Part shown: positions 1-64,000 of the stretch, in pieces
Position numbering within the stretch: position 1 is the first letter of the stretch
Layout: each line of letters opens with the position of its first letter
Assembly: GCA_938028725.1 (NCBI GenBank)
Contig: CALIMH010000012.1
Span: 1 to 64,000, forward strand
Direction of reading: 5' to 3'
Source: an uncultured Anaerolineae bacterium
GTDB taxonomy: Bacteria > Chloroflexota > Anaerolineae > J036 > Brachytrichaceae
DNA length: 64,000 nucleotides
Program-made: the position numbers and the translations under genes
The notes under the pieces: model-generated
Told to the model about the DNA's origin: nothing
Database searches by the model: none
The model's input: only the letters and a program-made list of their open reading frames with translations

Positions 1-456
1 CGGGTTTTCGCACTGCATGCACGGGCGCGGGATGAACCGCCGCGTCACGTTGGGATATTCGCCGATCTCTTCCTCGATCACCGGCCGATACACCACCCCG
101 GGCGGCAGCTTGTTCTCGGCCACGCAGGCAATCGTGCAGGCGTGGCAGCCTACGCACTTGCGCAGGTCAATCACCATCACCCAGCGGCGCTCGGAGGGTT
201 GCTTCTTCAGCGCGCGGGCGAGATCGGCCTGCATGCGGATGAGCACATCGGCGGTTTCGTCGGCTTCGGTCACCGTCTGCGGAACCAGCGATGCGCCCTC
301 GGCCAGCGCCTCCGCGACCTGCTCCGGCGCCGCTTCCAGTGCATCTAGCACTTGCAGCGCTGTGACCGCGCCGGCCGCACCCGCAAGAGCGCGCAAAAAG
401 TTGCGACGCCCCAAATCGGCGGATGCCTTCTGGTGTTTTTGCAGCACCTGCTTCAT
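1..456 (-). CDS. Tat-exported 4Fe-4S electron-transfer subunit of a molybdopterin oxidoreductase (partial)
   Basis: The first 152 residues are visible; the gene runs off the left edge. A twin-arginine signal ([14 protein letters not shown], Arg17-Arg18) is followed by an Ala/Glu-rich stretch and a ferredoxin-type cluster motif [11 protein letters not shown] at residues 101-111. A second cluster begins (CMQCENP) at the edge. This architecture is that of the NrfC/PsrB/TtrB/ArrB family, which passes electrons between a quinol oxidase or membrane anchor and a catalytic molybdenum subunit outside the membrane. The ATG at 456 was chosen because it places the RR motif at the expected depth. The gene is divergent from an arsenic-type operon, so an arsenate reductase subunit is possible, but the substrate cannot be told from this subunit. 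Confidence 0.8.
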
Positions 457-578
457 AGTTCAGGGTCCTCGCACGTAAGAATCGCACAGTGACATGCGTG
501 CTGCTAGTGTACGGTTCAGGTGTGCAAAGCAACATCAACTGGCCAGTGAGTGCCATACTAGCCGTACGGTCAGCTGCG

Positions 579-600
579 TATTCAAATTTTTGAATATAAT
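579..600 (+). promoter_or_regulatory. ArsR-type operator overlapping the -10 box of the arsR operon
   Basis: TATTCAAA-TT-TTTGAATA (579-596) is a perfect 8-bp inverted repeat with a 2-nt spacer, in the size and AT-rich style of ArsR/SmtB operators. A TATAAT hexamer lies at 595-600 and overlaps its right arm, so a bound repressor would block RNA polymerase. No good -35 is visible. Transcription would begin near 607, only about six nucleotides before the GTG at 613. Confidence 0.75.
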
Positions 601-612
601 CCGGACCTGCAG

Positions 613-1014
613 GTGACAGGTCACAAACACTTAGCAGCCTTCTTCAAGGCCCTCGCGCACCCAGAGCGCCTGAGTATCCTGGCGCTGCTGAGCGATGGGG
701 AGTGTTGTGTGTGCGAGATGGCCGCCCGCTTAGGGCAGCGGCAGGCATATGTGTCCCAGCAGTTGGCTGTGCTTCGGCATGCCGGTCTGGTGACGTGTCG
801 GCGAGCAAGAGGGCAGATCATCTATCGGCTGGCCGATCGTCGCATCCTAGGCCTCGTCGCCGACGCGCAAGTCATCGCTGGCTCTGTTCAGGAAGCAGGC
901 AACCTAACGGTTTGCTGCGTTGAATCGGCAAATCCACCGGGAGAAAAGGAGGAAGAACGAGATGCTAAATGTCAAAGTGCTTGGCTCGGGATGCGCCAAC
1001 TGCAAACGGCTTGA
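613..1014 (+). CDS. arsR: ArsR-family metalloid-responsive repressor
   Basis: A winged-helix ArsR/SmtB repressor of about 133 residues. The metal-binding helix carries ECCVCEM (Cys31, Cys32, Cys34), matching the ELCVC arsenite site of classical ArsR. Another Cys pair (Cys101-Cys102) lies after the wing, as in some ArsR proteins that use a C-terminal site. The DNA-recognition helix region reads QAYVSQQLAVLRHAGL. The start is a GTG with no Shine-Dalgarno sequence, immediately downstream of the operator and -10, which suggests near-leaderless translation. The 3' end overlaps the next gene by 53 nt, so the last 17 or so residues are encoded by DNA shared with the thioredoxin-like gene. Likely autoregulated and released by As(III) or a related thiophilic metal. 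Confidence 0.88.
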   Translation: MTGHKHLAAFFKALAHPERLSILALLSDGECCVCEMAARLGQRQAYVSQQLAVLRHAGLVTCRRARGQIIYRLADRRILGLVADAQVIAGSVQEAGNLTVCCVESANPPGEKEEERDAKCQSAWLGMRQLQTA

Positions 1015-1204
1015 ACAGGCCGTGCAGCGAGTCGCCGGCGCGATCGGAGTCGCGGTAGAGGTCGAAAAGGTCACGGACTACGCGGAGATCATGAAGTGGG
1101 ACGTGCTGCAGACGCCTGGATTGGTGGTCAACGGCAAACTCGTGGCCGCCGGTCGCATCCCGCCCGATGAGGAGATCGCCCGCTTGCTAAAGACCGCAGC
1201 GTGA
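962..1204 (+). CDS. Small thioredoxin-like redox-active disulfide protein
   Basis: An 80-residue thioredoxin-fold protein of the redox-active disulfide protein 2 type. The active site is GSGCANCKRLE near residues 8-18 (CxxC), followed by the cis-Pro segment LQTPGLVVNGKLV and a C-terminal helix. The start at 962 is supported by a strong AAGGAGG at 946-952; a longer in-frame start at 920 would lack this. It lies inside the end of arsR and is followed 34 nt later by the permease. Such small thioredoxins often accompany ArsP/DUF318 permeases in metalloid resistance operons, where they may reduce the metalloid or the permease cysteines; the exact partner is inferred. Confidence 0.85.
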   Translation: MLNVKVLGSGCANCKRLEQAVQRVAGAIGVAVEVEKVTDYAEIMKWDVLQTPGLVVNGKLVAAGRIPPDEEIARLLKTAA

Positions 1205-1238
1205 CGCTGCGCAGGGCGTTCACTGAAGAGAGACGGCC

Positions 1239-2309
1239 ATGAATCCCCTACCCACTTCTTCCCTTCGTCCGACGCATCGGACGGAGACCCGCGCATTTGC
1301 GCTCGTTGCGCTGTCGGCCATCGCCTGGGTCGTTGCCTACAGCGCGATCCTGCCGCTGGCGGAATGGCTGACCTACGACGTGATCCGGCTGTCGCGCGGC
1401 TCGCACCTGGGCGAGTCGGTCGCCTTCTTCCTGTACGACGTGCCGAAGATCCTGTTGCTGCTCAGCGGCATGATTTTCGTCATCACGGTGATCCAATCGT
1501 TCTTCAGCCCCGAGCGCACGCGCGCCGTGCTCAGCGGCAAGCGCGAGGGCGTGGGAAATGTGTTGGCAGCCGCCTTGGGGGTGCTGACGCCGTTTTGCTC
1601 GTGCAGCGCTGTGCCGCTGTTCATCGGCTTCGTCAAGGCCGGGATTCCCCTGGGGGTCACTTTCTCCTTCCTGACTGCTGCGCCGCTGGTGAATGAAGTG
1701 GCGCTGGTGATGTTGTTTGGCACGTTCGGCTGGCAAGTCGCGGCGCTCTACGCCTTCACCGGCGTGACGATCGCGGTCATCAGCGGCGTCGTGATCGGCA
1801 AGACGCGCCCGGAGCGCTTTGTCGAGCCGTTCGTGTTCCAGGTCGGCGCATCCGGCGCACAAACGGTTCAGTCGCCTGAGGCGCAGCTTACTTGGTCGGA
1901 ACGCTTCGCTACGGCCTGGCAGACCACCCGCGACATCGTCGGCAAAGTGTGGCCGTTCATCGTCGTCGGCATCGGCATCGGCGCCGGGATTCATGGCTTT
2001 GTGCCGCAGGACGCGCTCGCTGGCATCCTAGGGCGGGAGGCGTGGTGGTCGGTGCCGGCCGGTGTGTTGCTGGGCGTGCCGCTCTACTCGAATGCTGCCG
2101 GCATCGTGCCCGTCGCTCAGGCGCTGGTCAGCAAGGGCGCGGCTTTGGGCGCTGTGCTGGCGTTCATGATGGCCGTCGTCGGGCTGAGTCTGCCGGAGAT
2201 GATCATCCTGCGCCGTGTGCTCAAGCCGCGCTTGTTGGCCACGTTCGTCGTCGTGGTGGCAACTGGCATCATCTTCACTGGTTACTTGTTCAACTGGGTG
2301 CTGCGATAA
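1239..2309 (+). CDS. arsP: ArsP/DUF318-family permease
   Basis: A 356-residue polytopic membrane protein of the PF03773 permease family, with about eight to ten hydrophobic segments in two halves. The hallmark TPFCSCSAVPLFIGF falls near residues 117-131 (Cys120, Cys122), and the second half has the matching GVLLGVPLYSNAAGIVP segment. Members with this paired-cysteine motif include ArsP, which exports trivalent organoarsenicals; others are of unknown substrate (YraQ group). It is the last gene of the arsR operon, which supports metalloid efflux. The ATG at 1239 follows GAGAGACGGCC. A stable hairpin lies about 50 nt beyond its stop codon. Confidence 0.85.
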   Translation: MNPLPTSSLRPTHRTETRAFALVALSAIAWVVAYSAILPLAEWLTYDVIRLSRGSHLGESVAFFLYDVPKILLLLSGMIFVITVIQSFFSPERTRAVLSGKREGVGNVLAAALGVLTPFCSCSAVPLFIGFVKAGIPLGVTFSFLTAAPLVNEVALVMLFGTFGWQVAALYAFTGVTIAVISGVVIGKTRPERFVEPFVFQVGASGAQTVQSPEAQLTWSERFATAWQTTRDIVGKVWPFIVVGIGIGAGIHGFVPQDALAGILGREAWWSVPAGVLLGVPLYSNAAGIVPVAQALVSKGAALGAVLAFMMAVVGLSLPEMIILRRVLKPRLLATFVVVVATGIIFTGYLFNWVLR

Positions 2310-2358
2310 GACGCGAGGCGCATCCGCAGGCGCAGCCCGCGCCTTCACACATCAATGC

Positions 2359-2390
2359 GATGCAGCGCCGGGGCTTCCCGACGCTGCATC
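2359..2390. terminator. Hairpin after arsP, possible terminator
   Basis: GATGCAGCG (2359-2367) pairs with CGCTGCATC (2382-2390) around a 14-nt loop. There is no T-run on either side, so it may be factor-assisted or an RNA 3'-end stabiliser. It is placed where it could serve arsP on the plus strand and the gene remnant on the minus strand, whose stop codon it abuts. Confidence 0.5.
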
Positions 2391-2523
2391 ACTTCAGGAT
2401 GTAGTCGGCGCCTTTCTTCTCACCCGCCCGCATCAGCGCGCCCTTGTCCACCCGGTCGGCCGAGTCAATGCGCAGCATTTCAGGGGTGACATTCGGGCAG
2501 AGCATCCAAAAGTCGTGCTGCCA
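2389..2523 (-). pseudogene. Possible 3' remnant of a minus-strand gene
   Basis: The frame reads about 44 residues of protein-like sequence, ending in RAGEKKGADYILK and a TGA that abuts a hairpin. Composition is balanced and unlike the Arg/Ser/Cys-rich shadow frames of this GC-rich genome. Upstream codons (2524-2607) look non-coding and no ribosome-binding site is present. I do not recognise the family. It may be the surviving C-terminus of a deleted gene, or a chance frame. Confidence 0.3.
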
Positions 2524-2709
2524 GGTGATGCGACGGTTGCATCTGTGCGATAGGGTGCTGCGCTGGAGTGAGGACACACCGACGAACCGCAGACACACGC
2601 GGCACAAGGGTCATGAACAAAGCAATCGGCCGATTACAATTGTTACACTCTGGTTGTTTGGCGTACGTGAGGCGTCGCAAGGCCCAATCAGCAGGAGATC
2701 ACAGCAGTC

Positions 2710-4830
2710 ATGTCTGAAGTCTTGAGCGAAACCGATCTGGGACTCGATCAGGTTGACCTTTCTCGTGAGAAGCTGCTGGAGATGCTGTATCAAATGCATC
2801 TGATCCGCGCCTTCGAGGAGGCAGCAGAGCAGCAGTATTTCGCTGGCAAAGTGCATGGCACGATGCATCTTTACATTGGCGAGGAGGCAGCGGCAGTAGG
2901 CTGCATCAGTGCCCTTCAACCGCACGACCAAATCACCAGCACGCACCGTGGGCACGGCCATGCCATTGCCAAGGGACAAGACCCGCGCGAGATGATGGCC
3001 GAGCTGCTCGCCAAGCGCACTGGCGTGTGTCGCGGCTTTGGCGGCAGCATGCACATGGCGGATGTGAAGCTGGGCAACCTCGGCGCCAATGGCATTGTTG
3101 CCGGCGGCATGGGCAGCGCAGTCGGCGCAGCGCTGAGCGCCAAGCTGCTGGGGACGGGGCGAGTGGTGATGTGCTTTTTCGGCGATGGAGCTGCGAACAA
3201 CGGCAACTTTCACGAGACGTTGAACATGGCTGCCATCTGGAAGCTGCCGGTCGTGTTTGTCTGCGAGAACAATCAGTATGCAATGAGCATGCCGTTCGGC
3301 AAGGCGTCGCTGGTGCCGGTCTTCGAGCGTGCCAGTGCCTATGGCATCCCCGGCGTGCGTGTGGACGGCATGAATGTGCTGGATGTGTATCGCGCCGCCC
3401 GCCAGGCGGTGGACCGCGCGCGAGCCGGCCAAGGTCCCACGCTGTTGGAGGTGCTGACCTACCGCTACAAAGGGCACTCGCGCAGCGACAAGCAAGTGTA
3501 TCGCACCAAGGAGGAAGTCAAAGAGTGGCAGGCGCGCGATGCGATCTACCGCCTGGAACAACAGCTCCTGGCGGCGGAGCTGCTCGACGCAGACGAGGCT
3601 GCGGCAATCCAGGCGCGTGCGCGGCGCGTGATTGAGGAGGCGGTTGCCTTCGCCGACGCCTCACCGGAGCCAGACGTGAGCGAGCTGCTCGACGAGGTGT
3701 ACTACGAGGATGCGCACAATCGCACCGACCGCGCCCTGCGCGGCATCATGCTTGGACAACCCACGCCTGTCGGCCAACGACCGCTGCCCCCCTGGTTCAC
3801 CCGCACCTTCGCGCACCACGCCGGCGAAGAGCCGCCCCCCGGCAGCCGTGAGCTGACCGGCAGCGAGGCGCTGCGCGAGGCCATGGCCCAGGCGATGGAG
3901 GCTGATCCCAGGGTCATTCTGATCGGCGAGGACATCGGCAAATATGGTGGCGCTTTCGGTGTGACGCTGGGGTTATACGACCGCTTCGGGCCAGAGCGCG
4001 TGCGCGATACCCCCATCAGCGAAAACGCCATTGCCGGCGTTGCCTTCGGCGCTGGAATGACGGGCCTACTGCCCATCGCTGAGTTCCAGTTCCAGGATTT
4101 TGTCACGCTGGCAATGGAGCAGATCGTCTTACAGGCCGCCAAGGTGCGCTACATGTTTGGCGGTCGCACCATTTGCAGCATGGTGGTCCGTTTGCCTGCT
4201 GGCAGCGGCACTGGCGCAGCGGCCCAGCATAGCGAGAGCTTAGAGTCCTGGTTCGTCAACGTCCCCGGCTTGAAAGTGGTGATGCCCAGCACGCCCTACG
4301 ACATGAAGGGCTTGTTGCTGGCAGCGATGGCCGACCAAAACCCGATCATCTTCGTTGAGCCGAAGCTGCTATACAAGGCTAAAGGACCGGTGCCAGAGCT
4401 GCCCTACATCGTGCCGATCGGCAAAGCGGCTGTTCGGCGCGAGGGCCGGCATGTCACCATTGTCGCAGCCGGCATCACGGCGCCGCGCTCGCTGGAAGCA
4501 GCGGACCTGCTGGCGCGCGAAGGTATCGAATGCGAGGTGATAGACCTGCGCACGCTCAAGCCTTACGACCTGCCCACCATCGTGGCCTCCGTGAAGAAGA
4601 CTGGCCGCTTGCTGGTGGCGCACGAGGCACCCTTGCTGGGTGGCTATGGCGCGGAGATCGTCGCGGCAGTGGCGCAGAGCGAAGCGTTCGGCTACCTGGA
4701 GGCGCCGATCTTGCGGCTGGGCGGTGCAGACGTGCCCATCCCATACAACCGCACCCTGGAGCGCGCTGCCACACCTCAGACGGAAGACATCGCCGAGGCT
4801 GCGCGCAAGCTAGCACGGTTGCAGGTGTGA
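2710..4830 (+). CDS. Fused alpha/beta E1 component of a pyruvate (or acetoin-type) dehydrogenase complex
   Basis: A 706-residue thiamine diphosphate enzyme joining both E1 subunits in one chain. Residues about 20-340 are the alpha part, with the ThDP motif opening in [15 protein letters not shown] and closing in CENNQ, and the phosphorylation-loop-like RYKGHSRSD. Residues about 375-706 are the beta part ([38 protein letters not shown]). Separate genes are usual; fusions are known in several phyla. The enzyme decarboxylates a 2-oxo acid and reductively acylates the lipoyl group of E2, which is encoded 29 nt downstream. The alpha part resembles both PdhA and AcoA, so pyruvate is the likely but unproven substrate. 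No E3 gene is in the window. Confidence 0.9.
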
Positions 4831-4859
4831 GCCGCTAGCAGAACCCCACGACAGTGCCT

Positions 4860-6239
4860 ATGACAACGATTCCCGTCATCATGCCCAAGTTTGAGATGGC
4901 CCAGGAGAGTGGCACCATCGCGCGCTGGCTAAAGCAAGTGGGCGATGCGGTGAGGAAGGGTGAGGCCATCCTCGAAGTCGAGACTGACAAGCTGACGATG
5001 GAGGTTGAGTCGCCTGCAGATGGCGTGTTGAGCGCGATCTTGGCTGAAGCCGGCGCGGTGGTGCCCATCGGCCAGCCCATCGCTTACCTTGCGCCGCCAG
5101 GCATGGCGTCGGCCCAACCAACGCCGCAGGCCGAAGTGTCCGTGACGGATGCCGGCGCTGCACCGACACCACGCGCCACCCCGATCGCGGAAAAGATCGC
5201 GGCTGAGCATGGCGTAGACCTGCGCCAAGTGAAAGGCACAGGCCGAGGCGGTCAGATCACCCGCCAGGACGTGGAAGCCTATCTGGCTGCCCGCGCCCCA
5301 GGGCAAGCCCCAGCGGTTGCCGCCGGCGCGCCTCCTGCGAAGCTGAGCGCTGCCCCGGCAGCCCGACGCCTGGCGCGTGAGTTGAACGTGCCATTGAGCG
5401 AGGTGGGCGGCAGCGGGCCGCAAGGCCGCATTCAGTCCAGCGACGTGGAGCGCGCTGCTGCCGCGCGCCGCGAAAGTGGCCTGAGCACGACGCCCGCCGC
5501 TGTTGCGCCAACGGCGGCTGCGCAGCCACCTGCGCCGCCAGGTCTCCCAGCCGTGCGCCGGCGCGTGCCGCTGAGCGGGATGCGCCGCATCATCGCCCAG
5601 CGCATGAGCCAAAGCACGCGTGAAGCGCCTCAGTTCAACATCAGCGTGGATGTGAACATGGCGCGCGCGCTGGCGTTGGTGGAAGATTGGCGCGCTGTTG
5701 CTGACCCTGCTCAGCCGAAGGTGACGCTCACCGCGCTGCTCGTGCGCGCCTGTGCGTGGGCGCTGGCGCGCAACCCCGCCTTAAACGCAGGCTTCGAGGA
5801 CAACGCCATCGTCGAGTGGCAAGACGTCAACATCGGCGTCGCCGTCGCAGTAGAGGAGGGGCTGCTGGTGCCGGTGATCCAACGCGCCGACGCGCTGAGC
5901 CTGGCGGAAATCGCTGCGCGCCTCAACGACCTGACGACGCGCGCGCGCAGCAATCGCTTGCAGCCGGCTGATTTGCAAGGCGGCACGTTCACACTCTCCA
6001 ACCTCGGCATGTTTGCGGTGGATCGTTTCACGGCGATTGTCAATCCGCCCCAAGCCGCAATCTTGGCTGTGGGGCGCGCCGCCAAGCGGCTGGTAGTGAA
6101 CGAGCGCGACGAGCCGCAGGTGATGCCCGTCGCCACCCTCACTGTGAGCGCAGACCATCGCGTGGTGGATGGCGCGCAGGTGGGCCGCTTCTTGAGCGAC
6201 CTCCAACTGGCTTTGGAGCGCCCCGGCTTGCTGCTCTGA
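4860..6239 (+). CDS. Dihydrolipoyl acyltransferase (E2) with two subunit-binding domains
   Basis: A 459-residue E2. One N-terminal lipoyl domain carries the lipoylated lysine in VETDKLTMEVES (Lys44). Two peripheral subunit-binding domains follow: one around residues 100-140 (ATPIAEKIAAEHGVDL, then GTGRGGQITRQDV) and a second around 160-200 (AAPAARRLARELNVPL, then GSGPQGRIQSSDV). After an Ala/Pro linker comes the catalytic acyltransferase domain, ending in the active-site motif SADHRVVDGA. Tandem binding domains are unusual for a single-lipoyl E2 and could let one chain hold E1 and E3 at once. The ATG at 4860 is preferred, although a GTG two codons upstream is in frame. It is co-transcribed with the fused E1. 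Confidence 0.9.
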   Translation: MTTIPVIMPKFEMAQESGTIARWLKQVGDAVRKGEAILEVETDKLTMEVESPADGVLSAILAEAGAVVPIGQPIAYLAPPGMASAQPTPQAEVSVTDAGAAPTPRATPIAEKIAAEHGVDLRQVKGTGRGGQITRQDVEAYLAARAPGQAPAVAAGAPPAKLSAAPAARRLARELNVPLSEVGGSGPQGRIQSSDVERAAAARRESGLSTTPAAVAPTAAAQPPAPPGLPAVRRRVPLSGMRRIIAQRMSQSTREAPQFNISVDVNMARALALVEDWRAVADPAQPKVTLTALLVRACAWALARNPALNAGFEDNAIVEWQDVNIGVAVAVEEGLLVPVIQRADALSLAEIAARLNDLTTRARSNRLQPADLQGGTFTLSNLGMFAVDRFTAIVNPPQAAILAVGRAAKRLVVNERDEPQVMPVATLTVSADHRVVDGAQVGRFLSDLQLALERPGLLL

Positions 6240-6287
6240 GCCAAGCGCGAGCCACCATCCCCCGCGCCTCTCAGACACGGCCGCTGA

Positions 6288-6302
6288 ACCCCCACCGGGG
6301 GT
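6288..6302 (+). terminator. Short hairpin after the E2 gene
   Basis: ACCCCC-ACC-GGGGGT forms a 6-bp GC stem with a 3-nt loop about 50 nt after the E2 stop. No T-run follows, so it is only a weak terminator candidate. Confidence 0.35.
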
Positions 6303-6352
6303 ATAGTGAGCCCCGCAGTGTCTCCACGATGGCCTGCTGAAAAGGCGTCGGC

Positions 6353-7561
6353 ATGACTTCTGGCCTGCTCGAAACGGACTACGCCCTTCGGGTGAGTGAG
6401 CTGTTGGTATGGGCGATGGTTGCGCTAGCTGCCGTGGGTATCGGCTTCATCATCCGCGATTGGCGCATCGCTCAGCAGCTTCCCAACTTGCCGGAGCAGC
6501 CGGCGGCTGTCGCTGATCGCGTGGTGGTGATCATCCCGGCCCGCAACGAGGAGGCCAACATCGCGCGCTGCTTGGAGGGCGCGTTGTGTCAAACACACGA
6601 CAACTACGAGGTCATTGTGGTAGACGATCAGTCCACCGACGCCACCCCTCGCGTAGTGCGGGCCTACCAACTGCGCCACATTGACCGGTTGCGGTTGGTG
6701 CCGGGGCGCCCGCTCTCAGCCGGTTGGGTGGGGAAGTGCAACGCCTGCTGGCATGGCGCTGCTCAAACGGATGGCCGAGAGGACTGGCTGCTCTTCCTCG
6801 ATGCAGATACTGCCCCCCAATCTGATCTCATCCGCAGCATGGTGGCGCTCGCCCGTGCCCGCTCGCTCGACGTGCTGAGCGTGATGCCGCTGAACCTGTT
6901 GCCCACTTGGCCGGAAAGGTTGATCTTGCCGGTGTTTTACCAGTTCGCCTTCACCGCTTTCCCCCTGCAGTTGATGTTGAGCGAGGCTTCCCCGCCGCGC
7001 AGCGTGTTGGCAAATGGCCAGTGTTTGCTCGTCCGCCGTGAGGCTTACTGGGCAATCGGAGGCCATGAAGCGGTGAAGGACAAGGTGTTGGAGGACATCG
7101 AGCTGGCCCAGGCGCTGCGTCGTGCGGGCTTTCGGGTGGGCATCGCGTTAGGCTTCAGCCATATCCGCGTGCGCATGTATCGCAGCATGGCGGAGATCGC
7201 CCAAGGGCTGGGTAAGCACGCTGTGGCCGGCCGCAAAGCCAGCGGCCTGCGCGCTTTTTGGGCGGTGGCGCGCCTATCGCTGACGCTCCTCATGCCCATG
7301 CTGCTGGTGTTGGCGAGCGTTGCACTGAACGCTGCCGGCCCCTCGCCGGCAAGGGGAGTTGCTGGGTTGGCAGCGCTCGCGGCGTTGGGCGCGCAATGGG
7401 CGTTTTGGGCGCAGCGCTACCGCACCTGGTACGGGCTGCCGCGGCGGATAGCACCGCTGGCGCCGATCGGCTGGTTGCTCTACCTGTGGATTGTTGTGCG
7501 TAGCACTGCGGAGGTTTGGATGCGTCGCGGTGTGCGCTGGAAAGAGCGCGTCTACGGTTGA
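6353..7561 (+). CDS. Membrane-associated family 2 glycosyltransferase (HpnB/CrtQ-like)
   Basis: A 402-residue glycosyltransferase with one N-terminal membrane helix (residues about 17-36), a GT-A catalytic domain and three or more C-terminal membrane segments. Visible GT2 motifs are VVIIPARNEEANIARCLEG, VVDDQSTDAT, the metal-binding LFLDADT and VLEDIELAQALRRAGF with the ED pair. The segment PGRPLSAGWVGKCNACWHGA is typical of the hopanoid HpnB and carotenoid CrtQ glycosyltransferases, so a lipid or carotenoid acceptor is likely. It stands alone between the dehydrogenase genes and the convergent F420 operon, so context gives no acceptor. The ATG at 6353 starts before the membrane helix. Confidence 0.78.
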   Translation: MTSGLLETDYALRVSELLVWAMVALAAVGIGFIIRDWRIAQQLPNLPEQPAAVADRVVVIIPARNEEANIARCLEGALCQTHDNYEVIVVDDQSTDATPRVVRAYQLRHIDRLRLVPGRPLSAGWVGKCNACWHGAAQTDGREDWLLFLDADTAPQSDLIRSMVALARARSLDVLSVMPLNLLPTWPERLILPVFYQFAFTAFPLQLMLSEASPPRSVLANGQCLLVRREAYWAIGGHEAVKDKVLEDIELAQALRRAGFRVGIALGFSHIRVRMYRSMAEIAQGLGKHAVAGRKASGLRAFWAVARLSLTLLMPMLLVLASVALNAAGPSPARGVAGLAALAALGAQWAFWAQRYRTWYGLPRRIAPLAPIGWLLYLWIVVRSTAEVWMRRGVRWKERVYG

Positions 7562-7578
7562 CTTCTCTGAAGGGTGAT

Positions 7579-8169
7579 TCAGCCCAACCAGAGGGTCACC
7601 TCGGTGAGCAGTTTGCGCGGCCGTTCGCGTCCAGTCTCTGCCGGATGGCCGAGCGTGATCAGCGCCTGAGGCTCCCAATCTGCTGGCAGCTTGAGCGCTG
7701 TGCGCACGGTCTCTGGGCAAAATAGTGGAGCGCACATCCAGCTTGCCCCCAGGCCGAGCTCTGTGGCACGGAGCAGCAGGTTTTGCACGGCGGCTGCGAC
7801 TGCCTGGCCGGCCATCCAGCGCTCACAGGCGTTGCGGCGTGCGTCGGGGTAAGTGTCCATGTCACGCATGGTGAGGCAAGCGAGGATGCACACGGGTGCG
7901 CCGGTGATGCGCTCGCGCGAGCGCGTCACCTCGCGCGCGATGTGCGCTGCCGGCAAGCCATCGCGCTGCAAGTCCTGGCGAAGCTGCTCGCCCATGGCAT
8001 GAGCCAGCACCTCACGAGCTTGGCCGCGCAACACGGCGAATCGCCAGGGCTGTCGGTTGTGGGGAGAGGGAGCGCGCAGGGCAGCCGTTAAGACGTCCCA
8101 CACCAGCGCGTCGGGCACATCCTCGGCGGTGTAGCGCCGGATGGAGCGGCGTTGGAAGATGGCACTCAT
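7579..8169 (-). CDS. FMN-dependent nitroreductase-family protein, FbiB C-terminal-domain type
   Basis: A 196-residue nitroreductase-fold flavoprotein. It begins FQRRSIRRYTAEDV and has APSPHNRQPWRFAVL near residue 35, the FMN-contacting pattern of the family, and LGLGASWMCAPLF in the C-terminal half. Its ATG overlaps the cofE stop codon (ATGA at 8166-8169). The domain order cofE then nitroreductase equals the two halves of actinobacterial FbiB, in which the C-terminal domain reduces dehydro-F420-0 with FMNH2. I infer the same role here as a stand-alone enzyme. A generic nitroreductase remains possible, but the coupling to cofE argues for F420 synthesis. Confidence 0.85.
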   Translation of the reverse strand: MSAIFQRRSIRRYTAEDVPDALVWDVLTAALRAPSPHNRQPWRFAVLRGQAREVLAHAMGEQLRQDLQRDGLPAAHIAREVTRSRERITGAPVCILACLTMRDMDTYPDARRNACERWMAGQAVAAAVQNLLLRATELGLGASWMCAPLFCPETVRTALKLPADWEPQALITLGHPAETGRERPRKLLTEVTLWLG

Positions 8170-8912
8170 GGGAACAGGTCCAGCGATGGTGGGCGGATGA
8201 TCTCAGCGGCGCTGCCCTCCCGCGGGGTGAAGCGCAAGCCGCGCACCAAGGTGGCCGGCACACCTTCAGCTGCTTGGCCCATCGCCAGCGTGGCAGCGGA
8301 AGCCACCATGTCGGCCAGCCCGATCTCGGTGTGCTGGAGGGGATAGCCGAACAGGTCCGGCCGGCCGCGCCAGTCCTCGACACCGGGGATGCCGGCCACC
8401 CCGATGGCGACGCCAACCGTGCCCAGGCGGTGTGGCCGGCCGTGGCTGTCGGCGATCACGATGCCGAGCGCAACCCCGAGCAAGGTTGCGAGCGCTGCGC
8501 GGAGCGCGCGCGCGCTGGCGTCGGGGTCGCGCGGCAGCAGCAGCACCACATCAGGATCGTGGCTCACGTTGGAGTGGTCCACGCCGGCGTTGGCGGAGAC
8601 AAAGCCTAAGCGATGGCGCGTGATCAACACGCCAGGCACAGCGCGCACCACCTGCTGCGATTCGTCCAGGATGACCTGCACCAAGCGAGCATCTTTGTGC
8701 GTGCGCGCAGCAAGCTCCCTGGCTTGGTCGGAGGGGCACACGGTCCGTAGGTCGGCAAAGCGACCCTCCGCCTTTGACACGATCTTGGACGTGATCACTA
8801 ACACGTCGCCCGCCTGCGGCTGATGAGGGCGCAGCGCTGCGGCCAACAGGCTGGCCAAGTCGTCGCCCGTTTGCACCAACGGGATACCGCGCAGCGGGAT
8901 CAACGCGATCAT
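8166..8912 (-). CDS. cofE: Coenzyme F420-0:L-glutamate ligase
   Basis: A 248-residue CofE/FbiB N-terminal-type enzyme that adds gamma-linked glutamates to F420-0 using GTP. Family signatures include DVLVITSKIVSKAEGR, GVDHSNVSHDP and IVIADSHGRPHRLG followed by GVAIGVAG. The start at 8912 overlaps the upstream fno stop (ATGA); a longer in-frame extension upstream has non-coding composition and would lie inside fno. The gene is second of three tightly coupled genes for making and using F420. The first committed F420 genes (fbiD/cofC, cofD, cofG/H) are not in this window. Confidence 0.92.
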   Translation of the reverse strand: MIALIPLRGIPLVQTGDDLASLLAAALRPHQPQAGDVLVITSKIVSKAEGRFADLRTVCPSDQARELAARTHKDARLVQVILDESQQVVRAVPGVLITRHRLGFVSANAGVDHSNVSHDPDVVLLLPRDPDASARALRAALATLLGVALGIVIADSHGRPHRLGTVGVAIGVAGIPGVEDWRGRPDLFGYPLQHTEIGLADMVASAATLAMGQAAEGVPATLVRGLRFTPREGSAAEIIRPPSLDLFP

Positions 8913-9556
8913 GCGCCGGTGATGCGGATGCCAGCGCCTTTCACTTTGTGCCGCTTGTTGATGCCGAGCAAAATAGGCGTAAGCCCCTCGACCACCACGG
9001 CGTTGTCCAGCGGGCCAGCGTCCCAGGCCTTCATGCCGGCGTCGGCGACAAGCTGCATGCCCACTTGCTTGGCCTCGTCGTCGTCGGCGCACACCAGCAC
9101 GTCGCAGTCGATGGTTGCGTCCAGCTTCTTCAAGTGCGTGGCCGAGATGTTCTGGAACGCGGCGACCACTCTGGCTTCCGGCGCAGCAGCTTGTGCCTCC
9201 TTCGCAGCCGAGCCGCCGGGCGGCACGAACACACGCAGGTAGTCGTTGGGGTTTAAGGGCACGGTGACGTCCACCACCACTTTGCCGCTCAAGCCAGAGC
9301 GGATTGCAGCGATGGTGTCGCTGTGCGCCGCGTAGGGCACGCTCAGCACCACCACCTCGGCTTGTAGCGCGGCGCTGAGATTATCTGCGCCCAGAATGCG
9401 CTTGCCGTTGCCGAGCGCCAGGCTCAACTCCTCTGCCACGCGCTGCGCCTTCTCCGCATCGCGCGACCCAATGATCACCTCGTGGCCGGCATGGGCCCAG
9501 CGCAAGGCTAGACCAGAGCCTTCCTTCCCGGTGCCTCCGATAACTGCGATTTTCAT
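8909..9556 (-). CDS. fno: F420H2:NADP+ oxidoreductase
   Basis: A 215-residue protein of the NADPH-dependent F420 reductase (NPDG) family. The N-terminal Rossmann motif is MKIAVIGGTGKEGSGLALRW, followed by GSRDAEKAQRVAEEL (NADP-phosphate binding) and VVLSVPYAAHSDT. The C-terminal half has AFQNISATHLKKLD and VLVCADDDEAK, typical of Fno. It moves hydride between NADPH and F420. It is the first gene of the F420 operon and its start region faces the rhodanese gene, so the 46-nt gap at 9557-9602 holds both promoters. The direct physical coupling of reductase to cofactor-synthesis genes is seen in the sequence; the direction of electron flow is unknown. Confidence 0.93.
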   Translation of the reverse strand: MKIAVIGGTGKEGSGLALRWAHAGHEVIIGSRDAEKAQRVAEELSLALGNGKRILGADNLSAALQAEVVVLSVPYAAHSDTIAAIRSGLSGKVVVDVTVPLNPNDYLRVFVPPGGSAAKEAQAAAPEARVVAAFQNISATHLKKLDATIDCDVLVCADDDEAKQVGMQLVADAGMKAWDAGPLDNAVVVEGLTPILLGINKRHKVKGAGIRITGA

Positions 9557-9566
9557 GCTTGCTCCC

Positions 9567-9595
9567 TTGCCTCGTGACGTGTGAGCGTAGATAAT
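9567..9595 (+). promoter_or_regulatory. Promoter giving a leaderless rhodanese transcript
   Basis: TTGCCT (9567-9572) and GATAAT (9590-9595) are separated by 17 nt. The start codon is at 9603, seven nucleotides after the -10, which is where transcription would begin. No Shine-Dalgarno sequence can fit. Confidence 0.6.
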
Positions 9596-9602
9596 ACCGC
9601 CG

Positions 9603-10469
9603 ATGGATTGCAGCTTGCTGGTTTCTACAGCATGGCTGGCGGATCATCTGAACAACCCTCACGTGCGCGTGGTGGATGTGCGTGGCCACGTGTTGCCGCC
9701 CACCGAGCCGCCGCCTCACTACTTCAACCACCACGATGACTACTTGCGCGCGCATATCCCCGGCGCGGTGTTTGTGGACTGGGTGCACGAGATCACCGAC
9801 CCCACCGATCCGCGCCACGCGCGCGTGGCGCCGCCGGAGCGCTTTGAGCGGGTGATGCGGCGCTGCGGCGTCAGCGCAGATACGTGGGTGGTGGCTTACG
9901 ATGACGCCCAGGGCATGTTTGCCGCGCGGCTGTGGTGGATGCTGAACTACTACGGCCATAGCCGGGTGGCCGTCCTTGACGGCGGCTGGCAAAAATGGCT
10001 GGCAGAGGGTAGGCTGGTCACCGCTGAGATACCCGACCTGGCCGAAGGCGCGTTCGTCGCCCGCCCCCAGCCGGCTTGGATACGCACCGCCGACGATGTG
10101 CAGCAGGTGGTGGATGGCGCCGCCGCTGCGCTGCTGCTGGATGTGCGCTCCGCGCTGGAGTTCGAGGGCAGGGCCTCGCGAGCACAGCGGTTCGGCCACA
10201 TCCCTGGCGCGGTCAACCTGCCGCGCGCGGAACTGGTTGCATCGGATGGCACGCTGCTGCCGCCCGATCAACTGCAGGCCCGTTTCGTTGCTGCCGGCGT
10301 TCGTCCCAACGTGCCTGTGATCACCTATTGCAACGCGGGCGTGAGCGCTTCGTTTGGGCTTCTGGCGTTGCGCGTGGCGGGCTTCGCGCAGAGCGCGCTC
10401 TACGATGGCTCGTGGAAAGAGTGGGGCAACGATCCGGCGCGTCCCATTGTGCAGCCCGCCAGCGCTTGA
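9603..10469 (+). CDS. Thiosulfate/3-mercaptopyruvate sulfurtransferase, two rhodanese domains
   Basis: A 288-residue tandem rhodanese. The inactive N-terminal domain contains VRVVDVRGH, HIPGAVFVDW and LDGGWQKW; the C-terminal domain has LLLDVRSALEFEG, GHIPGAVNLPRAELV and the active-site loop YCNAGVSAS with the catalytic Cys near residue 241. The loop CNAGVSA resembles thiosulfate-type (CRxGxx) more than mercaptopyruvate-type (CGxGVT) loops but matches neither exactly. It transfers sulfane sulfur to cyanide or thiol acceptors. There is no signal peptide, so it is cytoplasmic. It stands alone, divergent from the F420 operon. Confidence 0.9.
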   Translation: MDCSLLVSTAWLADHLNNPHVRVVDVRGHVLPPTEPPPHYFNHHDDYLRAHIPGAVFVDWVHEITDPTDPRHARVAPPERFERVMRRCGVSADTWVVAYDDAQGMFAARLWWMLNYYGHSRVAVLDGGWQKWLAEGRLVTAEIPDLAEGAFVARPQPAWIRTADDVQQVVDGAAAALLLDVRSALEFEGRASRAQRFGHIPGAVNLPRAELVASDGTLLPPDQLQARFVAAGVRPNVPVITYCNAGVSASFGLLALRVAGFAQSALYDGSWKEWGNDPARPIVQPASA

Positions 10470-10476
10470 GCGCAGC

Positions 10477-11268
10477 CTAGGAGGAGGCGCTGCTGTAGTG
10501 CAGCACGGCGAATCGCCACAGCCGATGCGTGAGCCAGAGCATAGCTGCTGCCACCAACGGCGCGCTGAGCAGCCAATGCGGCTCTAGCATGCCGAGCACC
10601 GCCTGGGCGGGGAAGGTTGTCATGAAGGCGATCGGCACGACAAACGTCAGGATAAAGCGGAGCAGACCACCGAACGTACTGATCGGGAAGCGCGCTGTCT
10701 CAAAGAATACGGAGAACAGCTCTGCGATGTTCTCGATGCGCACAAACCAAAACGAGAGGCTCGCCATGGCCACCCAGATGCTGTAGATGAGCAACACGGC
10801 GGAGATCAGCATCACAGCAAACTGCAGCACGTGCTCCCATCTCGGCGCAAGCGCCAACTGCGTGCCGGCGAAGGCGAAGATCGCCGCGCCGGCGAGCATG
10901 TCGCTTAGGCCAGCGTAACGCATGTGGCGCAACGTGGCAAGAAACTGACTGTTCGCTGGCTTGGTCAACACAAAGTCCATCGTCCCCTCGCGCACCATCG
11001 TGACGATCCGCTCGGTGTTGGGCCGCATCAGGAAGTTGAGCAGGCCGTCGAGGAAGGTGAACAATGCCACGATCAGCAGCGCTTGGCCGTAGCTCCAGCC
11101 GCCGATCTGGTCCGTCTGAGTGTAGAAGATGCTGATGCCGGCGAACGAGATGCTGGCCCAGAACACGCCCAGCAACGACTGCGTGAGGAAGTTAGCACGA
11201 TACTCCAACTCCAACAGCAAATTGGACTTGAGGAAAACGCCGAGCAAGCGCAAGTAGCGCATGGCCAA
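10477..11268 (-). CDS. ABC-2 type exporter permease (DUF990-like)
   Basis: A 263-residue permease with six predicted membrane segments (for example LLGVFWASISFAGISIFYT, ALLIVALFTFLDGLLNFLM, FILTFVVPIAFMTTFPAQAVLG). Features shared with YdbJ/DUF990-type ABC-2 permeases include the NTERIVTMVREGTMDFVLTKP segment, where the protein contacts its ATPase. It starts six nucleotides after the stop of a second permease and probably pairs with it. The cognate ATPase is likely the minus-strand gene at 13335-14339, although an MFS gene lies between. The substrate is unknown. Confidence 0.82.
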   Translation of the reverse strand: MAMRYLRLLGVFLKSNLLLELEYRANFLTQSLLGVFWASISFAGISIFYTQTDQIGGWSYGQALLIVALFTFLDGLLNFLMRPNTERIVTMVREGTMDFVLTKPANSQFLATLRHMRYAGLSDMLAGAAIFAFAGTQLALAPRWEHVLQFAVMLISAVLLIYSIWVAMASLSFWFVRIENIAELFSVFFETARFPISTFGGLLRFILTFVVPIAFMTTFPAQAVLGMLEPHWLLSAPLVAAAMLWLTHRLWRFAVLHYSSASS

Positions 11269-11274
11269 AGCCTC

Positions 11275-12069
11275 TCAAGCGCCCACTGCGGAATAGCTGC
11301 GGATGGCCGCACGCCAGAGCAAGTGCACCAACGCGGTGCAGGTGAGCGCCCAAGCGAGTTGGAGCGTCAAGCCGATCAACAGCTCCTCGCCGCGCACACG
11401 CCCCATGGCGATGTCCACGCTGAAGTGCAACATGTAGGGGAACGGCGTGTAGCGTAGCACTTGCTGCAGCGCAGCGGGAAACATGGCGAGTGGCATGACC
11501 GTGCCGGAGAGCAACAGGCGCAAGCCGAAAAAGCCCTGCACAAAGGCGGTGGCCTGGGTGGTCCAAAATGCAAGGATGCCGAGCAAGTAATCACTCATGA
11601 ATAAGATGAGCCACGCCAGCGCCAGCGACACCACAAACAGGGCGATGTTGAGCAGCGACCAATCTAAGCGGGCTGCAGCTTCAGGCCAAATCACCAGCCC
11701 CAACGCAGCAAGCGGCAGCACGAGGAAAAGCCGAATGCCTTTCTCCGCCCAGTTGATGGCGATCTCGTGGTGTATCGGATGCAGCGGGCGCAGCAGCATC
11801 GGCGACAGCCGACCTTCGCGGATCGCGTAGTCCAGCTCCCAGGAAGCCCACACCGCCGTGAAGTTGCGCACCACCCATGCCACGATGAAGTAAGCGACGA
11901 AGTCGGCGCTCTCGTAGCCATTGATCGGCCCATCACGGCTGATGCTGAGCCAAACCAGCATGAACACAATCGTGAGCAGACTGTTGGTCATCCAGATCAC
12001 AATTTGGGCACGATATTCCATCACGATGGCCCAGCCCATGCGCAAGAGCGTGGCATATATGCGGAGCAT
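11275..12069 (-). CDS. ABC-2 type exporter permease (DUF990-like), partner subunit
   Basis: A 264-residue permease with six membrane segments, beginning MLRIYATLLRMGWAIVMEYR. The coupling segment LDYAIREGRLSPMLLRPLHP matches the equivalent loop in the downstream permease, which indicates two related half-transporters. The spacing of six nucleotides to the next gene suggests one transcript. The gene is divergent from the MFS transporter (67-nt gap). Heterodimeric permeases of this kind with one ATPase form small exporters whose substrates are mostly undetermined. Confidence 0.82.
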   Translation of the reverse strand: MLRIYATLLRMGWAIVMEYRAQIVIWMTNSLLTIVFMLVWLSISRDGPINGYESADFVAYFIVAWVVRNFTAVWASWELDYAIREGRLSPMLLRPLHPIHHEIAINWAEKGIRLFLVLPLAALGLVIWPEAAARLDWSLLNIALFVVSLALAWLILFMSDYLLGILAFWTTQATAFVQGFFGLRLLLSGTVMPLAMFPAALQQVLRYTPFPYMLHFSVDIAMGRVRGEELLIGLTLQLAWALTCTALVHLLWRAAIRSYSAVGA

Positions 12070-13334
12070 AGCGGCAAACCGTGCTTATACTACCGCAGCG
12101 ACGCGGCACGCATGAGCAAATTCAAAGGGGAGTCGGTTGATGAGTGAGGAGCGCTCGGCTGCTTCCAGAGCCTATTTGCTGGCACTGGGTCTGATCGCGC
12201 TGAGCATGGCGTTCCCAGAGACGTTGATCAATTTCTACCTGCGGGCGCGTGGCCAAGACCAGGCGTGGATCGGCATCTTCCACGCCAGCAGCCAGCTTGG
12301 GGGCTTGGTGCTGGGGGTGCCGGCGGTGTGGCTGTTTGAGCGCATCCGCCGCCGGGTGGCGCTTTGGGCTGGGCTCGGATTCGCCACCGCCGTACGGCTC
12401 GTGACGGTGATGCCGGTCGAAATGCCGCTGGTGTTAGCAGCCGAGGCGATCAGTGGCTTCGGCACGGTCATGTTTGGCTTGGCGAGCGTCTCGGTGTTAG
12501 CCGACTTGACCACACCGCACGATCGCGCGGTGTGGTACGGGCGCGCGGATTTCGTCCGCATTGGCGCGACGTTGGTGGGTGGTTTGCTAGCCGGCGTGTT
12601 GCCCGCCTGGGCGGCCCAGTGGTGGGATGCACCACCGCAGAGCGCGGAGAGCTATCGTCCCGTGCTGGTGCTGGCGTTTTTGGTGCGCTTTGCAGCGCTG
12701 ATCCCGCTAGCTGTGGTGGCGCGGGCGCGAGATGCCGCCGGCGCGCCGCTGCTGCACGATGTGCAACCTGCGCATTACCTCAACCTGCGCGCGTTGTTGA
12801 GCTTGCCCCCTCGCCTGTATCTGCTGGCGCTGCCGTTGGTGTTGGTGCTGACCGCGCACTCGCTGCGCAGCACCTTCTTCTCGCTGTTTCTGCGGGATTG
12901 GTTCGGTGCAAGCGATGCGCTGGTTGGCGCGACGTTAGGCTTACAGGGTGTGGTGGGGGCATCGGCTGCGTTGGCCGCGTCGGTGCTAGCAGCGCGGTGG
13001 GGCTATCGGCGCTGTGTGGCTGGGGGCTTGGCGCTCAGCACGGTGGCGACGATTGGGCTAGTGTTGACAGATGAGCTGGCGGCGGCGCTGCCCTTTGTGT
13101 TTCTCGGCAGCGCGGGCTTGCAAGCTGCGCTGGTGTTGTATCGCGTGTTTGCCATCAACGCTGCGCCGCGTGAGGAGCACTTTATCCTCAGCACGCTGCT
13201 GGCCATCGCTTCCAACGCTGGCCCTACATTTGGCCCGTATATGAGCGGTTTGGTGTTGACCTTTGGCGGCTATGGCCTGTTGATGTTGCTCGCTGCGTCG
13301 CTGTGGGTAATGTCGGTGGGCATGTTTGTCTGGC

Positions 13335-14339
<1,005 letters not shown>

Positions 14340-14400
14340 AGCGTGGAAAGAAAACTGCTGAGCAGCAAGCAGCGCTACACTGTCTCAGCAGCTTTGGGAA

Positions 14401-14475
14401 TGCCCCAGGAGAGACTCGAACTCCCGGCCTTTTGCTCCGCAAGCAAACGCTCTATCCAACCTGAGCTACTGGGGC
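14401..14475 (-). tRNA. tRNA-Arg (anticodon GCG)
   Basis: A complete 75-nt cloverleaf on the minus strand. The acceptor stem is GCCCCAG/CTGGGGC with discriminator A, the D arm is GCTC/GAGC, and the T stem GGGAG/CTCTC carries the TTCGAGT loop. The anticodon stem TTTGC/GCAAA encloses TTGCGGA, giving anticodon GCG. CCA is not encoded. The D loop contains the GGATA segment expected for arginine identity. Most bacteria read CGC with an ACG (inosine) tRNA, so GCG is uncommon. Confidence 0.92.
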
Positions 14476-14620
14476 ATTGAAGATAACCGTCTCCTGGCCT
14501 AATCGGTAGCGCTATTTTACACGATCTCAGTGCGCAGTTGACCGTGTTGAGCATCTCCCGTGCGCTGCCGCTCCCTGCCTCTTTGCACAACTGCTGCGGT
14601 ATCATCAGTGTTTCGAACGT

Positions 14621-15037
14621 ATGGGTTCCTTCATTGACTCATCTGCGCGCTACCTCAAGACCCACGAGTGGGCGCGCCGAGAGGGAGAAGAGATAGTCTG
14701 TGGCATCAGCGATTACGCCCAACAGCTCATGAACGAGCTAGTGTACGTGGAGCTGCCACGCGCTGGCCAACACGTGAAAGCGGGCGATGCCTTCGCGGTT
14801 GTCGAGTCAGTCAAAGCAGCGTCGGACGTTTACGCGCCGGTCAGCGGGGTGGTGGTGGCGATCAACCAGGCTTTGGAGCGCAACCCTGAAATCATCAACC
14901 GCTCCCCCTATCAAGAAGGTTGGATGGCCCGCATCAAGCCTGACAACCCCGCCGACTTCGAAGCGCTGCTCACGCCAGAGGCATACGCTGCGCTGCTAGA
15001 AGAGCTGGAGCAGCAAGACACGAAAGAGGACCACTGA
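14621..15037 (+). CDS. gcvH: Glycine cleavage system H protein
   Basis: A 138-residue lipoyl carrier of the glycine cleavage system. The fold is recognisable from LKTHEWARREGEE, GISDYAQQLMNELVYVELP and VVESVKAASDVYAP, in which Lys65 is the lipoylation site. The C-terminal extension DTKEDH is short and acidic. It shuttles the aminomethyl group from the P protein to the T protein and electrons to E3. gcvPA lies 33 nt downstream; gcvT and gcvPB are absent here. A TATCAT about 20 nt upstream of the ATG may be the -10. I see no glycine riboswitch in the short upstream region. Confidence 0.95.
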   Translation: MGSFIDSSARYLKTHEWARREGEEIVCGISDYAQQLMNELVYVELPRAGQHVKAGDAFAVVESVKAASDVYAPVSGVVVAINQALERNPEIINRSPYQEGWMARIKPDNPADFEALLTPEAYAALLEELEQQDTKEDH

Positions 15038-15070
15038 TCACAGGTTGTGGTCACCCGCTGACTCACTGCG

Positions 15071-16399
15071 ATGGACTACATTCCCCACACCGACGCCGAG
15101 CGCCGCGCCATGTTGGAGCGCATCGGCGTGAACCGCATCGAGGACCTTTTCGAGGCCGTGCCGGAGAAGTTCCGCTTCCCCCGCTTGAAGCTGCCGGAGC
15201 CGTTGACCGAGATGGAGGTGATGTGGGAGCTGAACACATTGGCCGAAGCCAATGCCGACGTCAATCACCACGCTTGCTTCCTCGGCGCTGGCGCATACAA
15301 CCACTACATCCCCAGCTTGGTGGACCACATCCTGCGGCGCGGCGAGTTCTTCACCGCTTACACACCCTACCAGCCGGAGGTGAGCCAAGGCACGCTGCAA
15401 GCCATTTTCGAGTTCCAAAGCATGATGAGCGCACTCACCGGCATGGAGATCAGCACGGCCTCGCACTACGACGGCGCGACGGCTTTTGCCGAGGCCGTCT
15501 CGATGAGCCTTGCAGCCACGGGGCGCAGCAAAGTGCTCGTCTCACGCACCATCCACCCGCACTATCGCGCTGTGCTGCGCACTTACTTGCAGTTCCGTGC
15601 CGGCGTCGAGATCATTGAAGGGGAAGCGCATGAACTGATCCAGCAAGTGGACTTGCAAACGGCTTGCTTAAGCGTGCAATATCCGAGCTTCTTCGGCCAG
15701 GTCGAGTTCGACGATCTAGGGCAGGTGGCCGACCGCGTACATGCGCCGGGCGCGCTGCTAATTGTGGTCACCAACCCGATCGCGCTTGGGCTGCTGAAGC
15801 CGCCCGGCGAGTACGGCGCCGACGTAGTGGTTGGCGAAGGGCAGCCGCTCGGCATCCCACTCAGCTTTGGCGGCCCATACCTGGGCTTCTTCTGCACCCG
15901 CCGCGAGCACATGCGGCGCATCCCCGGCCGCATTGTCGGCGAGACGGTGGATCAGGACGGCCGGCGCGGATACGTGCTCACCCTCAAGACGCGCGAGCAA
16001 GACATCCGCCGCGAGAAGGCCACGAGTAACATTTGCACCAACCAGGGCTTAATGGCGCTGGCCGCCTGTGTGTACTTGAGCGTGATGGGCAAGCACGGCA
16101 TCCGGCAGGTGGCCAAGCTGTGCTATCACCACGCGCACTACGCGGCCGACCGCATTGCTGGCCTGAAGGGCTTCGAGGTCTGGCGGCAGCGGCCATTCTT
16201 CAACGAGTTCGTCGTGCGCTGTCCGGCGCCCGTGCGTGAGATCAACGAGCATCTGCTAGACGAACACGACATCATTGGCGGCTACGACCTCGGCGTTGAT
16301 TATCCAGAGCTGCAGCAGCATATGCTGCTGTGCTGCACCGAGACCAACACCCGCGAGGAAATTGACGCGCTGGTCGAAGCACTATCCACGGTGAGCTGA
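15071..16399 (+). CDS. gcvPA: Glycine dehydrogenase (decarboxylating) subunit 1
   Basis: A 442-residue N-terminal-half P protein of the two-subunit type. Diagnostic segments include MDYIPHTDAERRAMLERIGV, FLGAGAYNHYIPSLVDHIL, TPYQPEVSQGTLQAIFEFQ and MSALTGMEISTASHYDGATA. The pyridoxal phosphate lysine sits in subunit 2, which is not encoded next to it, so the active enzyme needs gcvPB from elsewhere. The gene ends exactly one base before the ATG of the oxidoreductase gene. Together with gcvH it supports glycine oxidation to CO2, ammonia and methylene-THF. Confidence 0.95.
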   Translation: MDYIPHTDAERRAMLERIGVNRIEDLFEAVPEKFRFPRLKLPEPLTEMEVMWELNTLAEANADVNHHACFLGAGAYNHYIPSLVDHILRRGEFFTAYTPYQPEVSQGTLQAIFEFQSMMSALTGMEISTASHYDGATAFAEAVSMSLAATGRSKVLVSRTIHPHYRAVLRTYLQFRAGVEIIEGEAHELIQQVDLQTACLSVQYPSFFGQVEFDDLGQVADRVHAPGALLIVVTNPIALGLLKPPGEYGADVVVGEGQPLGIPLSFGGPYLGFFCTRREHMRRIPGRIVGETVDQDGRRGYVLTLKTREQDIRREKATSNICTNQGLMALAACVYLSVMGKHGIRQVAKLCYHHAHYAADRIAGLKGFEVWRQRPFFNEFVVRCPAPVREINEHLLDEHDIIGGYDLGVDYPELQQHMLLCCTETNTREEIDALVEALSTVS

Positions 16400-17470
16400 A
16401 TGGCTGAATCTAACATCCGCGCTGCCGTGATCGGCGTGGGCGTGGGGTGGAATCACATCGAAGGCTACCAGACCCATCCCCACTGTGAGCTCGCCGCCAT
16501 CTGCGACATTAACACCACGCTGCTCAACGAGCGCGGAGACAAATTTGGCGTCCCGCCGCAGCACCGCTTCACTGACTATCGAGAGGTGTTGCGCGCCAGG
16601 GAGATTGACGCCGTAAGCATTGCGCTGCCAAACTGGCTGCATGAGCCTGTGGCGCTGGAGGCGTTTGCCAACGGCAAACACGTGCTGATCGAAAAGCCGC
16701 TCGCTGCATCGGTTGAAGGCGGACAACGCATCATCGAAGCTGCCCGAGCAGCAAGCAAAACGCTGATGGTGTGCTACAACCACCGCTACCGCCCAGAGAT
16801 CGTTTGGCTCAAAAGCCTGGCGCGCGCCGGCGAATTCGGCCACATTTACGCGGCAAAGGCCGGTTGGTTGCGCGAGGGTTGGATCCCCACACACGGCGCT
16901 TGGTTCACGCAGAGGGAGCGCTCGGGCGGCGGCGCGCTGATTGACCTCGGTGTGCATGTGCTCGACTTGGCGCTGTGGTTGATGGACTACCCCACCCCGA
17001 TCAGCGTGAGCGGCGCAGCCTTCGCAGAATTCGGCCCGCGCGGGCAAAAAACGCGCCCTCGCTCTCTCAAGCCCGAACGCTTCGACGTGGAGGACAGCGG
17101 ATTCGGCTTCGTGCGCTTCGCCAACGGCTCAGCTTTGCAGTTCGAGAGCGCCTGGGCCACCCACCGCGAGCCAAACCAGGATGCCTACTACGTGCGACTG
17201 TTCGGCAGCGAAGCCGGCGCTAATTTCTTCACCGGCGCGCCACCCGGTGAGACCGTGACCGTGTTCAAATACATCAACGACCAACCCGCCTCGATCATCC
17301 CCCGCCTGCAAACCGGCGTGAGCAGCCACCGCCTCGCTGTGCATCACTTCGTGGATTGCCTGCTGGAGGGCAAAACGCCCGAATCCCCCGGCGAGCATGG
17401 GCTGATCGGCTTGCAGATCATTGACGCCATCTACCGCTCTGCTCAGCATTGTTGCGAAGTCAAGCTATAG
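16400..17470 (+). CDS. Gfo/Idh/MocA-family oxidoreductase
   Basis: A 356-residue NAD(P)-dependent dehydrogenase. The N-terminal Rossmann fold starts VIGVGVGWNHIEGYQ and includes CDINTTLLNERGDKFGV; the family motif HVLIEKPLA places the conserved EKP near residue 96. The C-terminal alpha/beta domain has GGALIDLGVHVLDLALWLMD, a typical substrate-site segment with the conserved DxGxHxxD pattern. Members act on sugars, inositols and related polyols; the substrate cannot be read from sequence. The start codon abuts the gcvPA stop, so it is probably co-transcribed with the glycine genes. Confidence 0.88.
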   Translation: MAESNIRAAVIGVGVGWNHIEGYQTHPHCELAAICDINTTLLNERGDKFGVPPQHRFTDYREVLRAREIDAVSIALPNWLHEPVALEAFANGKHVLIEKPLAASVEGGQRIIEAARAASKTLMVCYNHRYRPEIVWLKSLARAGEFGHIYAAKAGWLREGWIPTHGAWFTQRERSGGGALIDLGVHVLDLALWLMDYPTPISVSGAAFAEFGPRGQKTRPRSLKPERFDVEDSGFGFVRFANGSALQFESAWATHREPNQDAYYVRLFGSEAGANFFTGAPPGETVTVFKYINDQPASIIPRLQTGVSSHRLAVHHFVDCLLEGKTPESPGEHGLIGLQIIDAIYRSAQHCCEVKL

Positions 17471-17478
17471 TTGATGCG

Positions 17479-18459
17479 ATGCGCATCGTCTCCCTTCTGC
17501 CCTCGGCCACTGAAATTGTGTGCGCGCTTGGCCTGCGCGACGCGCTGGTGGGGCGCAGCCATGAATGCGATTACCCGCCCGATTTGGAGCAAGTGCCAGT
17601 AATGACCTACAGCTCCATTGGCGTCACCGGCCCCGATGGCCAGGTGAATCCACAGCTCACCAGCGCCGAGATAGACCGCTTGGTCTCGGAGCAACTGCGC
17701 AATGGGCTGAGCCTCTACGGCTTGCATCGCGATCGGCTTGCCGAAGCCAAGCCCGATTTGATCCTCACCCAAGAGCTGTGCGACGTGTGCGCAGTCTCGT
17801 TCGACACGGTCCAGGCCACCGTGCGCGAGCTGCGCGATTGCTGGGCGGGCACTGACGCCGCTGTGCTGTCTTTGGAGCCAACCGACATCGAAGGCATCTT
17901 CGAGACCATCCTCACCGTTGGCGAAGCAACCGGCACGCAGGCGCGCGCAAAGACGCTGGTGCGCTCGCTGCGCGAGAGGCTGGAGCGTGTGCAGGAGGCC
18001 CTGCAGGGGATCGTGCATCGGCCGACCGTCGCCGCGCTGGAATGGATGGACCCACCATTTGCCCCAGGTCACTGGGTGCCAGAGCAGATCGCGCTTGGGG
18101 GTGGCAATCCTGTGTTCGGCGAAGCCGGCAAGCCCAGCGTCCGCGCTACGTGGGATGAGGTGCGCCGCACACAGGCTGAGTGTGTGATCGTCATGCCCTG
18201 TGGCTTTGATTTGGCCGGCAGTGTGCGGGAGTTCCTCAACGTGGCTGAGTTGGATGTGTGGACCGATCTCCCCGCCACCTATCTGTGGCAACTGTACGCG
18301 GTGGACGCGACCTCCTACTTCAGTCGCCCAGGGCCGCGGGTAGTGGACGGTGTGGAGATCGTCGCCGGCCTCCTACACCCCCATCGCTTCCCGGCGCCGG
18401 GGCCGGATAGAGCGCTGCGTGTCAACGACGTGGTGCAGGCCAAATTGCGGGTGGCGTGA
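17479..18459 (+). CDS. Cobalamin-binding-protein-like (BtuF fold), cytoplasmic form
   Basis: A 326-residue protein with the periplasmic-binding-protein fold of PF01497. It begins MRIVSLLPSATEIVCALG, with no signal peptide or lipobox, so it is predicted to stay in the cytoplasm. Other conserved segments are VGRSHECDYP, LILTQELCDVCAVS and LEWMDPPFAPGHWVPE, which characterise a widespread soluble subgroup annotated as cobalamin-binding. The start at 17479 was chosen because the longer frame overlaps the previous gene. No cobalamin transporter genes or cobalamin riboswitch lie near it, so ligand and role are uncertain. Confidence 0.75.
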   Translation: MRIVSLLPSATEIVCALGLRDALVGRSHECDYPPDLEQVPVMTYSSIGVTGPDGQVNPQLTSAEIDRLVSEQLRNGLSLYGLHRDRLAEAKPDLILTQELCDVCAVSFDTVQATVRELRDCWAGTDAAVLSLEPTDIEGIFETILTVGEATGTQARAKTLVRSLRERLERVQEALQGIVHRPTVAALEWMDPPFAPGHWVPEQIALGGGNPVFGEAGKPSVRATWDEVRRTQAECVIVMPCGFDLAGSVREFLNVAELDVWTDLPATYLWQLYAVDATSYFSRPGPRVVDGVEIVAGLLHPHRFPAPGPDRALRVNDVVQAKLRVA

Positions 18460-18485
18460 GGACAGCTTAGCCGCCGCGCCTACCC

Positions 18486-19361
18486 TCACCCGCGCAAGAT
18501 TTGCCGGAAGCCCTCGCCGTACACCTCCTGCGCTTGTCCAATCACCAGAAAGGCGTGCGGGTCGGTTGCTGCCACAATGGCTTTCAGCGTGGCGGCTTCG
18601 GCACGGCTGAGCACGATAAACAGCACGGGGCGCTCAGCGCCCGTGTAGCCGCCGGTGCCTGTCCAGCGCGTGACCCCGCGGCCCATGCGGTACATGACAG
18701 CGTGCGCCACCTCGTCCGGCTTTTGGGTGATGATGATGGCCGTGCGGCTGATGTTCGCGCCTTCCGCGATAGTCTCCGCTGCCACCCCGCCCACATAGAG
18801 CGCGATCACCGCATACAGCGCCTTTTCCCAGCCGAACGATAGGCCGGCCAATGCCAACACCAGCGTGTCGGTCAGCACGTAGCTTTGGCTGATCGGGATG
18901 CCGCGCCAGCGGTTCAGCAGCAGCACAAGGATATCCGTGCCGCCGGTGGTCGCCTGGGCGCGAAACACCAGCCCCGACCCGATGCCGCCGATGATCGCGC
19001 CGAAAAGTGTGTTCAAGAAGATGTCGTTGGTCAAGCCGCGCACGCCGAGATATTCCAGTGCAGCAGTGCCGAGCGAGTACAACACCACCACAATCACTGT
19101 GCGCAGCAAGAACTGCCAACCGCCCAAGTAGCGCACGCCCAGCACTAACAGTGGCAAGTTGAGCAGCAAAATCCACAGGCCTACACCAAGAAATGGTAGT
19201 TGCAGTTCGCGCGTGAGGATCAACGCCAGCCCGCTGACACCACCCGGCGCCAAATTAGCAGGCGCGAGGAAGAGCGCTACCGAAACAGACTGCACGGCTG
19301 CGCCGCTGAGCAAGAACGCGTAATCGCGGAGCAATTCCCATGGCAGTGCAGGTTTGAACAT
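18486..19361 (-). CDS. YitT-family membrane protein (DUF161 plus DUF2179)
   Basis: A 291-residue protein with five or six N-terminal membrane segments (LLSGAAVQSVSVALFLAPAN, GLWILLLNLPLLVLGVRYLG, LLRTVIVVVLYSLGTAALEY) and a soluble C-terminal DUF2179 domain (RGVTRWTGTGGYTG, ATDPHAFLVIGQAQEVYGEG). TTGGTDILVLLLNRWRGIP is the conserved loop of the YitT group. The ATG at 19361 (MFKPALPWELLRDY) is preferred over an upstream in-frame start inside the recombinase gene. It begins eight nucleotides after the recombinase stop codon. The biochemical role of the family is not established. Confidence 0.88.
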   Translation of the reverse strand: MFKPALPWELLRDYAFLLSGAAVQSVSVALFLAPANLAPGGVSGLALILTRELQLPFLGVGLWILLLNLPLLVLGVRYLGGWQFLLRTVIVVVLYSLGTAALEYLGVRGLTNDIFLNTLFGAIIGGIGSGLVFRAQATTGGTDILVLLLNRWRGIPISQSYVLTDTLVLALAGLSFGWEKALYAVIALYVGGVAAETIAEGANISRTAIIITQKPDEVAHAVMYRMGRGVTRWTGTGGYTGAERPVLFIVLSRAEAATLKAIVAATDPHAFLVIGQAQEVYGEGFRQILRG

Positions 19362-19369
19362 GGCTCGCC

Positions 19370-20266
19370 TCAGGTGATTTGCGCTGCCTCGCGCGCCAGC
19401 AGCCGCTTCAGCTTTGCCTCCATCTCCGCCCAACCTATCTCAGAAAGGCCGAATGTGGTTTGCATGCGGAGATCGTCGGCGTTGCCCCTTCGATACTCTC
19501 GCATCGCGCATGTCCATCGTAGCATCTCAAAGGTGAGCGAAGACAAGCCGGCTGGAGGCGCGATCTTGCGGTTGAAGAGATACTCCAAGTTGCGGCCAGT
19601 GCACTCGAATAAGCGGCGTTGAGGGCGAAAGCGTGCCAGATGCTGCTCCAGCGCGATCGCGCTCGCCTCCGAGATCGGCAGGTCTCGCTCTTTGAACTTC
19701 AAGTGCCGTTGCGGGTAACGCACGTGGATCACGCGCTCGCTCAGCGACACATCCTCCAGCGTCAGGCGTAAGCACTCGCTTTTCTTGATGCCGGTATCCA
19801 GGATGAGGTGGATGATGGCCAGCGGCCGTGTGTCTGCGCGGGGGCCGGCAGCGAGCGCGCGCGCGGCTTCAAGCACCGCTTGCACCTGTGCCTCGGTGAG
19901 GTAGGTCGGCAGCGATTCGGTGGCAGGCTTGTACGGCACATCGGCCGCAATATCCAAAGGAAGGTAGTTGCGCTTGTGCAGCCAGCGAAAGAACACCTTC
20001 AGCGAGGTCAACCGTCGCTCGACCGACTTTGGGCTATTCGCCCCTTTGCGCCGCTCCTCGTGCTCGATGAACGCGCGCACGTGCTCGCGTTTGATGCGCG
20101 AGAGCGCCCACATGCTTGCCGGCTCGTCTGAGAGGAGATTCAGAAATTCCTGGAACAGGCCAAGATCGCTGAGAAAGCAGCGGCGCGTGTTCAGGCTCAA
20201 GTTGCGCGAGCGTAAGTGCAGTTTAAAAAGCTCGATGGCTTCTTGCAGCCGCAGCTCGTTGCCCAC
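19370..20266 (-). CDS. Tyrosine-recombinase-like protein with a degraded active site
   Basis: A protein of about 298 residues with the two-domain plan of XerC/D recombinases: an N-terminal SAM-like DNA-binding domain (IELFKLHLRSRNLSLNTRR, VERRLTSLKVFFRWLHKRN) and a C-terminal catalytic fold. The catalytic residues are mostly replaced. The first Arg motif reads DTGIKKSECLRL (Lys for Arg), the HxLRH box reads FEMLRWTCA (His lost twice), LGH reads FGLSE, and no Tyr is at the expected place. The lysine hairpin (HLKFKERDLPIS) survives. A GTG at 20266 is the most likely start; an ATG at 20398 would extend it towards the tRNA-Val promoter. It may bind DNA without recombining it. Confidence 0.7.
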   Translation of the reverse strand: MGNELRLQEAIELFKLHLRSRNLSLNTRRCFLSDLGLFQEFLNLLSDEPASMWALSRIKREHVRAFIEHEERRKGANSPKSVERRLTSLKVFFRWLHKRNYLPLDIAADVPYKPATESLPTYLTEAQVQAVLEAARALAAGPRADTRPLAIIHLILDTGIKKSECLRLTLEDVSLSERVIHVRYPQRHLKFKERDLPISEASAIALEQHLARFRPQRRLFECTGRNLEYLFNRKIAPPAGLSSLTFEMLRWTCAMREYRRGNADDLRMQTTFGLSEIGWAEMEAKLKRLLAREAAQIT

Positions 20267-20386
20267 GAGCAGCCAGCATAGCACACGGCACAAACATTTT
20301 GCTGAATTGTGAAAATGCAAAGCCCAGGGGGAAGAGTGAGCTCGAACGACCGTGGGGCACCCCAGCTCACCTGTCTGCCATTCTGC

Positions 20387-20392
20387 TATAAT
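20387..20392 (+). promoter_or_regulatory. -10 box of tRNA-Val
   Basis: A consensus TATAAT ends 12 nt before the mature tRNA 5' end. No -35 resembling TTGACA is visible at the normal spacing. Confidence 0.6.
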
Positions 20393-20404
20393 GCACATTG
20401 ACGT

Positions 20405-20478
20405 GGCCTCCTAGCTCAGCTGGTCAGAGCGCGCGGTTCACATCCGCGAGGTCACAGGTTCGAGCCCTGTGGAGGCCA
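20405..20478 (+). tRNA. tRNA-Val (anticodon CAC)
   Basis: A 74-nt cloverleaf. The acceptor stem is GGCCTCC/GGAGGCC with discriminator A, the D arm is GCTC/GAGC, and the anticodon stem CGCGG/CCGCG encloses TTCACAT, giving CAC. The T stem is ACAGG/CCTGT with loop TTCGAGC. CCA is not encoded. The neighbouring tyrosine-recombinase-like gene is on the other strand, but no duplicated tRNA 3' end was seen that would mark an integrated element. Confidence 0.95.
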
Positions 20479-20485
20479 CTGGAGA

Positions 20486-20510
20486 GGGCGCATGCACAAA
20501 GCGTGCGCCC
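20486..20510 (+). terminator. Hairpin after tRNA-Val
   Basis: GGGCGCATGC and GCGTGCGCCC form a 10-bp stem with one G-T pair and a 5-nt ACAAA loop, starting eight nucleotides after the tRNA. The following TTCACTGTTG is only weakly T-rich, so termination may be partial and the PfkB-like gene could be read through. Confidence 0.6.
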
Positions 20511-20527
20511 TTCACTGTTGTCGCCTT

Positions 20528-21418
20528 ATGCCTCGCGTCGCCTGCTTCGGTTACATCAACCCCGGCGTCGTCTTGACAGTGGACCAGTATCCGGCAGCCA
20601 ACAGCGGCGCCTATTTCTCGACGCGCCGGCCGTTTATCGGCGCGGATTGCGCCATGGTGGCGCTGATGCTAGCCCGTTGGGGATATGAAGCCCACCTCAT
20701 CGCCAACGACCTCGGTGACGACGCACCTGGTCGCGAGACGCTGCAGCAACTGCGCGACGCTGGCGTCACCCCACACCTGCGCCTCCGTTCGGACCTGCGC
20801 ACACCCCAGGAAGTGGACATCGCCGACCGCGCCGGAACCCGCACCTTCTTCGTGGAGCACAACCCGGCCGTCTGGTCCAGCTTGCTGGACGCCGACCTCA
20901 GCGCCATAGACGCAGCCGATATGCTCTACCTGGACTGGTATGTCGGCGAGGCTGCACGTCGCGCTGCGCGACGCGCGCGTGAGGCTGGCGTGCCGGTTTT
21001 TCTAAACGTCGAATACTCCCTGCGTGAGCCGCTTCAGCACGCCGAACTGATCCAACTGGCGACCTTTGCCCAAGTGCCGATGAGTGATGTGCATTATCCG
21101 CCGGAGGACCCCAACGCGCTGGCCGAGGCCGTGCTTGCGCTAGGCCCGCAGGCGGTGTTTGTCACCCGCGGCAAGCATGGCTCGCTGGTCGCGCAGCCTG
21201 GCGCGCTTTGCAGCGTGGCAGCACCTCCAGTCGACGTGAGGGATACCCAGGGCGCGGGTGCGGTGTACTCGGCGGCTGCTGTCGCTGCGCTGCTGCAGGG
21301 TAAATCGCCGGAGGCTGCAGGGCGTATAGCGACCCATCTTGCTTCCCTTAAGTGCGCGCAACACGAGCTTCCCCTCGAGCCGCTGGAAAGCTTGCTGGCG
21401 CGCGCAGATGTGCGATGA
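20528..21418 (+). CDS. PfkB-family carbohydrate kinase-like protein lacking the catalytic Asp
   Basis: A 296-residue ribokinase-fold protein. The N-terminus MPRVACFGYINPGVVLTVDQ and the segment GADCAMVALMLARWGYEAHL fit the PfkB family. The C-terminal signature, normally DTxGAGDxF, reads DTQGAGAVYSAA, so the aspartate that acts as the catalytic base is alanine (residue 245). The anion-hole residues GAG are kept, so nucleotide binding may persist without normal phosphotransfer. The start at 20528 (ATG) is preferred to an upstream ATG inside the tRNA hairpin. Its stop overlaps the next start (ATGA at 21415-21418), tying it to the membrane protein gene. Confidence 0.8.
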   Translation: MPRVACFGYINPGVVLTVDQYPAANSGAYFSTRRPFIGADCAMVALMLARWGYEAHLIANDLGDDAPGRETLQQLRDAGVTPHLRLRSDLRTPQEVDIADRAGTRTFFVEHNPAVWSSLLDADLSAIDAADMLYLDWYVGEAARRAARRAREAGVPVFLNVEYSLREPLQHAELIQLATFAQVPMSDVHYPPEDPNALAEAVLALGPQAVFVTRGKHGSLVAQPGALCSVAAPPVDVRDTQGAGAVYSAAAVAALLQGKSPEAAGRIATHLASLKCAQHELPLEPLESLLARADVR

Positions 21419-22086
21419 GCGCAGCGTGGCTTTCCGCGTGGGCGCTGCTCCTGCTGATGTTGGATGTGGCAGCGTGGCGGCTGCAACAGCGCGCCACCCC
21501 CTGGCTGATGGCCGGCCTGCGATTGGCGTTGCACGTTGGCCTGACGCTGGGCGCGTTGACGAGCGGCGCGCTCGGCCCAGCAGCGTTCGGTCTGGGCCGC
21601 CAGTTGGTGGACCAGGAGCGATGGATGGGCTTCACGCCGATGGAGTGGCTGCGGGGGATCGGCGCAGCGCTGCTAGCCGTTACCGCCTCGTTGCTGGTTG
21701 TGGGCTTGGTGCGTGCGACCAGTGCCCAGCGTTTCACCGAGGAGGATGGAGTGTTGCTAGCGTTGGCAGCAACATGCGACGAGTTGCGCTGGGCGCTTTA
21801 CCGCGCCGCCCTTGTTGCGTGGGCTGACGATGTCTACATCGGCGCAGCGCTGGCGCTGATGCTGATAGGCGCCGAGTGGGTGATCCACCAGCGCTGGCGG
21901 CCGCCCAACGCTGACATCGGCCAGGGGCTGGTGCGCGCGTGGTGCGCGTCGCTGAGCTTCAGCTTGTACGTGGCCACGCAAAACCTATGGCTGGGCATCG
22001 TGGCGCACATCGCGCTGCGCGTCATAGGTCAAGCGTGGCTCAGCCACCCCACAAACGCCGTGCCGCCTCGCGCGTCTTCGCGATGA
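21415..22086 (+). CDS. Polytopic membrane protein, weakly CPBP-like
   Basis: A 223-residue protein with about six hydrophobic segments, unrecognised with certainty. Residues around DELRWALYRAAL and GIVAHIALRVIG recall the EExxxR and terminal His motifs of CPBP (CAAX-protease/bacteriocin-processing) proteins, but the first Glu is Asp and the middle FxxxH motif is not clear, so any protease activity is doubtful. It is translationally coupled to the PfkB-like gene. The last 47 nt overlap the convergent amidohydrolase gene. Confidence 0.6.
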   Translation: MSAAWLSAWALLLLMLDVAAWRLQQRATPWLMAGLRLALHVGLTLGALTSGALGPAAFGLGRQLVDQERWMGFTPMEWLRGIGAALLAVTASLLVVGLVRATSAQRFTEEDGVLLALAATCDELRWALYRAALVAWADDVYIGAALALMLIGAEWVIHQRWRPPNADIGQGLVRAWCASLSFSLYVATQNLWLGIVAHIALRVIGQAWLSHPTNAVPPRASSR

Positions 22087-23368
22087 GCGCTTCTGGGTCG
22101 GCGCGGTGCACGACGAAATCCTGTTTGAGCCAACGCCCGGCTACCATCACGCTGTGCACATCCACCTGGTCGCGCCACAGCACGAGCTGGTCGAACAGAT
22201 TGTGCGCTGTGATGGGGGTGGGCAAGTCGAGGTCCACCGCGATCAGGTCCGCTTGCTTGCCCACGGTGAGCGAGCCGACCAGATGCTCGAGGCCGATCGC
22301 GCGGGCGCCGTCCGCGGTGGCCATGTGGAAGACCTCGCGGGCCGGCATGACGGCCGGGTCAAGCAGTCGCGCCTTGTGGATCAAGAATGCGCCGCGCAGC
22401 GAAGCGAAGAAATTCGCCACGTAGCCATCGGTGCCCAGACCGACCGTGGCGCCGGCCCGTCGCATCTCCGGCACCGGCGCGATGCCGCCGCCGACCTCGC
22501 AGTTGCTCAGCGGCATGGTGACCACGCGGATGCCGCGCTCGCCCACGATCTCCACCTCACGCGGCGAGAGCTGAACGCACTGCGACGCCAGCGTGGTCTC
22601 GTCCAAAACGCCCAAGTCGTCGTAGTGCTCGATGGTGCGTTTGCCCCACTTGCGCAGCGCCTGCTCTGGCTCGTAGGTGCCCTCGGCGCAGTGAAAGTGC
22701 AGCAGGGCGTGGTGCGTCTTTGCCAGCTCGTGCGCTCGGCGGATGAACGCATCGCTGCAAGTGAACGTGGTGTGGTGACACATCGCGCCGCTGACCAGGC
22801 CGCCCGCTACCTGGCAGGCCTGGATGAAGCGCACGTTTTCCTGCAAGCCCAGTTCGCCGTTTGCCGTGCTCACCCGCTCGGTGGCCTCGAAGCACAGGAC
22901 GGCGCGCAAGCCCCACTCCTTCACCACCTCGGCCTGGACAAACAGGCCATCGGGGATGGCGTTGGGCGCTTCCAGGCAGTCGAAAAACGTGGTGATGCCG
23001 CTGCGGATCATGTCGTAGCAGGAGAGCGCCATGGCCGCGCGCAGCATGTCGTGGTCGAGCCGATCCTCGATGCGCCCCCACCAAAACTCGTTGAGGAAGG
23101 CCCAAAAGTCGCGCGGGGCGTGCTCGGTGGGGATGCCGTGCGCCAACACGCCATAGCAGTGTCGGTGCGCGTCCACAAAGCCGGGCATGATGGCGCAGCC
23201 GCGCAGATCGTGGCGCGCAGCGTCAGGATGACGCGCCTCGAGTTCGGGTATAGGGCCGATGGCCTTGATGCGGTCGTCCTCGACCAGCACGGCGTGATCT
23301 TGCAGCGGCGGCTCTAGCGCAGAAGTGATGACCCATGAACCCAAGATCAGCTTGCGAGAGGCAAACAT
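22040..23368 (-). CDS. Amidohydrolase-family protein (SsnA/TRZ-ATZ group)
   Basis: A 442-residue metal-dependent hydrolase of the aminohydrolase group. The first metal motif is PGFVDAHRHCYG, the third strand has LLHFHCAEGTYEP and the last metal Asp lies in VGLGTDGYV. At the position where the group has a metal-binding AHC motif, this protein reads ASQCVQLS, with Gln near residue 263 instead of His. The N-terminal composite domain and the C-terminal VGSLTVGKQADLIAVD are normal for the family. Substrates in the group are deaminated purines, pyrimidines or triazines. The ATG at 23368 (MFASRKLILGSW) was preferred over one ten codons upstream. A TACAAT lies 14 nt before it on the minus strand. Confidence 0.83.
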   Translation of the reverse strand: MFASRKLILGSWVITSALEPPLQDHAVLVEDDRIKAIGPIPELEARHPDAARHDLRGCAIMPGFVDAHRHCYGVLAHGIPTEHAPRDFWAFLNEFWWGRIEDRLDHDMLRAAMALSCYDMIRSGITTFFDCLEAPNAIPDGLFVQAEVVKEWGLRAVLCFEATERVSTANGELGLQENVRFIQACQVAGGLVSGAMCHHTTFTCSDAFIRRAHELAKTHHALLHFHCAEGTYEPEQALRKWGKRTIEHYDDLGVLDETTLASQCVQLSPREVEIVGERGIRVVTMPLSNCEVGGGIAPVPEMRRAGATVGLGTDGYVANFFASLRGAFLIHKARLLDPAVMPAREVFHMATADGARAIGLEHLVGSLTVGKQADLIAVDLDLPTPITAHNLFDQLVLWRDQVDVHSVMVAGRWLKQDFVVHRADPEALIAKTREAARRLWGG

Positions 23369-23407
23369 GGCGCAACAGTGGGATTGTAGCAATGGCAAAG
23401 GCGCGGG

Positions 23408-25255
23408 TCAGGCGCGCTGCGTCTGCTGCGCGTCCTCCACCTCCCAGACTTCGCGCAGGAGTGATTTGAGGAGCGCGCGCTGCTCGCGGTAACTGGTCTC
23501 GGTGATCTTGCCCTGGGCGTAGTCTTCATCGAGGCGAGCGATTCGGCGCAGCAGGCCTTGTTTGGTGAGCGGCATGGCGCGCTGCTCGGCGCCGATGGCG
23601 CGGGCGCGCATCAGCAAGAAGTAAACCAAGCCGACCGCGAGGCCAAGCGTGAGCAAACCAAAGCCGAGCGCGCGGCCGTCAGCCCCCGGCTGTGGCGCCC
23701 CGCGCATGCGCCCCTCCAGACGGAAGCGCATCGCGTCGCCGGGCTGAAGCGCTCCCTGGCCGACGAATACACGCACGCTGCCGCTGCTGAGCTGCTGCAA
23801 GCCGCGGTCCTGCAAACCCACCACGCGCAGTGGCTCGCCTGGCACGCGAAAGTCCGGCAACAGCACATCCCAGGCATCGGTGGGATAAAACACCACGCGC
23901 TCGAACGCGAACTGGTCGCGGTAGGGCACTTCGTAGAGCATGGCGATCTGCGTCGCGCCGGCGGCAGGGATCACCACGTCGGTGTCGTAGAGCGCGTCGC
24001 CGTCTTCAAAGAAGCGCTGTCCTAGGCCCAGCCCATCGAAGCGCAAGTTGCGCGCTTGCGCTGGCCGGCTCAGCTTCAGGGTGCGGCGCTTGCCATCTGG
24101 CCCTGGCTTGCCGATGTAGGCGCGATCGCTCAGGTTGTCGAAGGTGTAGAACTCGACCATGGTGATCGAGCCTTCGTTAATCGCCTGCACGAAGAAGTGC
24201 ACCTCGCGCAGACGGACTTGTGCGTCGTCTTCTGTGGTCTCAAAGATGGGCAACACGTCGCGGACGGTGCCGGTGGTGGCCTCGGTGAGCTGGATTGGGG
24301 CGGCGTAGAACGTGCCGCCGGCGTAGGTCAGCTCGGCTTGGTAAAAGTATGTCTCGCGGCGAGGGAGGTTGGTGAACGTCACCGTGTTGCTAGCATCCAG
24401 GGTGGCGGTGCGGCTGAACACTTCTCCGGCGGCGTCGTAGACGCGCAGCACCACCTCACCCTCCGACGGCACTTTGCCGCCTGGAGTGCCGTTCACCACT
24501 TGCAGCGCGATGCTGCCGTCGCCGTTGGTGCGCGCCAGGCGCAGCGCTTGGGGGTCGGCGTAGCGATAACCGAAGCTACGCACCACGTCCGCCACCTGAA
24601 AGCGCTCCGCCTCGGATAGTTGAACGCCTTGGTGGGCTTCGCCGCGCTGCATCAGGTTGGCGATCTCCAGCAATGAGTAGGTGGCGACGAAGCGCGTGTC
24701 GTTGAAAGCGCGCGCGGGTTCGCCGAAGGCCTTCTCACCATTGTCGCCGTGGCAGGTGGCGCATTGTTGGGCGTAGAGGCGCTTGCCCGCCTCCAACGTC
24801 TGCGGTGACGTGCCAAGCGCCCACACGTAGGCGAGCACGTCCCAGCGCTGCTGGCCATTCAACGAGCCGCTGAAGCCTGGCATCAGGTTTTGGATGCGGC
24901 CTACCGTGATGGTGCGATGCCACTCGCCGGGCGAGACAGCACGGGCGCGGGCGCTTTCAACTAGGCTCGGCACCTGCCGGCCTTGCGCGCGGATGACGGC
25001 CGCCTGCGGGCCGTTGCCTTTGCCATCAGGGCCATGACACGCGACGCACTTCTGCTCGTAAATCGCAGCGCCTGCAGCGGCATCGGGTGGCAAAAATGGG
25101 ATGGCCTCGCCGTCTATGGCAGGGGTGGGGAGCACTGCCGGCGTCAGCAGCACCTCCACCGGCAGCACAGGCCGCGGCGAGACCGTACAACCGACCAGCC
25201 AGGCCAAAGCCAGCCCTGTCAACACCCACAGGCGAGCTGGAGGACCCTGGCGCAT
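23408..25255 (-). CDS. Dihaem cytochrome c lipoprotein with C-terminal membrane anchor
   Basis: A protein of about 615 residues. An N-terminal signal ends in a lipobox (ALAWLVGC). Two class I cytochrome c domains follow, with haem motifs CVACH and CATCH, both with downstream Met candidates. A long beta-rich region (roughly residues 230-510), possibly carboxypeptidase-regulatory or Ig-like, comes next, then one membrane helix (ALGFGLLTLGLAVGLVYFLL). The cytoplasmic tail RRIARLDEDYAQGKITETSYREQRALL resembles the CcmI-like motif of the neighbouring gene. It is the last gene of the cytochrome c maturation cluster and starts four nucleotides after its upstream neighbour, so it is probably a substrate of that system as well as an electron carrier. 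Confidence 0.82.
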   Translation of the reverse strand: MRQGPPARLWVLTGLALAWLVGCTVSPRPVLPVEVLLTPAVLPTPAIDGEAIPFLPPDAAAGAAIYEQKCVACHGPDGKGNGPQAAVIRAQGRQVPSLVESARARAVSPGEWHRTITVGRIQNLMPGFSGSLNGQQRWDVLAYVWALGTSPQTLEAGKRLYAQQCATCHGDNGEKAFGEPARAFNDTRFVATYSLLEIANLMQRGEAHQGVQLSEAERFQVADVVRSFGYRYADPQALRLARTNGDGSIALQVVNGTPGGKVPSEGEVVLRVYDAAGEVFSRTATLDASNTVTFTNLPRRETYFYQAELTYAGGTFYAAPIQLTEATTGTVRDVLPIFETTEDDAQVRLREVHFFVQAINEGSITMVEFYTFDNLSDRAYIGKPGPDGKRRTLKLSRPAQARNLRFDGLGLGQRFFEDGDALYDTDVVIPAAGATQIAMLYEVPYRDQFAFERVVFYPTDAWDVLLPDFRVPGEPLRVVGLQDRGLQQLSSGSVRVFVGQGALQPGDAMRFRLEGRMRGAPQPGADGRALGFGLLTLGLAVGLVYFLLMRARAIGAEQRAMPLTKQGLLRRIARLDEDYAQGKITETSYREQRALLKSLLREVWEVEDAQQTQRA

Positions 25256-25259
25256 CCTT

Positions 25260-25601
25260 CTACTGATTGCGGCGCAGTTTTTGCACATTGCGCTCAATTT
25301 CATCCTCTACCTCCTCCTCTGGTGGCAGCTCGTCGAGCTGTCGCAGCACGTATGCGCCGCGTTGTATCAGCTCGGCACGCAGCGCTTGGTAATCTGCCTC
25401 GTTGAGCTTGTGCGTGCGGTAGTCAAAGTCCAACTCGCGGATTTGCCGCACGATGTCCTCGCGGGCTTTCATCAACGCTTGCCGCCGTGTCAACGGGGGG
25501 TGGATGGGCGCGGGGCGGTCAAACAATGGCAGCGCGATGATGGCGGCAAGCACTAACATCAGCGCAGCACCCAGCAAGAGTGTGCCAATGCCAACATCCA
25601 T
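25260..25601 (-). CDS. CcmI-like small membrane protein
   Basis: A 113-residue protein with one N-terminal membrane helix (LLLGAALMLVLAAIIALPLF) and a cytoplasmic helical hairpin: REDIVRQIRELDFDYRTHKL, then NEADYQALRAELIQRGAYVL. This pattern is seen in CcmI and related cytochrome c biogenesis proteins, which help present apocytochrome to the haem lyase. Typical CcmI has a further TPR domain that is missing here. The position between the CcmG-like and dihaem cytochrome genes supports a role in maturation. Confidence 0.72.
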   Translation of the reverse strand: MDVGIGTLLLGAALMLVLAAIIALPLFDRPAPIHPPLTRRQALMKAREDIVRQIRELDFDYRTHKLNEADYQALRAELIQRGAYVLRQLDELPPEEEVEDEIERNVQKLRRNQ

Positions 25602-25682
25602 CGCAACAACTCTCCAGCAGACGTCAGGCTACCACAGCGGCACGTTCATGCCTGTGAGCGCGGGGCAGCAGGTTGGCGCTGG

Positions 25683-26237
25683 TCATGGCTGGGCGAGTAG
25701 CCGCTCGATCACGCTGTGCAATTTGCGCTCATCGAGCGTGGCGATCACCACCTCTCGGACGATGCCGTTGCGGTCCACGAAGAACGTCTCCGGCACGCCG
25801 GTGATGCGATATGTTCTGGCGATGCGCTGCTGCACGTCGAGGCCGTTGGGGTAGGTGATGTCGAACTGCTGCAAGTACGACAGCGCCGGCGCTTCGGTGT
25901 CGAGGTAATCCACACCGATAAACACGACGTCGCGCTCGCGGTAACGGCGCCAGGCTTGTTCCAGCGCTGCGGCCTCCTTGTAGCACTCCTCGCACCACGA
26001 AGCCCAAAAGTTGATCACAACCACCTTGCCGCGCAGGTCAGAGAGCTGCAGCGTGCGCGGAAATCCGGCAGTGTAGCCATCGAAGAGCATCAGTGCGAAG
26101 TCCGGCGCTGGCGATCCGGGCTTGGGGCGGGCGCCCTGCTGCGAGACCAGGCTGAGCGCCACGGCAAACACCGCACCCACTGCGAGGATCACTGCCACCG
26201 CACCCAAGCTGAAGAGCAGCTTCTTGCGATTGCTCAT
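25683..26237 (-). CDS. Membrane-anchored thioredoxin (CcmG/ResA type)
   Basis: A 184-residue protein with one N-terminal membrane anchor and an external thioredoxin domain. The redox site is NFWASWCEECYKEA (CxxC) and the cis-Pro motif is ITGVPETFFVDRNG. APDFALMLFDG is the usual start of this domain. It would keep apocytochrome cysteines reduced for haem attachment. It begins eight nucleotides after the ccmH stop. Confidence 0.9.
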   Translation of the reverse strand: MSNRKKLLFSLGAVAVILAVGAVFAVALSLVSQQGARPKPGSPAPDFALMLFDGYTAGFPRTLQLSDLRGKVVVINFWASWCEECYKEAAALEQAWRRYRERDVVFIGVDYLDTEAPALSYLQQFDITYPNGLDVQQRIARTYRITGVPETFFVDRNGIVREVVIATLDERKLHSVIERLLAQP

Positions 26238-26245
26238 GGCATGGC

Positions 26246-26710
26246 TCAGGCGCTTTCGCGCACCTCTTGTTCCAGGCGAGCCGCGTAGGGGTCATTGGCT
26301 AGCGCAGCAGGCGGCTGCGCCGACGCAGACCGCGCCGTGCGTTGGCCGAGCACCCAAGCCGCGATCGCGAGAAAGACCACCGCAGCGCCGAGGGGGGCTG
26401 CCCAAAGGATGGCTGTTGCGCCCTCACGGGGCGGCTCTTGTCGAACGGTTGGCCCGAAGCGTGCCTCGAAGAAGGCGATCACCTCATCGGCGCTCTTGCC
26501 CCGTTCGAGCTGGGAGCGGATTTCCGCCTTCCACTGTGCGCAAGTCTGCGTGGGGCAATCCGCCAAGTTGCGGCCTGCGCAAGTGGGGCAGTTCAGCTGT
26601 TTGGCGATGTGGTAAGTCTGGTCGTCCAAGTTGGCGTCTTGGGCTTGGGCGGAGGGCGGCGTGCCGATCAACGCCCACACCACGAGCAGCAGCAGTAACA
26701 AGCGCTTCAT
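26246..26710 (-). CDS. ccmH: Cytochrome c maturation protein CcmH
   Basis: A 154-residue protein with a cleaved signal (LLLLLLVVWALIGTPPSAQA), a CcmH domain and a C-terminal membrane helix (ILWAAPLGAAVVFLAIAAWV). The redox motif reads LNCPTCAGRNLADCPTQTC, which differs from the LRCxxC of proteobacterial CcmH by having two additional cysteines. The sequence FFEARFGPTVRQEPP is conserved in the family. The ATG at 26710 overlaps the ccmF stop (ATGA). It would reduce the apocytochrome haem-binding site together with the CcmG-type thioredoxin. Confidence 0.88.
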   Translation of the reverse strand: MKRLLLLLLVVWALIGTPPSAQAQDANLDDQTYHIAKQLNCPTCAGRNLADCPTQTCAQWKAEIRSQLERGKSADEVIAFFEARFGPTVRQEPPREGATAILWAAPLGAAVVFLAIAAWVLGQRTARSASAQPPAALANDPYAARLEQEVRESA

Positions 26711-28707
26711 CGTGCCGAGGCCCTCACAGCCTGCCGCACGGCGACAGCCGGCGCAGTTTCGCGCTCGGGTGCCTTCCAGTAGGCCACCAGAAAGCCAAGA
26801 ATCATCACTACGCTGCCCACCCATACCCAGTTGATCAACGGGTTGACGTACACCTGGAACGAGGCCAAGGCGCCGGCGTTCTCCCAATTCGCCAGCAGTA
26901 CATACACCTCCTCGTTGAAGTGGCCAGTGGTGAAGGGGATGGTGGCGGTGTGTTGTTGGGCTGGGTAGAAGTCGCGGCTGGGGAAGACCGCGCTCAAGTT
27001 GCCATCAGGCCCGGTGACCAGCAGCATGGCCTGGGTGGTTTGGCAATCGTTGAATTCGCACGGCACAGCGCGCAGGCCGCGATAGGTGAAGGTGTAGCCG
27101 CCGACCGTGAAGCTTTCGTTCAGCTTCACGCTGCGGATCACGTCGTAGCCGTAGAAGCCTTTGCCGAGCGCGCCAATCGCCAGCAGCACTACACCGATAT
27201 GGATGAGGTAGCCGCCGTAGCGGCGTTGGTTGCGCTCCGCCAGGCGCAGCAGCGCCAGCGGTGCGCTCTCGCCCAGGCTTTGCATCCGCGCCCGCACCCC
27301 GCGCACATACTCGGCCAGCGTTTGGGCAAGCGTGTAGGCGCACAGGGCGAACCCAGCCAACGCGATCGGCTGGGTGAGGCCGGAGGCGAATAGGCCGACC
27401 GACGTCACCAGCGCGATGACGAGCGGCACGATCATCTGCCGACCGACGCTTGCTACACTTGCTTTACGCCAGGCCAGCAGCGGTGCCACGCCCATCAACA
27501 ACACCAGCGCCAGCAACTGCGGCACTACCACCTGGTCATAGAACGGCGGCCCAACAGTGATCCTGGTGCCGCTCAGCGCCTCGCTCAGCAGGGGGAAGAC
27601 GGTGCCGATGAACACGGTGAAGGCGCTGCTGAGAAACAACACATTCTGAATGAGGAAGATGCCCTCGCGCGAGAAGGCCGAATCCAGCATATGTTCGCTC
27701 TTCAACGTGTCCAGCCGTGTAAGCCAAAGCAGCGCGCAGGCGGCCAGGATCGCGACCATCGCAACCATGAACACCGGCCCGATGTCGCTTGCTGCGAAGG
27801 CATGCACGCTGGTGAGCAGCCCGCTGCGGATGAACGCTGTGCCGAAGAACATCGAGGCGAACGTGAGCATCATCAAGAACACGTTCCAGTTCTTGAACAT
27901 GCCCCGCTTCTCCTGGATCATCGCGGAGTGCAGGAAGGCTGTGGCGATCAGCCAGGTGATAAGCGGCTTGTTCTCCGAGGGGTCCCAGCCCCAATAACCG
28001 CCCCAGCCGAGCACATCGTGCGCCCAGCGCCCGCCCAGAGCCAAGCCGGCTGTGAGGAAGGCCCAGCCCACCAGCGTCCAACGGCGCGAGGACTCCAGCC
28101 AGAGGTTATCCGTGCGACGCTCGATCAGCGAAGCCACGCAAAAGGCAAATGGCACTAGCAGGCCAGTGTAGCCGGCGTAGAGCATCGGCGGGTGGATAAT
28201 CATGCCGGGGTGGCGCAGGAGCGGATTGAGGCCGCGTCCATCAGCAGGTGGGAAATCTTGGCGTGTGAAAGCGTTGGCGAAGAACAGCTCCAGAAACAAG
28301 AAAAACGCCATCACCAGCGCCATCGTCATCGTCACCCATGGCAGCAGCGGCTTGTCGCGCCCCCACGAGCGCAGCATGGCAGCGGCCACAAATGCGCTCA
28401 TGATCAAGCACCAGAACAAGATCGAGCCGTCTTGTGAGCCCCACAGCGCGGTGATGCGGAAGAACAGCGGTGTCGCGCGGTTTGATACGCTCGCCACGTA
28501 GCGCACGCCGAAGTCGTGGGTGAGCAGCGCATACCAGAGACCAAGCGCGCCGATCAGCACGAGCGGGAAGATCATCAGCGCTGCGATGCGCCCGCTCTGC
28601 ACAAAGCGATCGTCGTTGCGGATGGCGCCGAAAGCGGAGATGAAGGCAGCATAGAGTGCAGTGATGAATGCGAAGATCACCGCCAGGTGACCGAGGTCGG
28701 TAAACAT
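26707..28707 (-). CDS. ccmF: Haem lyase CcmF (cytochrome c-type biogenesis)
   Basis: A 666-residue integral membrane protein with about fifteen hydrophobic segments. The haem-handling WWD-type motif WGGYWGWDPSENKPLITWL is present, as are RHPGMIIHPPMLYAGYTGLL with conserved histidines and GSQDGSILFW. A large external domain (EFNDCQTTQAMLLVTGPDG to PFTTGHFNEEVYVLLANWEN) precedes the last helix. CcmF attaches haem to apocytochrome c in system I. It leads the cluster ccmF, ccmH, ccmG-like, ccmI-like, dihaem cytochrome. ccmABC and ccmE must lie elsewhere. Confidence 0.94.
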   Translation of the reverse strand: MFTDLGHLAVIFAFITALYAAFISAFGAIRNDDRFVQSGRIAALMIFPLVLIGALGLWYALLTHDFGVRYVASVSNRATPLFFRITALWGSQDGSILFWCLIMSAFVAAAMLRSWGRDKPLLPWVTMTMALVMAFFLFLELFFANAFTRQDFPPADGRGLNPLLRHPGMIIHPPMLYAGYTGLLVPFAFCVASLIERRTDNLWLESSRRWTLVGWAFLTAGLALGGRWAHDVLGWGGYWGWDPSENKPLITWLIATAFLHSAMIQEKRGMFKNWNVFLMMLTFASMFFGTAFIRSGLLTSVHAFAASDIGPVFMVAMVAILAACALLWLTRLDTLKSEHMLDSAFSREGIFLIQNVLFLSSAFTVFIGTVFPLLSEALSGTRITVGPPFYDQVVVPQLLALVLLMGVAPLLAWRKASVASVGRQMIVPLVIALVTSVGLFASGLTQPIALAGFALCAYTLAQTLAEYVRGVRARMQSLGESAPLALLRLAERNQRRYGGYLIHIGVVLLAIGALGKGFYGYDVIRSVKLNESFTVGGYTFTYRGLRAVPCEFNDCQTTQAMLLVTGPDGNLSAVFPSRDFYPAQQHTATIPFTTGHFNEEVYVLLANWENAGALASFQVYVNPLINWVWVGSVVMILGFLVAYWKAPERETAPAVAVRQAVRASAR

Positions 28708-28787
28708 GTCGCTACTTCAGAGATTATAAATTCGCCGCCCGCGCGCGATCGACCGTTCTCAGCCCGTGGGCCGCAAGGTAGGCCACG

Positions 28788-28833
28788 ACAAAAGAAGGAG
28801 GTGTGCCACCCCTCGCAATTCCGGCACACCTCC
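28788..28833 (-). terminator. Rho-independent terminator on the minus strand
   Basis: GGAGGTGTGCC (28797-28807) and GGCACACCTCC (28823-28833) form a perfect 11-bp stem with a 15-nt loop. Read on the minus strand it is followed by TTCTTTTGT, a good U-tract. No intact minus-strand gene lies upstream of it, only the short tail at 28854-28958. Confidence 0.75.
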
Positions 28834-28984
28834 GGTCAAAGTGTGCGATGGCCCTACGGCCAATCGCCCCCCGCCTCTGCAAGACCTTGCTGAATGCCCA
28901 GCACTAGGTCTGCTCGGGTAGTGATGTGGATATACGCTTGCCACTCTGTTATCCCGCTTCAGGCTGCCGATGCCTGACGCTAAG
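28834..28984. other. Spacer upstream of ruvB without an intact gene
   Basis: The ccmF-ruvB gap (28708-29025, 318 nt) contains, in order, the ccmF start region, the terminator, a short minus-strand gene tail and the ruvB promoter. Nothing else was recognised. The ccmF promoter must lie in the AT-richer stretch immediately before 28740. Confidence 0.5.
28854..28958 (-). pseudogene. Short gene tail upstream of a terminator
   Basis: A 34-codon open stretch with no ATG, GTG or TTG at a sensible position ends in LVLGIQQGLAEAGGDWP and a TAG 20 nt before a strong terminator in the same direction. It looks like the last part of a real protein whose 5' part was lost when ruvB became its neighbour. The family is not recognised. 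A short ORF using a rare start codon is an alternative. Confidence 0.35.
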
Positions 28985-29014
28985 CTGACGTTTGCTCAAC
29001 AAGTGGCATACAAT
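28985..29014 (+). promoter_or_regulatory. ruvB promoter
   Basis: CTGACG (28985-28990) and TACAAT (29009-29014) with an 18-nt spacer. The start codon at 29026 is 11 nt after the -10, leaving a leader of only about five nucleotides. Confidence 0.6.
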
Positions 29015-29025
29015 CGCATTTTGAG

Positions 29026-30060
29026 ATGGCGGAGCAAAAGCCTCCTCGCATGATCTCACCAGAGCGCATAGCCGAGGATGACACCGTCCTAGACCGCGCG
29101 CTGCGCCCGCAACGGCTGGATGACCTGATCGGTCAGGACCGCATCCGCGACAACCTGCGCACGATGATCGCTGCCGCGCGCGCGCGCAACGAGGCGCTCG
29201 ACCACGTGCTCTTCTATGGCCCCCCAGGCCTGGGCAAGACCACGCTCTCATTCATTATCGCTGCCGAGATGGGCAGTACGGTGCGCGTCACCAGCGGCCC
29301 GGCCATCGAGCGCGCCGGCGACTTGGCCGCCATCCTCACCAACCTGCGCGCTCGCGACGTGTTGTTCATTGACGAGATTCATCGCCTCAACCGAGCAGTG
29401 GAGGAAATCCTGTATCCTGCGATGGAGGACTTCGCGCTCGATGTGGTGATCGGCAAAGGCCCTGGCGCGCGCAGTGTGCGGCTGAGGCTGCCGTCGATCA
29501 CTATTGTCGGGGCGACCACTCGCTTGGCGATGATCAGTGAGCCGCTACGCGCACGCTTTGGCGCAACTTTTCGGCTGGACTTTTACCCACGTGAGGCGCT
29601 AGCTCAGATCATCGCCCGCGCCGCCCGCTTGCTCAAAACCGAGGCTGAGGCCGACGCCATCGAGGAGATCGCTCGTCGCGCGCGCGGCACGCCTCGCGTC
29701 GCGCTGCGCCTGCTCAAGCGCGTCCGCGACCATGCCCAAGTGCATGGCGAAGGCCACATCACGCTGGTGCTGGCGCAAGAGGCGCTGGCGCAACTGGAAG
29801 TGGATGAGCTAGGGCTGGACGACCTCGACCGGCGCGTGTTGCGCGCGATCATCGAGAAGTTCAATGGCGGCCCGGTTGGCTTGGATACAGTGGCCGCCAG
29901 CGTCAGCGAGGACAGCGACACGCTTGCCGACGTGGTGGAGCCTTACCTGATGCAACTGGGCTTCTTGGAGCGCACCACGCGCGGGCGTGTGGCCACCCAG
30001 CGCGCCTACGAGCACCTGGGCATCCCCTACACGCCGCCGGCGCAGATGAGCCTGCTTTAA
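29026..30060 (+). CDS. ruvB: Holliday junction branch migration ATPase RuvB
   Basis: A 344-residue AAA+ motor. It has [20 protein letters not shown], Walker A ([10 protein letters not shown]), Walker B ([10 protein letters not shown]), sensor 1 (ITIVGATTR) and the C-terminal winged helix ([20 protein letters not shown]). Length matches the family. RuvB rings pump DNA through RuvA at Holliday junctions. Neither ruvA nor ruvC is adjacent, so the usual ruvABC cluster is split here. The end overlaps the convergent ftsK stop by four nucleotides. Confidence 0.97.
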
Positions 30061-32876
30061 CCGGCCAAATCGTCGTGCAGGCGCGATTCGCGCCCTTTGC
30101 CGGCCTGGGTGGGCTTGGCGCTCACATAGCCCATCTCTTGCAGCTCTTCCATCAAGCGCGCTGCGCGTGGATAGCCGATGCGCAGCTTGCGCTGCAACAG
30201 CGAGGTGCTCACGGTGCCGTTGGAGCGGATAATCTCCATGGCGCGCTCGATCAAGTCGTCGTCCTCGCTGCTGTCGCTGATGACGCTGCTGCGCCCACTG
30301 CCGCGGGCGCGCTCGGCTGCCAGCTCGGCCACCACCGCCTCCCATGGCACCTCTGCGTCGGCTACAGCTTCTGCAGATGTGCTTGAGCGTTCGGCTTCCA
30401 CTGTCCGCTTCCACCACCGTACGATCTCCTCCAGCTCCTTGTCGCTGACGAAGCAGCCTTGCACGCGCTGGGGCACGCCCTGCTCGGGGTGGAGGAAAAG
30501 CATGTCGCCTCGGCCCAGCAGCGTCTCGGCGCCTACTTGGTCAAGGATCACGCGCGAGTCGGTTGCTGAAGCAACGGCGAAGGAGATGCGGGCGGGGAAG
30601 TTTGCCTTGATCAGGCCGGTCACTACGTCCACGCTGGGCCGCTGGGTGGCAACCACCAGGTGGATGCCAGTGGCGCGCGCCATCTGCGCCAATCGACAGA
30701 TGGTCCTCTCCGTATCAATGGGCGACTGCAGCATCAGGTCTGCCAGCTCGTCAATCAACACGACGATGCGCGGCAGCGGAGCCTCTTTTTTGCGCGCCAT
30801 GATCGCGTTGTAGTCTTGCAGGTTGCGCGCGCCTAACTCAGCAAAGCGGGCGTAGCGGGCGTCCATCTCGCGCGTCACCCAGCGCAAGACAGCGGGGATG
30901 CGCTCCAGGTCGCTTTCGGGCTTGCCGATGATGTGAGGCAGGCCGGCGAAGCGCGACAGCTCCACCATCTTGGGGTCAATCAGCACCAGCTTCAAGTCCT
31001 CGGGTCGGTTGTTCATCACCAGCGACACGATCATCGCGCTGAGGCACACGCTTTTGCCGCTGCCCGTTGTGCCAGCGATCAACAGGTGCGGCATGCGCGC
31101 CAAGTCAGCGCAGATCGGTGCTCCGCTCACATCACGCCCGAGCGCCACTGTCAACGGCGACTTCTCCGCCATGCGGCGGAAGGTGTCGCTCTCCAGGATG
31201 GAGCGCAGGTCCACGGTGGTGAATTGCGCGTTTGGCACTTCGATCCCCACTAAGCCGCGGCCGGGGATCGGCGCCTCGATGCGCACGGATGTGGCGGCCA
31301 GCGCCAGCGCCAGGTCGTTCTGCAGCGCTGCAATCGCGCCCACGCGAACTTTTTGAATTTGCTTTTGCCAGCTCACCACCAACTGCGAGGCGTGTTTGCC
31401 GCTCTCCACTGCACCGGCCAACCCCAGCTCGGACATGGCCCGGCTGAGCGCCTCTCTCGCGCGCAGCGCCTCGGCGACGCCAGCAGGGCACTGCACGACC
31501 AATCGCTCCGTGAGCATGTCCGACGTGGCGAAGTCGTCGAAGCTGAACAGTTGCTCCGCAAGTGTGCTCACCAGATCGCGGTGCAAAGCGTTGATCTGGG
31601 CAGCTCTGATCTTCTGCGTTCGGTCATCGTCTGCGCCGATCTCCAACACAACCCGGCTGTTGCGACGGTCGCGCTCGTGGATGAGCAAGCTCAAGTCGTT
31701 GGCCAGCAGCAAGCGTTCCAACAGGCGGCGAAAGCCTATGTCGCGCGCATCCATCAAAGCGGCCGGCGCTGTCAGCATGGCGGTGGTGCGATCCACTGAG
31801 ACCTCGATCACCACTGAGTCGTGCAGGGCGGCAACGAGCGCTGCCCGCAGGCGCTGTGATGCCTTCTCCCGCGACTGGGTGCCGCGCTCTGTGTAGCCTG
31901 GCTCTACCCCGAACTGAGTGACCGTCGGGCCGCGACGCACTTCCACCACCTTCCCCGAAAGCCCAAATTGGGCTAGCGTGGTCTCAATCACCTGGGCCTG
32001 GCGCTTCACCTCCTCTTCGGAGAGCCGATGCGGCTTGGACGGTTTGAGCAAGTCCAGCGGTGGCAGCGTGGTGGGGCGCGCGTGTGGCTGCGTGGAGCGA
32101 CGTGACGCGCTGGCCTCCTCGCTGCGGATGATGACCAGCTCGGCGGTCATGCCGGTTGGGGTGGGCGATCGGCGGGGTGGGGTGGCGCTCGGTTCAGGGG
32201 CGGGCTTGCGCGCGGGCGGTGAGCGCCGCGGTCGACTTGGCTCAACCTTCTCGGCCTGCGGCAGCGTCGGCGTTGTGGGCTCGCCGGTTGCTGGCTGCTG
32301 GATGGCAAGGGAGAGGGATGGCGGGCGAGGCGCGGGTTGCCGGCGACGCATCAGCCAGGGCGTTGCGACCACTAAGCTGCCGAGCGCTGTCAGCAGCATC
32401 CAAACCAGCACGCTCACGACGCGCCCGGCTGTCCAAGTGGCGCTGTTGGCGCCGAGGGCGCGCCAGAGCAGCTCGGCCATCACCCATCCCACCGCGCCGC
32501 CGGCAGTGCCGGATTGTGCTACAGCATAGCCATCACGTTCGGGAGTCACTGCCAGGCTGTGCAGCAGCGCCAGCAAGGCGATAAACGCCAGCTCGCCGAA
32601 CACCACGCGCGTGAGCAAGCTGCGCGTGATCGCAATTTCAGGATGTCGGATCAGCCGAACACCGAAGCCGATCAACACAACGCACAGGGGCAGCACGCCG
32701 AACCCAAACACCTGTCTCAGCAGTGCTGCCCAACGGGCGACTAATCCATCCCCATTCAGCCCTGCTGCGCTGATGAGCGTGAGTGAGCCGAGCAGAACAG
32801 TGGCGCTCCCCACGGCGTAACGCCACCAGTGAGCGGCGATTTGCGCGCGCGCGGATGGAGCGTCTGAGTTGGTCAT
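30057..32876 (-). CDS. ftsK: DNA translocase FtsK/SpoIIIE
   Basis: A 939-residue translocase. Four membrane helices lie in residues 1-165, followed by a Pro/Arg/Thr-rich linker (about 165-290) and the alpha/beta motor. Walker A is [11 protein letters not shown] near residue 603, and Walker B-type [12 protein letters not shown] follows near residue 710. The C-terminal gamma domain is a winged helix ([20 protein letters not shown]) that reads chromosome polarity sequences. The motor is interrupted by a longer than usual section before Walker A, including AVSKAMSEL-like regions that belong to the alpha domain. It moves chromosome ends through the division septum. Confidence 0.93.
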
Positions 32877-32951
32877 GATGTGAAACGTTTTTAAGGATTA
32901 TACGCGCCGCCTGGACGTGCGAAGCCCAACACTCGTCGCTGGGGCTTCTGG

Positions 32952-32957
32952 TATCAT
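32952..32957 (+). promoter_or_regulatory. Probable -10 box of tRNA(CAU)
   Basis: TATCAT lies 17 nt before the tRNA 5' end. No convincing -35 is visible. Confidence 0.4.
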
Positions 32958-32974
32958 GCCCGCAGCCGAGGCGT

Positions 32975-33047
32975 GGGCCTGTAGCTCAGCGGTCAGAGCG
33001 GGCGGCTCATAACCGTCGGGTCGCAGGTTCGAATCCTGCCGGGCCCA
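32975..33047 (+). tRNA. tRNA with anticodon CAU (Ile2 or elongator Met)
   Basis: A 73-nt cloverleaf. The acceptor stem is GGGCCTG/CGGGCCC with discriminator A, and the anticodon stem GGCGG/CCGTC encloses CTCATAA. The T loop is TTCGAAT. The acceptor is fully paired at position 1-72 and the anticodon stem lacks three consecutive G-C pairs, so it is not the initiator. Isoleucine tRNA (lysidine-modified CAU) and elongator methionine tRNA cannot be separated by eye. CCA is not encoded. Confidence 0.9.
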
Positions 33048-33078
33048 TCTGTTTGCACAAGGCGTTGCGGGGGCGCCG

Positions 33079-34614
33079 ATGAGCTTTTTAACGTTTGCTG
33101 ACATGCTGCGCCGCGCTACGTGGCGGCTGCCTGAGCGTCAGTTCCTGCACTGGAGCGACCGAGGGCGCACGATCACCTACGCCGAGGGCGAAGTGCTCAG
33201 CGACGCGGTAGCCGGCGCGCTGGCTGAGCTGGGCGTGCACAAGGGGGATCGCGTTGGCATCTTTGCGCACAACGGCCTGGACTACGTGATGGCAATGTTT
33301 GGCGCTTGGAAGCTGGGCGCGATCTCCGCACACATCAACGTGCTGCAAGCCGACAACCTGAGCTGGTTTGTCCAGGACGCAGCACCGCGTGTGTTGATTT
33401 ACACCGGTGACTTGCACGAGGTGGTGGCGCGCAATCGCCCGTATATGCCGTCGGTGCAGCATTACATCTGCTTCGACGGCGAGCGACCTGGTGCGCTGGA
33501 CTGGAACGCGTTGCTAGCAGCGCGCCTCACGCCTCCAGCCGTGCACGTGGATGGCAACGACGCGGCGCATTTGTCCTACACCTCCGGCTCCTCCGGCAAG
33601 CCGAAGGGCGTGATTTTGGCGCATGGGCCGACCGCGCGCGCCACACACTGCATCGCCGAGCGGCTGCAACTCACTAAGGAGGACATCTCGCTCGGACCGA
33701 CCTCGCTGGCCAGCTCCTACCACTTGGTGGGCAACCTGCTGCCGGCGATTCACCGCGGCGCCTGCGTGGGCGTGCGCGCGCGCTGGGATGCATCCACCGT
33801 CTGGCAGGAGATGGATCGGCGCGGTGTCACGTTCTTGGTTGCGAACCCGCTGTTGCTGGGCGAACTGCTGTCCTCTTGCCGGGCGGTGGGGCGCAAGCCG
33901 GTGGCCTTGCGCTTTGTGCTCTCTGGTGGCGCGCCGGTGCCGCCGGAGCTGAAGCAGGCCTACCAAGAGGAGCTGGGTGTGCCGCTTGTGGAGTCGTACG
34001 GCCAGTCGGAGCTGGGCGGCTTTGTGGCGTTGGGCTACCCTCGCCTCGAACACAGTGCCAAGTTCGCCGCCATTGGCCCTGAGCTGCCCGACCGCGAGGT
34101 GCGCATCACCGATGAGGCTGGGCGCGAAGTGCCCATCGGCACGCCGGGCGAAATCCTCATCCGCGGCGGGGTGATGATCGGCTATCACAACCTGCCGGAG
34201 AAGACCGCCGAGGCGCTGCGCGACGGCTGGTTGCACACCGGCGACGTGGGCGTGATGGATGCCGACGGCTACATCCGCTTGATCGGCCGCTGGAGCGAGC
34301 GAATCGTGATGAACGGCCAGGTGATCTTCCCGCGCCCGTTGGAGGAAGCGCTGCTGCGCCATCCTGCTGTGCGCTACGCGTGCGTGATCGCCCAGCCCGA
34401 CCCGCACGCCGGCCAAGTGCCCAAAGCAGTGGTGGAGCTACACCCCGGCGCTGAGGCAACGCCCGAAGCGCTGATGGAGCATTGCAACACTGTGTTGGGC
34501 GCAGCCAACACGCTGCGCGCGATCGAGATCATCGCGCACATGCCAATGACGCCCACCGGCAAGATCGGGCGCGCTGAGCTGCAAGCCCGCGAAAATCAGC
34601 GCAGCGTCTGGTGA
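33079..34614 (+). CDS. AMP-forming acyl-CoA synthetase-family ligase
   Basis: A 511-residue adenylate-forming enzyme. The P-loop-like A3 motif is SYTSGSSGKPKGVILAHG, A5 is LVESYGQSELGGF, A7 is GWLHTGDVGVMDADGYI and A10 ends MTPTGKIGRAEL with the catalytic Lys. A8 reads SERIVMNGQVIFPRPLEEAL, in which the usual Gly-Glu-Asn is replaced. Such enzymes activate fatty or aromatic acids to acyl-AMP then acyl-CoA; the substrate is not evident. It stands alone between tRNA(CAU) and the convergent ABC exporter. Confidence 0.87.
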   Translation: MSFLTFADMLRRATWRLPERQFLHWSDRGRTITYAEGEVLSDAVAGALAELGVHKGDRVGIFAHNGLDYVMAMFGAWKLGAISAHINVLQADNLSWFVQDAAPRVLIYTGDLHEVVARNRPYMPSVQHYICFDGERPGALDWNALLAARLTPPAVHVDGNDAAHLSYTSGSSGKPKGVILAHGPTARATHCIAERLQLTKEDISLGPTSLASSYHLVGNLLPAIHRGACVGVRARWDASTVWQEMDRRGVTFLVANPLLLGELLSSCRAVGRKPVALRFVLSGGAPVPPELKQAYQEELGVPLVESYGQSELGGFVALGYPRLEHSAKFAAIGPELPDREVRITDEAGREVPIGTPGEILIRGGVMIGYHNLPEKTAEALRDGWLHTGDVGVMDADGYIRLIGRWSERIVMNGQVIFPRPLEEALLRHPAVRYACVIAQPDPHAGQVPKAVVELHPGAEATPEALMEHCNTVLGAANTLRAIEIIAHMPMTPTGKIGRAELQARENQRSVW

Positions 34615-34626
34615 GCTGAAGCGCTG

Positions 34627-36474
34627 CTACGGCATCGCCAGCGCAGGGGCCGCCGCGCCATTCTGCTTTGCACCCACCCGAACTGGATCGCGGAACTGCC
34701 GACGGTACAGCTCGGCGTATAGCCCACCCTGGGCCAGCAGCTCAGCGTGTGTGCCGCGCTCCACGATGCGGCCGCCGTCAACCACCAGGATCATGTCGGC
34801 CCGCCGAACCGTGGAGAGGCGGTGGGCAATGACAAAGCTGGTGCGTCCTTGCATCAGCCGCTCCAATGCACGCTGAATCAGCGACTCGGTGTAAGTGTCC
34901 ACGGAGGAAGTCGCCTCGTCGAGGATAAGGATGCGTGGGTCGGCCAAGATCGCGCGCGCGATGCTGATGAGCTGGCGCTGGCCTTGGCTCAGGCCGCTGC
35001 CGCGCTCCCCAAGGCGAGTTTGGTAACCGTCCTTCAAGCGCATGATGAACTCATGTGCGTTCGCTAGGCGGGCTGCGGCCTCCACCTCTGCATCGGTGGC
35101 ATCGAGCTTGCCGTAGCGGATGTTGTCTGCGATGGTGCCGGCGAACAGGAAGCCATCCTGCAGCACAGCGCCCATTTGGCGGCGCAAGCTGGGGCGCGTC
35201 ACATCGCGGATGTCTATGCCATCAATGCGGATCGCGCCTTCCGTCACGTCGTAGAAGCGTTGCAGCAAGTTGATGATGGTGGTCTTGCCGGCGCCGGTTG
35301 GGCCTACCAGCGCGATCGTCTGGCCTGGCTCAGCGCGGAAACTCACGGCGTGCAGCACCGGCTGGTTGGGATCGTAGGCAAACGAGACGCGGTCGAACAC
35401 GACTGCACCGCGGATGGGCGGCATCTCGCGGGCCCCAGGCGGATCGTGCTCTGGCTCGGTGTCCACCAGCTCGAAGATGCGCTCGGCGCCGGCCAGCGAC
35501 GCTTGGGCTTGAGTGTAGATCGTGCTGATCGCCTGAAGCGGGCGGAAGAAGTTTTGCATGTAGGCAATGAACGCCACCACCACGCCGACGGTGGTCTGGC
35601 CTTGCAGCACCAAGAAGCCGCCGAAGGTAGCTACCACCGCGATCGCCAGCGTGCTGAGCACCTCGATAGCAGGCGTGAACGCACTGGTGACGGCGCTGGC
35701 GCTGATGTTAGCCTGGCGGTTGGCTGCGTTGCGCTCGGCGAAGCGCTGCATGTTGACCGTGGTGCGGTTATAGGCTTGTGCCACGCGCACGCCGGCGATC
35801 TCCTCCTCCAAGTTCGCTGAGACGTCCCCGATGGTTTGGCGAGTTTTGCGGTAGCGGGCGCGGGCGACACGGCCAAACACATTGGTGACGACCAACACGA
35901 CCGGGATGAAGGCGCTGCTGGCTAGCGCCAACGGCACGCTCTGTGCCACCATGCCGATCAGGATGCCGATCAGCCCAAACAGGCTGCCGAGAATTTGCAC
36001 CAGCCCCTGGCCGAGAAACTGGTTGATGGTGTCCGTGTCGTTCACCAGCCGGCTCATCACGTCGCCGACAGGTCGCTTGTCGAAGTAGCGCAGCGGCAGC
36101 ACCTGGACCTTGGTGAATATCTCCTGCCGCAAGCGCAGCAGCACGTTCTGGCCGACCACGCCGAGGTACACGATCTGCGCGCGCGCGGTGAGCAAACCCA
36201 ACACATACACCAATGCCAACGCGCCCATGCTGCCCAAGAGGCCGGCGACGCTGCCGCCGGGGTAGACGAACTGGTCCACCGCAAAGCCGATAATTGCCGG
36301 CCCAAGCGCTTGAGTGGCCGAGGCGACGCTGACTAAGACAAGCACCAGCGCCACCTCTTTGCGATAGGGCGCGATGTAGCGGAGCAACCGCCGCGCCACC
36401 GCGCGTTGGTCGCGCGCGCGCTCCTCAGGGGTGCTGAGCATGCGTTGCAGAGCGACTGGATCACCACTTCTCAT
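34627..36474 (-). CDS. ABC exporter half-transporter (heterodimer subunit B)
   Basis: A 615-residue protein with an ABCB-type six-helix membrane domain (residues 30-330) and a C-terminal ATPase. Walker A is GPTGAGKTTI, the signature is SGLSQGQRQLISIARA and Walker B is ILILDEATSSVDT with Glu present, so this half keeps a catalytic glutamate. The ATG at 36474 (MRSGDPVALQRM) is used, as upstream codons of the longer frame lie inside the preceding gene. It follows its partner by 31 nt. With the MarR regulator it forms a likely drug or lipid exporter. Confidence 0.9.
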   Translation of the reverse strand: MRSGDPVALQRMLSTPEERARDQRAVARRLLRYIAPYRKEVALVLVLVSVASATQALGPAIIGFAVDQFVYPGGSVAGLLGSMGALALVYVLGLLTARAQIVYLGVVGQNVLLRLRQEIFTKVQVLPLRYFDKRPVGDVMSRLVNDTDTINQFLGQGLVQILGSLFGLIGILIGMVAQSVPLALASSAFIPVVLVVTNVFGRVARARYRKTRQTIGDVSANLEEEIAGVRVAQAYNRTTVNMQRFAERNAANRQANISASAVTSAFTPAIEVLSTLAIAVVATFGGFLVLQGQTTVGVVVAFIAYMQNFFRPLQAISTIYTQAQASLAGAERIFELVDTEPEHDPPGAREMPPIRGAVVFDRVSFAYDPNQPVLHAVSFRAEPGQTIALVGPTGAGKTTIINLLQRFYDVTEGAIRIDGIDIRDVTRPSLRRQMGAVLQDGFLFAGTIADNIRYGKLDATDAEVEAAARLANAHEFIMRLKDGYQTRLGERGSGLSQGQRQLISIARAILADPRILILDEATSSVDTYTESLIQRALERLMQGRTSFVIAHRLSTVRRADMILVVDGGRIVERGTHAELLAQGGLYAELYRRQFRDPVRVGAKQNGAAAPALAMP

Positions 36475-36505
36475 GCGAAAGCTCCTGCAAAAAGCTATGG
36501 ACTGG

Positions 36506-38335
36506 TCACGCAGCCAGCGCCTCCTCGTACGGCGCAAGGTCAGGCGCGAACTGCGTGTCGAGGATCTCACCGTATAGCGCGTTGTCGCGCAGCAGCTCCT
36601 CGTGAGTGCCCTGGGCCACAATGCGGCCGTCGTCCACGAGCAGGATGAGGTCGGCGTTGCGCACGCTGCTCAGGCGCTGGGCCACCACGAAGCTGGTGCA
36701 GTTGCAACGCGTGAGCATGGCTTGAAGCGCTTGCTGAATTTGGTATTCGGTCTCGGCGTCCACGGCACTGGTGCTGTCGTCCAGAATGATCAGGCGCGGC
36801 TGCAAGAGCAGCGCGCGGGCGATGGCGATGCGCTGCTTTTGGCCGCCGCTGAGGCCCACGCCGCGCTCGCCGATCACGGTGTTGTAGCCGTCCGGCAGCG
36901 CGGTGATGAAGTCGTGGGCTTGGGCTGCTTTCGCTGCTTCCACGATCTCCTCCATGGTTGCGTCTGGCTTGCCGTAGGCGATGTTGTCGCGGATGGTGCC
37001 GCTGAACAGCACCGTGTCCTGCAGGACGATGCCGATGGACCCGCGCAGGGAGTCGAGCGTCACATCTTTCACGTCGTGTCCATCAATCAGCACCTGGCCG
37101 CGCTGGGGGTCGTAGAAGCGCGGGATGAGGTTGATGATCGAGGACTTGCCGCTGCCGGTGCGTCCGACGATCGCCACTTTGCTGCCAGCGGGCACATCAA
37201 AGCTGACATCCTCCAGCGCCCAACGATCGGAGCCGGCGAATTTGAAATACACGTTGCGGAAGCTCACATCGCCCTTGATCGGTGGCAGCGGAATGGCATC
37301 TGGCTTTTGCTTCACCTCGCTCTCTGCGTCTATGACCTCGAACACGCGCTCGGCGCTCACGCTGGCCCGCGCCACAAAGGCGGACAGAAAGCCGAACGCG
37401 AACAGCGGCTGGATCAACACGGCCAAGTAATTGGCAAACGCTACCAGCTCCCCCACAGTCAAGGTGGCACGGATGACCAACAGGCCGCCCACCAACGTCA
37501 CCATCAGCGTGGCCATGTTGACCACGAAGAACAGCAAGGGGAAGGTGATGGCGAATTGGCGGTTGATGGTGATGCTGATGTCGCGCAGCGCGTGGTTGAC
37601 TTTTGTGTAGCGCTCCAGCTCATGCGGTTCGCGCGCGAACGCGCGCACCACGCGAATGCCGGCCAGGTTCTCCTGCAGCACGGTGTTCAGCTCGGCCAGC
37701 TTCTGTTGCGTGAGACTGAAAAGTGGCCGCACGCGCGCGAGGAAGAAGCCGAGCAGCCCCAAAAAGAGGGGCGTCACCACGAGCGTCACGGCTGCCAAGA
37801 GGGCGTTCATGCTGAAGAGGAAGATCAGCGCGCCGACCAGGACCACAAAGGACCCGATCAGTTGCGGCACTGCCTGGCCGATAAACTGTCGCACAAGCTC
37901 GACGTCGCTCGTGACGCGCGTCATCAGTTGGCCGGTCTGCTGCTGGTCGTGATAGCTGAAGCTGAGCGTAGTGATCTTGTTGAAGATCAAGTTGCGCAGC
38001 TCATAGGCAACGTTTTGTGAGGCAGCCTCGGCCAGGTAAGACTGTAGGAAGTTGAACAATCCCTTGAGTGTTGCAATGCCGACAAGTCCGGCGCCGGCAG
38101 CGGCGATCACGTCCAGGCGCTGCGGCGCGATGCCCTGGTCAATGATGAGGCGTAGACCTTGGGGGACTAGCAGCGCCGCGAGGTTGCCCAGCAATAGGCC
38201 GGCCAGCGCGCCGGCCATCAACGGCCATTGTGGCTTCAGGTAGCGCAGGGCGCGCGTCAGCGCGCGCGCGTTTGTTTTCGACCGCTCTCTGCGGCTATGC
38301 TCGGTTGATCGATCGCTCACGTTTGTTGCCTCCAC
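36506..38335 (-). CDS. ABC exporter half-transporter (heterodimer subunit A)
   Basis: A 609-residue ABCB-type half-transporter. Walker A is GRTGSGKSSI and the signature reads GVGLSGGQKQRIAIARA. After Walker B (LIILDDSTSAVD) the usual catalytic Glu is Asp, so one of the two ATP sites of the heterodimer is probably degenerate, as in BmrCD/TM287-288 transporters. The start at 38335 lies inside the end of the MarR gene (41-nt overlap); a GTG a few codons later is possible. It is the first transporter gene of the operon. Confidence 0.9.
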   Translation of the reverse strand: MEATNVSDRSTEHSRRERSKTNARALTRALRYLKPQWPLMAGALAGLLLGNLAALLVPQGLRLIIDQGIAPQRLDVIAAAGAGLVGIATLKGLFNFLQSYLAEAASQNVAYELRNLIFNKITTLSFSYHDQQQTGQLMTRVTSDVELVRQFIGQAVPQLIGSFVVLVGALIFLFSMNALLAAVTLVVTPLFLGLLGFFLARVRPLFSLTQQKLAELNTVLQENLAGIRVVRAFAREPHELERYTKVNHALRDISITINRQFAITFPLLFFVVNMATLMVTLVGGLLVIRATLTVGELVAFANYLAVLIQPLFAFGFLSAFVARASVSAERVFEVIDAESEVKQKPDAIPLPPIKGDVSFRNVYFKFAGSDRWALEDVSFDVPAGSKVAIVGRTGSGKSSIINLIPRFYDPQRGQVLIDGHDVKDVTLDSLRGSIGIVLQDTVLFSGTIRDNIAYGKPDATMEEIVEAAKAAQAHDFITALPDGYNTVIGERGVGLSGGQKQRIAIARALLLQPRLIILDDSTSAVDAETEYQIQQALQAMLTRCNCTSFVVAQRLSSVRNADLILLVDDGRIVAQGTHEELLRDNALYGEILDTQFAPDLAPYEEALAA

Positions 38336-38828
38336 TGTTCACGCCAGCTGTCGCTGTCGGTCTTGCTGAACGCTGGGTGCGGGCTGGTCGCAGGGGCGTG
38401 CGGGTGGCCAGTTGTTCGATGATGCTCAGCGCGTGCTCGAGTATTCGGCGTTCCTCCGGCGTGATCAGCGCAAACATCTGAGTCATCTTCTCGAGCACCA
38501 CGTCGCACATGCGCTGGAACTCCGCTTGGCCCGCCTCGGTGAGTTGCAGTAACACTTGCCGTCGGTCTGCGGGATGTGGCACGCGCTTCAGCCAGGCTTT
38601 GCGCACCATCGCGTCCACCGAGCGTGAGAGCGTCGGCATCGAGACGGGGCGCATGGCTGCCAGTTGCTTCAGCGTGAGCGGGCCGTTGCTGAGCATGCGC
38701 AGGGTGTGCATTTGCATCACGGTGCTGGGGTCAGCGCGCGTGTCGGCGCGCAGTGCGCTGGCCATCATGTGCGCCACAATGGGCGACACCTGCATAAACC
38801 GCTTAGCAAGTTGGTGCGCAGAAGTCAT
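38295..38828 (-). CDS. MarR-family transcriptional regulator
   Basis: A 177-residue winged-helix regulator. The helix-turn-helix and wing read PLTLKQLAAMRPVSMPTLSR, then KRVPHPADRRQVLLQLTEAG, with the DxRxxxxxLT motif typical of MarR. A C-terminal basic tail (from RTPLRPARTQRSARP) of about 35 residues is extra. It is the first gene of the exporter operon and overlaps the transporter start. Two palindromes lie 18-47 nt upstream of its start codon and are likely its own operators. It probably represses the exporter until an inducer binds. Confidence 0.88.
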   Translation of the reverse strand: MTSAHQLAKRFMQVSPIVAHMMASALRADTRADPSTVMQMHTLRMLSNGPLTLKQLAAMRPVSMPTLSRSVDAMVRKAWLKRVPHPADRRQVLLQLTEAGQAEFQRMCDVVLEKMTQMFALITPEERRILEHALSIIEQLATRTPLRPARTQRSARPTATAGVNSGGNKRERSINRA

Positions 38829-38845
38829 GAGGTTTGACCTATTCG

Positions 38846-38875
38846 GTTAGCCTTGCTAACTGTTAGGCTACCTAA
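38846..38875 (-). promoter_or_regulatory. Two tandem palindromes upstream of the MarR gene
   Basis: GTTAGC-CTT-GCTAAC (38846-38860) and TTAGG-CTA-CCTAA (38863-38875) are inverted repeats with 3-nt spacers and a related TTAGS core. Their centres are 16 bp apart, about one and a half helical turns. They lie directly upstream of the marR start, as expected for autoregulation. Confidence 0.65.
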
Positions 38876-38970
38876 TCTTACGCGTTCGGATGAGCGCAGC
38901 GTGAAAATGGGCGCCAGCTCCTCCCGCCCGTCTGCTTGGCGCTCCACCGCCTCTATACTTTAAGGCAGCC

Positions 38971-40794
38971 ATGCCAAGACAAAAGATCAAGCCCACGTTG
39001 CCCCCGCGCTCTGAGATCCCGCTTGAATACACCTGGGACTTGGAGAGCCTATATCCCAACTTGGAGGAGTGGGAGGCCGCGTTCCGCCGCCTTGAGTCAC
39101 AACTGGACCTGTTGCAGTCCTATAAAGGTCGGCTGACCGAATCGCCCGCCGGGTTGTTGGCCTTTTTAAGGTTGCGCGATCAGCTCGAGGCGGAGCTGCA
39201 CAAAATTTGGAATCATGCCGAGCGCGCCTTCGACGTGGACACCACTAACCAGACCAATGCAGCGCGTGTGGCCCGCACGCAGAGCCTCTGGGCCCGTTAT
39301 GCTGCCGCGACTGCGTTCGCGCGGCCAGAGCTGTTGACTCTCGACGCTGACCAGGTCGCCCAATTCGTTGCCGCTGAATCGGGGCTGGAAGTGTATCGGC
39401 ACTTCTTCGACGACTTGCTGCGCATGAAGCCGCACGTCCGCTCTGCCGAGGTGGAGGAGGTGGTGGCCCAGGCTAGCACGGTAACCAGCGCGCCGGCGAA
39501 CATCTACGCCATGCTCGCCAACGCGGATCTGCGCTTTGCTGATGCGCGCGACAGCAAGCGCCGCAAGCATACCGTCGCGCAGAGCACGATGGATGAGCTG
39601 CTCAGCAGCCCCGACCGCGCCCTGCGCAAGAGCGCGTGGGAGAGCTACGCCGACGGCTTCTTGAGCATGAAGAACACCTTCGCAGAGGTGATGGCAGCGA
39701 AGGTAAAAGCGTCGGTGTGGCGCGCGCGCGCGGCGCGCTTCAACAGCGTGTTGGAGGCGTCGTTGGCACCGGCCAACCTGACGCCAGCGGTCTATCACAA
39801 CGTGATAGATGCGTGCAATCGCCATCTGCCGATCTGGCATCGTTACTGGGACGTGCGCCGTCGGGCCCTGAAGCTCGACAAGATGGAAGTGTGCGACATC
39901 TTCGCGCCTCTAGCCCCACCGCCGCGTGTCACCTGGCAGCAGGCGGTGCGGTGGTTGGTAGAGGGGTTGCGCCCGCTGGGCGAGTCCTACGTCGCAGACG
40001 TGCAGGCCGGCCTCACCACAGAGCGCTGGGTGGATGTGTTGCCGAACATCGGCAAGCGCGATGGCGCTTACTCCAGCGGCGGCTATGGCATGAAGCCTTT
40101 CATCTTCATGAGCTACAGCGAGCAAGGGCTTGGCAGCTTGAGCACGCTCGCCCATGAAGTGGGCCACTCGATGCACACCTTGCTGAGCTGCCGCCACCAG
40201 CCCTACGTGTATTCCTCCTACTCCACCTTCGTCGCAGAGGTCGCTTCCAACTTCAACCAAGCGCTATTGCGAGCACACTTGCTCAACCTTGGGCTGGGCA
40301 AGGATTTTGAGATCGCTGTCGTTCAAGAGGCGATGGATAACTTCCACCGCTACCTCTTCCTCATGCCCATCCTCTCCCAGTTCGAGCACTGGATGCACAC
40401 AACGATTGAAAACGGCGGCGCGCTCACCGCCGACATGATGAGCGAGAAGATGGTGGAACTGTTCCGCCGAGGCTATGGCGACGCCGTGCAGCTCGACGAG
40501 CCGCGTGTGGGCGTCACGTGGATGCAATTCGTGCACTTTTACGCAGACTACTACGTGTGGCAATATGCCTCCGGCATCAGCGCCGCCAACGCGCTGGCCG
40601 ATCAGGTGCTCCAGGACCGCAGCGGCGAAGCTGCAAACGCCTTTTTGCGCTTCTTGAGCAGTGGCAGCTCGCGCTATCCGCTGGAGTTGCTGGCCGAAGC
40701 CGGCGTGGATATGACCCGCCCAGAGCCGCTAGAGCGCGCCTTCCAAGTGTTGGAGCGCTTTGTGGAGCGCTTCGAGCGCCTCACCATCGGGTGA
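38971..40794 (+). CDS. pepF: Oligoendopeptidase F (M3B family)
   Basis: A 607-residue zinc metallopeptidase. The metal-binding motif HEVGHSMHTLLS is near residue 395, with the third ligand Glu in FVAEVASNFNQALL. The N-terminal segment PLEYTWDLESLYPNLEEWE is typical of the family, as is RKSAWESYADGFL. It cleaves short cytoplasmic peptides. The ATG at 38971 is 11 nt after a TATACT (-10), and no Shine-Dalgarno sequence is present, so the mRNA may be leaderless or nearly so. Confidence 0.95.
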   Translation: MPRQKIKPTLPPRSEIPLEYTWDLESLYPNLEEWEAAFRRLESQLDLLQSYKGRLTESPAGLLAFLRLRDQLEAELHKIWNHAERAFDVDTTNQTNAARVARTQSLWARYAAATAFARPELLTLDADQVAQFVAAESGLEVYRHFFDDLLRMKPHVRSAEVEEVVAQASTVTSAPANIYAMLANADLRFADARDSKRRKHTVAQSTMDELLSSPDRALRKSAWESYADGFLSMKNTFAEVMAAKVKASVWRARAARFNSVLEASLAPANLTPAVYHNVIDACNRHLPIWHRYWDVRRRALKLDKMEVCDIFAPLAPPPRVTWQQAVRWLVEGLRPLGESYVADVQAGLTTERWVDVLPNIGKRDGAYSSGGYGMKPFIFMSYSEQGLGSLSTLAHEVGHSMHTLLSCRHQPYVYSSYSTFVAEVASNFNQALLRAHLLNLGLGKDFEIAVVQEAMDNFHRYLFLMPILSQFEHWMHTTIENGGALTADMMSEKMVELFRRGYGDAVQLDEPRVGVTWMQFVHFYADYYVWQYASGISAANALADQVLQDRSGEAANAFLRFLSSGSSRYPLELLAEAGVDMTRPEPLERAFQVLERFVERFERLTIG

Positions 40795-40861
40795 GCGCCA
40801 TCAGCACGGCGCGCCTCATGCGCGGCCTGTAGCGTCTGGACAAAACCAATACAATCTGGTC

Positions 40862-41641
40862 GTGTGGAGCTGGAGGGGTGTAGGGCGCGCGTGGCTGGCA
40901 GTCAGTCTGGCCGTGAGCGGCTGCACGCTGCTACCAAGCCGCCAAGCAATGCAGCCGGTGGTCGCTTTTGTGACGCCACCAGAAGGGGCACAGTTCGAGC
41001 TGGGTGAGGTGGTGCATTTCACCATCGCAGCCGTAGCCAGCGCTGGCGTGGCGCGCGTGGAGCTGCTGGACGACGGCAACGTAGTGGCTGCCCAGCCCAA
41101 CCCCAATCAATCCCCCACGTTCTCTGCGCGCATCGCCTACATGCCGAATCGGACAGGTCGGGTCACTTTCCAAGCGGTGGCCGTGGACGCTAACGGCCGC
41201 AGCAGCGAGCCGGCCGTGCTGAACATTGTCTACGGCGCGTCTGCCACACCTACGCCTGCGCCACCGCCGCCGGGTGCTCACTCCTCTGTCACACCAGGCG
41301 AGAGCGGCTGCCGTCTTGCTGCGCTGTTCTTGCAAGATGTGACCGTGCCGGATGGCACGGTGATGCGGGCCGGCACAGTGTTCACCAAAACCTGGCGTAT
41401 GCGCAACGTCAGCTCCTGCGATTGGGGGGAAGGTTACACCCTCGCGCATGAATCTGACACGGTGCTGGGCAGTGTGCGCAGCGTGGCAGTGAACCCTACG
41501 CCGAGCAATGCCAACGTGGATATTAGCGTGCCGATGGTGGCGCCGCGCCAACCAGGGGTATACACCAGCACGTGGCGACTGAAAGACCCGAGCGGCCAAT
41601 GGTTTGGCAATCGGGTCTTCGTGGTGATCCGCGTGCCGTGA
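40862..41641 (+). CDS. Lipoprotein with an NBR1-like (four-tryptophan, FW) domain
   Basis: A 259-residue predicted lipoprotein. A signal peptide ends in LAVSGC. Residues about 40-130 form an Ig-like domain (VAFVTPPEGAQFELGEVV, GRVTFQAVAVDANGRSS). A Thr/Pro linker (ATPTPAPPPP) leads to a second domain of about 105 residues with the FW signature: four tryptophans in TKTWRMRN, SCDWGEGYTL, STWRLKD and GQWFGN. This Ig-like fold is known from the eukaryotic autophagy receptor NBR1 and occurs in some bacteria. GTG at 40862 sits six nucleotides after a TACAAT, so the transcript may be leaderless. Binding partner unknown. Confidence 0.78.
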   Translation: MWSWRGVGRAWLAVSLAVSGCTLLPSRQAMQPVVAFVTPPEGAQFELGEVVHFTIAAVASAGVARVELLDDGNVVAAQPNPNQSPTFSARIAYMPNRTGRVTFQAVAVDANGRSSEPAVLNIVYGASATPTPAPPPPGAHSSVTPGESGCRLAALFLQDVTVPDGTVMRAGTVFTKTWRMRNVSSCDWGEGYTLAHESDTVLGSVRSVAVNPTPSNANVDISVPMVAPRQPGVYTSTWRLKDPSGQWFGNRVFVVIRVP

Positions 41642-41693
41642 AAAGTTTCTTGAAATCACTATGTCATTCATCGGGCTTGGCGCTGCTTGCCCA

Positions 41694-41699
41694 TATAAT
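41694..41699 (+). promoter_or_regulatory. -10 box of a leaderless moxR transcript
   Basis: Consensus TATAAT seven nucleotides before the ATG at 41707. No -35 resembling TTGACA at 16-18 nt upstream. Transcription would start at or next to the initiation codon. Confidence 0.55.
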
Positions 41700-41706
41700 T
41701 TGAGTG

Positions 41707-42702
41707 ATGTCAAACAGCTCGGTCAGCCCAGAGCAGTTTATGCACATTGCGCACGCCGTGGAGCAAGAGGTGTGCAAAGTGATTATCGGCCAGCGCGATG
41801 TGATCCGACACACGCTGATCGCGATCTTGAGTGGCGGTCATGTGTTACTGGAAGGTGTGCCGGGACTGGGCAAGACGAGCCTGGTGCGCGCTTTCGCCGA
41901 CACGTTGGAGCTGCGCTTCGCCCGCATTCAGTTCACACCTGACCTCATGCCGGCGGACATCGTCGGCACGGATATTTTGGAAGAGCAAGAGGGCGGCAAG
42001 CGCGCCTTCCGCTTCCAGCCGGGCCCTGTCTTCGCCAACTTGGTGCTGGCCGATGAGATCAACCGCGCCACACCAAAGACGCAATCGGCCCTGCTTGAGG
42101 CCATGCAAGAGCGCACCGTGAGCGTGCTGGGGCGCACCTACGCGGCTAGTAAGCCGTTCTTCGTGATGGCTACCCAAAACCCTATCGAGATGGAGGGCAC
42201 CTATCCGCTGCCAGAGGCGCAGCTTGACCGCTTCATGTTCAAGCTGGATGTGGCTTTCCCAAAGCTCGATGAGCTAACCCAGATCGTCGAGGCAACTACA
42301 GGCGACCGATCGGCGCGCGCGAACAAGGTGACCGACGGCAAAACGCTGCTTGCGCTGAGCCAATTTGTCCGCCAGGTGCCGGCGGCCTCGCATGTGGCAC
42401 GCTACGCTGCTGCCCTCGTGGCCGCTTCGCACCCTGACAGCGAGTTAGCACCAGAGACCGTGCGCCGCTACGTGCGCTACGGCGCAAGCCCACGTGGTGC
42501 ACAAGCCTTGCTGCTGGGGGCGCGCGCGCTAGCGTTGCTGGAAGGTCGCTTTAACGTTGCGATTGAGGATGTGAAGGCGCTGGCGCCTGCTGCGCTGCGC
42601 CATCGTGTGTTGATCAACTTTGAAGGCCAGGCTGATGGCGTGCGTCCAGACAAAGTCATTGCGGATCTGATCGCCCACGTGAAGCCGGTTCCCGAAATCT
42701 GA
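41707..42702 (+). CDS. MoxR-family AAA+ ATPase
   Basis: A 331-residue MoxR ATPase. Walker A is EGVPGLGKTSL, Walker B is LVLADEINRATPKTQ, sensor 1 is FFVMATQNPIEMEG and the sensor 2 helical bundle carries GASPRGAQALLLGARALAL. MoxR proteins act as chaperones that load cofactors or assemble complexes with a VWA or DUF58 partner usually encoded next door. No such partner is present, since the next gene is rlmN. Start chosen at the second of two adjacent initiation codons. Confidence 0.93.
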   Translation: MSNSSVSPEQFMHIAHAVEQEVCKVIIGQRDVIRHTLIAILSGGHVLLEGVPGLGKTSLVRAFADTLELRFARIQFTPDLMPADIVGTDILEEQEGGKRAFRFQPGPVFANLVLADEINRATPKTQSALLEAMQERTVSVLGRTYAASKPFFVMATQNPIEMEGTYPLPEAQLDRFMFKLDVAFPKLDELTQIVEATTGDRSARANKVTDGKTLLALSQFVRQVPAASHVARYAAALVAASHPDSELAPETVRRYVRYGASPRGAQALLLGARALALLEGRFNVAIEDVKALAPAALRHRVLINFEGQADGVRPDKVIADLIAHVKPVPEI

Positions 42703-42723
42703 CCCTTGCACACCTATTGACCT

Positions 42724-43860
42724 ATGGCACGAGGTATCCTCAACTCACTTTATAACCTCTCGCTTGAACAAATGCGCGAGCTGATGATGGAGCTTGGTCA
42801 GCCATCCTTCCGCGCGGATCAAATTTGGCGCTGGCTGTATTTGCGGTTGGCCAGCAGTTACGATGAGATGTCGGATGTGCCCAGGCTGCTGCGGGATCGG
42901 CTCAGCGCCCGATACGTGGTCACGCCGATCAGCGTGGTCGCCGAGCAGCGCTCATCGGATGGCTGGACGCGCAAATGGCTGTTGCGCTTGAGCGACGGCA
43001 TGGAGATCGAGACGGTGCTGATGGAGTATGCGGATGAGCGTCACACAGTGTGCGTCTCCACGCAGGTGGGGTGTGGCATGGGCTGTAGCTTCTGCGCCAC
43101 CGGCCAAATGGGCTTTGCGCGCAACCTCAGCGCGGGCGAGATTATTGCGCAGGTGATCCATGTGGCGCGCGTGTTGCGCGCAGAGGGAGAAACGCTGACC
43201 AACGTCGTGTTCATGGGCATGGGTGAGCCGTTCGCAAACTATCACAACGTAGTGCGAGCGATCCGGCAGCTCAACACGCCGGTCGCAGAGGGTGGCTTCG
43301 GCATGGGCATGCGTCGGTTCACGGTGTCCACGGCAGGCTTGGTCTCAGGCATTTTGCACTTCTCAGAGGAGCGTTGGCAGGTGAACCTAGCGGTGTCGCT
43401 TCACGCGGCAACGGACGAGCTGCGCAACCGACTGGTGCCGCTCAATCGGCGTCATCCGCTGCAGGAGCTGGTGCGGGCGACGCGCCGCTACATTCAACGC
43501 ACCAACCGCCGCGTCAGCTACGAGTGGGTGTTGATCGAGGGCGTGAACGACACAGCGGAGCAGGCCGAAGCGCTGGTGAAAGTGGTCGAGGCAACCAATC
43601 CGCATCCCCATGCACGGCTGGTGCACGTAAACCTCATCCCGTTGAATCAAACCGCCGGCTTTGTTGGCCAGGCGCCATCAGAGGAGCGTCAGCGTGCCTT
43701 CTGCGCCGTTCTGGACCAGGCCGGCGTGCCACATACCCTGCGCGTGCGGCGTGGGATTGACATCGCCGCCGGCTGCGGTCAGTTGCGCACGCGCGAGGCC
43801 CTCCGCCGCAGCGCCGCCCTGAAAAGCGAGGAGCAGGTGGCGCACCCACCTGCTCCCTGA
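42724..43860 (+). CDS. rlmN: Dual-specificity 23S rRNA/tRNA adenine-C2 methyltransferase RlmN
   Basis: A 378-residue radical SAM enzyme. The cluster motif CGMGCSFCATGQMGF supplies Cys117, Cys121 and Cys124, and GIDIAAGCGQLR carries the conserved C-terminal mechanistic Cys near residue 351. The N-terminal HhH-like domain (FRADQIWRWLYLRL) contacts tRNA. It methylates A2503 of 23S rRNA and A37 of several tRNAs. The ATG is 21 nt after the moxR stop. Confidence 0.96.
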   Translation: MARGILNSLYNLSLEQMRELMMELGQPSFRADQIWRWLYLRLASSYDEMSDVPRLLRDRLSARYVVTPISVVAEQRSSDGWTRKWLLRLSDGMEIETVLMEYADERHTVCVSTQVGCGMGCSFCATGQMGFARNLSAGEIIAQVIHVARVLRAEGETLTNVVFMGMGEPFANYHNVVRAIRQLNTPVAEGGFGMGMRRFTVSTAGLVSGILHFSEERWQVNLAVSLHAATDELRNRLVPLNRRHPLQELVRATRRYIQRTNRRVSYEWVLIEGVNDTAEQAEALVKVVEATNPHPHARLVHVNLIPLNQTAGFVGQAPSEERQRAFCAVLDQAGVPHTLRVRRGIDIAAGCGQLRTREALRRSAALKSEEQVAHPPAP

Positions 43861-43883
43861 GAAGCGCTATGGCGATCCGCGTC

Positions 43884-44072
43884 TCACTTCACCTTCGTTT
43901 TGACGAGTGTACGCAGCGCCTTGGTGGAGACCATCACCGTACGCATCTGGCCGTTGATCATGATGCGTCGGCGCTGCAAGTTAGGCTTCCAAGCGCGATT
44001 GGTCAGCTTGAACGAGAAAGAGCGAGAATGGCCAAACGATCGCCTTTTCCCTGTGAAGTAACACTTCGCCAT
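43884..44072 (-). CDS. rpmB: 50S ribosomal protein L28
   Basis: A 62-residue protein starting MAKCYFTGKRRSFGHSRSFS, with ALRTLVKTKVK at the end, both typical of L28. Its Cys at position 4 is the single N-terminal cysteine seen in many L28 proteins rather than the CxxC zinc form. The gene is on the minus strand, divergent from the Asp23-like gene, and its minus-strand GAGGA is positioned as a ribosome-binding site. Confidence 0.95.
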   Translation of the reverse strand: MAKCYFTGKRRSFGHSRSFSFKLTNRAWKPNLQRRRIMINGQMRTVMVSTKALRTLVKTKVK

Positions 44073-44133
44073 AATTTACATCCTCTGCGGCTGGGTTCAC
44101 GTTATCCGCTACGCTCAGAGCCGAGATTCTACC

Positions 44134-44529
44134 ATGCGTGAGATTGCCAAGCCCGCCCTCCCCAAAGAGCGCTCGCAGGCAGCAGTGCCAGGTGAGATCA
44201 CCATCGCACCACGCGTTGTCTTCAACCAGGTCTTGCACGCTGCGTTGGCCACATACGGCGTGGTGGGGATCGCCTCGCGCTACACTGGCGCCGATTGCAC
44301 AGACACTGACCCGCGCCGCGGCATTCGGATCGCCCTCTCGCTGCATCCCGACCGCACGCATCACGTCTCAGTGGAAATTCACACCATCATGGAGTATGGC
44401 GTGCGGGTGCAAGCTGTGGCCAAGAGCTTGGACGAGCAAATCCGCTATGCCGTGCATCGCAGCACAGGCTACGTGGTGGACTCCATCGCAGTGTTTGTAG
44501 ATGCGCTGCGAGTCACCTATGTGGACTGA
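44134..44529 (+). CDS. Asp23/Gls24-family protein
   Basis: A 131-residue protein of the Asp23/Gls24 (DUF322) family. Conserved segments include PGEITIAPRVVFNQVLHAAL, GVVGIASRY, IRIALSLHP and the hydrophobic VSVEIHTIMEYGVRVQAVAK. In Gram-positive bacteria the protein is membrane-associated and often precedes fakA, as here. The role is linked to envelope stress; mechanism unknown. It has a tail DALRVTYVD common to the family. Confidence 0.88.
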   Translation: MREIAKPALPKERSQAAVPGEITIAPRVVFNQVLHAALATYGVVGIASRYTGADCTDTDPRRGIRIALSLHPDRTHHVSVEIHTIMEYGVRVQAVAKSLDEQIRYAVHRSTGYVVDSIAVFVDALRVTYVD

Positions 44530-44564
44530 CCAGCGTGTTGGATGAACCCAGGAGCGACGAACCA

Positions 44565-46283
44565 ATGAACAACGATAGCTCGGTGGATATGCGAGAAGGC
44601 ACGGGCCGCTCTCAACCCGAGGCGAGTGGAGCAGAAGGCGCGCCAGCGGTGCGGCTCACATTAGATGGCCGTCGGTTTAAAGAGCTGGTGCGCGCGGCGT
44701 ATCTGTGGCTTCGCCAGCAAGAGGAGAAGGTCAATAGCTACAACGTCTATCCTGTGCCGGATGGCGACACCGGCACTAACATGATGCACACCATGCGAGC
44801 TGCCTGGGAAGCAATTGCTAACTTGGATGAACCGTCCATCGGCGTAGTGGCGCGCTATGTGTCTAGCGGTGCGCTGCGCGGTTCGCGCGGCAACTCTGGC
44901 ATCATCCTCTCGCAATTGTGGCGAGGCTTTGCACGCTCCTTAGATGGCAAAGCGATCGGTGACGCCCAGGACATTGTCGCTGCACTGAAGGAAGCCGCGC
45001 GCACTGCCTATGCGGGCGTTGGCAGCCCTGTCGAAGGCACGATGTTGACAGTGGCGCGCGAGGTGGCCGAGGCCGTTGAACATGCAGCTCAACACACCCA
45101 TGACTTGCGGCGGTTGTTGCAGGTGGCGCGTGAGGCCGCCTACGACTCTGTGCAGCGCACTCCCAACCTCCTTAAAATCCTGCGAGAGGCCGGCGTGGTG
45201 GACTCCGGCGGGTTTGGGTTGTATGTCATTTACGACGGGATGTGGCGGTTGATCAACGATTTGCCAGTGAGCGAAGAGCCGAGCGCTGCATCGCGCCCGG
45301 CTATATCGGCTCAGGCACAGCTCCAGCGCGAGGAAGGATGGGGCTACGACGTGCAGTATTTGCTCTACGCGAGGCCGGGCCGACCGCTTGATGTGGACAA
45401 AATCCGCGCCGACATTGAAGCGATGGGCGAGTGCCCGCTGGTGATGGGCGATGCCACGATGGTGAAGGTGCATGTGCATGTGCCTGATCCCGGTGTGCCG
45501 ATCAGTTATGGCGCTGCGCTTGGCTCGCTGCGCGATGTAGTCATCGAGGACATGCAGGCGCAGTCCGAAGCCTTTGTCCTACAGCCAATCGGCGAGAGCA
45601 GTGCGCCATCCGAGGCGGCGTTGCCCGAAGTGGAGGTGGCAATGATCGCAGTCGCCTCCGGTGTAGGCCTGGTGCGCATCTTTCAAGAGCTGGGCGCTCG
45701 CGTGGTGGAAGGAGGCCAGACCATGAACCCCAGCGTCGAGGATTTGCTCAACGCGATCGAGCAGGCTAGGGCGCGCAGTGTGTTGCTCCTGCCGAACAAC
45801 AGCAATATCGTCATGACTGCGGAGCAGGCAGCCCGGCTGAGCAGCGTGCCGGCCTGGGTAGTGCCCACCCGCACCGTCCCCCAAGGCGTGGGCGCCGCTA
45901 TTGCGTTCCGCCCAGACCTGGACGCCCAGACAAACCTGGCCATCATGCAGCAAGCCGCTGCCGCTGTAGTCACAGCCGAAGTCACCACTTCCACGCGAGA
46001 TGTGACCCTGGACGGCGTTCCGGTGCAAGCTGGTCAAGTGATCGGCTTGGTGAACGATCGCCTAAAAGTGGCGGGCGACGAACTGGCCGCGGTGCTGTTG
46101 CAAACGCTTGAAGCCGCCGGCGCTGATCAACACGAGTTGATCTCGATCTACTACGGCAACGGCCTATCGGCCGCCGAGGTAGAGGCCACCGCTGCGCAGG
46201 TGCGCCAGCGCTTCCCCGCTCAACAAGTGGATGTGATCGCCGGCGGTCAACCGCACTACTACTTCATCGTCGGCATTGAGTGA
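44565..46283 (+). CDS. fakA: Fatty acid kinase catalytic subunit FakA
   Basis: A 572-residue protein of the FakA/YloV family. The N-terminal DAK (Dha kinase-L) domain contains NSYNVYPVPDGDTGTNMMH and SGALRGSRGNSGIILSQLWRG, which bind ATP and metal, and AGVVDSGGFGLYVIYDG. The middle and C-terminal domains match the family (LLLPNNSNIVMTAEQAARL). FakA phosphorylates fatty acids bound to FakB for entry into phospholipid synthesis. The ATG at 44565 follows AGGAG at 44550-44554. The next gene encodes a DegV-type FakB. Confidence 0.93.
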   Translation: MNNDSSVDMREGTGRSQPEASGAEGAPAVRLTLDGRRFKELVRAAYLWLRQQEEKVNSYNVYPVPDGDTGTNMMHTMRAAWEAIANLDEPSIGVVARYVSSGALRGSRGNSGIILSQLWRGFARSLDGKAIGDAQDIVAALKEAARTAYAGVGSPVEGTMLTVAREVAEAVEHAAQHTHDLRRLLQVAREAAYDSVQRTPNLLKILREAGVVDSGGFGLYVIYDGMWRLINDLPVSEEPSAASRPAISAQAQLQREEGWGYDVQYLLYARPGRPLDVDKIRADIEAMGECPLVMGDATMVKVHVHVPDPGVPISYGAALGSLRDVVIEDMQAQSEAFVLQPIGESSAPSEAALPEVEVAMIAVASGVGLVRIFQELGARVVEGGQTMNPSVEDLLNAIEQARARSVLLLPNNSNIVMTAEQAARLSSVPAWVVPTRTVPQGVGAAIAFRPDLDAQTNLAIMQQAAAAVVTAEVTTSTRDVTLDGVPVQAGQVIGLVNDRLKVAGDELAAVLLQTLEAAGADQHELISIYYGNGLSAAEVEATAAQVRQRFPAQQVDVIAGGQPHYYFIVGIE

Positions 46284-46291
46284 GATTTGCC

Positions 46292-47179
46292 ATGCCCTCC
46301 AGGCGGCCTGTTTGCATTGTCACAGACAGCGCAGCGCGTTTGCCGCTGAGTTGGACAAGTCAATATCCGTTGGTGATCTTGCCCCATCTCGTCTCCTTCG
46401 ACGCTAAGCACTGGCTGCGTGAAGATGTGGACCTCAACGAGCATGAGCTGGCCTGCTGGCTCAGGCAGACTCCCACGCCGTTCACAGTGCGAGCGCCGTC
46501 GGTGGAGCAATTTATCGAGACATACCAGGCGTTGGACAAACAGCACGTGGACGTGCTCTCCTTGCATGTCTCCGCTGCGCTCAGCGAGGCCATCGCCAAC
46601 GCGCAGCAAGCGCGGGCGCGCTTTTTGGGCAGCTGCAACATCCACATCTTCGACTCCGGCACAGCAGCGCTGGGCCTGCACATGATGGTGCGCGATGCGC
46701 TGCGCCTGCTCGAATCAGGTTGTACGTTGGACGAGGTGGTGACCAAGCTGCGCTTTTTGCGCCAAACTGCCTATGGCTACTTCGTGAGTGACGAGCTGTT
46801 GTGGCTCAAGCGAAGTGGCCGCTTGCGCCCAAGCCAGGCTGTGATCAGCATGATGATGGGCATCATCCCTTGCCTCACGTTCGAGCAGGGCGATCTGGTG
46901 GCTGTGGAAAAGGTGCGTCACATGGAGCAAGCCATCGAAAAGGTCGCTGAGTTCGCTGTGGAGTTTGACTCGAACGCTTACTGCGTGCTCACGCAACTGT
47001 GTCCCACTGCGAATCGGCTGCCGCAGATCACCAAATTGGCCAACGCGCTCAACGCCTTCTCACCTGCGTTCAAGCGCGATATGCCGGTCTGGTCCTGCGG
47101 CGTGACGCTGGGGCGCTTGCTAGGGCCGCGCGGCTTCGGGTTTATGGCTTACGAAGGGGATGTCGCTAAGGTGGCTTAG
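46292..47179 (+). CDS. DegV-family fatty acid-binding protein (FakB)
   Basis: A 295-residue DegV protein. The N-terminus RPVCIVTDSAARLP and the segment TPFTVRAPSVEQFIETYQAL match the lipid-binding fold, with DSGTAALGLHMMVRDAL for the second domain. FakB proteins deliver an exogenous fatty acid to FakA. The frame extends upstream to a GTG that overlaps the fakA stop, but ATG 46292 gives the canonical start. SGRLRPSQAVISMMMGIIPC is the usual C-terminal DegV pocket motif. Confidence 0.93.
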   Translation: MPSRRPVCIVTDSAARLPLSWTSQYPLVILPHLVSFDAKHWLREDVDLNEHELACWLRQTPTPFTVRAPSVEQFIETYQALDKQHVDVLSLHVSAALSEAIANAQQARARFLGSCNIHIFDSGTAALGLHMMVRDALRLLESGCTLDEVVTKLRFLRQTAYGYFVSDELLWLKRSGRLRPSQAVISMMMGIIPCLTFEQGDLVAVEKVRHMEQAIEKVAEFAVEFDSNAYCVLTQLCPTANRLPQITKLANALNAFSPAFKRDMPVWSCGVTLGRLLGPRGFGFMAYEGDVAKVA

Positions 47180-47182
47180 CCT

Positions 47183-48079
47183 ATGTCTGGCCGCCAAACC
47201 TACTACCGCCCTAACGGGCTGATGGAAGCAGTTGCGCTGTTGAAGCGCAGCGCACCGCGCGCCGTGATCGTCGCAGGCGGCACGAGCATATCCGAGCAAT
47301 CCCTGCGCGATGTGGAAGCGGTGGTGGATATTAGTGGGCTTGGGCTTACACGCATCTCGTTTGAGGGCAGTTGCTTGCGCATCGGCGCGTCTGTGACGCA
47401 TCAAACGCTGGTCGAGCACGAGCGGCTCGGCGTGCGCTCCAGCGAAGCGCTGCGCATCATCGGCCTCGGTGCTGCGGAGACCAGCTCTGACGTGCGTGGC
47501 CGCGCTACTGTGGCCGGCGCGCTTGTCACTGCTGGCGCTGCCTCGCCGTTGGTGACAGCGCTACTGGCCTGCGATGCAGATGTGGTGATCGCGGGTGCGG
47601 AAGACAAAACCCAAGCACACCCCGACCCCACCCATGGCTTCAGAGTGCTCCCGCTGGCTGGTTTTTTGGCCTATCGGCGCAAGCTGCTGGACACCGGCGT
47701 GTTGATCACGGAGGTGCGTTTGCCCCTCCCCAGCGCTGATACGCGCGGCAGCTACCTGCGCTTGCCCGAGGAGGGCGCGGGCTTCCCCCTGGCTTGTGCG
47801 GCAGCTTCCTTCGCCATGCGGGATGGCATTGTTGGCAACATGCGCTTAGCTTTAGGTGGTGTGGCAGCGCTGCCCATCCGATTGACCCGCTTCGAGAAGG
47901 GCGTCGAGAAAAAGCGCCTGGCCGATTGGCTGGATAGCGAGCTGAGCGCTGCGTTGGCATTGCTGCCTCCGCTGGCAGGTGAGCAGCCCGCGCAAACCCA
48001 ACAACGGCATCGCTTGGCCGAGCAGCTCGCCCGCCAAGCCCTGCAAGCTTGCCTGGTGCAAATGCAGGCGATGGAGTGA
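47183..48079 (+). CDS. Orphan FAD-binding subunit of the xanthine dehydrogenase/CO dehydrogenase medium-chain type
   Basis: A 298-residue protein like CoxM/XdhB FAD subunits: MSGRQTYYRPNGLMEAVALL, VIVAGGTSIS, VTHQTLVEHERLG and FPLACAAASFAMRDG. The first FAD motif AGGTDLL reads AGGTSIS and the second, TIGGN, reads TVAGA, so the FAD contacts are altered. The large molybdenum and small Fe-S subunit genes that normally accompany it are missing. It sits three nucleotides after degV and nine before polX. It may be a lone flavoprotein or a protein that has lost FAD; I cannot tell which. Confidence 0.72.
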   Translation: MSGRQTYYRPNGLMEAVALLKRSAPRAVIVAGGTSISEQSLRDVEAVVDISGLGLTRISFEGSCLRIGASVTHQTLVEHERLGVRSSEALRIIGLGAAETSSDVRGRATVAGALVTAGAASPLVTALLACDADVVIAGAEDKTQAHPDPTHGFRVLPLAGFLAYRRKLLDTGVLITEVRLPLPSADTRGSYLRLPEEGAGFPLACAAASFAMRDGIVGNMRLALGGVAALPIRLTRFEKGVEKKRLADWLDSELSAALALLPPLAGEQPAQTQQRHRLAEQLARQALQACLVQMQAME

Positions 48080-48087
48080 CCCTGGCT

Positions 48088-49842
48088 ATGGCGCTCTCCA
48101 ACCAGCAGCTCGCCGCGATTTTTCAAGACATCGCCGATCGCTTGGAAATCCGAGGTGAGGTCGTTTTCAAAGTGCGCGCCTACCGCAACGTTGCCGAAAA
48201 CATCCTGGCGTGCCCGGTGGCAGTGGAGACGCTCTGGCGTGAGGGGCGGTTGGGTGAGATCAGCGGGGTGGGGAAGGAGATCGCCAAGAAGATTGATGAG
48301 CTGATGTCCACCGGCCGGCTCGCGTTCTACGAGCGCTTGCGCGAGCAAGTACCCGACGGCGTGGTGGAGATGTTGCGCGTGCCGGGCATTGGGCCAAAGC
48401 GCGCCGCTGAGTTCTGGCAGCAGCTCGGGATCACCAGCCTCGTCGAGTTGGAGGAGGCGGCTCAGCAAGGCAAGCTGCGCGCCTTGCCGCGCATGGGCGA
48501 GAAGGTCGAGCAGAACATCTTGTCCGGCCTCGCTGCCCTCAAGCGACAGGCCAGCGGCCGCTTGCGCTTGGGCGACGCGCTGCCGATCGCCGAGGAGATC
48601 GTGGCGCTGCTCCGCCAGGTTGCACCGGCGCAGCACATCGCCTATGCCGGCTCGTTGCGGCGCGGCAAGGAGACTATCGGGGATTTGGATGTGCTCGCCG
48701 CTGCCGATGACCCCGCCCCGATCATCCGTGCCTTTATCAGCCTCCCACGCGCAAGCGAGGTGCTAGCCGCTGGCGACACCAAAGCCAGCGTGCGGCTCGA
48801 CAACGGCGTGCAAGTGGACCTGCGCGTGGTGCCGCCTTACACCTGGGGCACCGCGCTGCAATACTTCACGGGCAGCCAGCAGCACAACATCCGCTTGCGG
48901 GAGATCGCGCAGCGCAAGGGCTTTTCGCTTAACGAGTATGCCCTCACCCGCCAATCGGACGGCACAGCTGAGACCTTTGCCGACGAGATGGCGCTCTACG
49001 CTCGGTTGGGCTTGGCCTGGATCCCCCCAGAGTTGCGTGAGGACCGCGGCGAGATCGAGCGCGCACTGGAGCTGGGGCCGGGGCGCGTCGTGATGCCCGG
49101 CTTGATCACGCTTCAAGACATACGCGGCGATCTCCAAATGCACACCACCTGGAGCGACGGCGCTGCTGATGTGATGAACATGGCCCGCGCAGCTGCTGCC
49201 CGCGGCTACGACTACATCTTGATCACCGATCACACGGCTGGCCTCGGCGTGGTCAACGGCTTGACGCCAGAGCGCTTGGCCCAGCAGCGCAAGGAGATTG
49301 ACCGCGTCAACGCCCAACTGAGCGCCGAAGGGGTGAAGCTGCGCGTCTTGCACGGCGCTGAGGTGGAGGTGCGCAGCGATGGGTCGCTGGACCTGCCTGA
49401 CGAGGTGCTGGCGAAGCTGGACCTGGCGCAAATTTCGCTGCACTCCGCCCTGAACCAGCCGCGCGACCAGATCACCGAGCGCGCCATCCGCGCCATGCGA
49501 AACCCTCACGTGCACATTCTGGGACATCCCGCCGGCCGCCTGATCCATCAACGCGAAGGCGCGGATTACGACTGGGAGGCGCTCTTCCGCGCTGCCGCCG
49601 ATTTGGGCGTGGCGCTGGAGATCAACAGTGACCCCGCTCGCCTCGACCTAGACGACGCCCATGCCCGCCGCGCCGCTGAGCTGGGATGCGTGTTCACCAT
49701 CAGCACCGACGCCCATCATCCTGACGCGCTGGACCACATGCGCTTGGGGGTGCTGGTGGCGCGCCGCGCCTGGCTGACGCCGGACCAGGTGGTGAACGCC
49801 TGGCCGCTGCCGCGGCTGCGCCGCTGGCGCCGCCGTGCATGA
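48088..49842 (+). CDS. polX: DNA polymerase/3'-5' exonuclease PolX
   Basis: A 584-residue family X polymerase. It has an N-terminal 8-kDa domain with two helix-hairpin-helix motifs (ISGVGKEIAKKI, VPGIGPKRAAEFW), the polymerase catalytic strand AGSLRRGKETIGDLDVL with paired Asp and a C-terminal PHP domain with LQMHTTWSDGAAD, DYILITDHTAG and ISTDAHHPDALDHM that provides the exonuclease. It acts in base excision repair. The ATG at 48088 starts MALSNQQLAAIFQDIADRL, as is usual for the family. Confidence 0.95.
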   Translation: MALSNQQLAAIFQDIADRLEIRGEVVFKVRAYRNVAENILACPVAVETLWREGRLGEISGVGKEIAKKIDELMSTGRLAFYERLREQVPDGVVEMLRVPGIGPKRAAEFWQQLGITSLVELEEAAQQGKLRALPRMGEKVEQNILSGLAALKRQASGRLRLGDALPIAEEIVALLRQVAPAQHIAYAGSLRRGKETIGDLDVLAAADDPAPIIRAFISLPRASEVLAAGDTKASVRLDNGVQVDLRVVPPYTWGTALQYFTGSQQHNIRLREIAQRKGFSLNEYALTRQSDGTAETFADEMALYARLGLAWIPPELREDRGEIERALELGPGRVVMPGLITLQDIRGDLQMHTTWSDGAADVMNMARAAAARGYDYILITDHTAGLGVVNGLTPERLAQQRKEIDRVNAQLSAEGVKLRVLHGAEVEVRSDGSLDLPDEVLAKLDLAQISLHSALNQPRDQITERAIRAMRNPHVHILGHPAGRLIHQREGADYDWEALFRAAADLGVALEINSDPARLDLDDAHARRAAELGCVFTISTDAHHPDALDHMRLGVLVARRAWLTPDQVVNAWPLPRLRRWRRRA

Positions 49843-49927
49843 TGAACACATGGGCGGGCCGCCGACCTCGTCGCCCGTGATGGTAGAATATCGTGTTAGC
49901 TTTAGAATCTGAACTACAAACGCAGCT

Positions 49928-50197
49928 ATGGCACTCACCAAGAGCGAGAAAGCAGCGATTATCGAGCGGTATGCCCTGAACCCCGACGACACCGGCTCTT
50001 CGGCGGTTCAAGTGGCACTGCTCACCCATCGCATTAACCAGTTGAACGAGCACCTGAAGGTGCATAAGCATGATGAGAGTTCGCGCTACGGCTTGTTGAA
50101 GCTGGTGGGCAAGCGCCGCGCGCACTTGAAGTACCTCGCGGCCAACGACCCCGCCGGCTATCGAGAATTGTTGCGCAAACTTGGACTGCGCAAGTAA
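49928..50197 (+). CDS. rpsO: 30S ribosomal protein S15
   Basis: An 89-residue S15 with [20 protein letters not shown] and the C-terminal [18 protein letters not shown] hexamers at 49884-49889 and 49903-49908 are candidate -10 boxes. A strong terminator follows. pnp lies downstream, as in many bacteria. Confidence 0.97.
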
Positions 50198-50201
50198 CAG
50201 A

Positions 50202-50238
50202 ACAGCCTCGCTTGGCTCACTGCCGCGAGGCTGTTTTT
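50202..50238 (+). terminator. Rho-independent terminator after rpsO
   Basis: ACAGCCTCGC (50202-50211) and GCGAGGCTGT (50225-50234) form a perfect 10-bp stem with a 13-nt loop, followed by a five-T run from 50234. It would separate rpsO from most pnp transcription. Confidence 0.9.
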
Positions 50239-50334
50239 GAACTTGGGACGGGGGCAGGCGTAGAAGTTAGACGTGTGGCTGCTTGAGCACAAGTTGCCAG
50301 ACTTCTAACCTCTAGCCGCCCTCGCCCTGAGCAC

Positions 50335-50354
50335 AGGCGCAGCAGCCTGCGCCT
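50335..50354 (+). promoter_or_regulatory. Hairpin in the pnp leader
   Basis: AGGCGCAG and CTGCGCCT pair perfectly around the tetraloop CAGC, 28 nt before the pnp ATG. No T-run follows, so it is not a terminator. A stable leader stem is suggestive of RNA-level control of pnp, as known in enterobacteria, but that is inference. Confidence 0.4.
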
Positions 50355-50382
50355 TATTGCACATCCAACAGAGGAAGACAAA

Positions 50383-52653
50383 ATGAACACACAACCGATT
50401 ATCGTGCCCGGCGAAAAGCCGACCAACCACGTGTATCGTGCCCTGATCGGCGAGTCGGAGATCATCGTCGAGACAGGGCGGCTGGCAGGGCAAGCGGGCG
50501 GCGCTGTCACTGCGCGCATGGGCGACACCATGGTGCTCGCCACTGCCACCATGGCGAAGACTGTGCGCCAAGGCATAGATTTCTTCCCGCTCAGCGTCGA
50601 ATACGAGGAGCGCCTCTATGCCGCTGGCCGCATCCCCGGCAGCTACTTCCGCCGCGAGGGGCGTCCGCCAGAAGCCGCCATCCTCATCGCTCGTTTGGTG
50701 GACCGTCCGCTGCGTCCGCTGTTTCCCGATGACCTGCGCAACGACGTGCAAGTGATCATCACGGCGCTCTCGCATGACCAGATCAACGACATTGACGTGC
50801 TGGCGGTGAACGCAGCATCCGCGGCGCTCATCATCAGCGATGTGCCGTTCACCACGCCGGTGGGCGCCGTGCGCATCGGCTTGATCAACGGCCGGTTTGT
50901 TATCAACCCCACCATCCCGGAGCAGGAATACAGCGATCTCGACTTGCGCGTGGCCGGCACTAAGGACGCCATCGTGATGGTGGAGTGCGGCGCAAATGAG
51001 GTGGATGAGGCCACGATAGTGGAAGCGCTCAAGTTGGCGCACTCAGCCATCCAAGACTACATCGCCGTTCAAGAGCGCATGCGCGCCGAGATCGGCAAGC
51101 CCAAGGCTGAATACCCGCGCTTCGGCAGAAACGAGGAGTTCAACCAAAAGGTGCGCGAGGCGATCGGGCGCCGCATCCATGAAGCGCTCGCGTTGGAGAT
51201 GGAGAAGCTGGAGCGCCAAGCAGTGCTCGACGCCATCGAGGGTGAGGTGTTGGCGCAGATGCAGAGCATCGGCGATGTGGACGCGGACGAGCTGCACGCC
51301 GTGGTGAAGGACGTGACCAGTGAAGCCGTGCGCGAGCGCATCCTGCGCGAGGGCATCCGGCCGGATGGGCGCACGCCGCGCCAAATTCGCCCGATCTGGG
51401 CAGAAGCGGGCGACCACCTCGCTCCGCGCGCACATGGGGCCGGCCTCTTCACCCGCGGCGAGACGCAAGTGCTCTCCATCGTCACCCTCGGCAGCAAGCA
51501 GGATGCGCAGCCGCTCGATGGTCTGCACCCCATCGAAGAAAAGCGCTACATGCACCACTACAACTTCCCGCCCTACAGCACCGGCGAAGTGAAGGTGTTG
51601 CGGGGCAGCAGCCGCCGTGAGATCGGCCACAGCGCCTTGGCTGAGCGCGCGCTGCTCGCCGTGATCCCAGACGAGGAGGAGTTCCCCTACACCATCCGCG
51701 TGGTGAGCGAGGTGCTCTCGTCGAACGGCTCCACCTCTATGGCCAGCGTGTGTGGCAGTACACTGGCGTTGATGGACGCTGGCGTGCCGATCCGCGCGCC
51801 GGTGGCTGGCATTGCGATGGGGCTGATCACCGCGCCCGGCGGTATCCAACAAGGCTACGCTGTGCTGAGCGACATCCAAGGCATTGAGGACCACATCGGC
51901 GACATGGATTTCAAGGTGGCCGGCACTGCCAAAGGCATCACCGCGCTGCAAATGGACATCAAAATCTCCGGGATCTCGCCCGAGATTCTGGCTGAGGCGC
52001 TGGAGCAAGCCCGCGAGGGGCGGCTGGCCATCCTGGAGCGGCTGCTGCAGGTGATCCCCGAGCCGCGCTCAATGCTCAAGCCACACGCGCCGCGCATGAT
52101 CACGCTCACCATTGACCCTGAGAAGATCGGCGCGCTGATCGGCCCCGGCGGCAAGACGGTGCGCTCGATCCAGGATCAAACTGGCGCCAGGATTGACATC
52201 GAGGAGGACGGCCGCGTGTATATCTCCTCACCGGACGTCACAGCTGCTGAGCGGGCCAAGCAGATGGTGGAGTCGCTGACGGGCACGGTGGTGCTCGGCG
52301 GCATCTACACCGGCAAGGTGACGCGCGTGACCGAGTTCGGCGCCTTTGTCGAGATTCTGCCGAAGGTGGAGGGCATGGTGCACATCTCCCAGTTGGCGAC
52401 CCGCTCATTGCGGCGGGTGGAGGATGAAGTGCGCGTCGGCCAGGAGATCACCGTCATGGTGATCAACAACGACAACGGCAAGTTGCGCCTGAGCCGCCGC
52501 GCGGTGCTAGAGGGGATGACGTTGGAAGAAGCACAAGCTGCTGACCGGCGCGGGCTGGCGCGCGCCGGCGCTGCGCCGGCGGCTGCGGCTGTGCGCGACC
52601 CGCGGCTCAAGCCGCTGGCAAAGCTCAAGCGTGGGGCAAACGCCAAGCGCTGA
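50383..52653 (+). CDS. pnp: Polyribonucleotide nucleotidyltransferase (PNPase)
   Basis: A 756-residue PNPase. It has two RNase PH domains (first with YEERLYAAGRIPGSYFRREG, second with GLFTRGETQVLSIVTLGSKQ and SNGSTSMASVCGSTLALMDA), an all-helical linker, a KH domain (IGALIGPGGKTVRSIQDQTG) and an S1 domain (GGIYTGKVTRVTEFGAFVEI). It degrades RNA 3'-5' using phosphate. The start follows GAGGAAGACAAA, a good ribosome-binding site. A basic Ala/Arg tail of about 40 residues ends the protein. Confidence 0.97.
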   Translation: MNTQPIIVPGEKPTNHVYRALIGESEIIVETGRLAGQAGGAVTARMGDTMVLATATMAKTVRQGIDFFPLSVEYEERLYAAGRIPGSYFRREGRPPEAAILIARLVDRPLRPLFPDDLRNDVQVIITALSHDQINDIDVLAVNAASAALIISDVPFTTPVGAVRIGLINGRFVINPTIPEQEYSDLDLRVAGTKDAIVMVECGANEVDEATIVEALKLAHSAIQDYIAVQERMRAEIGKPKAEYPRFGRNEEFNQKVREAIGRRIHEALALEMEKLERQAVLDAIEGEVLAQMQSIGDVDADELHAVVKDVTSEAVRERILREGIRPDGRTPRQIRPIWAEAGDHLAPRAHGAGLFTRGETQVLSIVTLGSKQDAQPLDGLHPIEEKRYMHHYNFPPYSTGEVKVLRGSSRREIGHSALAERALLAVIPDEEEFPYTIRVVSEVLSSNGSTSMASVCGSTLALMDAGVPIRAPVAGIAMGLITAPGGIQQGYAVLSDIQGIEDHIGDMDFKVAGTAKGITALQMDIKISGISPEILAEALEQAREGRLAILERLLQVIPEPRSMLKPHAPRMITLTIDPEKIGALIGPGGKTVRSIQDQTGARIDIEEDGRVYISSPDVTAAERAKQMVESLTGTVVLGGIYTGKVTRVTEFGAFVEILPKVEGMVHISQLATRSLRRVEDEVRVGQEITVMVINNDNGKLRLSRRAVLEGMTLEEAQAADRRGLARAGAAPAAAAVRDPRLKPLAKLKRGANAKR

Positions 52654-53271
52654 TCAGCGCTGGGGTGCTGTTAGCCGCCGCCAGGCTTCCAACACCTGGC
52701 GGCGGGTGTGTGCCAGGTCGCCGGAGGTGTCGATCACTACATCGGCGCGAGCGCGCTTCTCAGCCTGGGGCGGCTGAGCATCCACCCGCAGCTCGGCCTC
52801 GGCGCGGGTGAGGCCGCGCGTGGCCATCAGGCGGGCAACTTGCTGCTCGCGCGGGCAATCGGTCACCCACACCTGGTGGCAGTGTTCGGCGTAACCGGCC
52901 TCGAACAGCCGAATCACCTCCAGCACGAGCACGCTGTTCGGCGGCGCAGCCGCAACGGCCTCCCACAGGCGGCGGCGCACGCGCGGATGGATGATCGCCT
53001 CCAGCCGTTGTAGCTCATCGGGGTTGCGGAACACCCGCGCTGCCATGGCGCGGCGATCGAGCGAACCATCGGGCTGGAGCACCTCTTGCCCGAAGGCGCG
53101 CACGACCTCGGCCAATCCCTCGCTGCCTGGCGCGACCACCTCACGCGCGAGCTGATCGGCGTCCAGCACAATGGCGCCCAGCTCGCGCAACATCGCCGCC
53201 ACAGTGCTTTTGCCAGTGGCAATGTTGCCGGTCAGGCCAAGCAGCGTGACATTGGGCGGAACGCGCGGCAT
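52654..53271 (-). CDS. coaE: Dephospho-CoA kinase
   Basis: A 205-residue P-loop kinase. The Walker A motif is LGLTGNIATGKSTVAAML, the lid and CoA segments include VLDADQLAREVV and IHPRVRRRLWEAV, and VWVTDCPREQQVARLMATRG is typical. It makes CoA from dephospho-CoA and ATP. It is convergent with pnp with no gap and follows ilvE by 33 nt on the minus strand. Confidence 0.94.
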   Translation of the reverse strand: MPRVPPNVTLLGLTGNIATGKSTVAAMLRELGAIVLDADQLAREVVAPGSEGLAEVVRAFGQEVLQPDGSLDRRAMAARVFRNPDELQRLEAIIHPRVRRRLWEAVAAAPPNSVLVLEVIRLFEAGYAEHCHQVWVTDCPREQQVARLMATRGLTRAEAELRVDAQPPQAEKRARADVVIDTSGDLAHTRRQVLEAWRRLTAPQR

Positions 53272-53304
53272 CTCAGCGGGCGGGTCGCCCTGCGCGCCCC
53301 TTGT

Positions 53305-54384
53305 TCATGTGGAGGCGGGCACTTCGATCTTCAGCGTCCAGCCGAAGGGGTCTTCCGCGCGGCCGTATTGGATGTCGGTCAGCGCCTTGAAGAGCGCGAG
53401 GGCGACCGGCCCTGGCGCCTCGCGGACGGTGTAGTCCCGCTCGGCATAGGCGAGCCGATCCACTGGCGCGATCACCGCCGCTGTGCCCATCCCGAACACT
53501 TCCGTGATCTCGCCGCTGGCGATATCGCGTAGCACGTCGTGAATGTCTAGGCGGGCCTCCTCTGCCTCATAGCCGAGCGTCGGCGCCAGTTTGAGCACCG
53601 AGTCGCGCGTGATGCCCTCCAGGATGCTGCCGCTGAGGGCTGGGGTGACGATGTGTTTGCCGTTGTACACAAAGGCGATGTTCATCGCGCCCACCTCCTC
53701 CACGTAGCGGCGCTCCACGGCGTCGAGCCAGAGCACTTGCTGGTAGCCGAGGGGCTTCACCCGCTCGCTTTCCAGCAAGCTGGCAGCGTAGTTGCCGCCG
53801 GTCTTGGCTGTGCCAGTGCCGCCGCGCACGGCACGCACGTAGTCTTTACTCACGTACACGCTCACCGGCTTGAAGCCGCCGGCGAAGTAGGAGCGCGCCG
53901 GGCTGAGGATGATGTAATGCAGGTAGGTTTTGCTGGCGTACACGCCCAGGCCCACATCGGTGGCGATGAGGGTGGGGCGGATGTAGAGCGATTCATTCTC
54001 GCCGTTCGGCACCCACTCATGCTCCAGCCGCACCAGCGTGACGATCGCCTCCAGATGCGCCTCCGGTTCGAGTTGCACCATCGCCATGCGGGCGGCGCTG
54101 CGGTTCATGCGCGCCACGTTCTCCCACGGCCGAAAGAGGTTGATGTGGCCATCGGGCCGGCGATACGCCTTGATGCCCTCGAAGATCTCTTGGCCGTAGT
54201 GCAGCACGACGGTGGCCGGGTCGAGCATGAGCGGCGCGTAAGGGCCGATGCGGGCGTCGTGCCAGCCTTGCTCTGCGGTGTAGCGTTGGGTGAACATGCG
54301 GTTGGTGAAGACGTTGCCGAATCCAAACGGCTCCGCCAAGGGACGGCGGGCGTTCTCCGAGAGTGGCTCAATCGTGATCTCCAT
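53305..54384 (-). CDS. ilvE: Branched-chain amino acid aminotransferase
   Basis: A 359-residue fold type IV aminotransferase of the longer BCAT class (mitochondrial-like rather than E. coli IlvE-like). PLTLTWPL-type features are replaced by GYQQVLWLDAVERRYVEEVG and EGIKAYRRPDGHINLFRPWE. The lysine in GGTGTAKTGGNYAASL binds pyridoxal phosphate, and ALSGSILEGITRDSVL contacts the cofactor phosphate. It exchanges the amino group of Val, Leu and Ile with 2-oxoglutarate. It lies between argF and coaE, probably in one transcript. Confidence 0.94.
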   Translation of the reverse strand: MEITIEPLSENARRPLAEPFGFGNVFTNRMFTQRYTAEQGWHDARIGPYAPLMLDPATVVLHYGQEIFEGIKAYRRPDGHINLFRPWENVARMNRSAARMAMVQLEPEAHLEAIVTLVRLEHEWVPNGENESLYIRPTLIATDVGLGVYASKTYLHYIILSPARSYFAGGFKPVSVYVSKDYVRAVRGGTGTAKTGGNYAASLLESERVKPLGYQQVLWLDAVERRYVEEVGAMNIAFVYNGKHIVTPALSGSILEGITRDSVLKLAPTLGYEAEEARLDIHDVLRDIASGEITEVFGMGTAAVIAPVDRLAYAERDYTVREAPGPVALALFKALTDIQYGRAEDPFGWTLKIEVPAST

Positions 54385-54421
54385 AGCGTGACCTTTGGCT
54401 TGCGCGTGTGAGGAAGGCGCC

Positions 54422-55423
54422 TCAGCGCACTAATGTGGCGATCAACAGCGCTTTGATCGTGTGCATCCGATTCTCGGCTTGGTCGAAGACGATGGAAGCA
54501 GGCGACTCGAACACCTCGTCGGTGACCTCCAAGCCATCCAGGCCGAACTTCTGGTAAATCTCCTCCCCTTTTTTAGTCTCGCGATTGTGGAAGGAGGGCA
54601 AGCAATGCATGAACTTGACGTTCGGGTTGCCGCTCAGTTCCAGCACGCGGCGGTTGACCTGGTAGGGCAACAGCAAGCGGATGCGCTCGGCCCAGACGCT
54701 CTCCGACTCGCCCATCGAGACCCACACGTCGGTGTGGATGAAATCCACGCCGCGCACGCCCTCTTCAACGGATTCGGTGAAGGTGAGCCGCGCGCCGGTT
54801 TGGCGGGCGATCTGCTCGCACTGTTGACGCAGCTCCGGCTTAGGCATCAGCGCGGCAGGCGCGACCAGGCGCACGTCCATGCCCATCTTGGCGCCGCCGA
54901 CCAGCAGCTCGTTGCCCATGTTAAAGCGCGCATCACCGAGAAAGGCAAACGCTTGTTGACGCAGCGGCTTGGGGCAGTGCTCCCGCATGGTGAGCAGGTC
55001 GGCCAGCACCTGGGTGGGATGGAACTCGTCGGTCAGGCCGTTGTACACGGGCACGCCGGCGTAGCGGGCCAGCTCCTCCACGATATGCTGGCCGAAGCCG
55101 CGATACTGAATCGCGTCGTACATGCGGCCGAGCACGCGCGCAGTGTCTTTGATGGACTCCTTATGGCCTATCTGTGAGCCGGTCGGGCCGATGTAGGTGA
55201 CGTGCGCGCCCTGGTCATAGGCAGCTACCTCAAACGCGCAGCGGGTGCGGGTGGAATCCTTCTCGAAGATCAGCGCGATGTTTTTGCCGCGCAAGCGCGG
55301 CGTCTCGCTGCCGTTGCGTTTGGCGGCCTTCAATTCGCGCGCCAAGTCGAGCAGATAGGTGATCTCTTCACTGGTGAAGTCCAGCAGCTTGAGGAAGCTG
55401 CGGCCGTAGAGGTTGACAGTCAT
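54422..55423 (-). CDS. argF: Ornithine carbamoyltransferase
   Basis: A 333-residue enzyme. The carbamoyl phosphate motif is [15 protein letters not shown], ornithine binding is covered by [26 protein letters not shown] and the catalytic [10 protein letters not shown]. The length matches the family. The ATG at 55423 ([17 protein letters not shown]) was chosen; the longer frame upstream is unlike the family. It makes citrulline in arginine synthesis. No other arg gene is adjacent, so its operon partner is ilvE. Confidence 0.95.
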
Positions 55424-55482
55424 AGCGCTTTGCAGAGTGGGGCTGATCAGCCAGGTCAGATTGTAAAGCGGTTGGCGATCGG

Positions 55483-56244
55483 TTACCACCGTTTGGGCGG
55501 CGCGAGTTGCAGCGCACGCGCCCATCCGCTGTCGTCCGCGCCGGGGCTGTGCAGTCGCACCAACAAGCCGGCCATATCGGCGATCGCTTTTGCTGTGACG
55601 CGCCAACCATCGGCGAGGTGCAGCAGGGTGGCATCGGCGGTGCGGCGCTGGGCGCGCAAGGCTGCTTTGAGCGACTTGCCAGCGGCGATCTCGCGGGCCA
55701 ACATCTCAGCGAAAGGCTGGGCGTCAGGTGGGAGCGTGGCGGCCAGGGCGGCCAAGGCGGCCAGGTCGCTGGTGAGCGGTGTCGGCGCGCCGCTGTGGTG
55801 GGCAGTGGCCACAGCCAGGCCGCTCACGCGCGCCCAGGAGGCCGGCTGGTCGGTCTGTAGCCACACCTCCACCGGACGGTCAAGGTCGCAATCGCGCAAG
55901 AAGATTGCCGGCTGCTCGCCGAAGGGCGTCAGCCCCCACACTTCAGCGCGCGGTTGATCAAGGTAGTTGTCCTCGATCCAGGCGAAGAGCGAGAGCTGGT
56001 CGAGCACTGTGCTGCGCTCGGTGAGCAAGCTGCCCACGAGCAGAGGGTAGGGGGCGGTGTGGATCGGCAGGCCAAACCACAGGCGAGTGCGCTGCGGACG
56101 GCAGGTCACACCCTGCTTTGCGCGCAGCGCCTCTGCCATGACGCTGGCACGGTCGCCAACTACAATGAGGGCTGAGCTGTTTGACGTGGCGAGGTAGCAA
56201 TCTATCTCCAGGGTGAGCAGCTCATCGAGGCGGGTGTAGTTCAT
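55483..56244 (-). CDS. Hypothetical protein coupled to the M50-like gene
   Basis: A 253-residue protein of unknown family, apparently soluble. It begins [20 protein letters not shown] and has [17 protein letters not shown], a mid section [20 protein letters not shown], and an Ala/Leu-rich C-terminal half ([20 protein letters not shown]). No motif or membrane segment was recognised. Its ATG overlaps the stop of the membrane protease gene (ATGA at 56241-56244), so the two are translated together. argF follows after 59 nt. Confidence 0.7.
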
Positions 56245-56993
56245 CGCAGCCTCACCTCTCGCTGGGTGATCGTGCCGATCAGCCAAATGGCGAGCATTAG
56301 CGCCAACGCGATCGCCAAGTCGAGCACGGCGGTGATGGCAAAGGCTGCCGCCAGCCAGCTCAACACTGCGCGGATCAATGGTGAGAGCAGTTGCATCAGT
56401 GGCAGCCCCCCAACGATCAGCACAGTGCCAACCACGACAAAGCCGCCGAACACCACCGGCGGCAGGGCTTGCACGTCGGATTCCGAGGGCATCATACTGT
56501 TGGCCACAGCGAACACCACATACGCCCATAGCCAAGCGTCTGGCGCTTGAGGGAGGGCAAGCAGTGTGCCCGCTGCGCCGATCAGATCGGCTTTGCTCAG
56601 CGCCTCGGCAATGGCTTGCAGGTTAAACACCCTCATGCCGATGGCTGAGAGCGCTGCTACGCCAAAGGCTAGCGGCGCGATGCCGATCAGCGCCGTGCGC
56701 AGCAGGTCGGTGCGCATCACCTCCACGTAGCCGAGCCGCAGCGCGCCATTGCGCTGCTGTTGTGGCATCACAGAGAAACGGCGCACGCGCACGCCCAACA
56801 AGCGCGCCATCAGCCAATGGCTTAGCTCGTGCAAGAAGACGCCCGGCAGCAGCACCACCGCGAACAACTTCATCGCTGCGCCGTTGTGACCGGTGAGCAA
56901 CAAAAACAGCGTTTGCACTAATTGATGCAGCCGCCGCTCCAGCAACCAGACCACACCGAAGCCGGCGACGAAGATCGCGAAAGCCTCCGCCAT
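56241..56993 (-). CDS. Putative M50-like zinc metalloprotease, membrane-embedded
   Basis: A 250-residue protein with about six membrane segments. HELSHWLMARLLGV, in the third segment, provides an HExxH zinc motif, and NSMMPSESD in a later segment resembles the NxxPxxxxD motif of site-2 proteases, which gives the third ligand. The first segment FAIFVAGFGVVWLLERRL is hydrophobic. The ATG at 56993 (MAEAFAIFVAG) was chosen; the longer frame adds a basic stretch. Substrate unknown. It is coupled to the hypothetical protein downstream. Confidence 0.7.
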   Translation of the reverse strand: MAEAFAIFVAGFGVVWLLERRLHQLVQTLFLLLTGHNGAAMKLFAVVLLPGVFLHELSHWLMARLLGVRVRRFSVMPQQQRNGALRLGYVEVMRTDLLRTALIGIAPLAFGVAALSAIGMRVFNLQAIAEALSKADLIGAAGTLLALPQAPDAWLWAYVVFAVANSMMPSESDVQALPPVVFGGFVVVGTVLIVGGLPLMQLLSPLIRAVLSWLAAAFAITAVLDLAIALALMLAIWLIGTITQREVRLR

Positions 56994-57094
56994 GCGCGCG
57001 TCGGCAGCGATCTTAACCCATCGGCGGCATCGCCGAGTGTGCATCGTCGCAGCGCTCAAGTTCGGTTACGATCACACACCAGGAGCGCAACGCC

Positions 57095-57649
57095 ATGAAG
57101 CTGAACGATGTGCGGATCGCTTTTTTGGTTGAGGAGGGCTTTGAGGACCTGGAGTTTTGGGCGGTGTATATGCGGCTGAAGGAAGAAGGCGCGCAGGTCA
57201 CCATCGTGGCGCCGCAGGTGGGCGTCACGTATCGCAGCAAGAGCGGCGGCCTGAGCGCGATGTCGGAGGCGGCTGCCGATGCAGTGCGCGCCGACGACTT
57301 CGAGGCGCTGGTAGTGCCCGGCGGATGGGCGCCGGATAAGCTGCGCCGTTATGAGTCCGTCAAGCGGCTGGTGCGCGAAGCCTACACGCAAGGCAAGGTG
57401 ATCGGTATGATCTGCCACGCCGGCTGGGTCGGCATCAGCGCCGGGATCGTGCGCGGCCATCGCGCCACCGGCAGTGTCGCCATCAAGGATGATCTGGAAA
57501 ACGCCGGCGCCACCTGGGTGGACGCTCCTGCCTTCCGCGATGGGCAACTGGTGTGGGGCCGTGTGGTCGCCGACATCCCCGCCTTCAACCGCGAGCTGGT
57601 GCAGGCCATCGCCGAGCGCGTGGCGGTCGCAAAGGAGGCGCAGCGATGA
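57095..57649 (+). CDS. DJ-1/PfpI-family protein
   Basis: A 184-residue DJ-1/PfpI protein. The nucleophilic Cys lies in VIGMICHAGWVG near residue 106, the conserved acidic residue in FEDLEFWAVYMRLKEEG, and VVPGGWAPDKLRRYES is the nucleophile-elbow region. Members act as glyoxalases, deglycases, isocyanide hydratases or proteases. It is preceded by CCAGGAG as a ribosome-binding site and overlaps the aldehyde dehydrogenase start. The context suggests reactive-aldehyde handling. Confidence 0.88.
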   Translation: MKLNDVRIAFLVEEGFEDLEFWAVYMRLKEEGAQVTIVAPQVGVTYRSKSGGLSAMSEAAADAVRADDFEALVVPGGWAPDKLRRYESVKRLVREAYTQGKVIGMICHAGWVGISAGIVRGHRATGSVAIKDDLENAGATWVDAPAFRDGQLVWGRVVADIPAFNRELVQAIAERVAVAKEAQR

Positions 57650-59070
57650 GCGCGCGACGCTTTTTGGTCGGCGGGGAGTGGCGCAGCTCGGACCGCACTT
57701 TCCCCGTGCGTTTCCCCTACACCGGCGAGGTGGTCGCCGAGGTGGCGCTGCCCTCGGACCGCGACCTAGACGATGCTGTGCGCGCGGCCCAACGCGGCGC
57801 GCAGATCATGCGTCGCATGCCCGCCCATGAGCGCAGCGCTATCCTGCGCCGGCTGCATCAGCTCATGGAGACGCACAACGAAGCGCTGGTTGAAACGCTG
57901 GTGATGGAAGGCGGCAAGACTAAAAAGGCCGCTCGGGCCGAAGTGGCGCGCGCCCGGCAGACCGTGCTGGTCGCTAGCGAAGAGGCGCGCCGCATCCCCG
58001 GCGAGGTGATAAACATGGACTGGACGAAGGACGGCGAGCAGCGCCTCGGCATTGTGCGCCGCTTCCCGCTGGGTGTGATCCTGTGCATTGCCCCGTTCAA
58101 CTATCCGCTTAACCTAGCATGTCACAAAGTGGCGCCGGCCTTAGCAGCGGGCAACGCTTTCATCCTCAAGCCGGCCAGCGCCACGCCGCTCTCGGCCTTG
58201 CTGCTCGGCGAGCTGTTGCTAGAGGCGGGCGCGCCGCCGGAGGCGGTGAACGTGCTCACTTGCAGCGGCGCCCAAGCAGAGCAGTTGGTGCGCGATGAGC
58301 GCATCGCCATGTTCTCGTTCACCGGCAGCAGCGCCGTCGGTTGGCACCTGAAAAGCGTGTGTGGGCGCAAGCGCAGCGCGCTGGAACTGGGCGGCAACGC
58401 CGCCGTGATCGTCCACGAGGACGCCAACCAAGCCTACGCCGCCAAGCGCATCGCCTTTGGCGGCTTCACCAACGCCGGCCAAAACTGCATCTCCGTCCAG
58501 CGCGTGTTGATCCACCGCCCGATCTACAGCGATATGCTGGAGGTGATGTTGGATGAGATCAAGGCGCTCAAGACCGGCGACCCGCGCTTGGAGGACACCG
58601 ATGTCGGGCCGATGATCGCCGAGTCGGCGGCTGAGCAGGCTGAGGCGTGGGTGCGAGAGGCGCTCGACCAAGGCGCGCAGTTGCTACTGGGTGGCCAACG
58701 GGACGGCGCGCTGATGCATCCTACAGTGCTCAGCGATGTGCGCCAGGAAATGAAGGTGAGCTGCCAGGAGATCTTCGCCCCCGTGCTGACTGTCAGCCCC
58801 TACGACACCTTCGAGGAGGCGATCCACATCGCCAACAGCACCGACTATGGTTTGCAGGGCGGCGTGTTCACCCGCGACATCGGGCGCATCATGCAAGCCT
58901 ACGAGCAGATCGAGGTTGGCGGCTTGCAAGCCAATGACGTCTCCACCTTCCGCATGGACCACATGCCCTATGGCGGCGTCAAGGCCTCTGGCATGGGCCG
59001 CGAAGGGGTGAAATACGCGATTGAGGAGATGACCGAGCCAAAACTCATGGTGATCAACTTGAACGCTTGA
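57646..59070 (+). CDS. NAD(P)-dependent aldehyde dehydrogenase
   Basis: A 474-residue ALDH. The nucleotide-binding loop is FSFTGSSAVGWHLKS, the general base Glu is in SALELGGNAAVIV near residue 247 and the catalytic Cys lies in NAGQNCISVQRVL near residue 281. HMPYGGVKASGMGREGVKYA is the usual C-terminal motif. A strong AGGAGG precedes the ATG at 57646. It resembles lactaldehyde, succinate-semialdehyde and GapN-like dehydrogenases. The coupling to a DJ-1 protein and a MoaD-like gene is unusual. Confidence 0.93.
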   Translation: MSARRFLVGGEWRSSDRTFPVRFPYTGEVVAEVALPSDRDLDDAVRAAQRGAQIMRRMPAHERSAILRRLHQLMETHNEALVETLVMEGGKTKKAARAEVARARQTVLVASEEARRIPGEVINMDWTKDGEQRLGIVRRFPLGVILCIAPFNYPLNLACHKVAPALAAGNAFILKPASATPLSALLLGELLLEAGAPPEAVNVLTCSGAQAEQLVRDERIAMFSFTGSSAVGWHLKSVCGRKRSALELGGNAAVIVHEDANQAYAAKRIAFGGFTNAGQNCISVQRVLIHRPIYSDMLEVMLDEIKALKTGDPRLEDTDVGPMIAESAAEQAEAWVREALDQGAQLLLGGQRDGALMHPTVLSDVRQEMKVSCQEIFAPVLTVSPYDTFEEAIHIANSTDYGLQGGVFTRDIGRIMQAYEQIEVGGLQANDVSTFRMDHMPYGGVKASGMGREGVKYAIEEMTEPKLMVINLNA

Positions 59071-59090
59071 AGCAAGGAGGGACCCAGGAG

Positions 59091-59375
59091 ATGGCTATCG
59101 TTGCAAATTTCTACGCCACCTTGCGCCCGATTGTGGGCAGCAAACGGTTAGAGCTGCCCCTCGAAGCGGGCGCGACAGTGCAGCAAGTGCTGGATTACCT
59201 GGTGCAGCGCTACCCGGCGCTGCGCAACGAGCTGCTCGATGAGCACGGCAACCTGTACCGCCACGTGCACATTTTTGTCAACGGCCGCGATGTGCCTTAC
59301 CTGGAGCACGGCATGAACACCTCGCTGACTGCGAGCGATGTGGTGGACGTGTTTCCAGCGGTGGCAGGTGGCTGA
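59091..59375 (+). CDS. MoaD/ThiS-family small protein
   Basis: A 94-residue ubiquitin-fold protein ending in Gly-Gly (FPAVAGG), needed for C-terminal thiocarboxylation. It has ATLRPIVGSKRLELPLEAGA and HVHIFVNGRDVPYLEHGMNT. The length and position beside a tungsten aldehyde oxidoreductase gene suggest a specialised MoaD for the tungsten-pterin cofactor. A ribosome-binding site CAGGAG directly precedes the ATG. Confidence 0.87.
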   Translation: MAIVANFYATLRPIVGSKRLELPLEAGATVQQVLDYLVQRYPALRNELLDEHGNLYRHVHIFVNGRDVPYLEHGMNTSLTASDVVDVFPAVAGG

Positions 59376-59403
59376 GGCGCGCCGCTGTTAGGCTCTATCA
59401 ACA

Positions 59404-59438
59404 GATTGCGCCCCCTCGTGTGGTGAGGGGGCGCAATC
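59404..59438. terminator. Bidirectional hairpin between moaD-like and AOR genes
   Basis: A perfect 14-bp stem, GATTGCGCCCCCTC with GAGGGGGCGCAATC, around a 7-nt GTGTGGT loop, between two convergent genes. It lacks a strong T-run on either strand; the GC-rich stem may stop polymerase anyway or protect both 3' ends. Confidence 0.65.
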
Positions 59439-59459
59439 GCTTGGAGGTCTGCGCGTGCT

Positions 59460-61283
59460 TCAGCACTCGATCTCCAGCTCGCGCAGCTTGGACTCCGGCA
59501 CTACGCCGTTGACCCATCCGCGCGCCTTGTAGTACTCCTCCAGCATCAGGTCTAACTCGCAGACATGGCCCTTCGAGCCGGGGCGATCGGATGGCTCTTT
59601 CAAGAAGCGCTGCGGCAGATAGTCACTGCCTTCGCCGAAGCCGGCCAGGTTGTTGTAGCGGCGCTCCAGGTTGTAGATGCGCTCACCAGCCTTGAAGGCG
59701 TCCTCCACTGTGAAGGGGATGCCGACCACGGCGGAGTATTGTGCGACATACTCCTCCATGCCCTCAGCAAACGCGCTGAACTTGCACAGGTCGAGGCTGT
59801 CGGAGAAGGCGTGGATGTCCTGCAGCAGCTTGGTCAACTCACCCTTGCCCTTCCACTCCAACGGGTCGGTCTTCAATGGAATCAGCCCAAGCTCGCTGGC
59901 AGGGGTGTAGGCGCGCAGATGGCAAGCGCCACGGTTGCTGGTGGCGTAGGCGATGCCCATGCCCTTCAGGCCGCGCGGGTCGTAGGCCGGGATGGCTTGG
60001 CCCTTCACCGTCATGGCGAGCTCTGGATGGCCGAGGTATTGCGCCAGACGCTCGGTGCCCTCTGCCAAAGCGTTGCCGAGCACACCCTCGCGCACGGCTA
60101 ACTTGTGCACCAGCTCAACCATCTTAGCCCCGTCGCCCCATTGCAGGCCGCCGGTGCCGTTGGTGTAGCCCTTCGCTGTGGCTTCCATATACGTGCCCAG
60201 CACGTTGCCCAACTCGATGGTGTCCATGCCATAGTCGTTGCACATGTAAATGAGCTGTGCAATGGTTGCCGAGTCGGCCAGACCGCAGTTCGCGCCCAAC
60301 GCCCAGGCGGACTCGTACTCGAAGCTCTCAGTGCGCAGGCCAGCGTAGGGGCCTTCTTTGATCTCGACCTCCTTCTTGCAGGCCACCGGGCAGGCATGGC
60401 AGGTTGGGTCGTCCACCAGGATGTGCTCCTTGACCCACTCGCCGCTGATCAGCTCGGCCTTGTCGTCGAAGCTGGTGTATTGGCTGTTGTAGGCGGGCAG
60501 CGCGCCCATGCGGCTGGTGATGTTCATCAGCACGTTAGTGCCATACACCGACAGGCCACCCTTGCGTGGCGAGGTGACGTTCTTCTCGTCCATGATGGCG
60601 GCCAAGGCACGCTGATGGGCTTCGCGGAACGCCTCGCGGTCGGCCGGTTTCGGCATAGCTTTCTCCGCCTTGATCACGATCGCCTTGAGCAGCTTGCTGC
60701 CGCCCACGCAGCCAGTGCCACCGCGGCCGCTGGCGCGGTCGTTCTCGTTAATCCATGAGGCGAAGCGCACCAGGTTCTCACCAGCCTTGCCGATCGCCAA
60801 AACTGTGAGGTCCTTCTCCCCGTATTGCTCGCGGAAGTATTTCACCGTGTCGTGCACGTTCTTGCCCCACACTGCTGAGGCGTCGAGGATCTCCACCTGC
60901 CCATCGTGGATGTAGAGATACACCGGCTTAGCGGCTTTGCCCTTCACCACGATGCCGTCGAAACCGGCCCAGCGCAACCGTGCTGCCGACCATCCGCCGT
61001 GGTGGCTATCGGTCACCGTGCCGGTGAGCGGCGACTTGGTGACAATCGCCATGCGGCCGCTCATGTTGACCTCGGTGCCGGTCAAGGGTCCGTTCATGAA
61101 GCAGAGCACGTTGTCCGGCGACAGCGGGTCTACCTTCGGCCCTGCCTCGAAGACATAGCGCACGCCTAGGCCACGACCACCGATGTATTTGCGGGCCCAC
61201 TCCTCAGGAATGGGCTTGATCTCGACCTGACCCGCGGTCAGGTCCACGTGAATCATGCGATTGGCATATCCTCCAAGTGTCAT
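59460..61283 (-). CDS. Tungsten-dependent aldehyde ferredoxin oxidoreductase
   Basis: A 607-residue AOR-family enzyme. N-terminal YIGGRGLGVRYVFEAGPKVD and MNGPLTGTEVNMSGRM match the tungstopterin domain. The 4Fe-4S ligands are in CHACPVACKKEV (near residues 293-300) and SLDLCKF (near 499). NENDRASGRGGTGCVGGSK is a family pterin-site signature. AOR oxidises aldehydes to acids using ferredoxin as acceptor. It is convergent with the MoaD-like gene and faces the ALDH operon, giving two different enzymes for aldehyde oxidation. Confidence 0.94.
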   Translation of the reverse strand: MTLGGYANRMIHVDLTAGQVEIKPIPEEWARKYIGGRGLGVRYVFEAGPKVDPLSPDNVLCFMNGPLTGTEVNMSGRMAIVTKSPLTGTVTDSHHGGWSAARLRWAGFDGIVVKGKAAKPVYLYIHDGQVEILDASAVWGKNVHDTVKYFREQYGEKDLTVLAIGKAGENLVRFASWINENDRASGRGGTGCVGGSKLLKAIVIKAEKAMPKPADREAFREAHQRALAAIMDEKNVTSPRKGGLSVYGTNVLMNITSRMGALPAYNSQYTSFDDKAELISGEWVKEHILVDDPTCHACPVACKKEVEIKEGPYAGLRTESFEYESAWALGANCGLADSATIAQLIYMCNDYGMDTIELGNVLGTYMEATAKGYTNGTGGLQWGDGAKMVELVHKLAVREGVLGNALAEGTERLAQYLGHPELAMTVKGQAIPAYDPRGLKGMGIAYATSNRGACHLRAYTPASELGLIPLKTDPLEWKGKGELTKLLQDIHAFSDSLDLCKFSAFAEGMEEYVAQYSAVVGIPFTVEDAFKAGERIYNLERRYNNLAGFGEGSDYLPQRFLKEPSDRPGSKGHVCELDLMLEEYYKARGWVNGVVPESKLRELEIEC

Positions 61284-61498
61284 TTTTGTCCTCCGGACCT
61301 ATTCGGAAAGTTTGATTAGGTTTTGCGGTGCGCTTGTGTTATGTCACGGTGATTATGGCATAGCAACTTGTTTTGCGCAAATCGCTTCCCGTTGGCGCGC
61401 TCCTGCGCGACGCAGCGGAGCGGGCGGGTGTTCTCTCTGACAGTTGAAGAAGCCCAGTCATGGCTTGGTGTAGGAGCGCGCGGCTTAAGTTTCGCTAC

Positions 61499-61517
61499 AT
61501 AGCAATATTGCTATACT
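61499..61517 (+). promoter_or_regulatory. Palindromic operator overlapping a -10 box
   Basis: ATAGCAATATTGCTAT (61499-61514) is a perfect 16-bp palindrome. A TATACT (61512-61517) overlaps its right end, and the ArsR start codon follows 14 nt later. This is the expected site of ArsR-family autorepression. Confidence 0.75.
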
Positions 61518-61531
61518 GCAGATACGGAGAG

Positions 61532-61903
61532 ATGAATCAGCCTCTGCATCGCTACAAGGCGCAATTCTTCAAGGCGCTGGGCCATCCTGCGCGGTTAGCC
61601 ATCCTCGACCAACTGCGTGGCGGCGAGCGGAGCGTCGGCGAGCTGCAGGCCGCCATCGGCGTTGGCCAGCCCATCGTCTCGCAACAGCTCGCACGTTTGC
61701 GTGAGAACGGCATCGTGGATGGCCGGCGGGTGGGCACTACTACTTACTACTCGGTGCGCGACCCGCTGCTCTTTAAGCTGTTGGATGTGGCGCGTCAAAT
61801 CTTCGACAACCAGCTTGTCAGCAGCCAGGAGCTGCTTAAGCAATTGCGCAGCGAGCCGCTCGCGTGGTCATCCAATCGGCGCGTTGCGCAGATGAAACGT
61901 TGA
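61532..61903 (+). CDS. ArsR-family transcriptional regulator
   Basis: A 123-residue winged-helix regulator, with FKALGHPARLAILDQLRGGE, the recognition helix GQPIVSQQLARLRENG and the wing RRVGTTTYYSV. It has no cysteine, so classical As/Cd-type thiolate sites are absent; it may sense through other residues or a ligand. The ATG at 61532 is preferred over a longer frame that overlaps the operator. It starts seven nucleotides before the SulP gene and probably controls it. Confidence 0.88.
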   Translation: MNQPLHRYKAQFFKALGHPARLAILDQLRGGERSVGELQAAIGVGQPIVSQQLARLRENGIVDGRRVGTTTYYSVRDPLLFKLLDVARQIFDNQLVSSQELLKQLRSEPLAWSSNRRVAQMKR

Positions 61904-61910
61904 AGCGCGT

Positions 61911-63646
61911 ATGGGTAATCCGTTTGTGCGATCTCTCGTCTCGCGGGTTGTTTGGTTTCGTCTCTTACAGGAGGAGTTTCGGGGTTATTCCCTCGCCACG
62001 CTGCAGAAGGATTTGCTAGCCGGGGTGACGGTGGCAGCGGTGGCGTTGCCGTTGGCGCTGGCCTTTGGCATTGCCTCCGGCAGCACGCCGGCCGCCGGCC
62101 TGGTGACGGCGATCCTCTCCGGCATTGTGATCGGTGGCCTGTCGGGTGCGCCTTTCCAGATCAGCGGTCCGACGGGTGCGATGTCCGCTGTGTCGCCACG
62201 CAGTATGGGGCGCAGGCGCTGTTGATCGTCGGCGCCATAGCTGGCGCGATCATCTTGCTGGTAGGCCTGCTGAAGCTGGGGCGCACCGTGCTGCTGATCC
62301 CGCGCCCAGTGATCACCGGCTTCACCAGTGGCATCGCGGTCATCATCTTTGTCGGCCAACTTGGCAACTTGCTGGGCGTTCAGGTCAAGCCCGCTGAGCT
62401 GCCGTTGTTGTACGCGCTAGGCGTGAGCGAGGAGAGCGCGGTGCTCAAGCTGCTGGGCTTCCTGCGCTTGGACTACACCCCTGATTGGCACACGCTTGCC
62501 ACCGCTGCAATGGTGGTGAGCTTCATCTTTTTGCTGCCCAAGCCCATCAGCAAGCGCGTGCCAGGGTCGCTGCTCGGCATTGTGGTGGCCACGTTGGTGG
62601 TGATCGCGTTGGGGTGGCAGGAGCCTGTGATCGGCCAAATCCCGAACACCATCCTGCTCGACGAGCGCCTGACGCTTTCGCCCGACCTGTTGGCGAGGGC
62701 GTCTGGCCTGATCGCGCCGGCGCTGAGCGTCGCAGCCTTGGGCGCGGTGGAGTCGCTGCTGTGCGGCGCGGTTGGCAGCAAAGCCACCGGCAAGCGCATG
62801 GACGGCGACCAGGAGCTGATCGCGCAGGGCATCGGCAATTTGCTGATCCCGTTCTTTGGCGGCGTGCCGGCGACGGCGGCGATCGCCCGCACCAGCGTGG
62901 CAATCAACAGTGGTGGCCAAACGCGCCTCACCAGCATCTTCCATGGGTTGGTGTTGCTGCTGTGTGCGCTGTTCCTCGGGCCGCTGCTGGCGCGCGTGCC
63001 GCTCTCGGCGTTGGCCGGCGTGCTGGTGGCGACAGCAATCAAGATGAACGAGTGGGATGAGATCCGCTGGATGTTTCGCCACCGTTTTAAGGGCGCTATC
63101 GCGCTGTTCTTCATCACCATGTTCGCCACCGCGCTCTTTGACCTGACGCAGGCGATCATCATCGGCGTCGGCCTGAGCGCGCTGCTGTACATCTACAACT
63201 CCAGCCAAGTCTCGGTTTCGCGCAAGCCTGTGGACGTGGCCATGCTGCGCGCGCGTGGCCATGAAATTGACGACTCTCATCCCGATATCCTCGTGGCCTA
63301 CATCACCGGCCCTCTGTTTTTTGCCGCGGTGCAGGCGTTCCGCCGCGAGTTCGGCGATCACCAATGCTGCCGCGTGCTGATCCTCTCTATGCGCGGCGTG
63401 CCGTTGATTGACGTGAGTGGCCTAGAGCTGATCGAGGAATTGCACGAGGCCCAGCGCGCTTGCGGTGGCGAGCTGATGCTTTGCGCGTTGCAGCCTGCCG
63501 TCCGCCAGATGTTGGATCGCTCTCGGCTCACCGAGGAGATCGGCGAGCACAACATCTTCTGGGCTGCCGACGCGGCGATCCTCGAGGCGAACCGCCGGCT
63601 GGCTGCGCAACAGGGGCATCAGCCGGCGGTTCAAGCAGTGGCCTGA
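61911..63646 (+). pseudogene. SulP-family anion transporter with a frameshift
   Basis: Two overlapping frames together encode a SulP protein: 61911-62190 gives the N-terminal segments ending in the anion-site sequence ISGPTGAMSAV, and 62192-63646 continues VATQYGAQALLIVG through the remaining helices to a C-terminal STAS domain (VLILSMRGVPLIDVSGLELI). The first frame runs into a stop at 62223-62225. Compared with relatives about 13 nt appear to be missing between AMSAV and VATQYG. The product is broken unless this is a sequencing or assembly error or the frame is restored by ribosomal slippage, for which I see no slippery site. It was probably a sulfate or bicarbonate transporter. Confidence 0.8.
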
Positions 63647-63660
63647 ACCGCTGCGCAGCG

Positions 63661-63882
63661 ATGGTTTTGCAGGTGAAGGTCAAGCCGCGTTCGCGCGTCG
63701 CTGCGCTGCAACAGTTGCCGGATGGAACATGGGTGGCGCAGCTCCGTTCCCCGCCGGTGGATGGTTTGGCGAACGCAGAGCTGATCGCGCTGGTGGCGGC
63801 GCATTTTGGCCGCCCTCGCAGCGCCGTGCGCATCCAGTCCGGCCATACCTCGCGCTGGAAACGCGTGCAGGTGGACGACTAG
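63661..63882 (+). CDS. DUF167 (YggU-like) protein
   Basis: A 73-residue protein of the DUF167 family: VLQVKVKPRSRVAALQQLPD, PPVDGLANAELIALVAAHFG and VRIQSGHTSRWKRVQVDD, which match the small alpha/beta fold. The ATG at 63661 follows the SulP stop by 14 nt. Function is not established. Its stop codon shares bases with the convergent HypF stop. Confidence 0.88.
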   Translation: MVLQVKVKPRSRVAALQQLPDGTWVAQLRSPPVDGLANAELIALVAAHFGRPRSAVRIQSGHTSRWKRVQVDD

Positions 63883-64000
63883 CTGTCGGGGGCCTCGCGC
63901 AGGCCGGCGATCAGCACCTGGCCCAACGCCAAGCCGCCGTCGTTGGTTGGCGCCAGGCGCGGCCATAGCACCTCAAAGCCGCGCGCCCGCAAGGCGCGTA
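63879..64000 (-). CDS. hypF: C-terminal end of HypF carbamoyltransferase (partial)
   Basis: The last 40 residues, on the minus strand, run off the right edge: LWPRLAPTNDGGLALGQVLI is the highly conserved end of HypF, followed by AGLREAPDS and a TAG. HypF makes the carbamoyl that becomes cyanide ligand in NiFe hydrogenases, so a hydrogenase gene cluster is expected beyond the window. The rest of the protein is not visible, so a related carbamoyltransferase remains possible. Confidence 0.75.
   Translation of the reverse strand, partial: RALRARGFEVLWPRLAPTNDGGLALGQVLIAGLREAPDS

Follow-up and report, generated by a model that had tools for sequence, protein, structure and literature searches.

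The gene at positions 40862..41641 of the window, by which we mean the whole 64,000-nucleotide stretch of DNA analyzed here, raises the question of whether a bacterial lipoprotein carries the four-tryptophan (FW) domain of the autophagy receptor NBR1 and, if so, what such a domain might do outside the cell. The original prediction was of a surface lipoprotein with a separate Ig-like domain and an FW domain retaining all four tryptophans; it proposed as checks a Pfam NBR1-domain profile search and a structure prediction compared with the NBR1 FW domain, a dissimilar fold being what would speak against it, and it was hoped that the protein would bear on the origin of the domain. FW domains of bacteria, with Chloroflexi among them, have been in print since 2012, and transmembrane forms are likewise published (PMC3357945 and PMC9582228, in the accessible text); NCBI annotation already names such proteins 'NBR1-Ig-like'.

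Gene, domains, and fold of the lipoprotein

The ORF (40862..41641, on the forward strand, as are its parts, the box before it, and the MoxR gene given below) is genuine: it is open, starts with GTG, and encodes 259 aa, as judged from its translation, the upstream -10-like boxes, and the ortholog alignment. A TACAAT box (40850..40855) lies 6 nt before the GTG, where a leaderless transcript is possible, and -10-like boxes (TACAAT, TATAAT, and similar) occur ∼5–12 nt 5' of the starts of the lipoprotein gene, of the MoxR gene that follows it, and of relatives, seven of which (L078–L082, L088, and L090) were inspected by eye and without statistics. Boxes so close to the starts, judged in this way, suggest leaderless transcripts and, together with the ortholog alignment, support the GTG start. 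The lipoprotein signal peptide (40862..40924) has the lipobox VSGC, which ends at Cys21 (codon 40922–40924), a residue that is near-invariant in the alignment of 24 relatives; lipidation at Cys21 is predicted from this motif, and the lipobox taken alone would place the protein at the surface. The Ig-like domain (aa 28–126, 40943..41239) matches Pfam Big_7 at aa 32–84 (E 3.1e-7, 31.4 bits against a cut-off of 24.1) and, in the structural model described below, is best fitted by CelAly B1 (9kvu, Z 14.0) and a CbhA module (3pe9, Z 13.7; VIA-align 2), so that both the lipoprotein and the separate Ig-like domain of the original prediction are borne out.

The FW domain itself (aa 150–259, 41309..41638) matches PF16158 (N_BRCA1_IG) at aa 161–258 with an E value of 2.2e-25 and 89.7 bits against a cut-off of 28, which is far beyond chance. 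A PDB sequence search recovered ILRUN (6vhi, 1.5e-13), NBR1 (4ole, 4e-12), and the Ams1-Nbr1 complex 7vqo. An AlphaFold2 model built from 44 aligned sequences (mean pLDDT 89.7, pTM 0.52) has two domains joined by a linker, and its top Foldseek match was 6vhi (E 4.5e-9, TM 0.93 by target length). The three best structural matches of the FW model upon superposition (VIA-align 2) were ILRUN 6vhi (Z 18.2, rmsd 1.1 over 108 residues), NBR1 4ole_C (Z 15.9), and the Ams1-bound Nbr1 of 7vqo (Z 15.5), all of them FW domains; the fold is thus like that of NBR1 FW, and the assignment to the NBR1 type stands. No NCBIfam profile scored above cut-off for the 259-aa protein, there was no enzyme domain among its Pfam matches, and PB1, ZZ, and UBA were absent from these at E values up to 1, so that the protein is not an NBR1. 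The product of this gene is almost certainly an FW-domain lipoprotein. It resembles the FW domains of human ILRUN and NBR1 in fold and in detectable sequence kinship, and has in common with them three tryptophans, F156, D159, and an acidic residue at position 164, but differs from both in being of an exported and predicted lipid-anchored type, in having Phe at the fourth tryptophan position, and in carrying a cysteine pair, C150–C186, found in neither NBR1 nor ILRUN.

Tryptophans and a cysteine pair

The claim that all four FW tryptophans are present did not survive alignment. Conservation was assessed in FW domains from the best-matching related loci. This sample is biased, its loci coming almost entirely from Chloroflexota, and the copy of the window may itself be among them. 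Of the 216 domain matches, 215 were long enough, and merging identical ones left 198 distinct domains. Three canonical tryptophans are found in the window protein, namely Trp178 (41393..41395; 197/198 domains), which corresponds to W672 on the pocket floor of Chaetomium Nbr1, Trp188 (41423..41425; 198/198), and Trp238 (41573..41575; 191/198), and at the fourth canonical position, occupied in NBR1 by the Trp of RVW and in Chaetomium Nbr1 by the pocket wall residue W763, the protein has Phe253 (41618..41620). Trp247 (41600..41602), probably the residue originally counted as the fourth, lies six residues from that position, is found in 3/24 relatives, and aligns with Q in NBR1 and Y in ILRUN. Marchbank et al. 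2012 (PMC3357945), in the text available, describe the four tryptophans as rarely replaced and define the family by a Trp in β2, in the β2–β3 linker, and in β5, together with a β6 Trp or, rarely, another aromatic residue. The window protein, with W178, W188, W238, and F253, falls within this definition, although a strict count of four canonical tryptophans fails. The 24 aligned relatives have F (14) or Y (10) at position 253 and never W (by eye), and among the 198 distinct domains the fourth position is W in 67, Y in 49, F in 40, T in 20, and S in 9, with all four canonical tryptophans in 60 only; in this Chloroflexota sample, the fourth Trp is replaced more often than kept.

The only cysteines of the window protein are at positions 21, 150, and 186. 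Both Cys150 (41309..41311) and Cys186 (41417..41419), the two halves of a predicted disulfide, are present in 24/24 relatives, and they co-occur in the larger sample, where 159/198 domains have both, 38/198 neither, and 1/198 a single one (Fisher p 5e-40, kinship being ignored). Of 21,785 residue pairs tested, this one shows the strongest association (phi 0.984), and the best unrelated pair reaches 0.62. The pair was scored as any Cys up to 12 residues before F156 plus a Cys two positions ahead of the second canonical Trp, because the N-terminal alignment columns are misaligned and fixed-column scoring undercounts pairs; the first Cys lies 5 or 6 residues from F156 in 156/160 cases. C150 and C186 are therefore predicted, with high probability, to form a structural disulfide.

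The pair also follows signs of export. A crude hydrophobicity test divided 154 FW ORFs according to whether a hydrophobic segment lies upstream of FW. The ORFs that have such a segment comprise 130 with the pair, 4 without, and 1 mixed, and those lacking it comprise 11 without the pair and 8 with it. Five of the latter eight (L037, L038, L039, L041, and L042) are lipoproteins with a short hydrophobic signal, and the other three are ambiguous (L014 and the truncated ORFs L052 and L022). Presence of the pair in most exported copies suggests that it is a stabilizing disulfide. On the tree of FW domains, a minimum of 7 changes is needed for the pair and of 4 for export, but there are just 1 to 4 independent contrasts; kinship thus confounds the comparison, and the link between export and the pair is suggestive, whereas the association of the two cysteines with each other is firm. 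Within this sample, the pair provides a simple sequence mark separating most exported FW domains from cytoplasmic-looking ones. Six cytoplasmic-looking proteins of ∼830–960 aa (L136, L156, L129, L107, L145, and L152) carry four or five tandem FW domains, and neither a signal segment nor the cysteine pair was found in these arrays. In L158, a Nonomuraea protein, the FW domain follows a transmembrane segment but is devoid of the pair, which counts against the link with export; two other cysteines in it might form a different bridge. The pair is also absent from a Gordonia example of the XRE-FW regulators, bacterial proteins in which, according to the available text of Marchbank et al. 2012 (PMC3357945), FW lies near the C terminus, as it does in the window protein, but which are DNA-binding proteins, unlike this lipoprotein.

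With respect to disulfide formation, two DsbA-like proteins of apparently exported type are encoded in the window's genome, the first anchored in the membrane and carrying CGYC, the second located in a lipoprotein and carrying CPAC; a VKOR was searched for in this genome and not found, which counts against the disulfide reading. In L161, a lipoprotein-like ORF of this genome (636 aa), the DsbA-like part bearing CPAC comes after a part that appears by eye to be cyclophilin-like, and its product is possibly an exported folding enzyme. A literature search, to which subscription papers were not open, found no disulfide in bacterial FW domains, and the cysteine pair may be a feature not described so far.

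A putative pocket, the gene neighborhood, and possible functions

A possible function is suggested by the FW domain of Chaetomium thermophilum Nbr1, the pocket of which (F651, D654, D658, W672, L762, and W763) takes the N-terminal Gly-Gly of Ams1, a mode of N terminus uptake that the accessible text of Zhang et al. 2022 (PMC9233695) proposes to be general. By profile alignment to 7vqo, the equivalents in the window protein are F156, D159, D164, W178, V252, and F253, so that the first four residues are kept, whereas L762 and W763 are replaced by V252 and F253; R743, which is needed for Ams1, aligns by eye with V233 and is thus not kept, a point against this function. D159 is conserved in 94% and D164 in 96% of the FW sample, and the full set (F/Y/W at 156, D/E at the acids, and W/F/Y at 253) is found in 148/198 domains. 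We propose that the lipid on Cys21 would tether the protein to the outer face of the membrane and that the Ig-like domain would act as a stalk spacing FW off the membrane. The C150–C186 disulfide would staple the start of FW to the loop before the second Trp, which may be an adaptation to the oxidizing cell exterior. The pocket, with F156 and F253 as its walls, W178 and V252 as its floor, and D159 and D164 near the amine, might then take up the free N-terminal residues of a partner protein. As a whole, this picture of a membrane-tethered, disulfide-stapled FW lipoprotein with an Ig stalk and an N terminus–binding module has somewhat less than an even chance of being right. On the pocket in particular, D159 and D164 are each kept in 28/29 domains that have Thr or Ser at 253; because the acids persist where the aromatic residue is lost, they may be structural rather than part of a ligand site, and for the same reason the reading of a partner's free N terminus by an NBR1-type pocket is tentative, with the balance leaning against it.

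The same persistence of the acids after loss of the aromatic wall speaks for another reading, in which exported FW domains would be cell wall– or polysaccharide-binding modules or spacers, like the CARDB, fn3, and Ig domains of secreted enzymes, and would not read N termini at all. The partner domains of FW in a Pfam scan of 101 of the 103 FW ORFs (L100 and L149 being left out for size) fit such a role, since besides FHA (2) and a single kinase they include Big_7 (26), CARDB (14), Peptidase_M23 (7), CAP (2), GH18 (2), and one each of CHAP, GH46, and GH5, and the Ig-like domain of the window protein is itself structurally nearest to modules of CelAly and of the cellulase CbhA. On the other hand, few residues of the FW domain are as well conserved as those of the pocket, which goes beyond what a spacer needs, the window protein has no Pfam enzyme domain of its own, and in the one FW complex considered here the ligand is a protein (PMC9233695, in the text available). 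We regard such a wall-binding, polysaccharide-binding, or spacing role as unlikely, though not remotely so.

The gene neighborhood offers another possibility. A gene for a MoxR-type AAA+ ATPase (41704..42702; Pfam AAA_3) adjoins the lipoprotein gene downstream on the same strand, a linkage that is partly conserved, being found in the window and in 6/16 fetched neighborhoods across four genera, including that of the window, and the two products might act jointly in the assembly of envelope proteins. However, MoxR is not beside the gene in the other 10/16 neighborhoods, the closest relatives among these, and the compartments differ, the ATPase being cytoplasmic and the lipoprotein exported. Each of the two genes has a -10-like box within ∼12 nt of its start, that of MoxR (region 41694–41704) being a TATAAT of its own 10 nt before the start, and with separate boxes a lipoprotein-MoxR operon is not established; a joint role is very improbable. 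The upstream M3 peptidase gene (38971–40794) was rejected as a functional partner, as it is beside the gene in 0/16 neighborhoods; elsewhere, the upstream neighbors are ordinary (an MFS transporter, a histone-deacetylase family protein, adenylosuccinate synthetase, and RecA). Further downstream, consecutive genes for Asp23, FakA-like (DAK2), and DegV family proteins (44134–47179) likely form a fatty acid kinase cluster.

There is equally little probability that the protein, with its two Ig-like domains, serves as a homophilic or matrix adhesin in the manner of the biofilm scaffold RbmA, structures of which are among the Foldseek matches spanning both domains and for which the suggestion of FW as a dimerization module in the 2012 text (PMC3357945) could be invoked, given that the match has an rmsd of ∼14 Å over some 250 columns and a TM of at most 0.32, limiting the common ground to a general two-domain Ig layout.

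Exported FW domains across the Chloroflexota

The domain is widespread in the phylum. PF16158 was detected in 116/400 sampled Chloroflexota genomes, 93 of them above cut-off, and in 0/14 control genomes. The window protein is matched in 42/60 relatives, with full-length matches at 53–64% in the nearest genera, and the named assemblies nearest to it belong to Thermoflexales and Candidatus Roseilinea. Most of the other Chloroflexota FW proteins, some of which carry M23, CHAP, CAP, or glycoside hydrolase domains, have the same exported, cysteine-paired type of FW; the window protein differs from them in being a small lipoprotein composed of Big_7 and FW only, and its genome in having one FW domain, whereas many Anaerolineae genomes have at least 11 scored PF16158 places. 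A plasmid search matched 5/72,556 records, two of them annotated as 'NBR1-Ig-like domain-containing protein', and a phage origin was rejected, with no match in the phage collection.

The hoped-for bearing on the origin of the FW domain was not obtained. The tree of 112 domains and 106 columns, based on a chosen subset of loci with one domain per ORF, has mostly unresolved forks, so that no claim is made on the origin of the eukaryotic domain, and an ancient age of the bacterial domains has been under discussion since 2012 (Marchbank et al., PMC3357945, in its accessible text). A broader proposal, which we consider rather doubtful, is that the Chloroflexota FW proteins constitute a large family of disulfide-stapled exported modules that would read N termini exposed on secreted or cleaved proteins, one of the smallest membrane-tethered members being this lipoprotein. 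If it were true, the eukaryotic autophagy receptor would be using an old prokaryotic reader of N termini. The general ligand of FW domains is a question of the autophagy field that exported bacterial FW domains could address; being small, exported, and predicted to be disulfide-bonded, they would be convenient for purification and for crystallization with peptide libraries, and would reveal whether N terminus recognition is the ancestral job of the FW domain.
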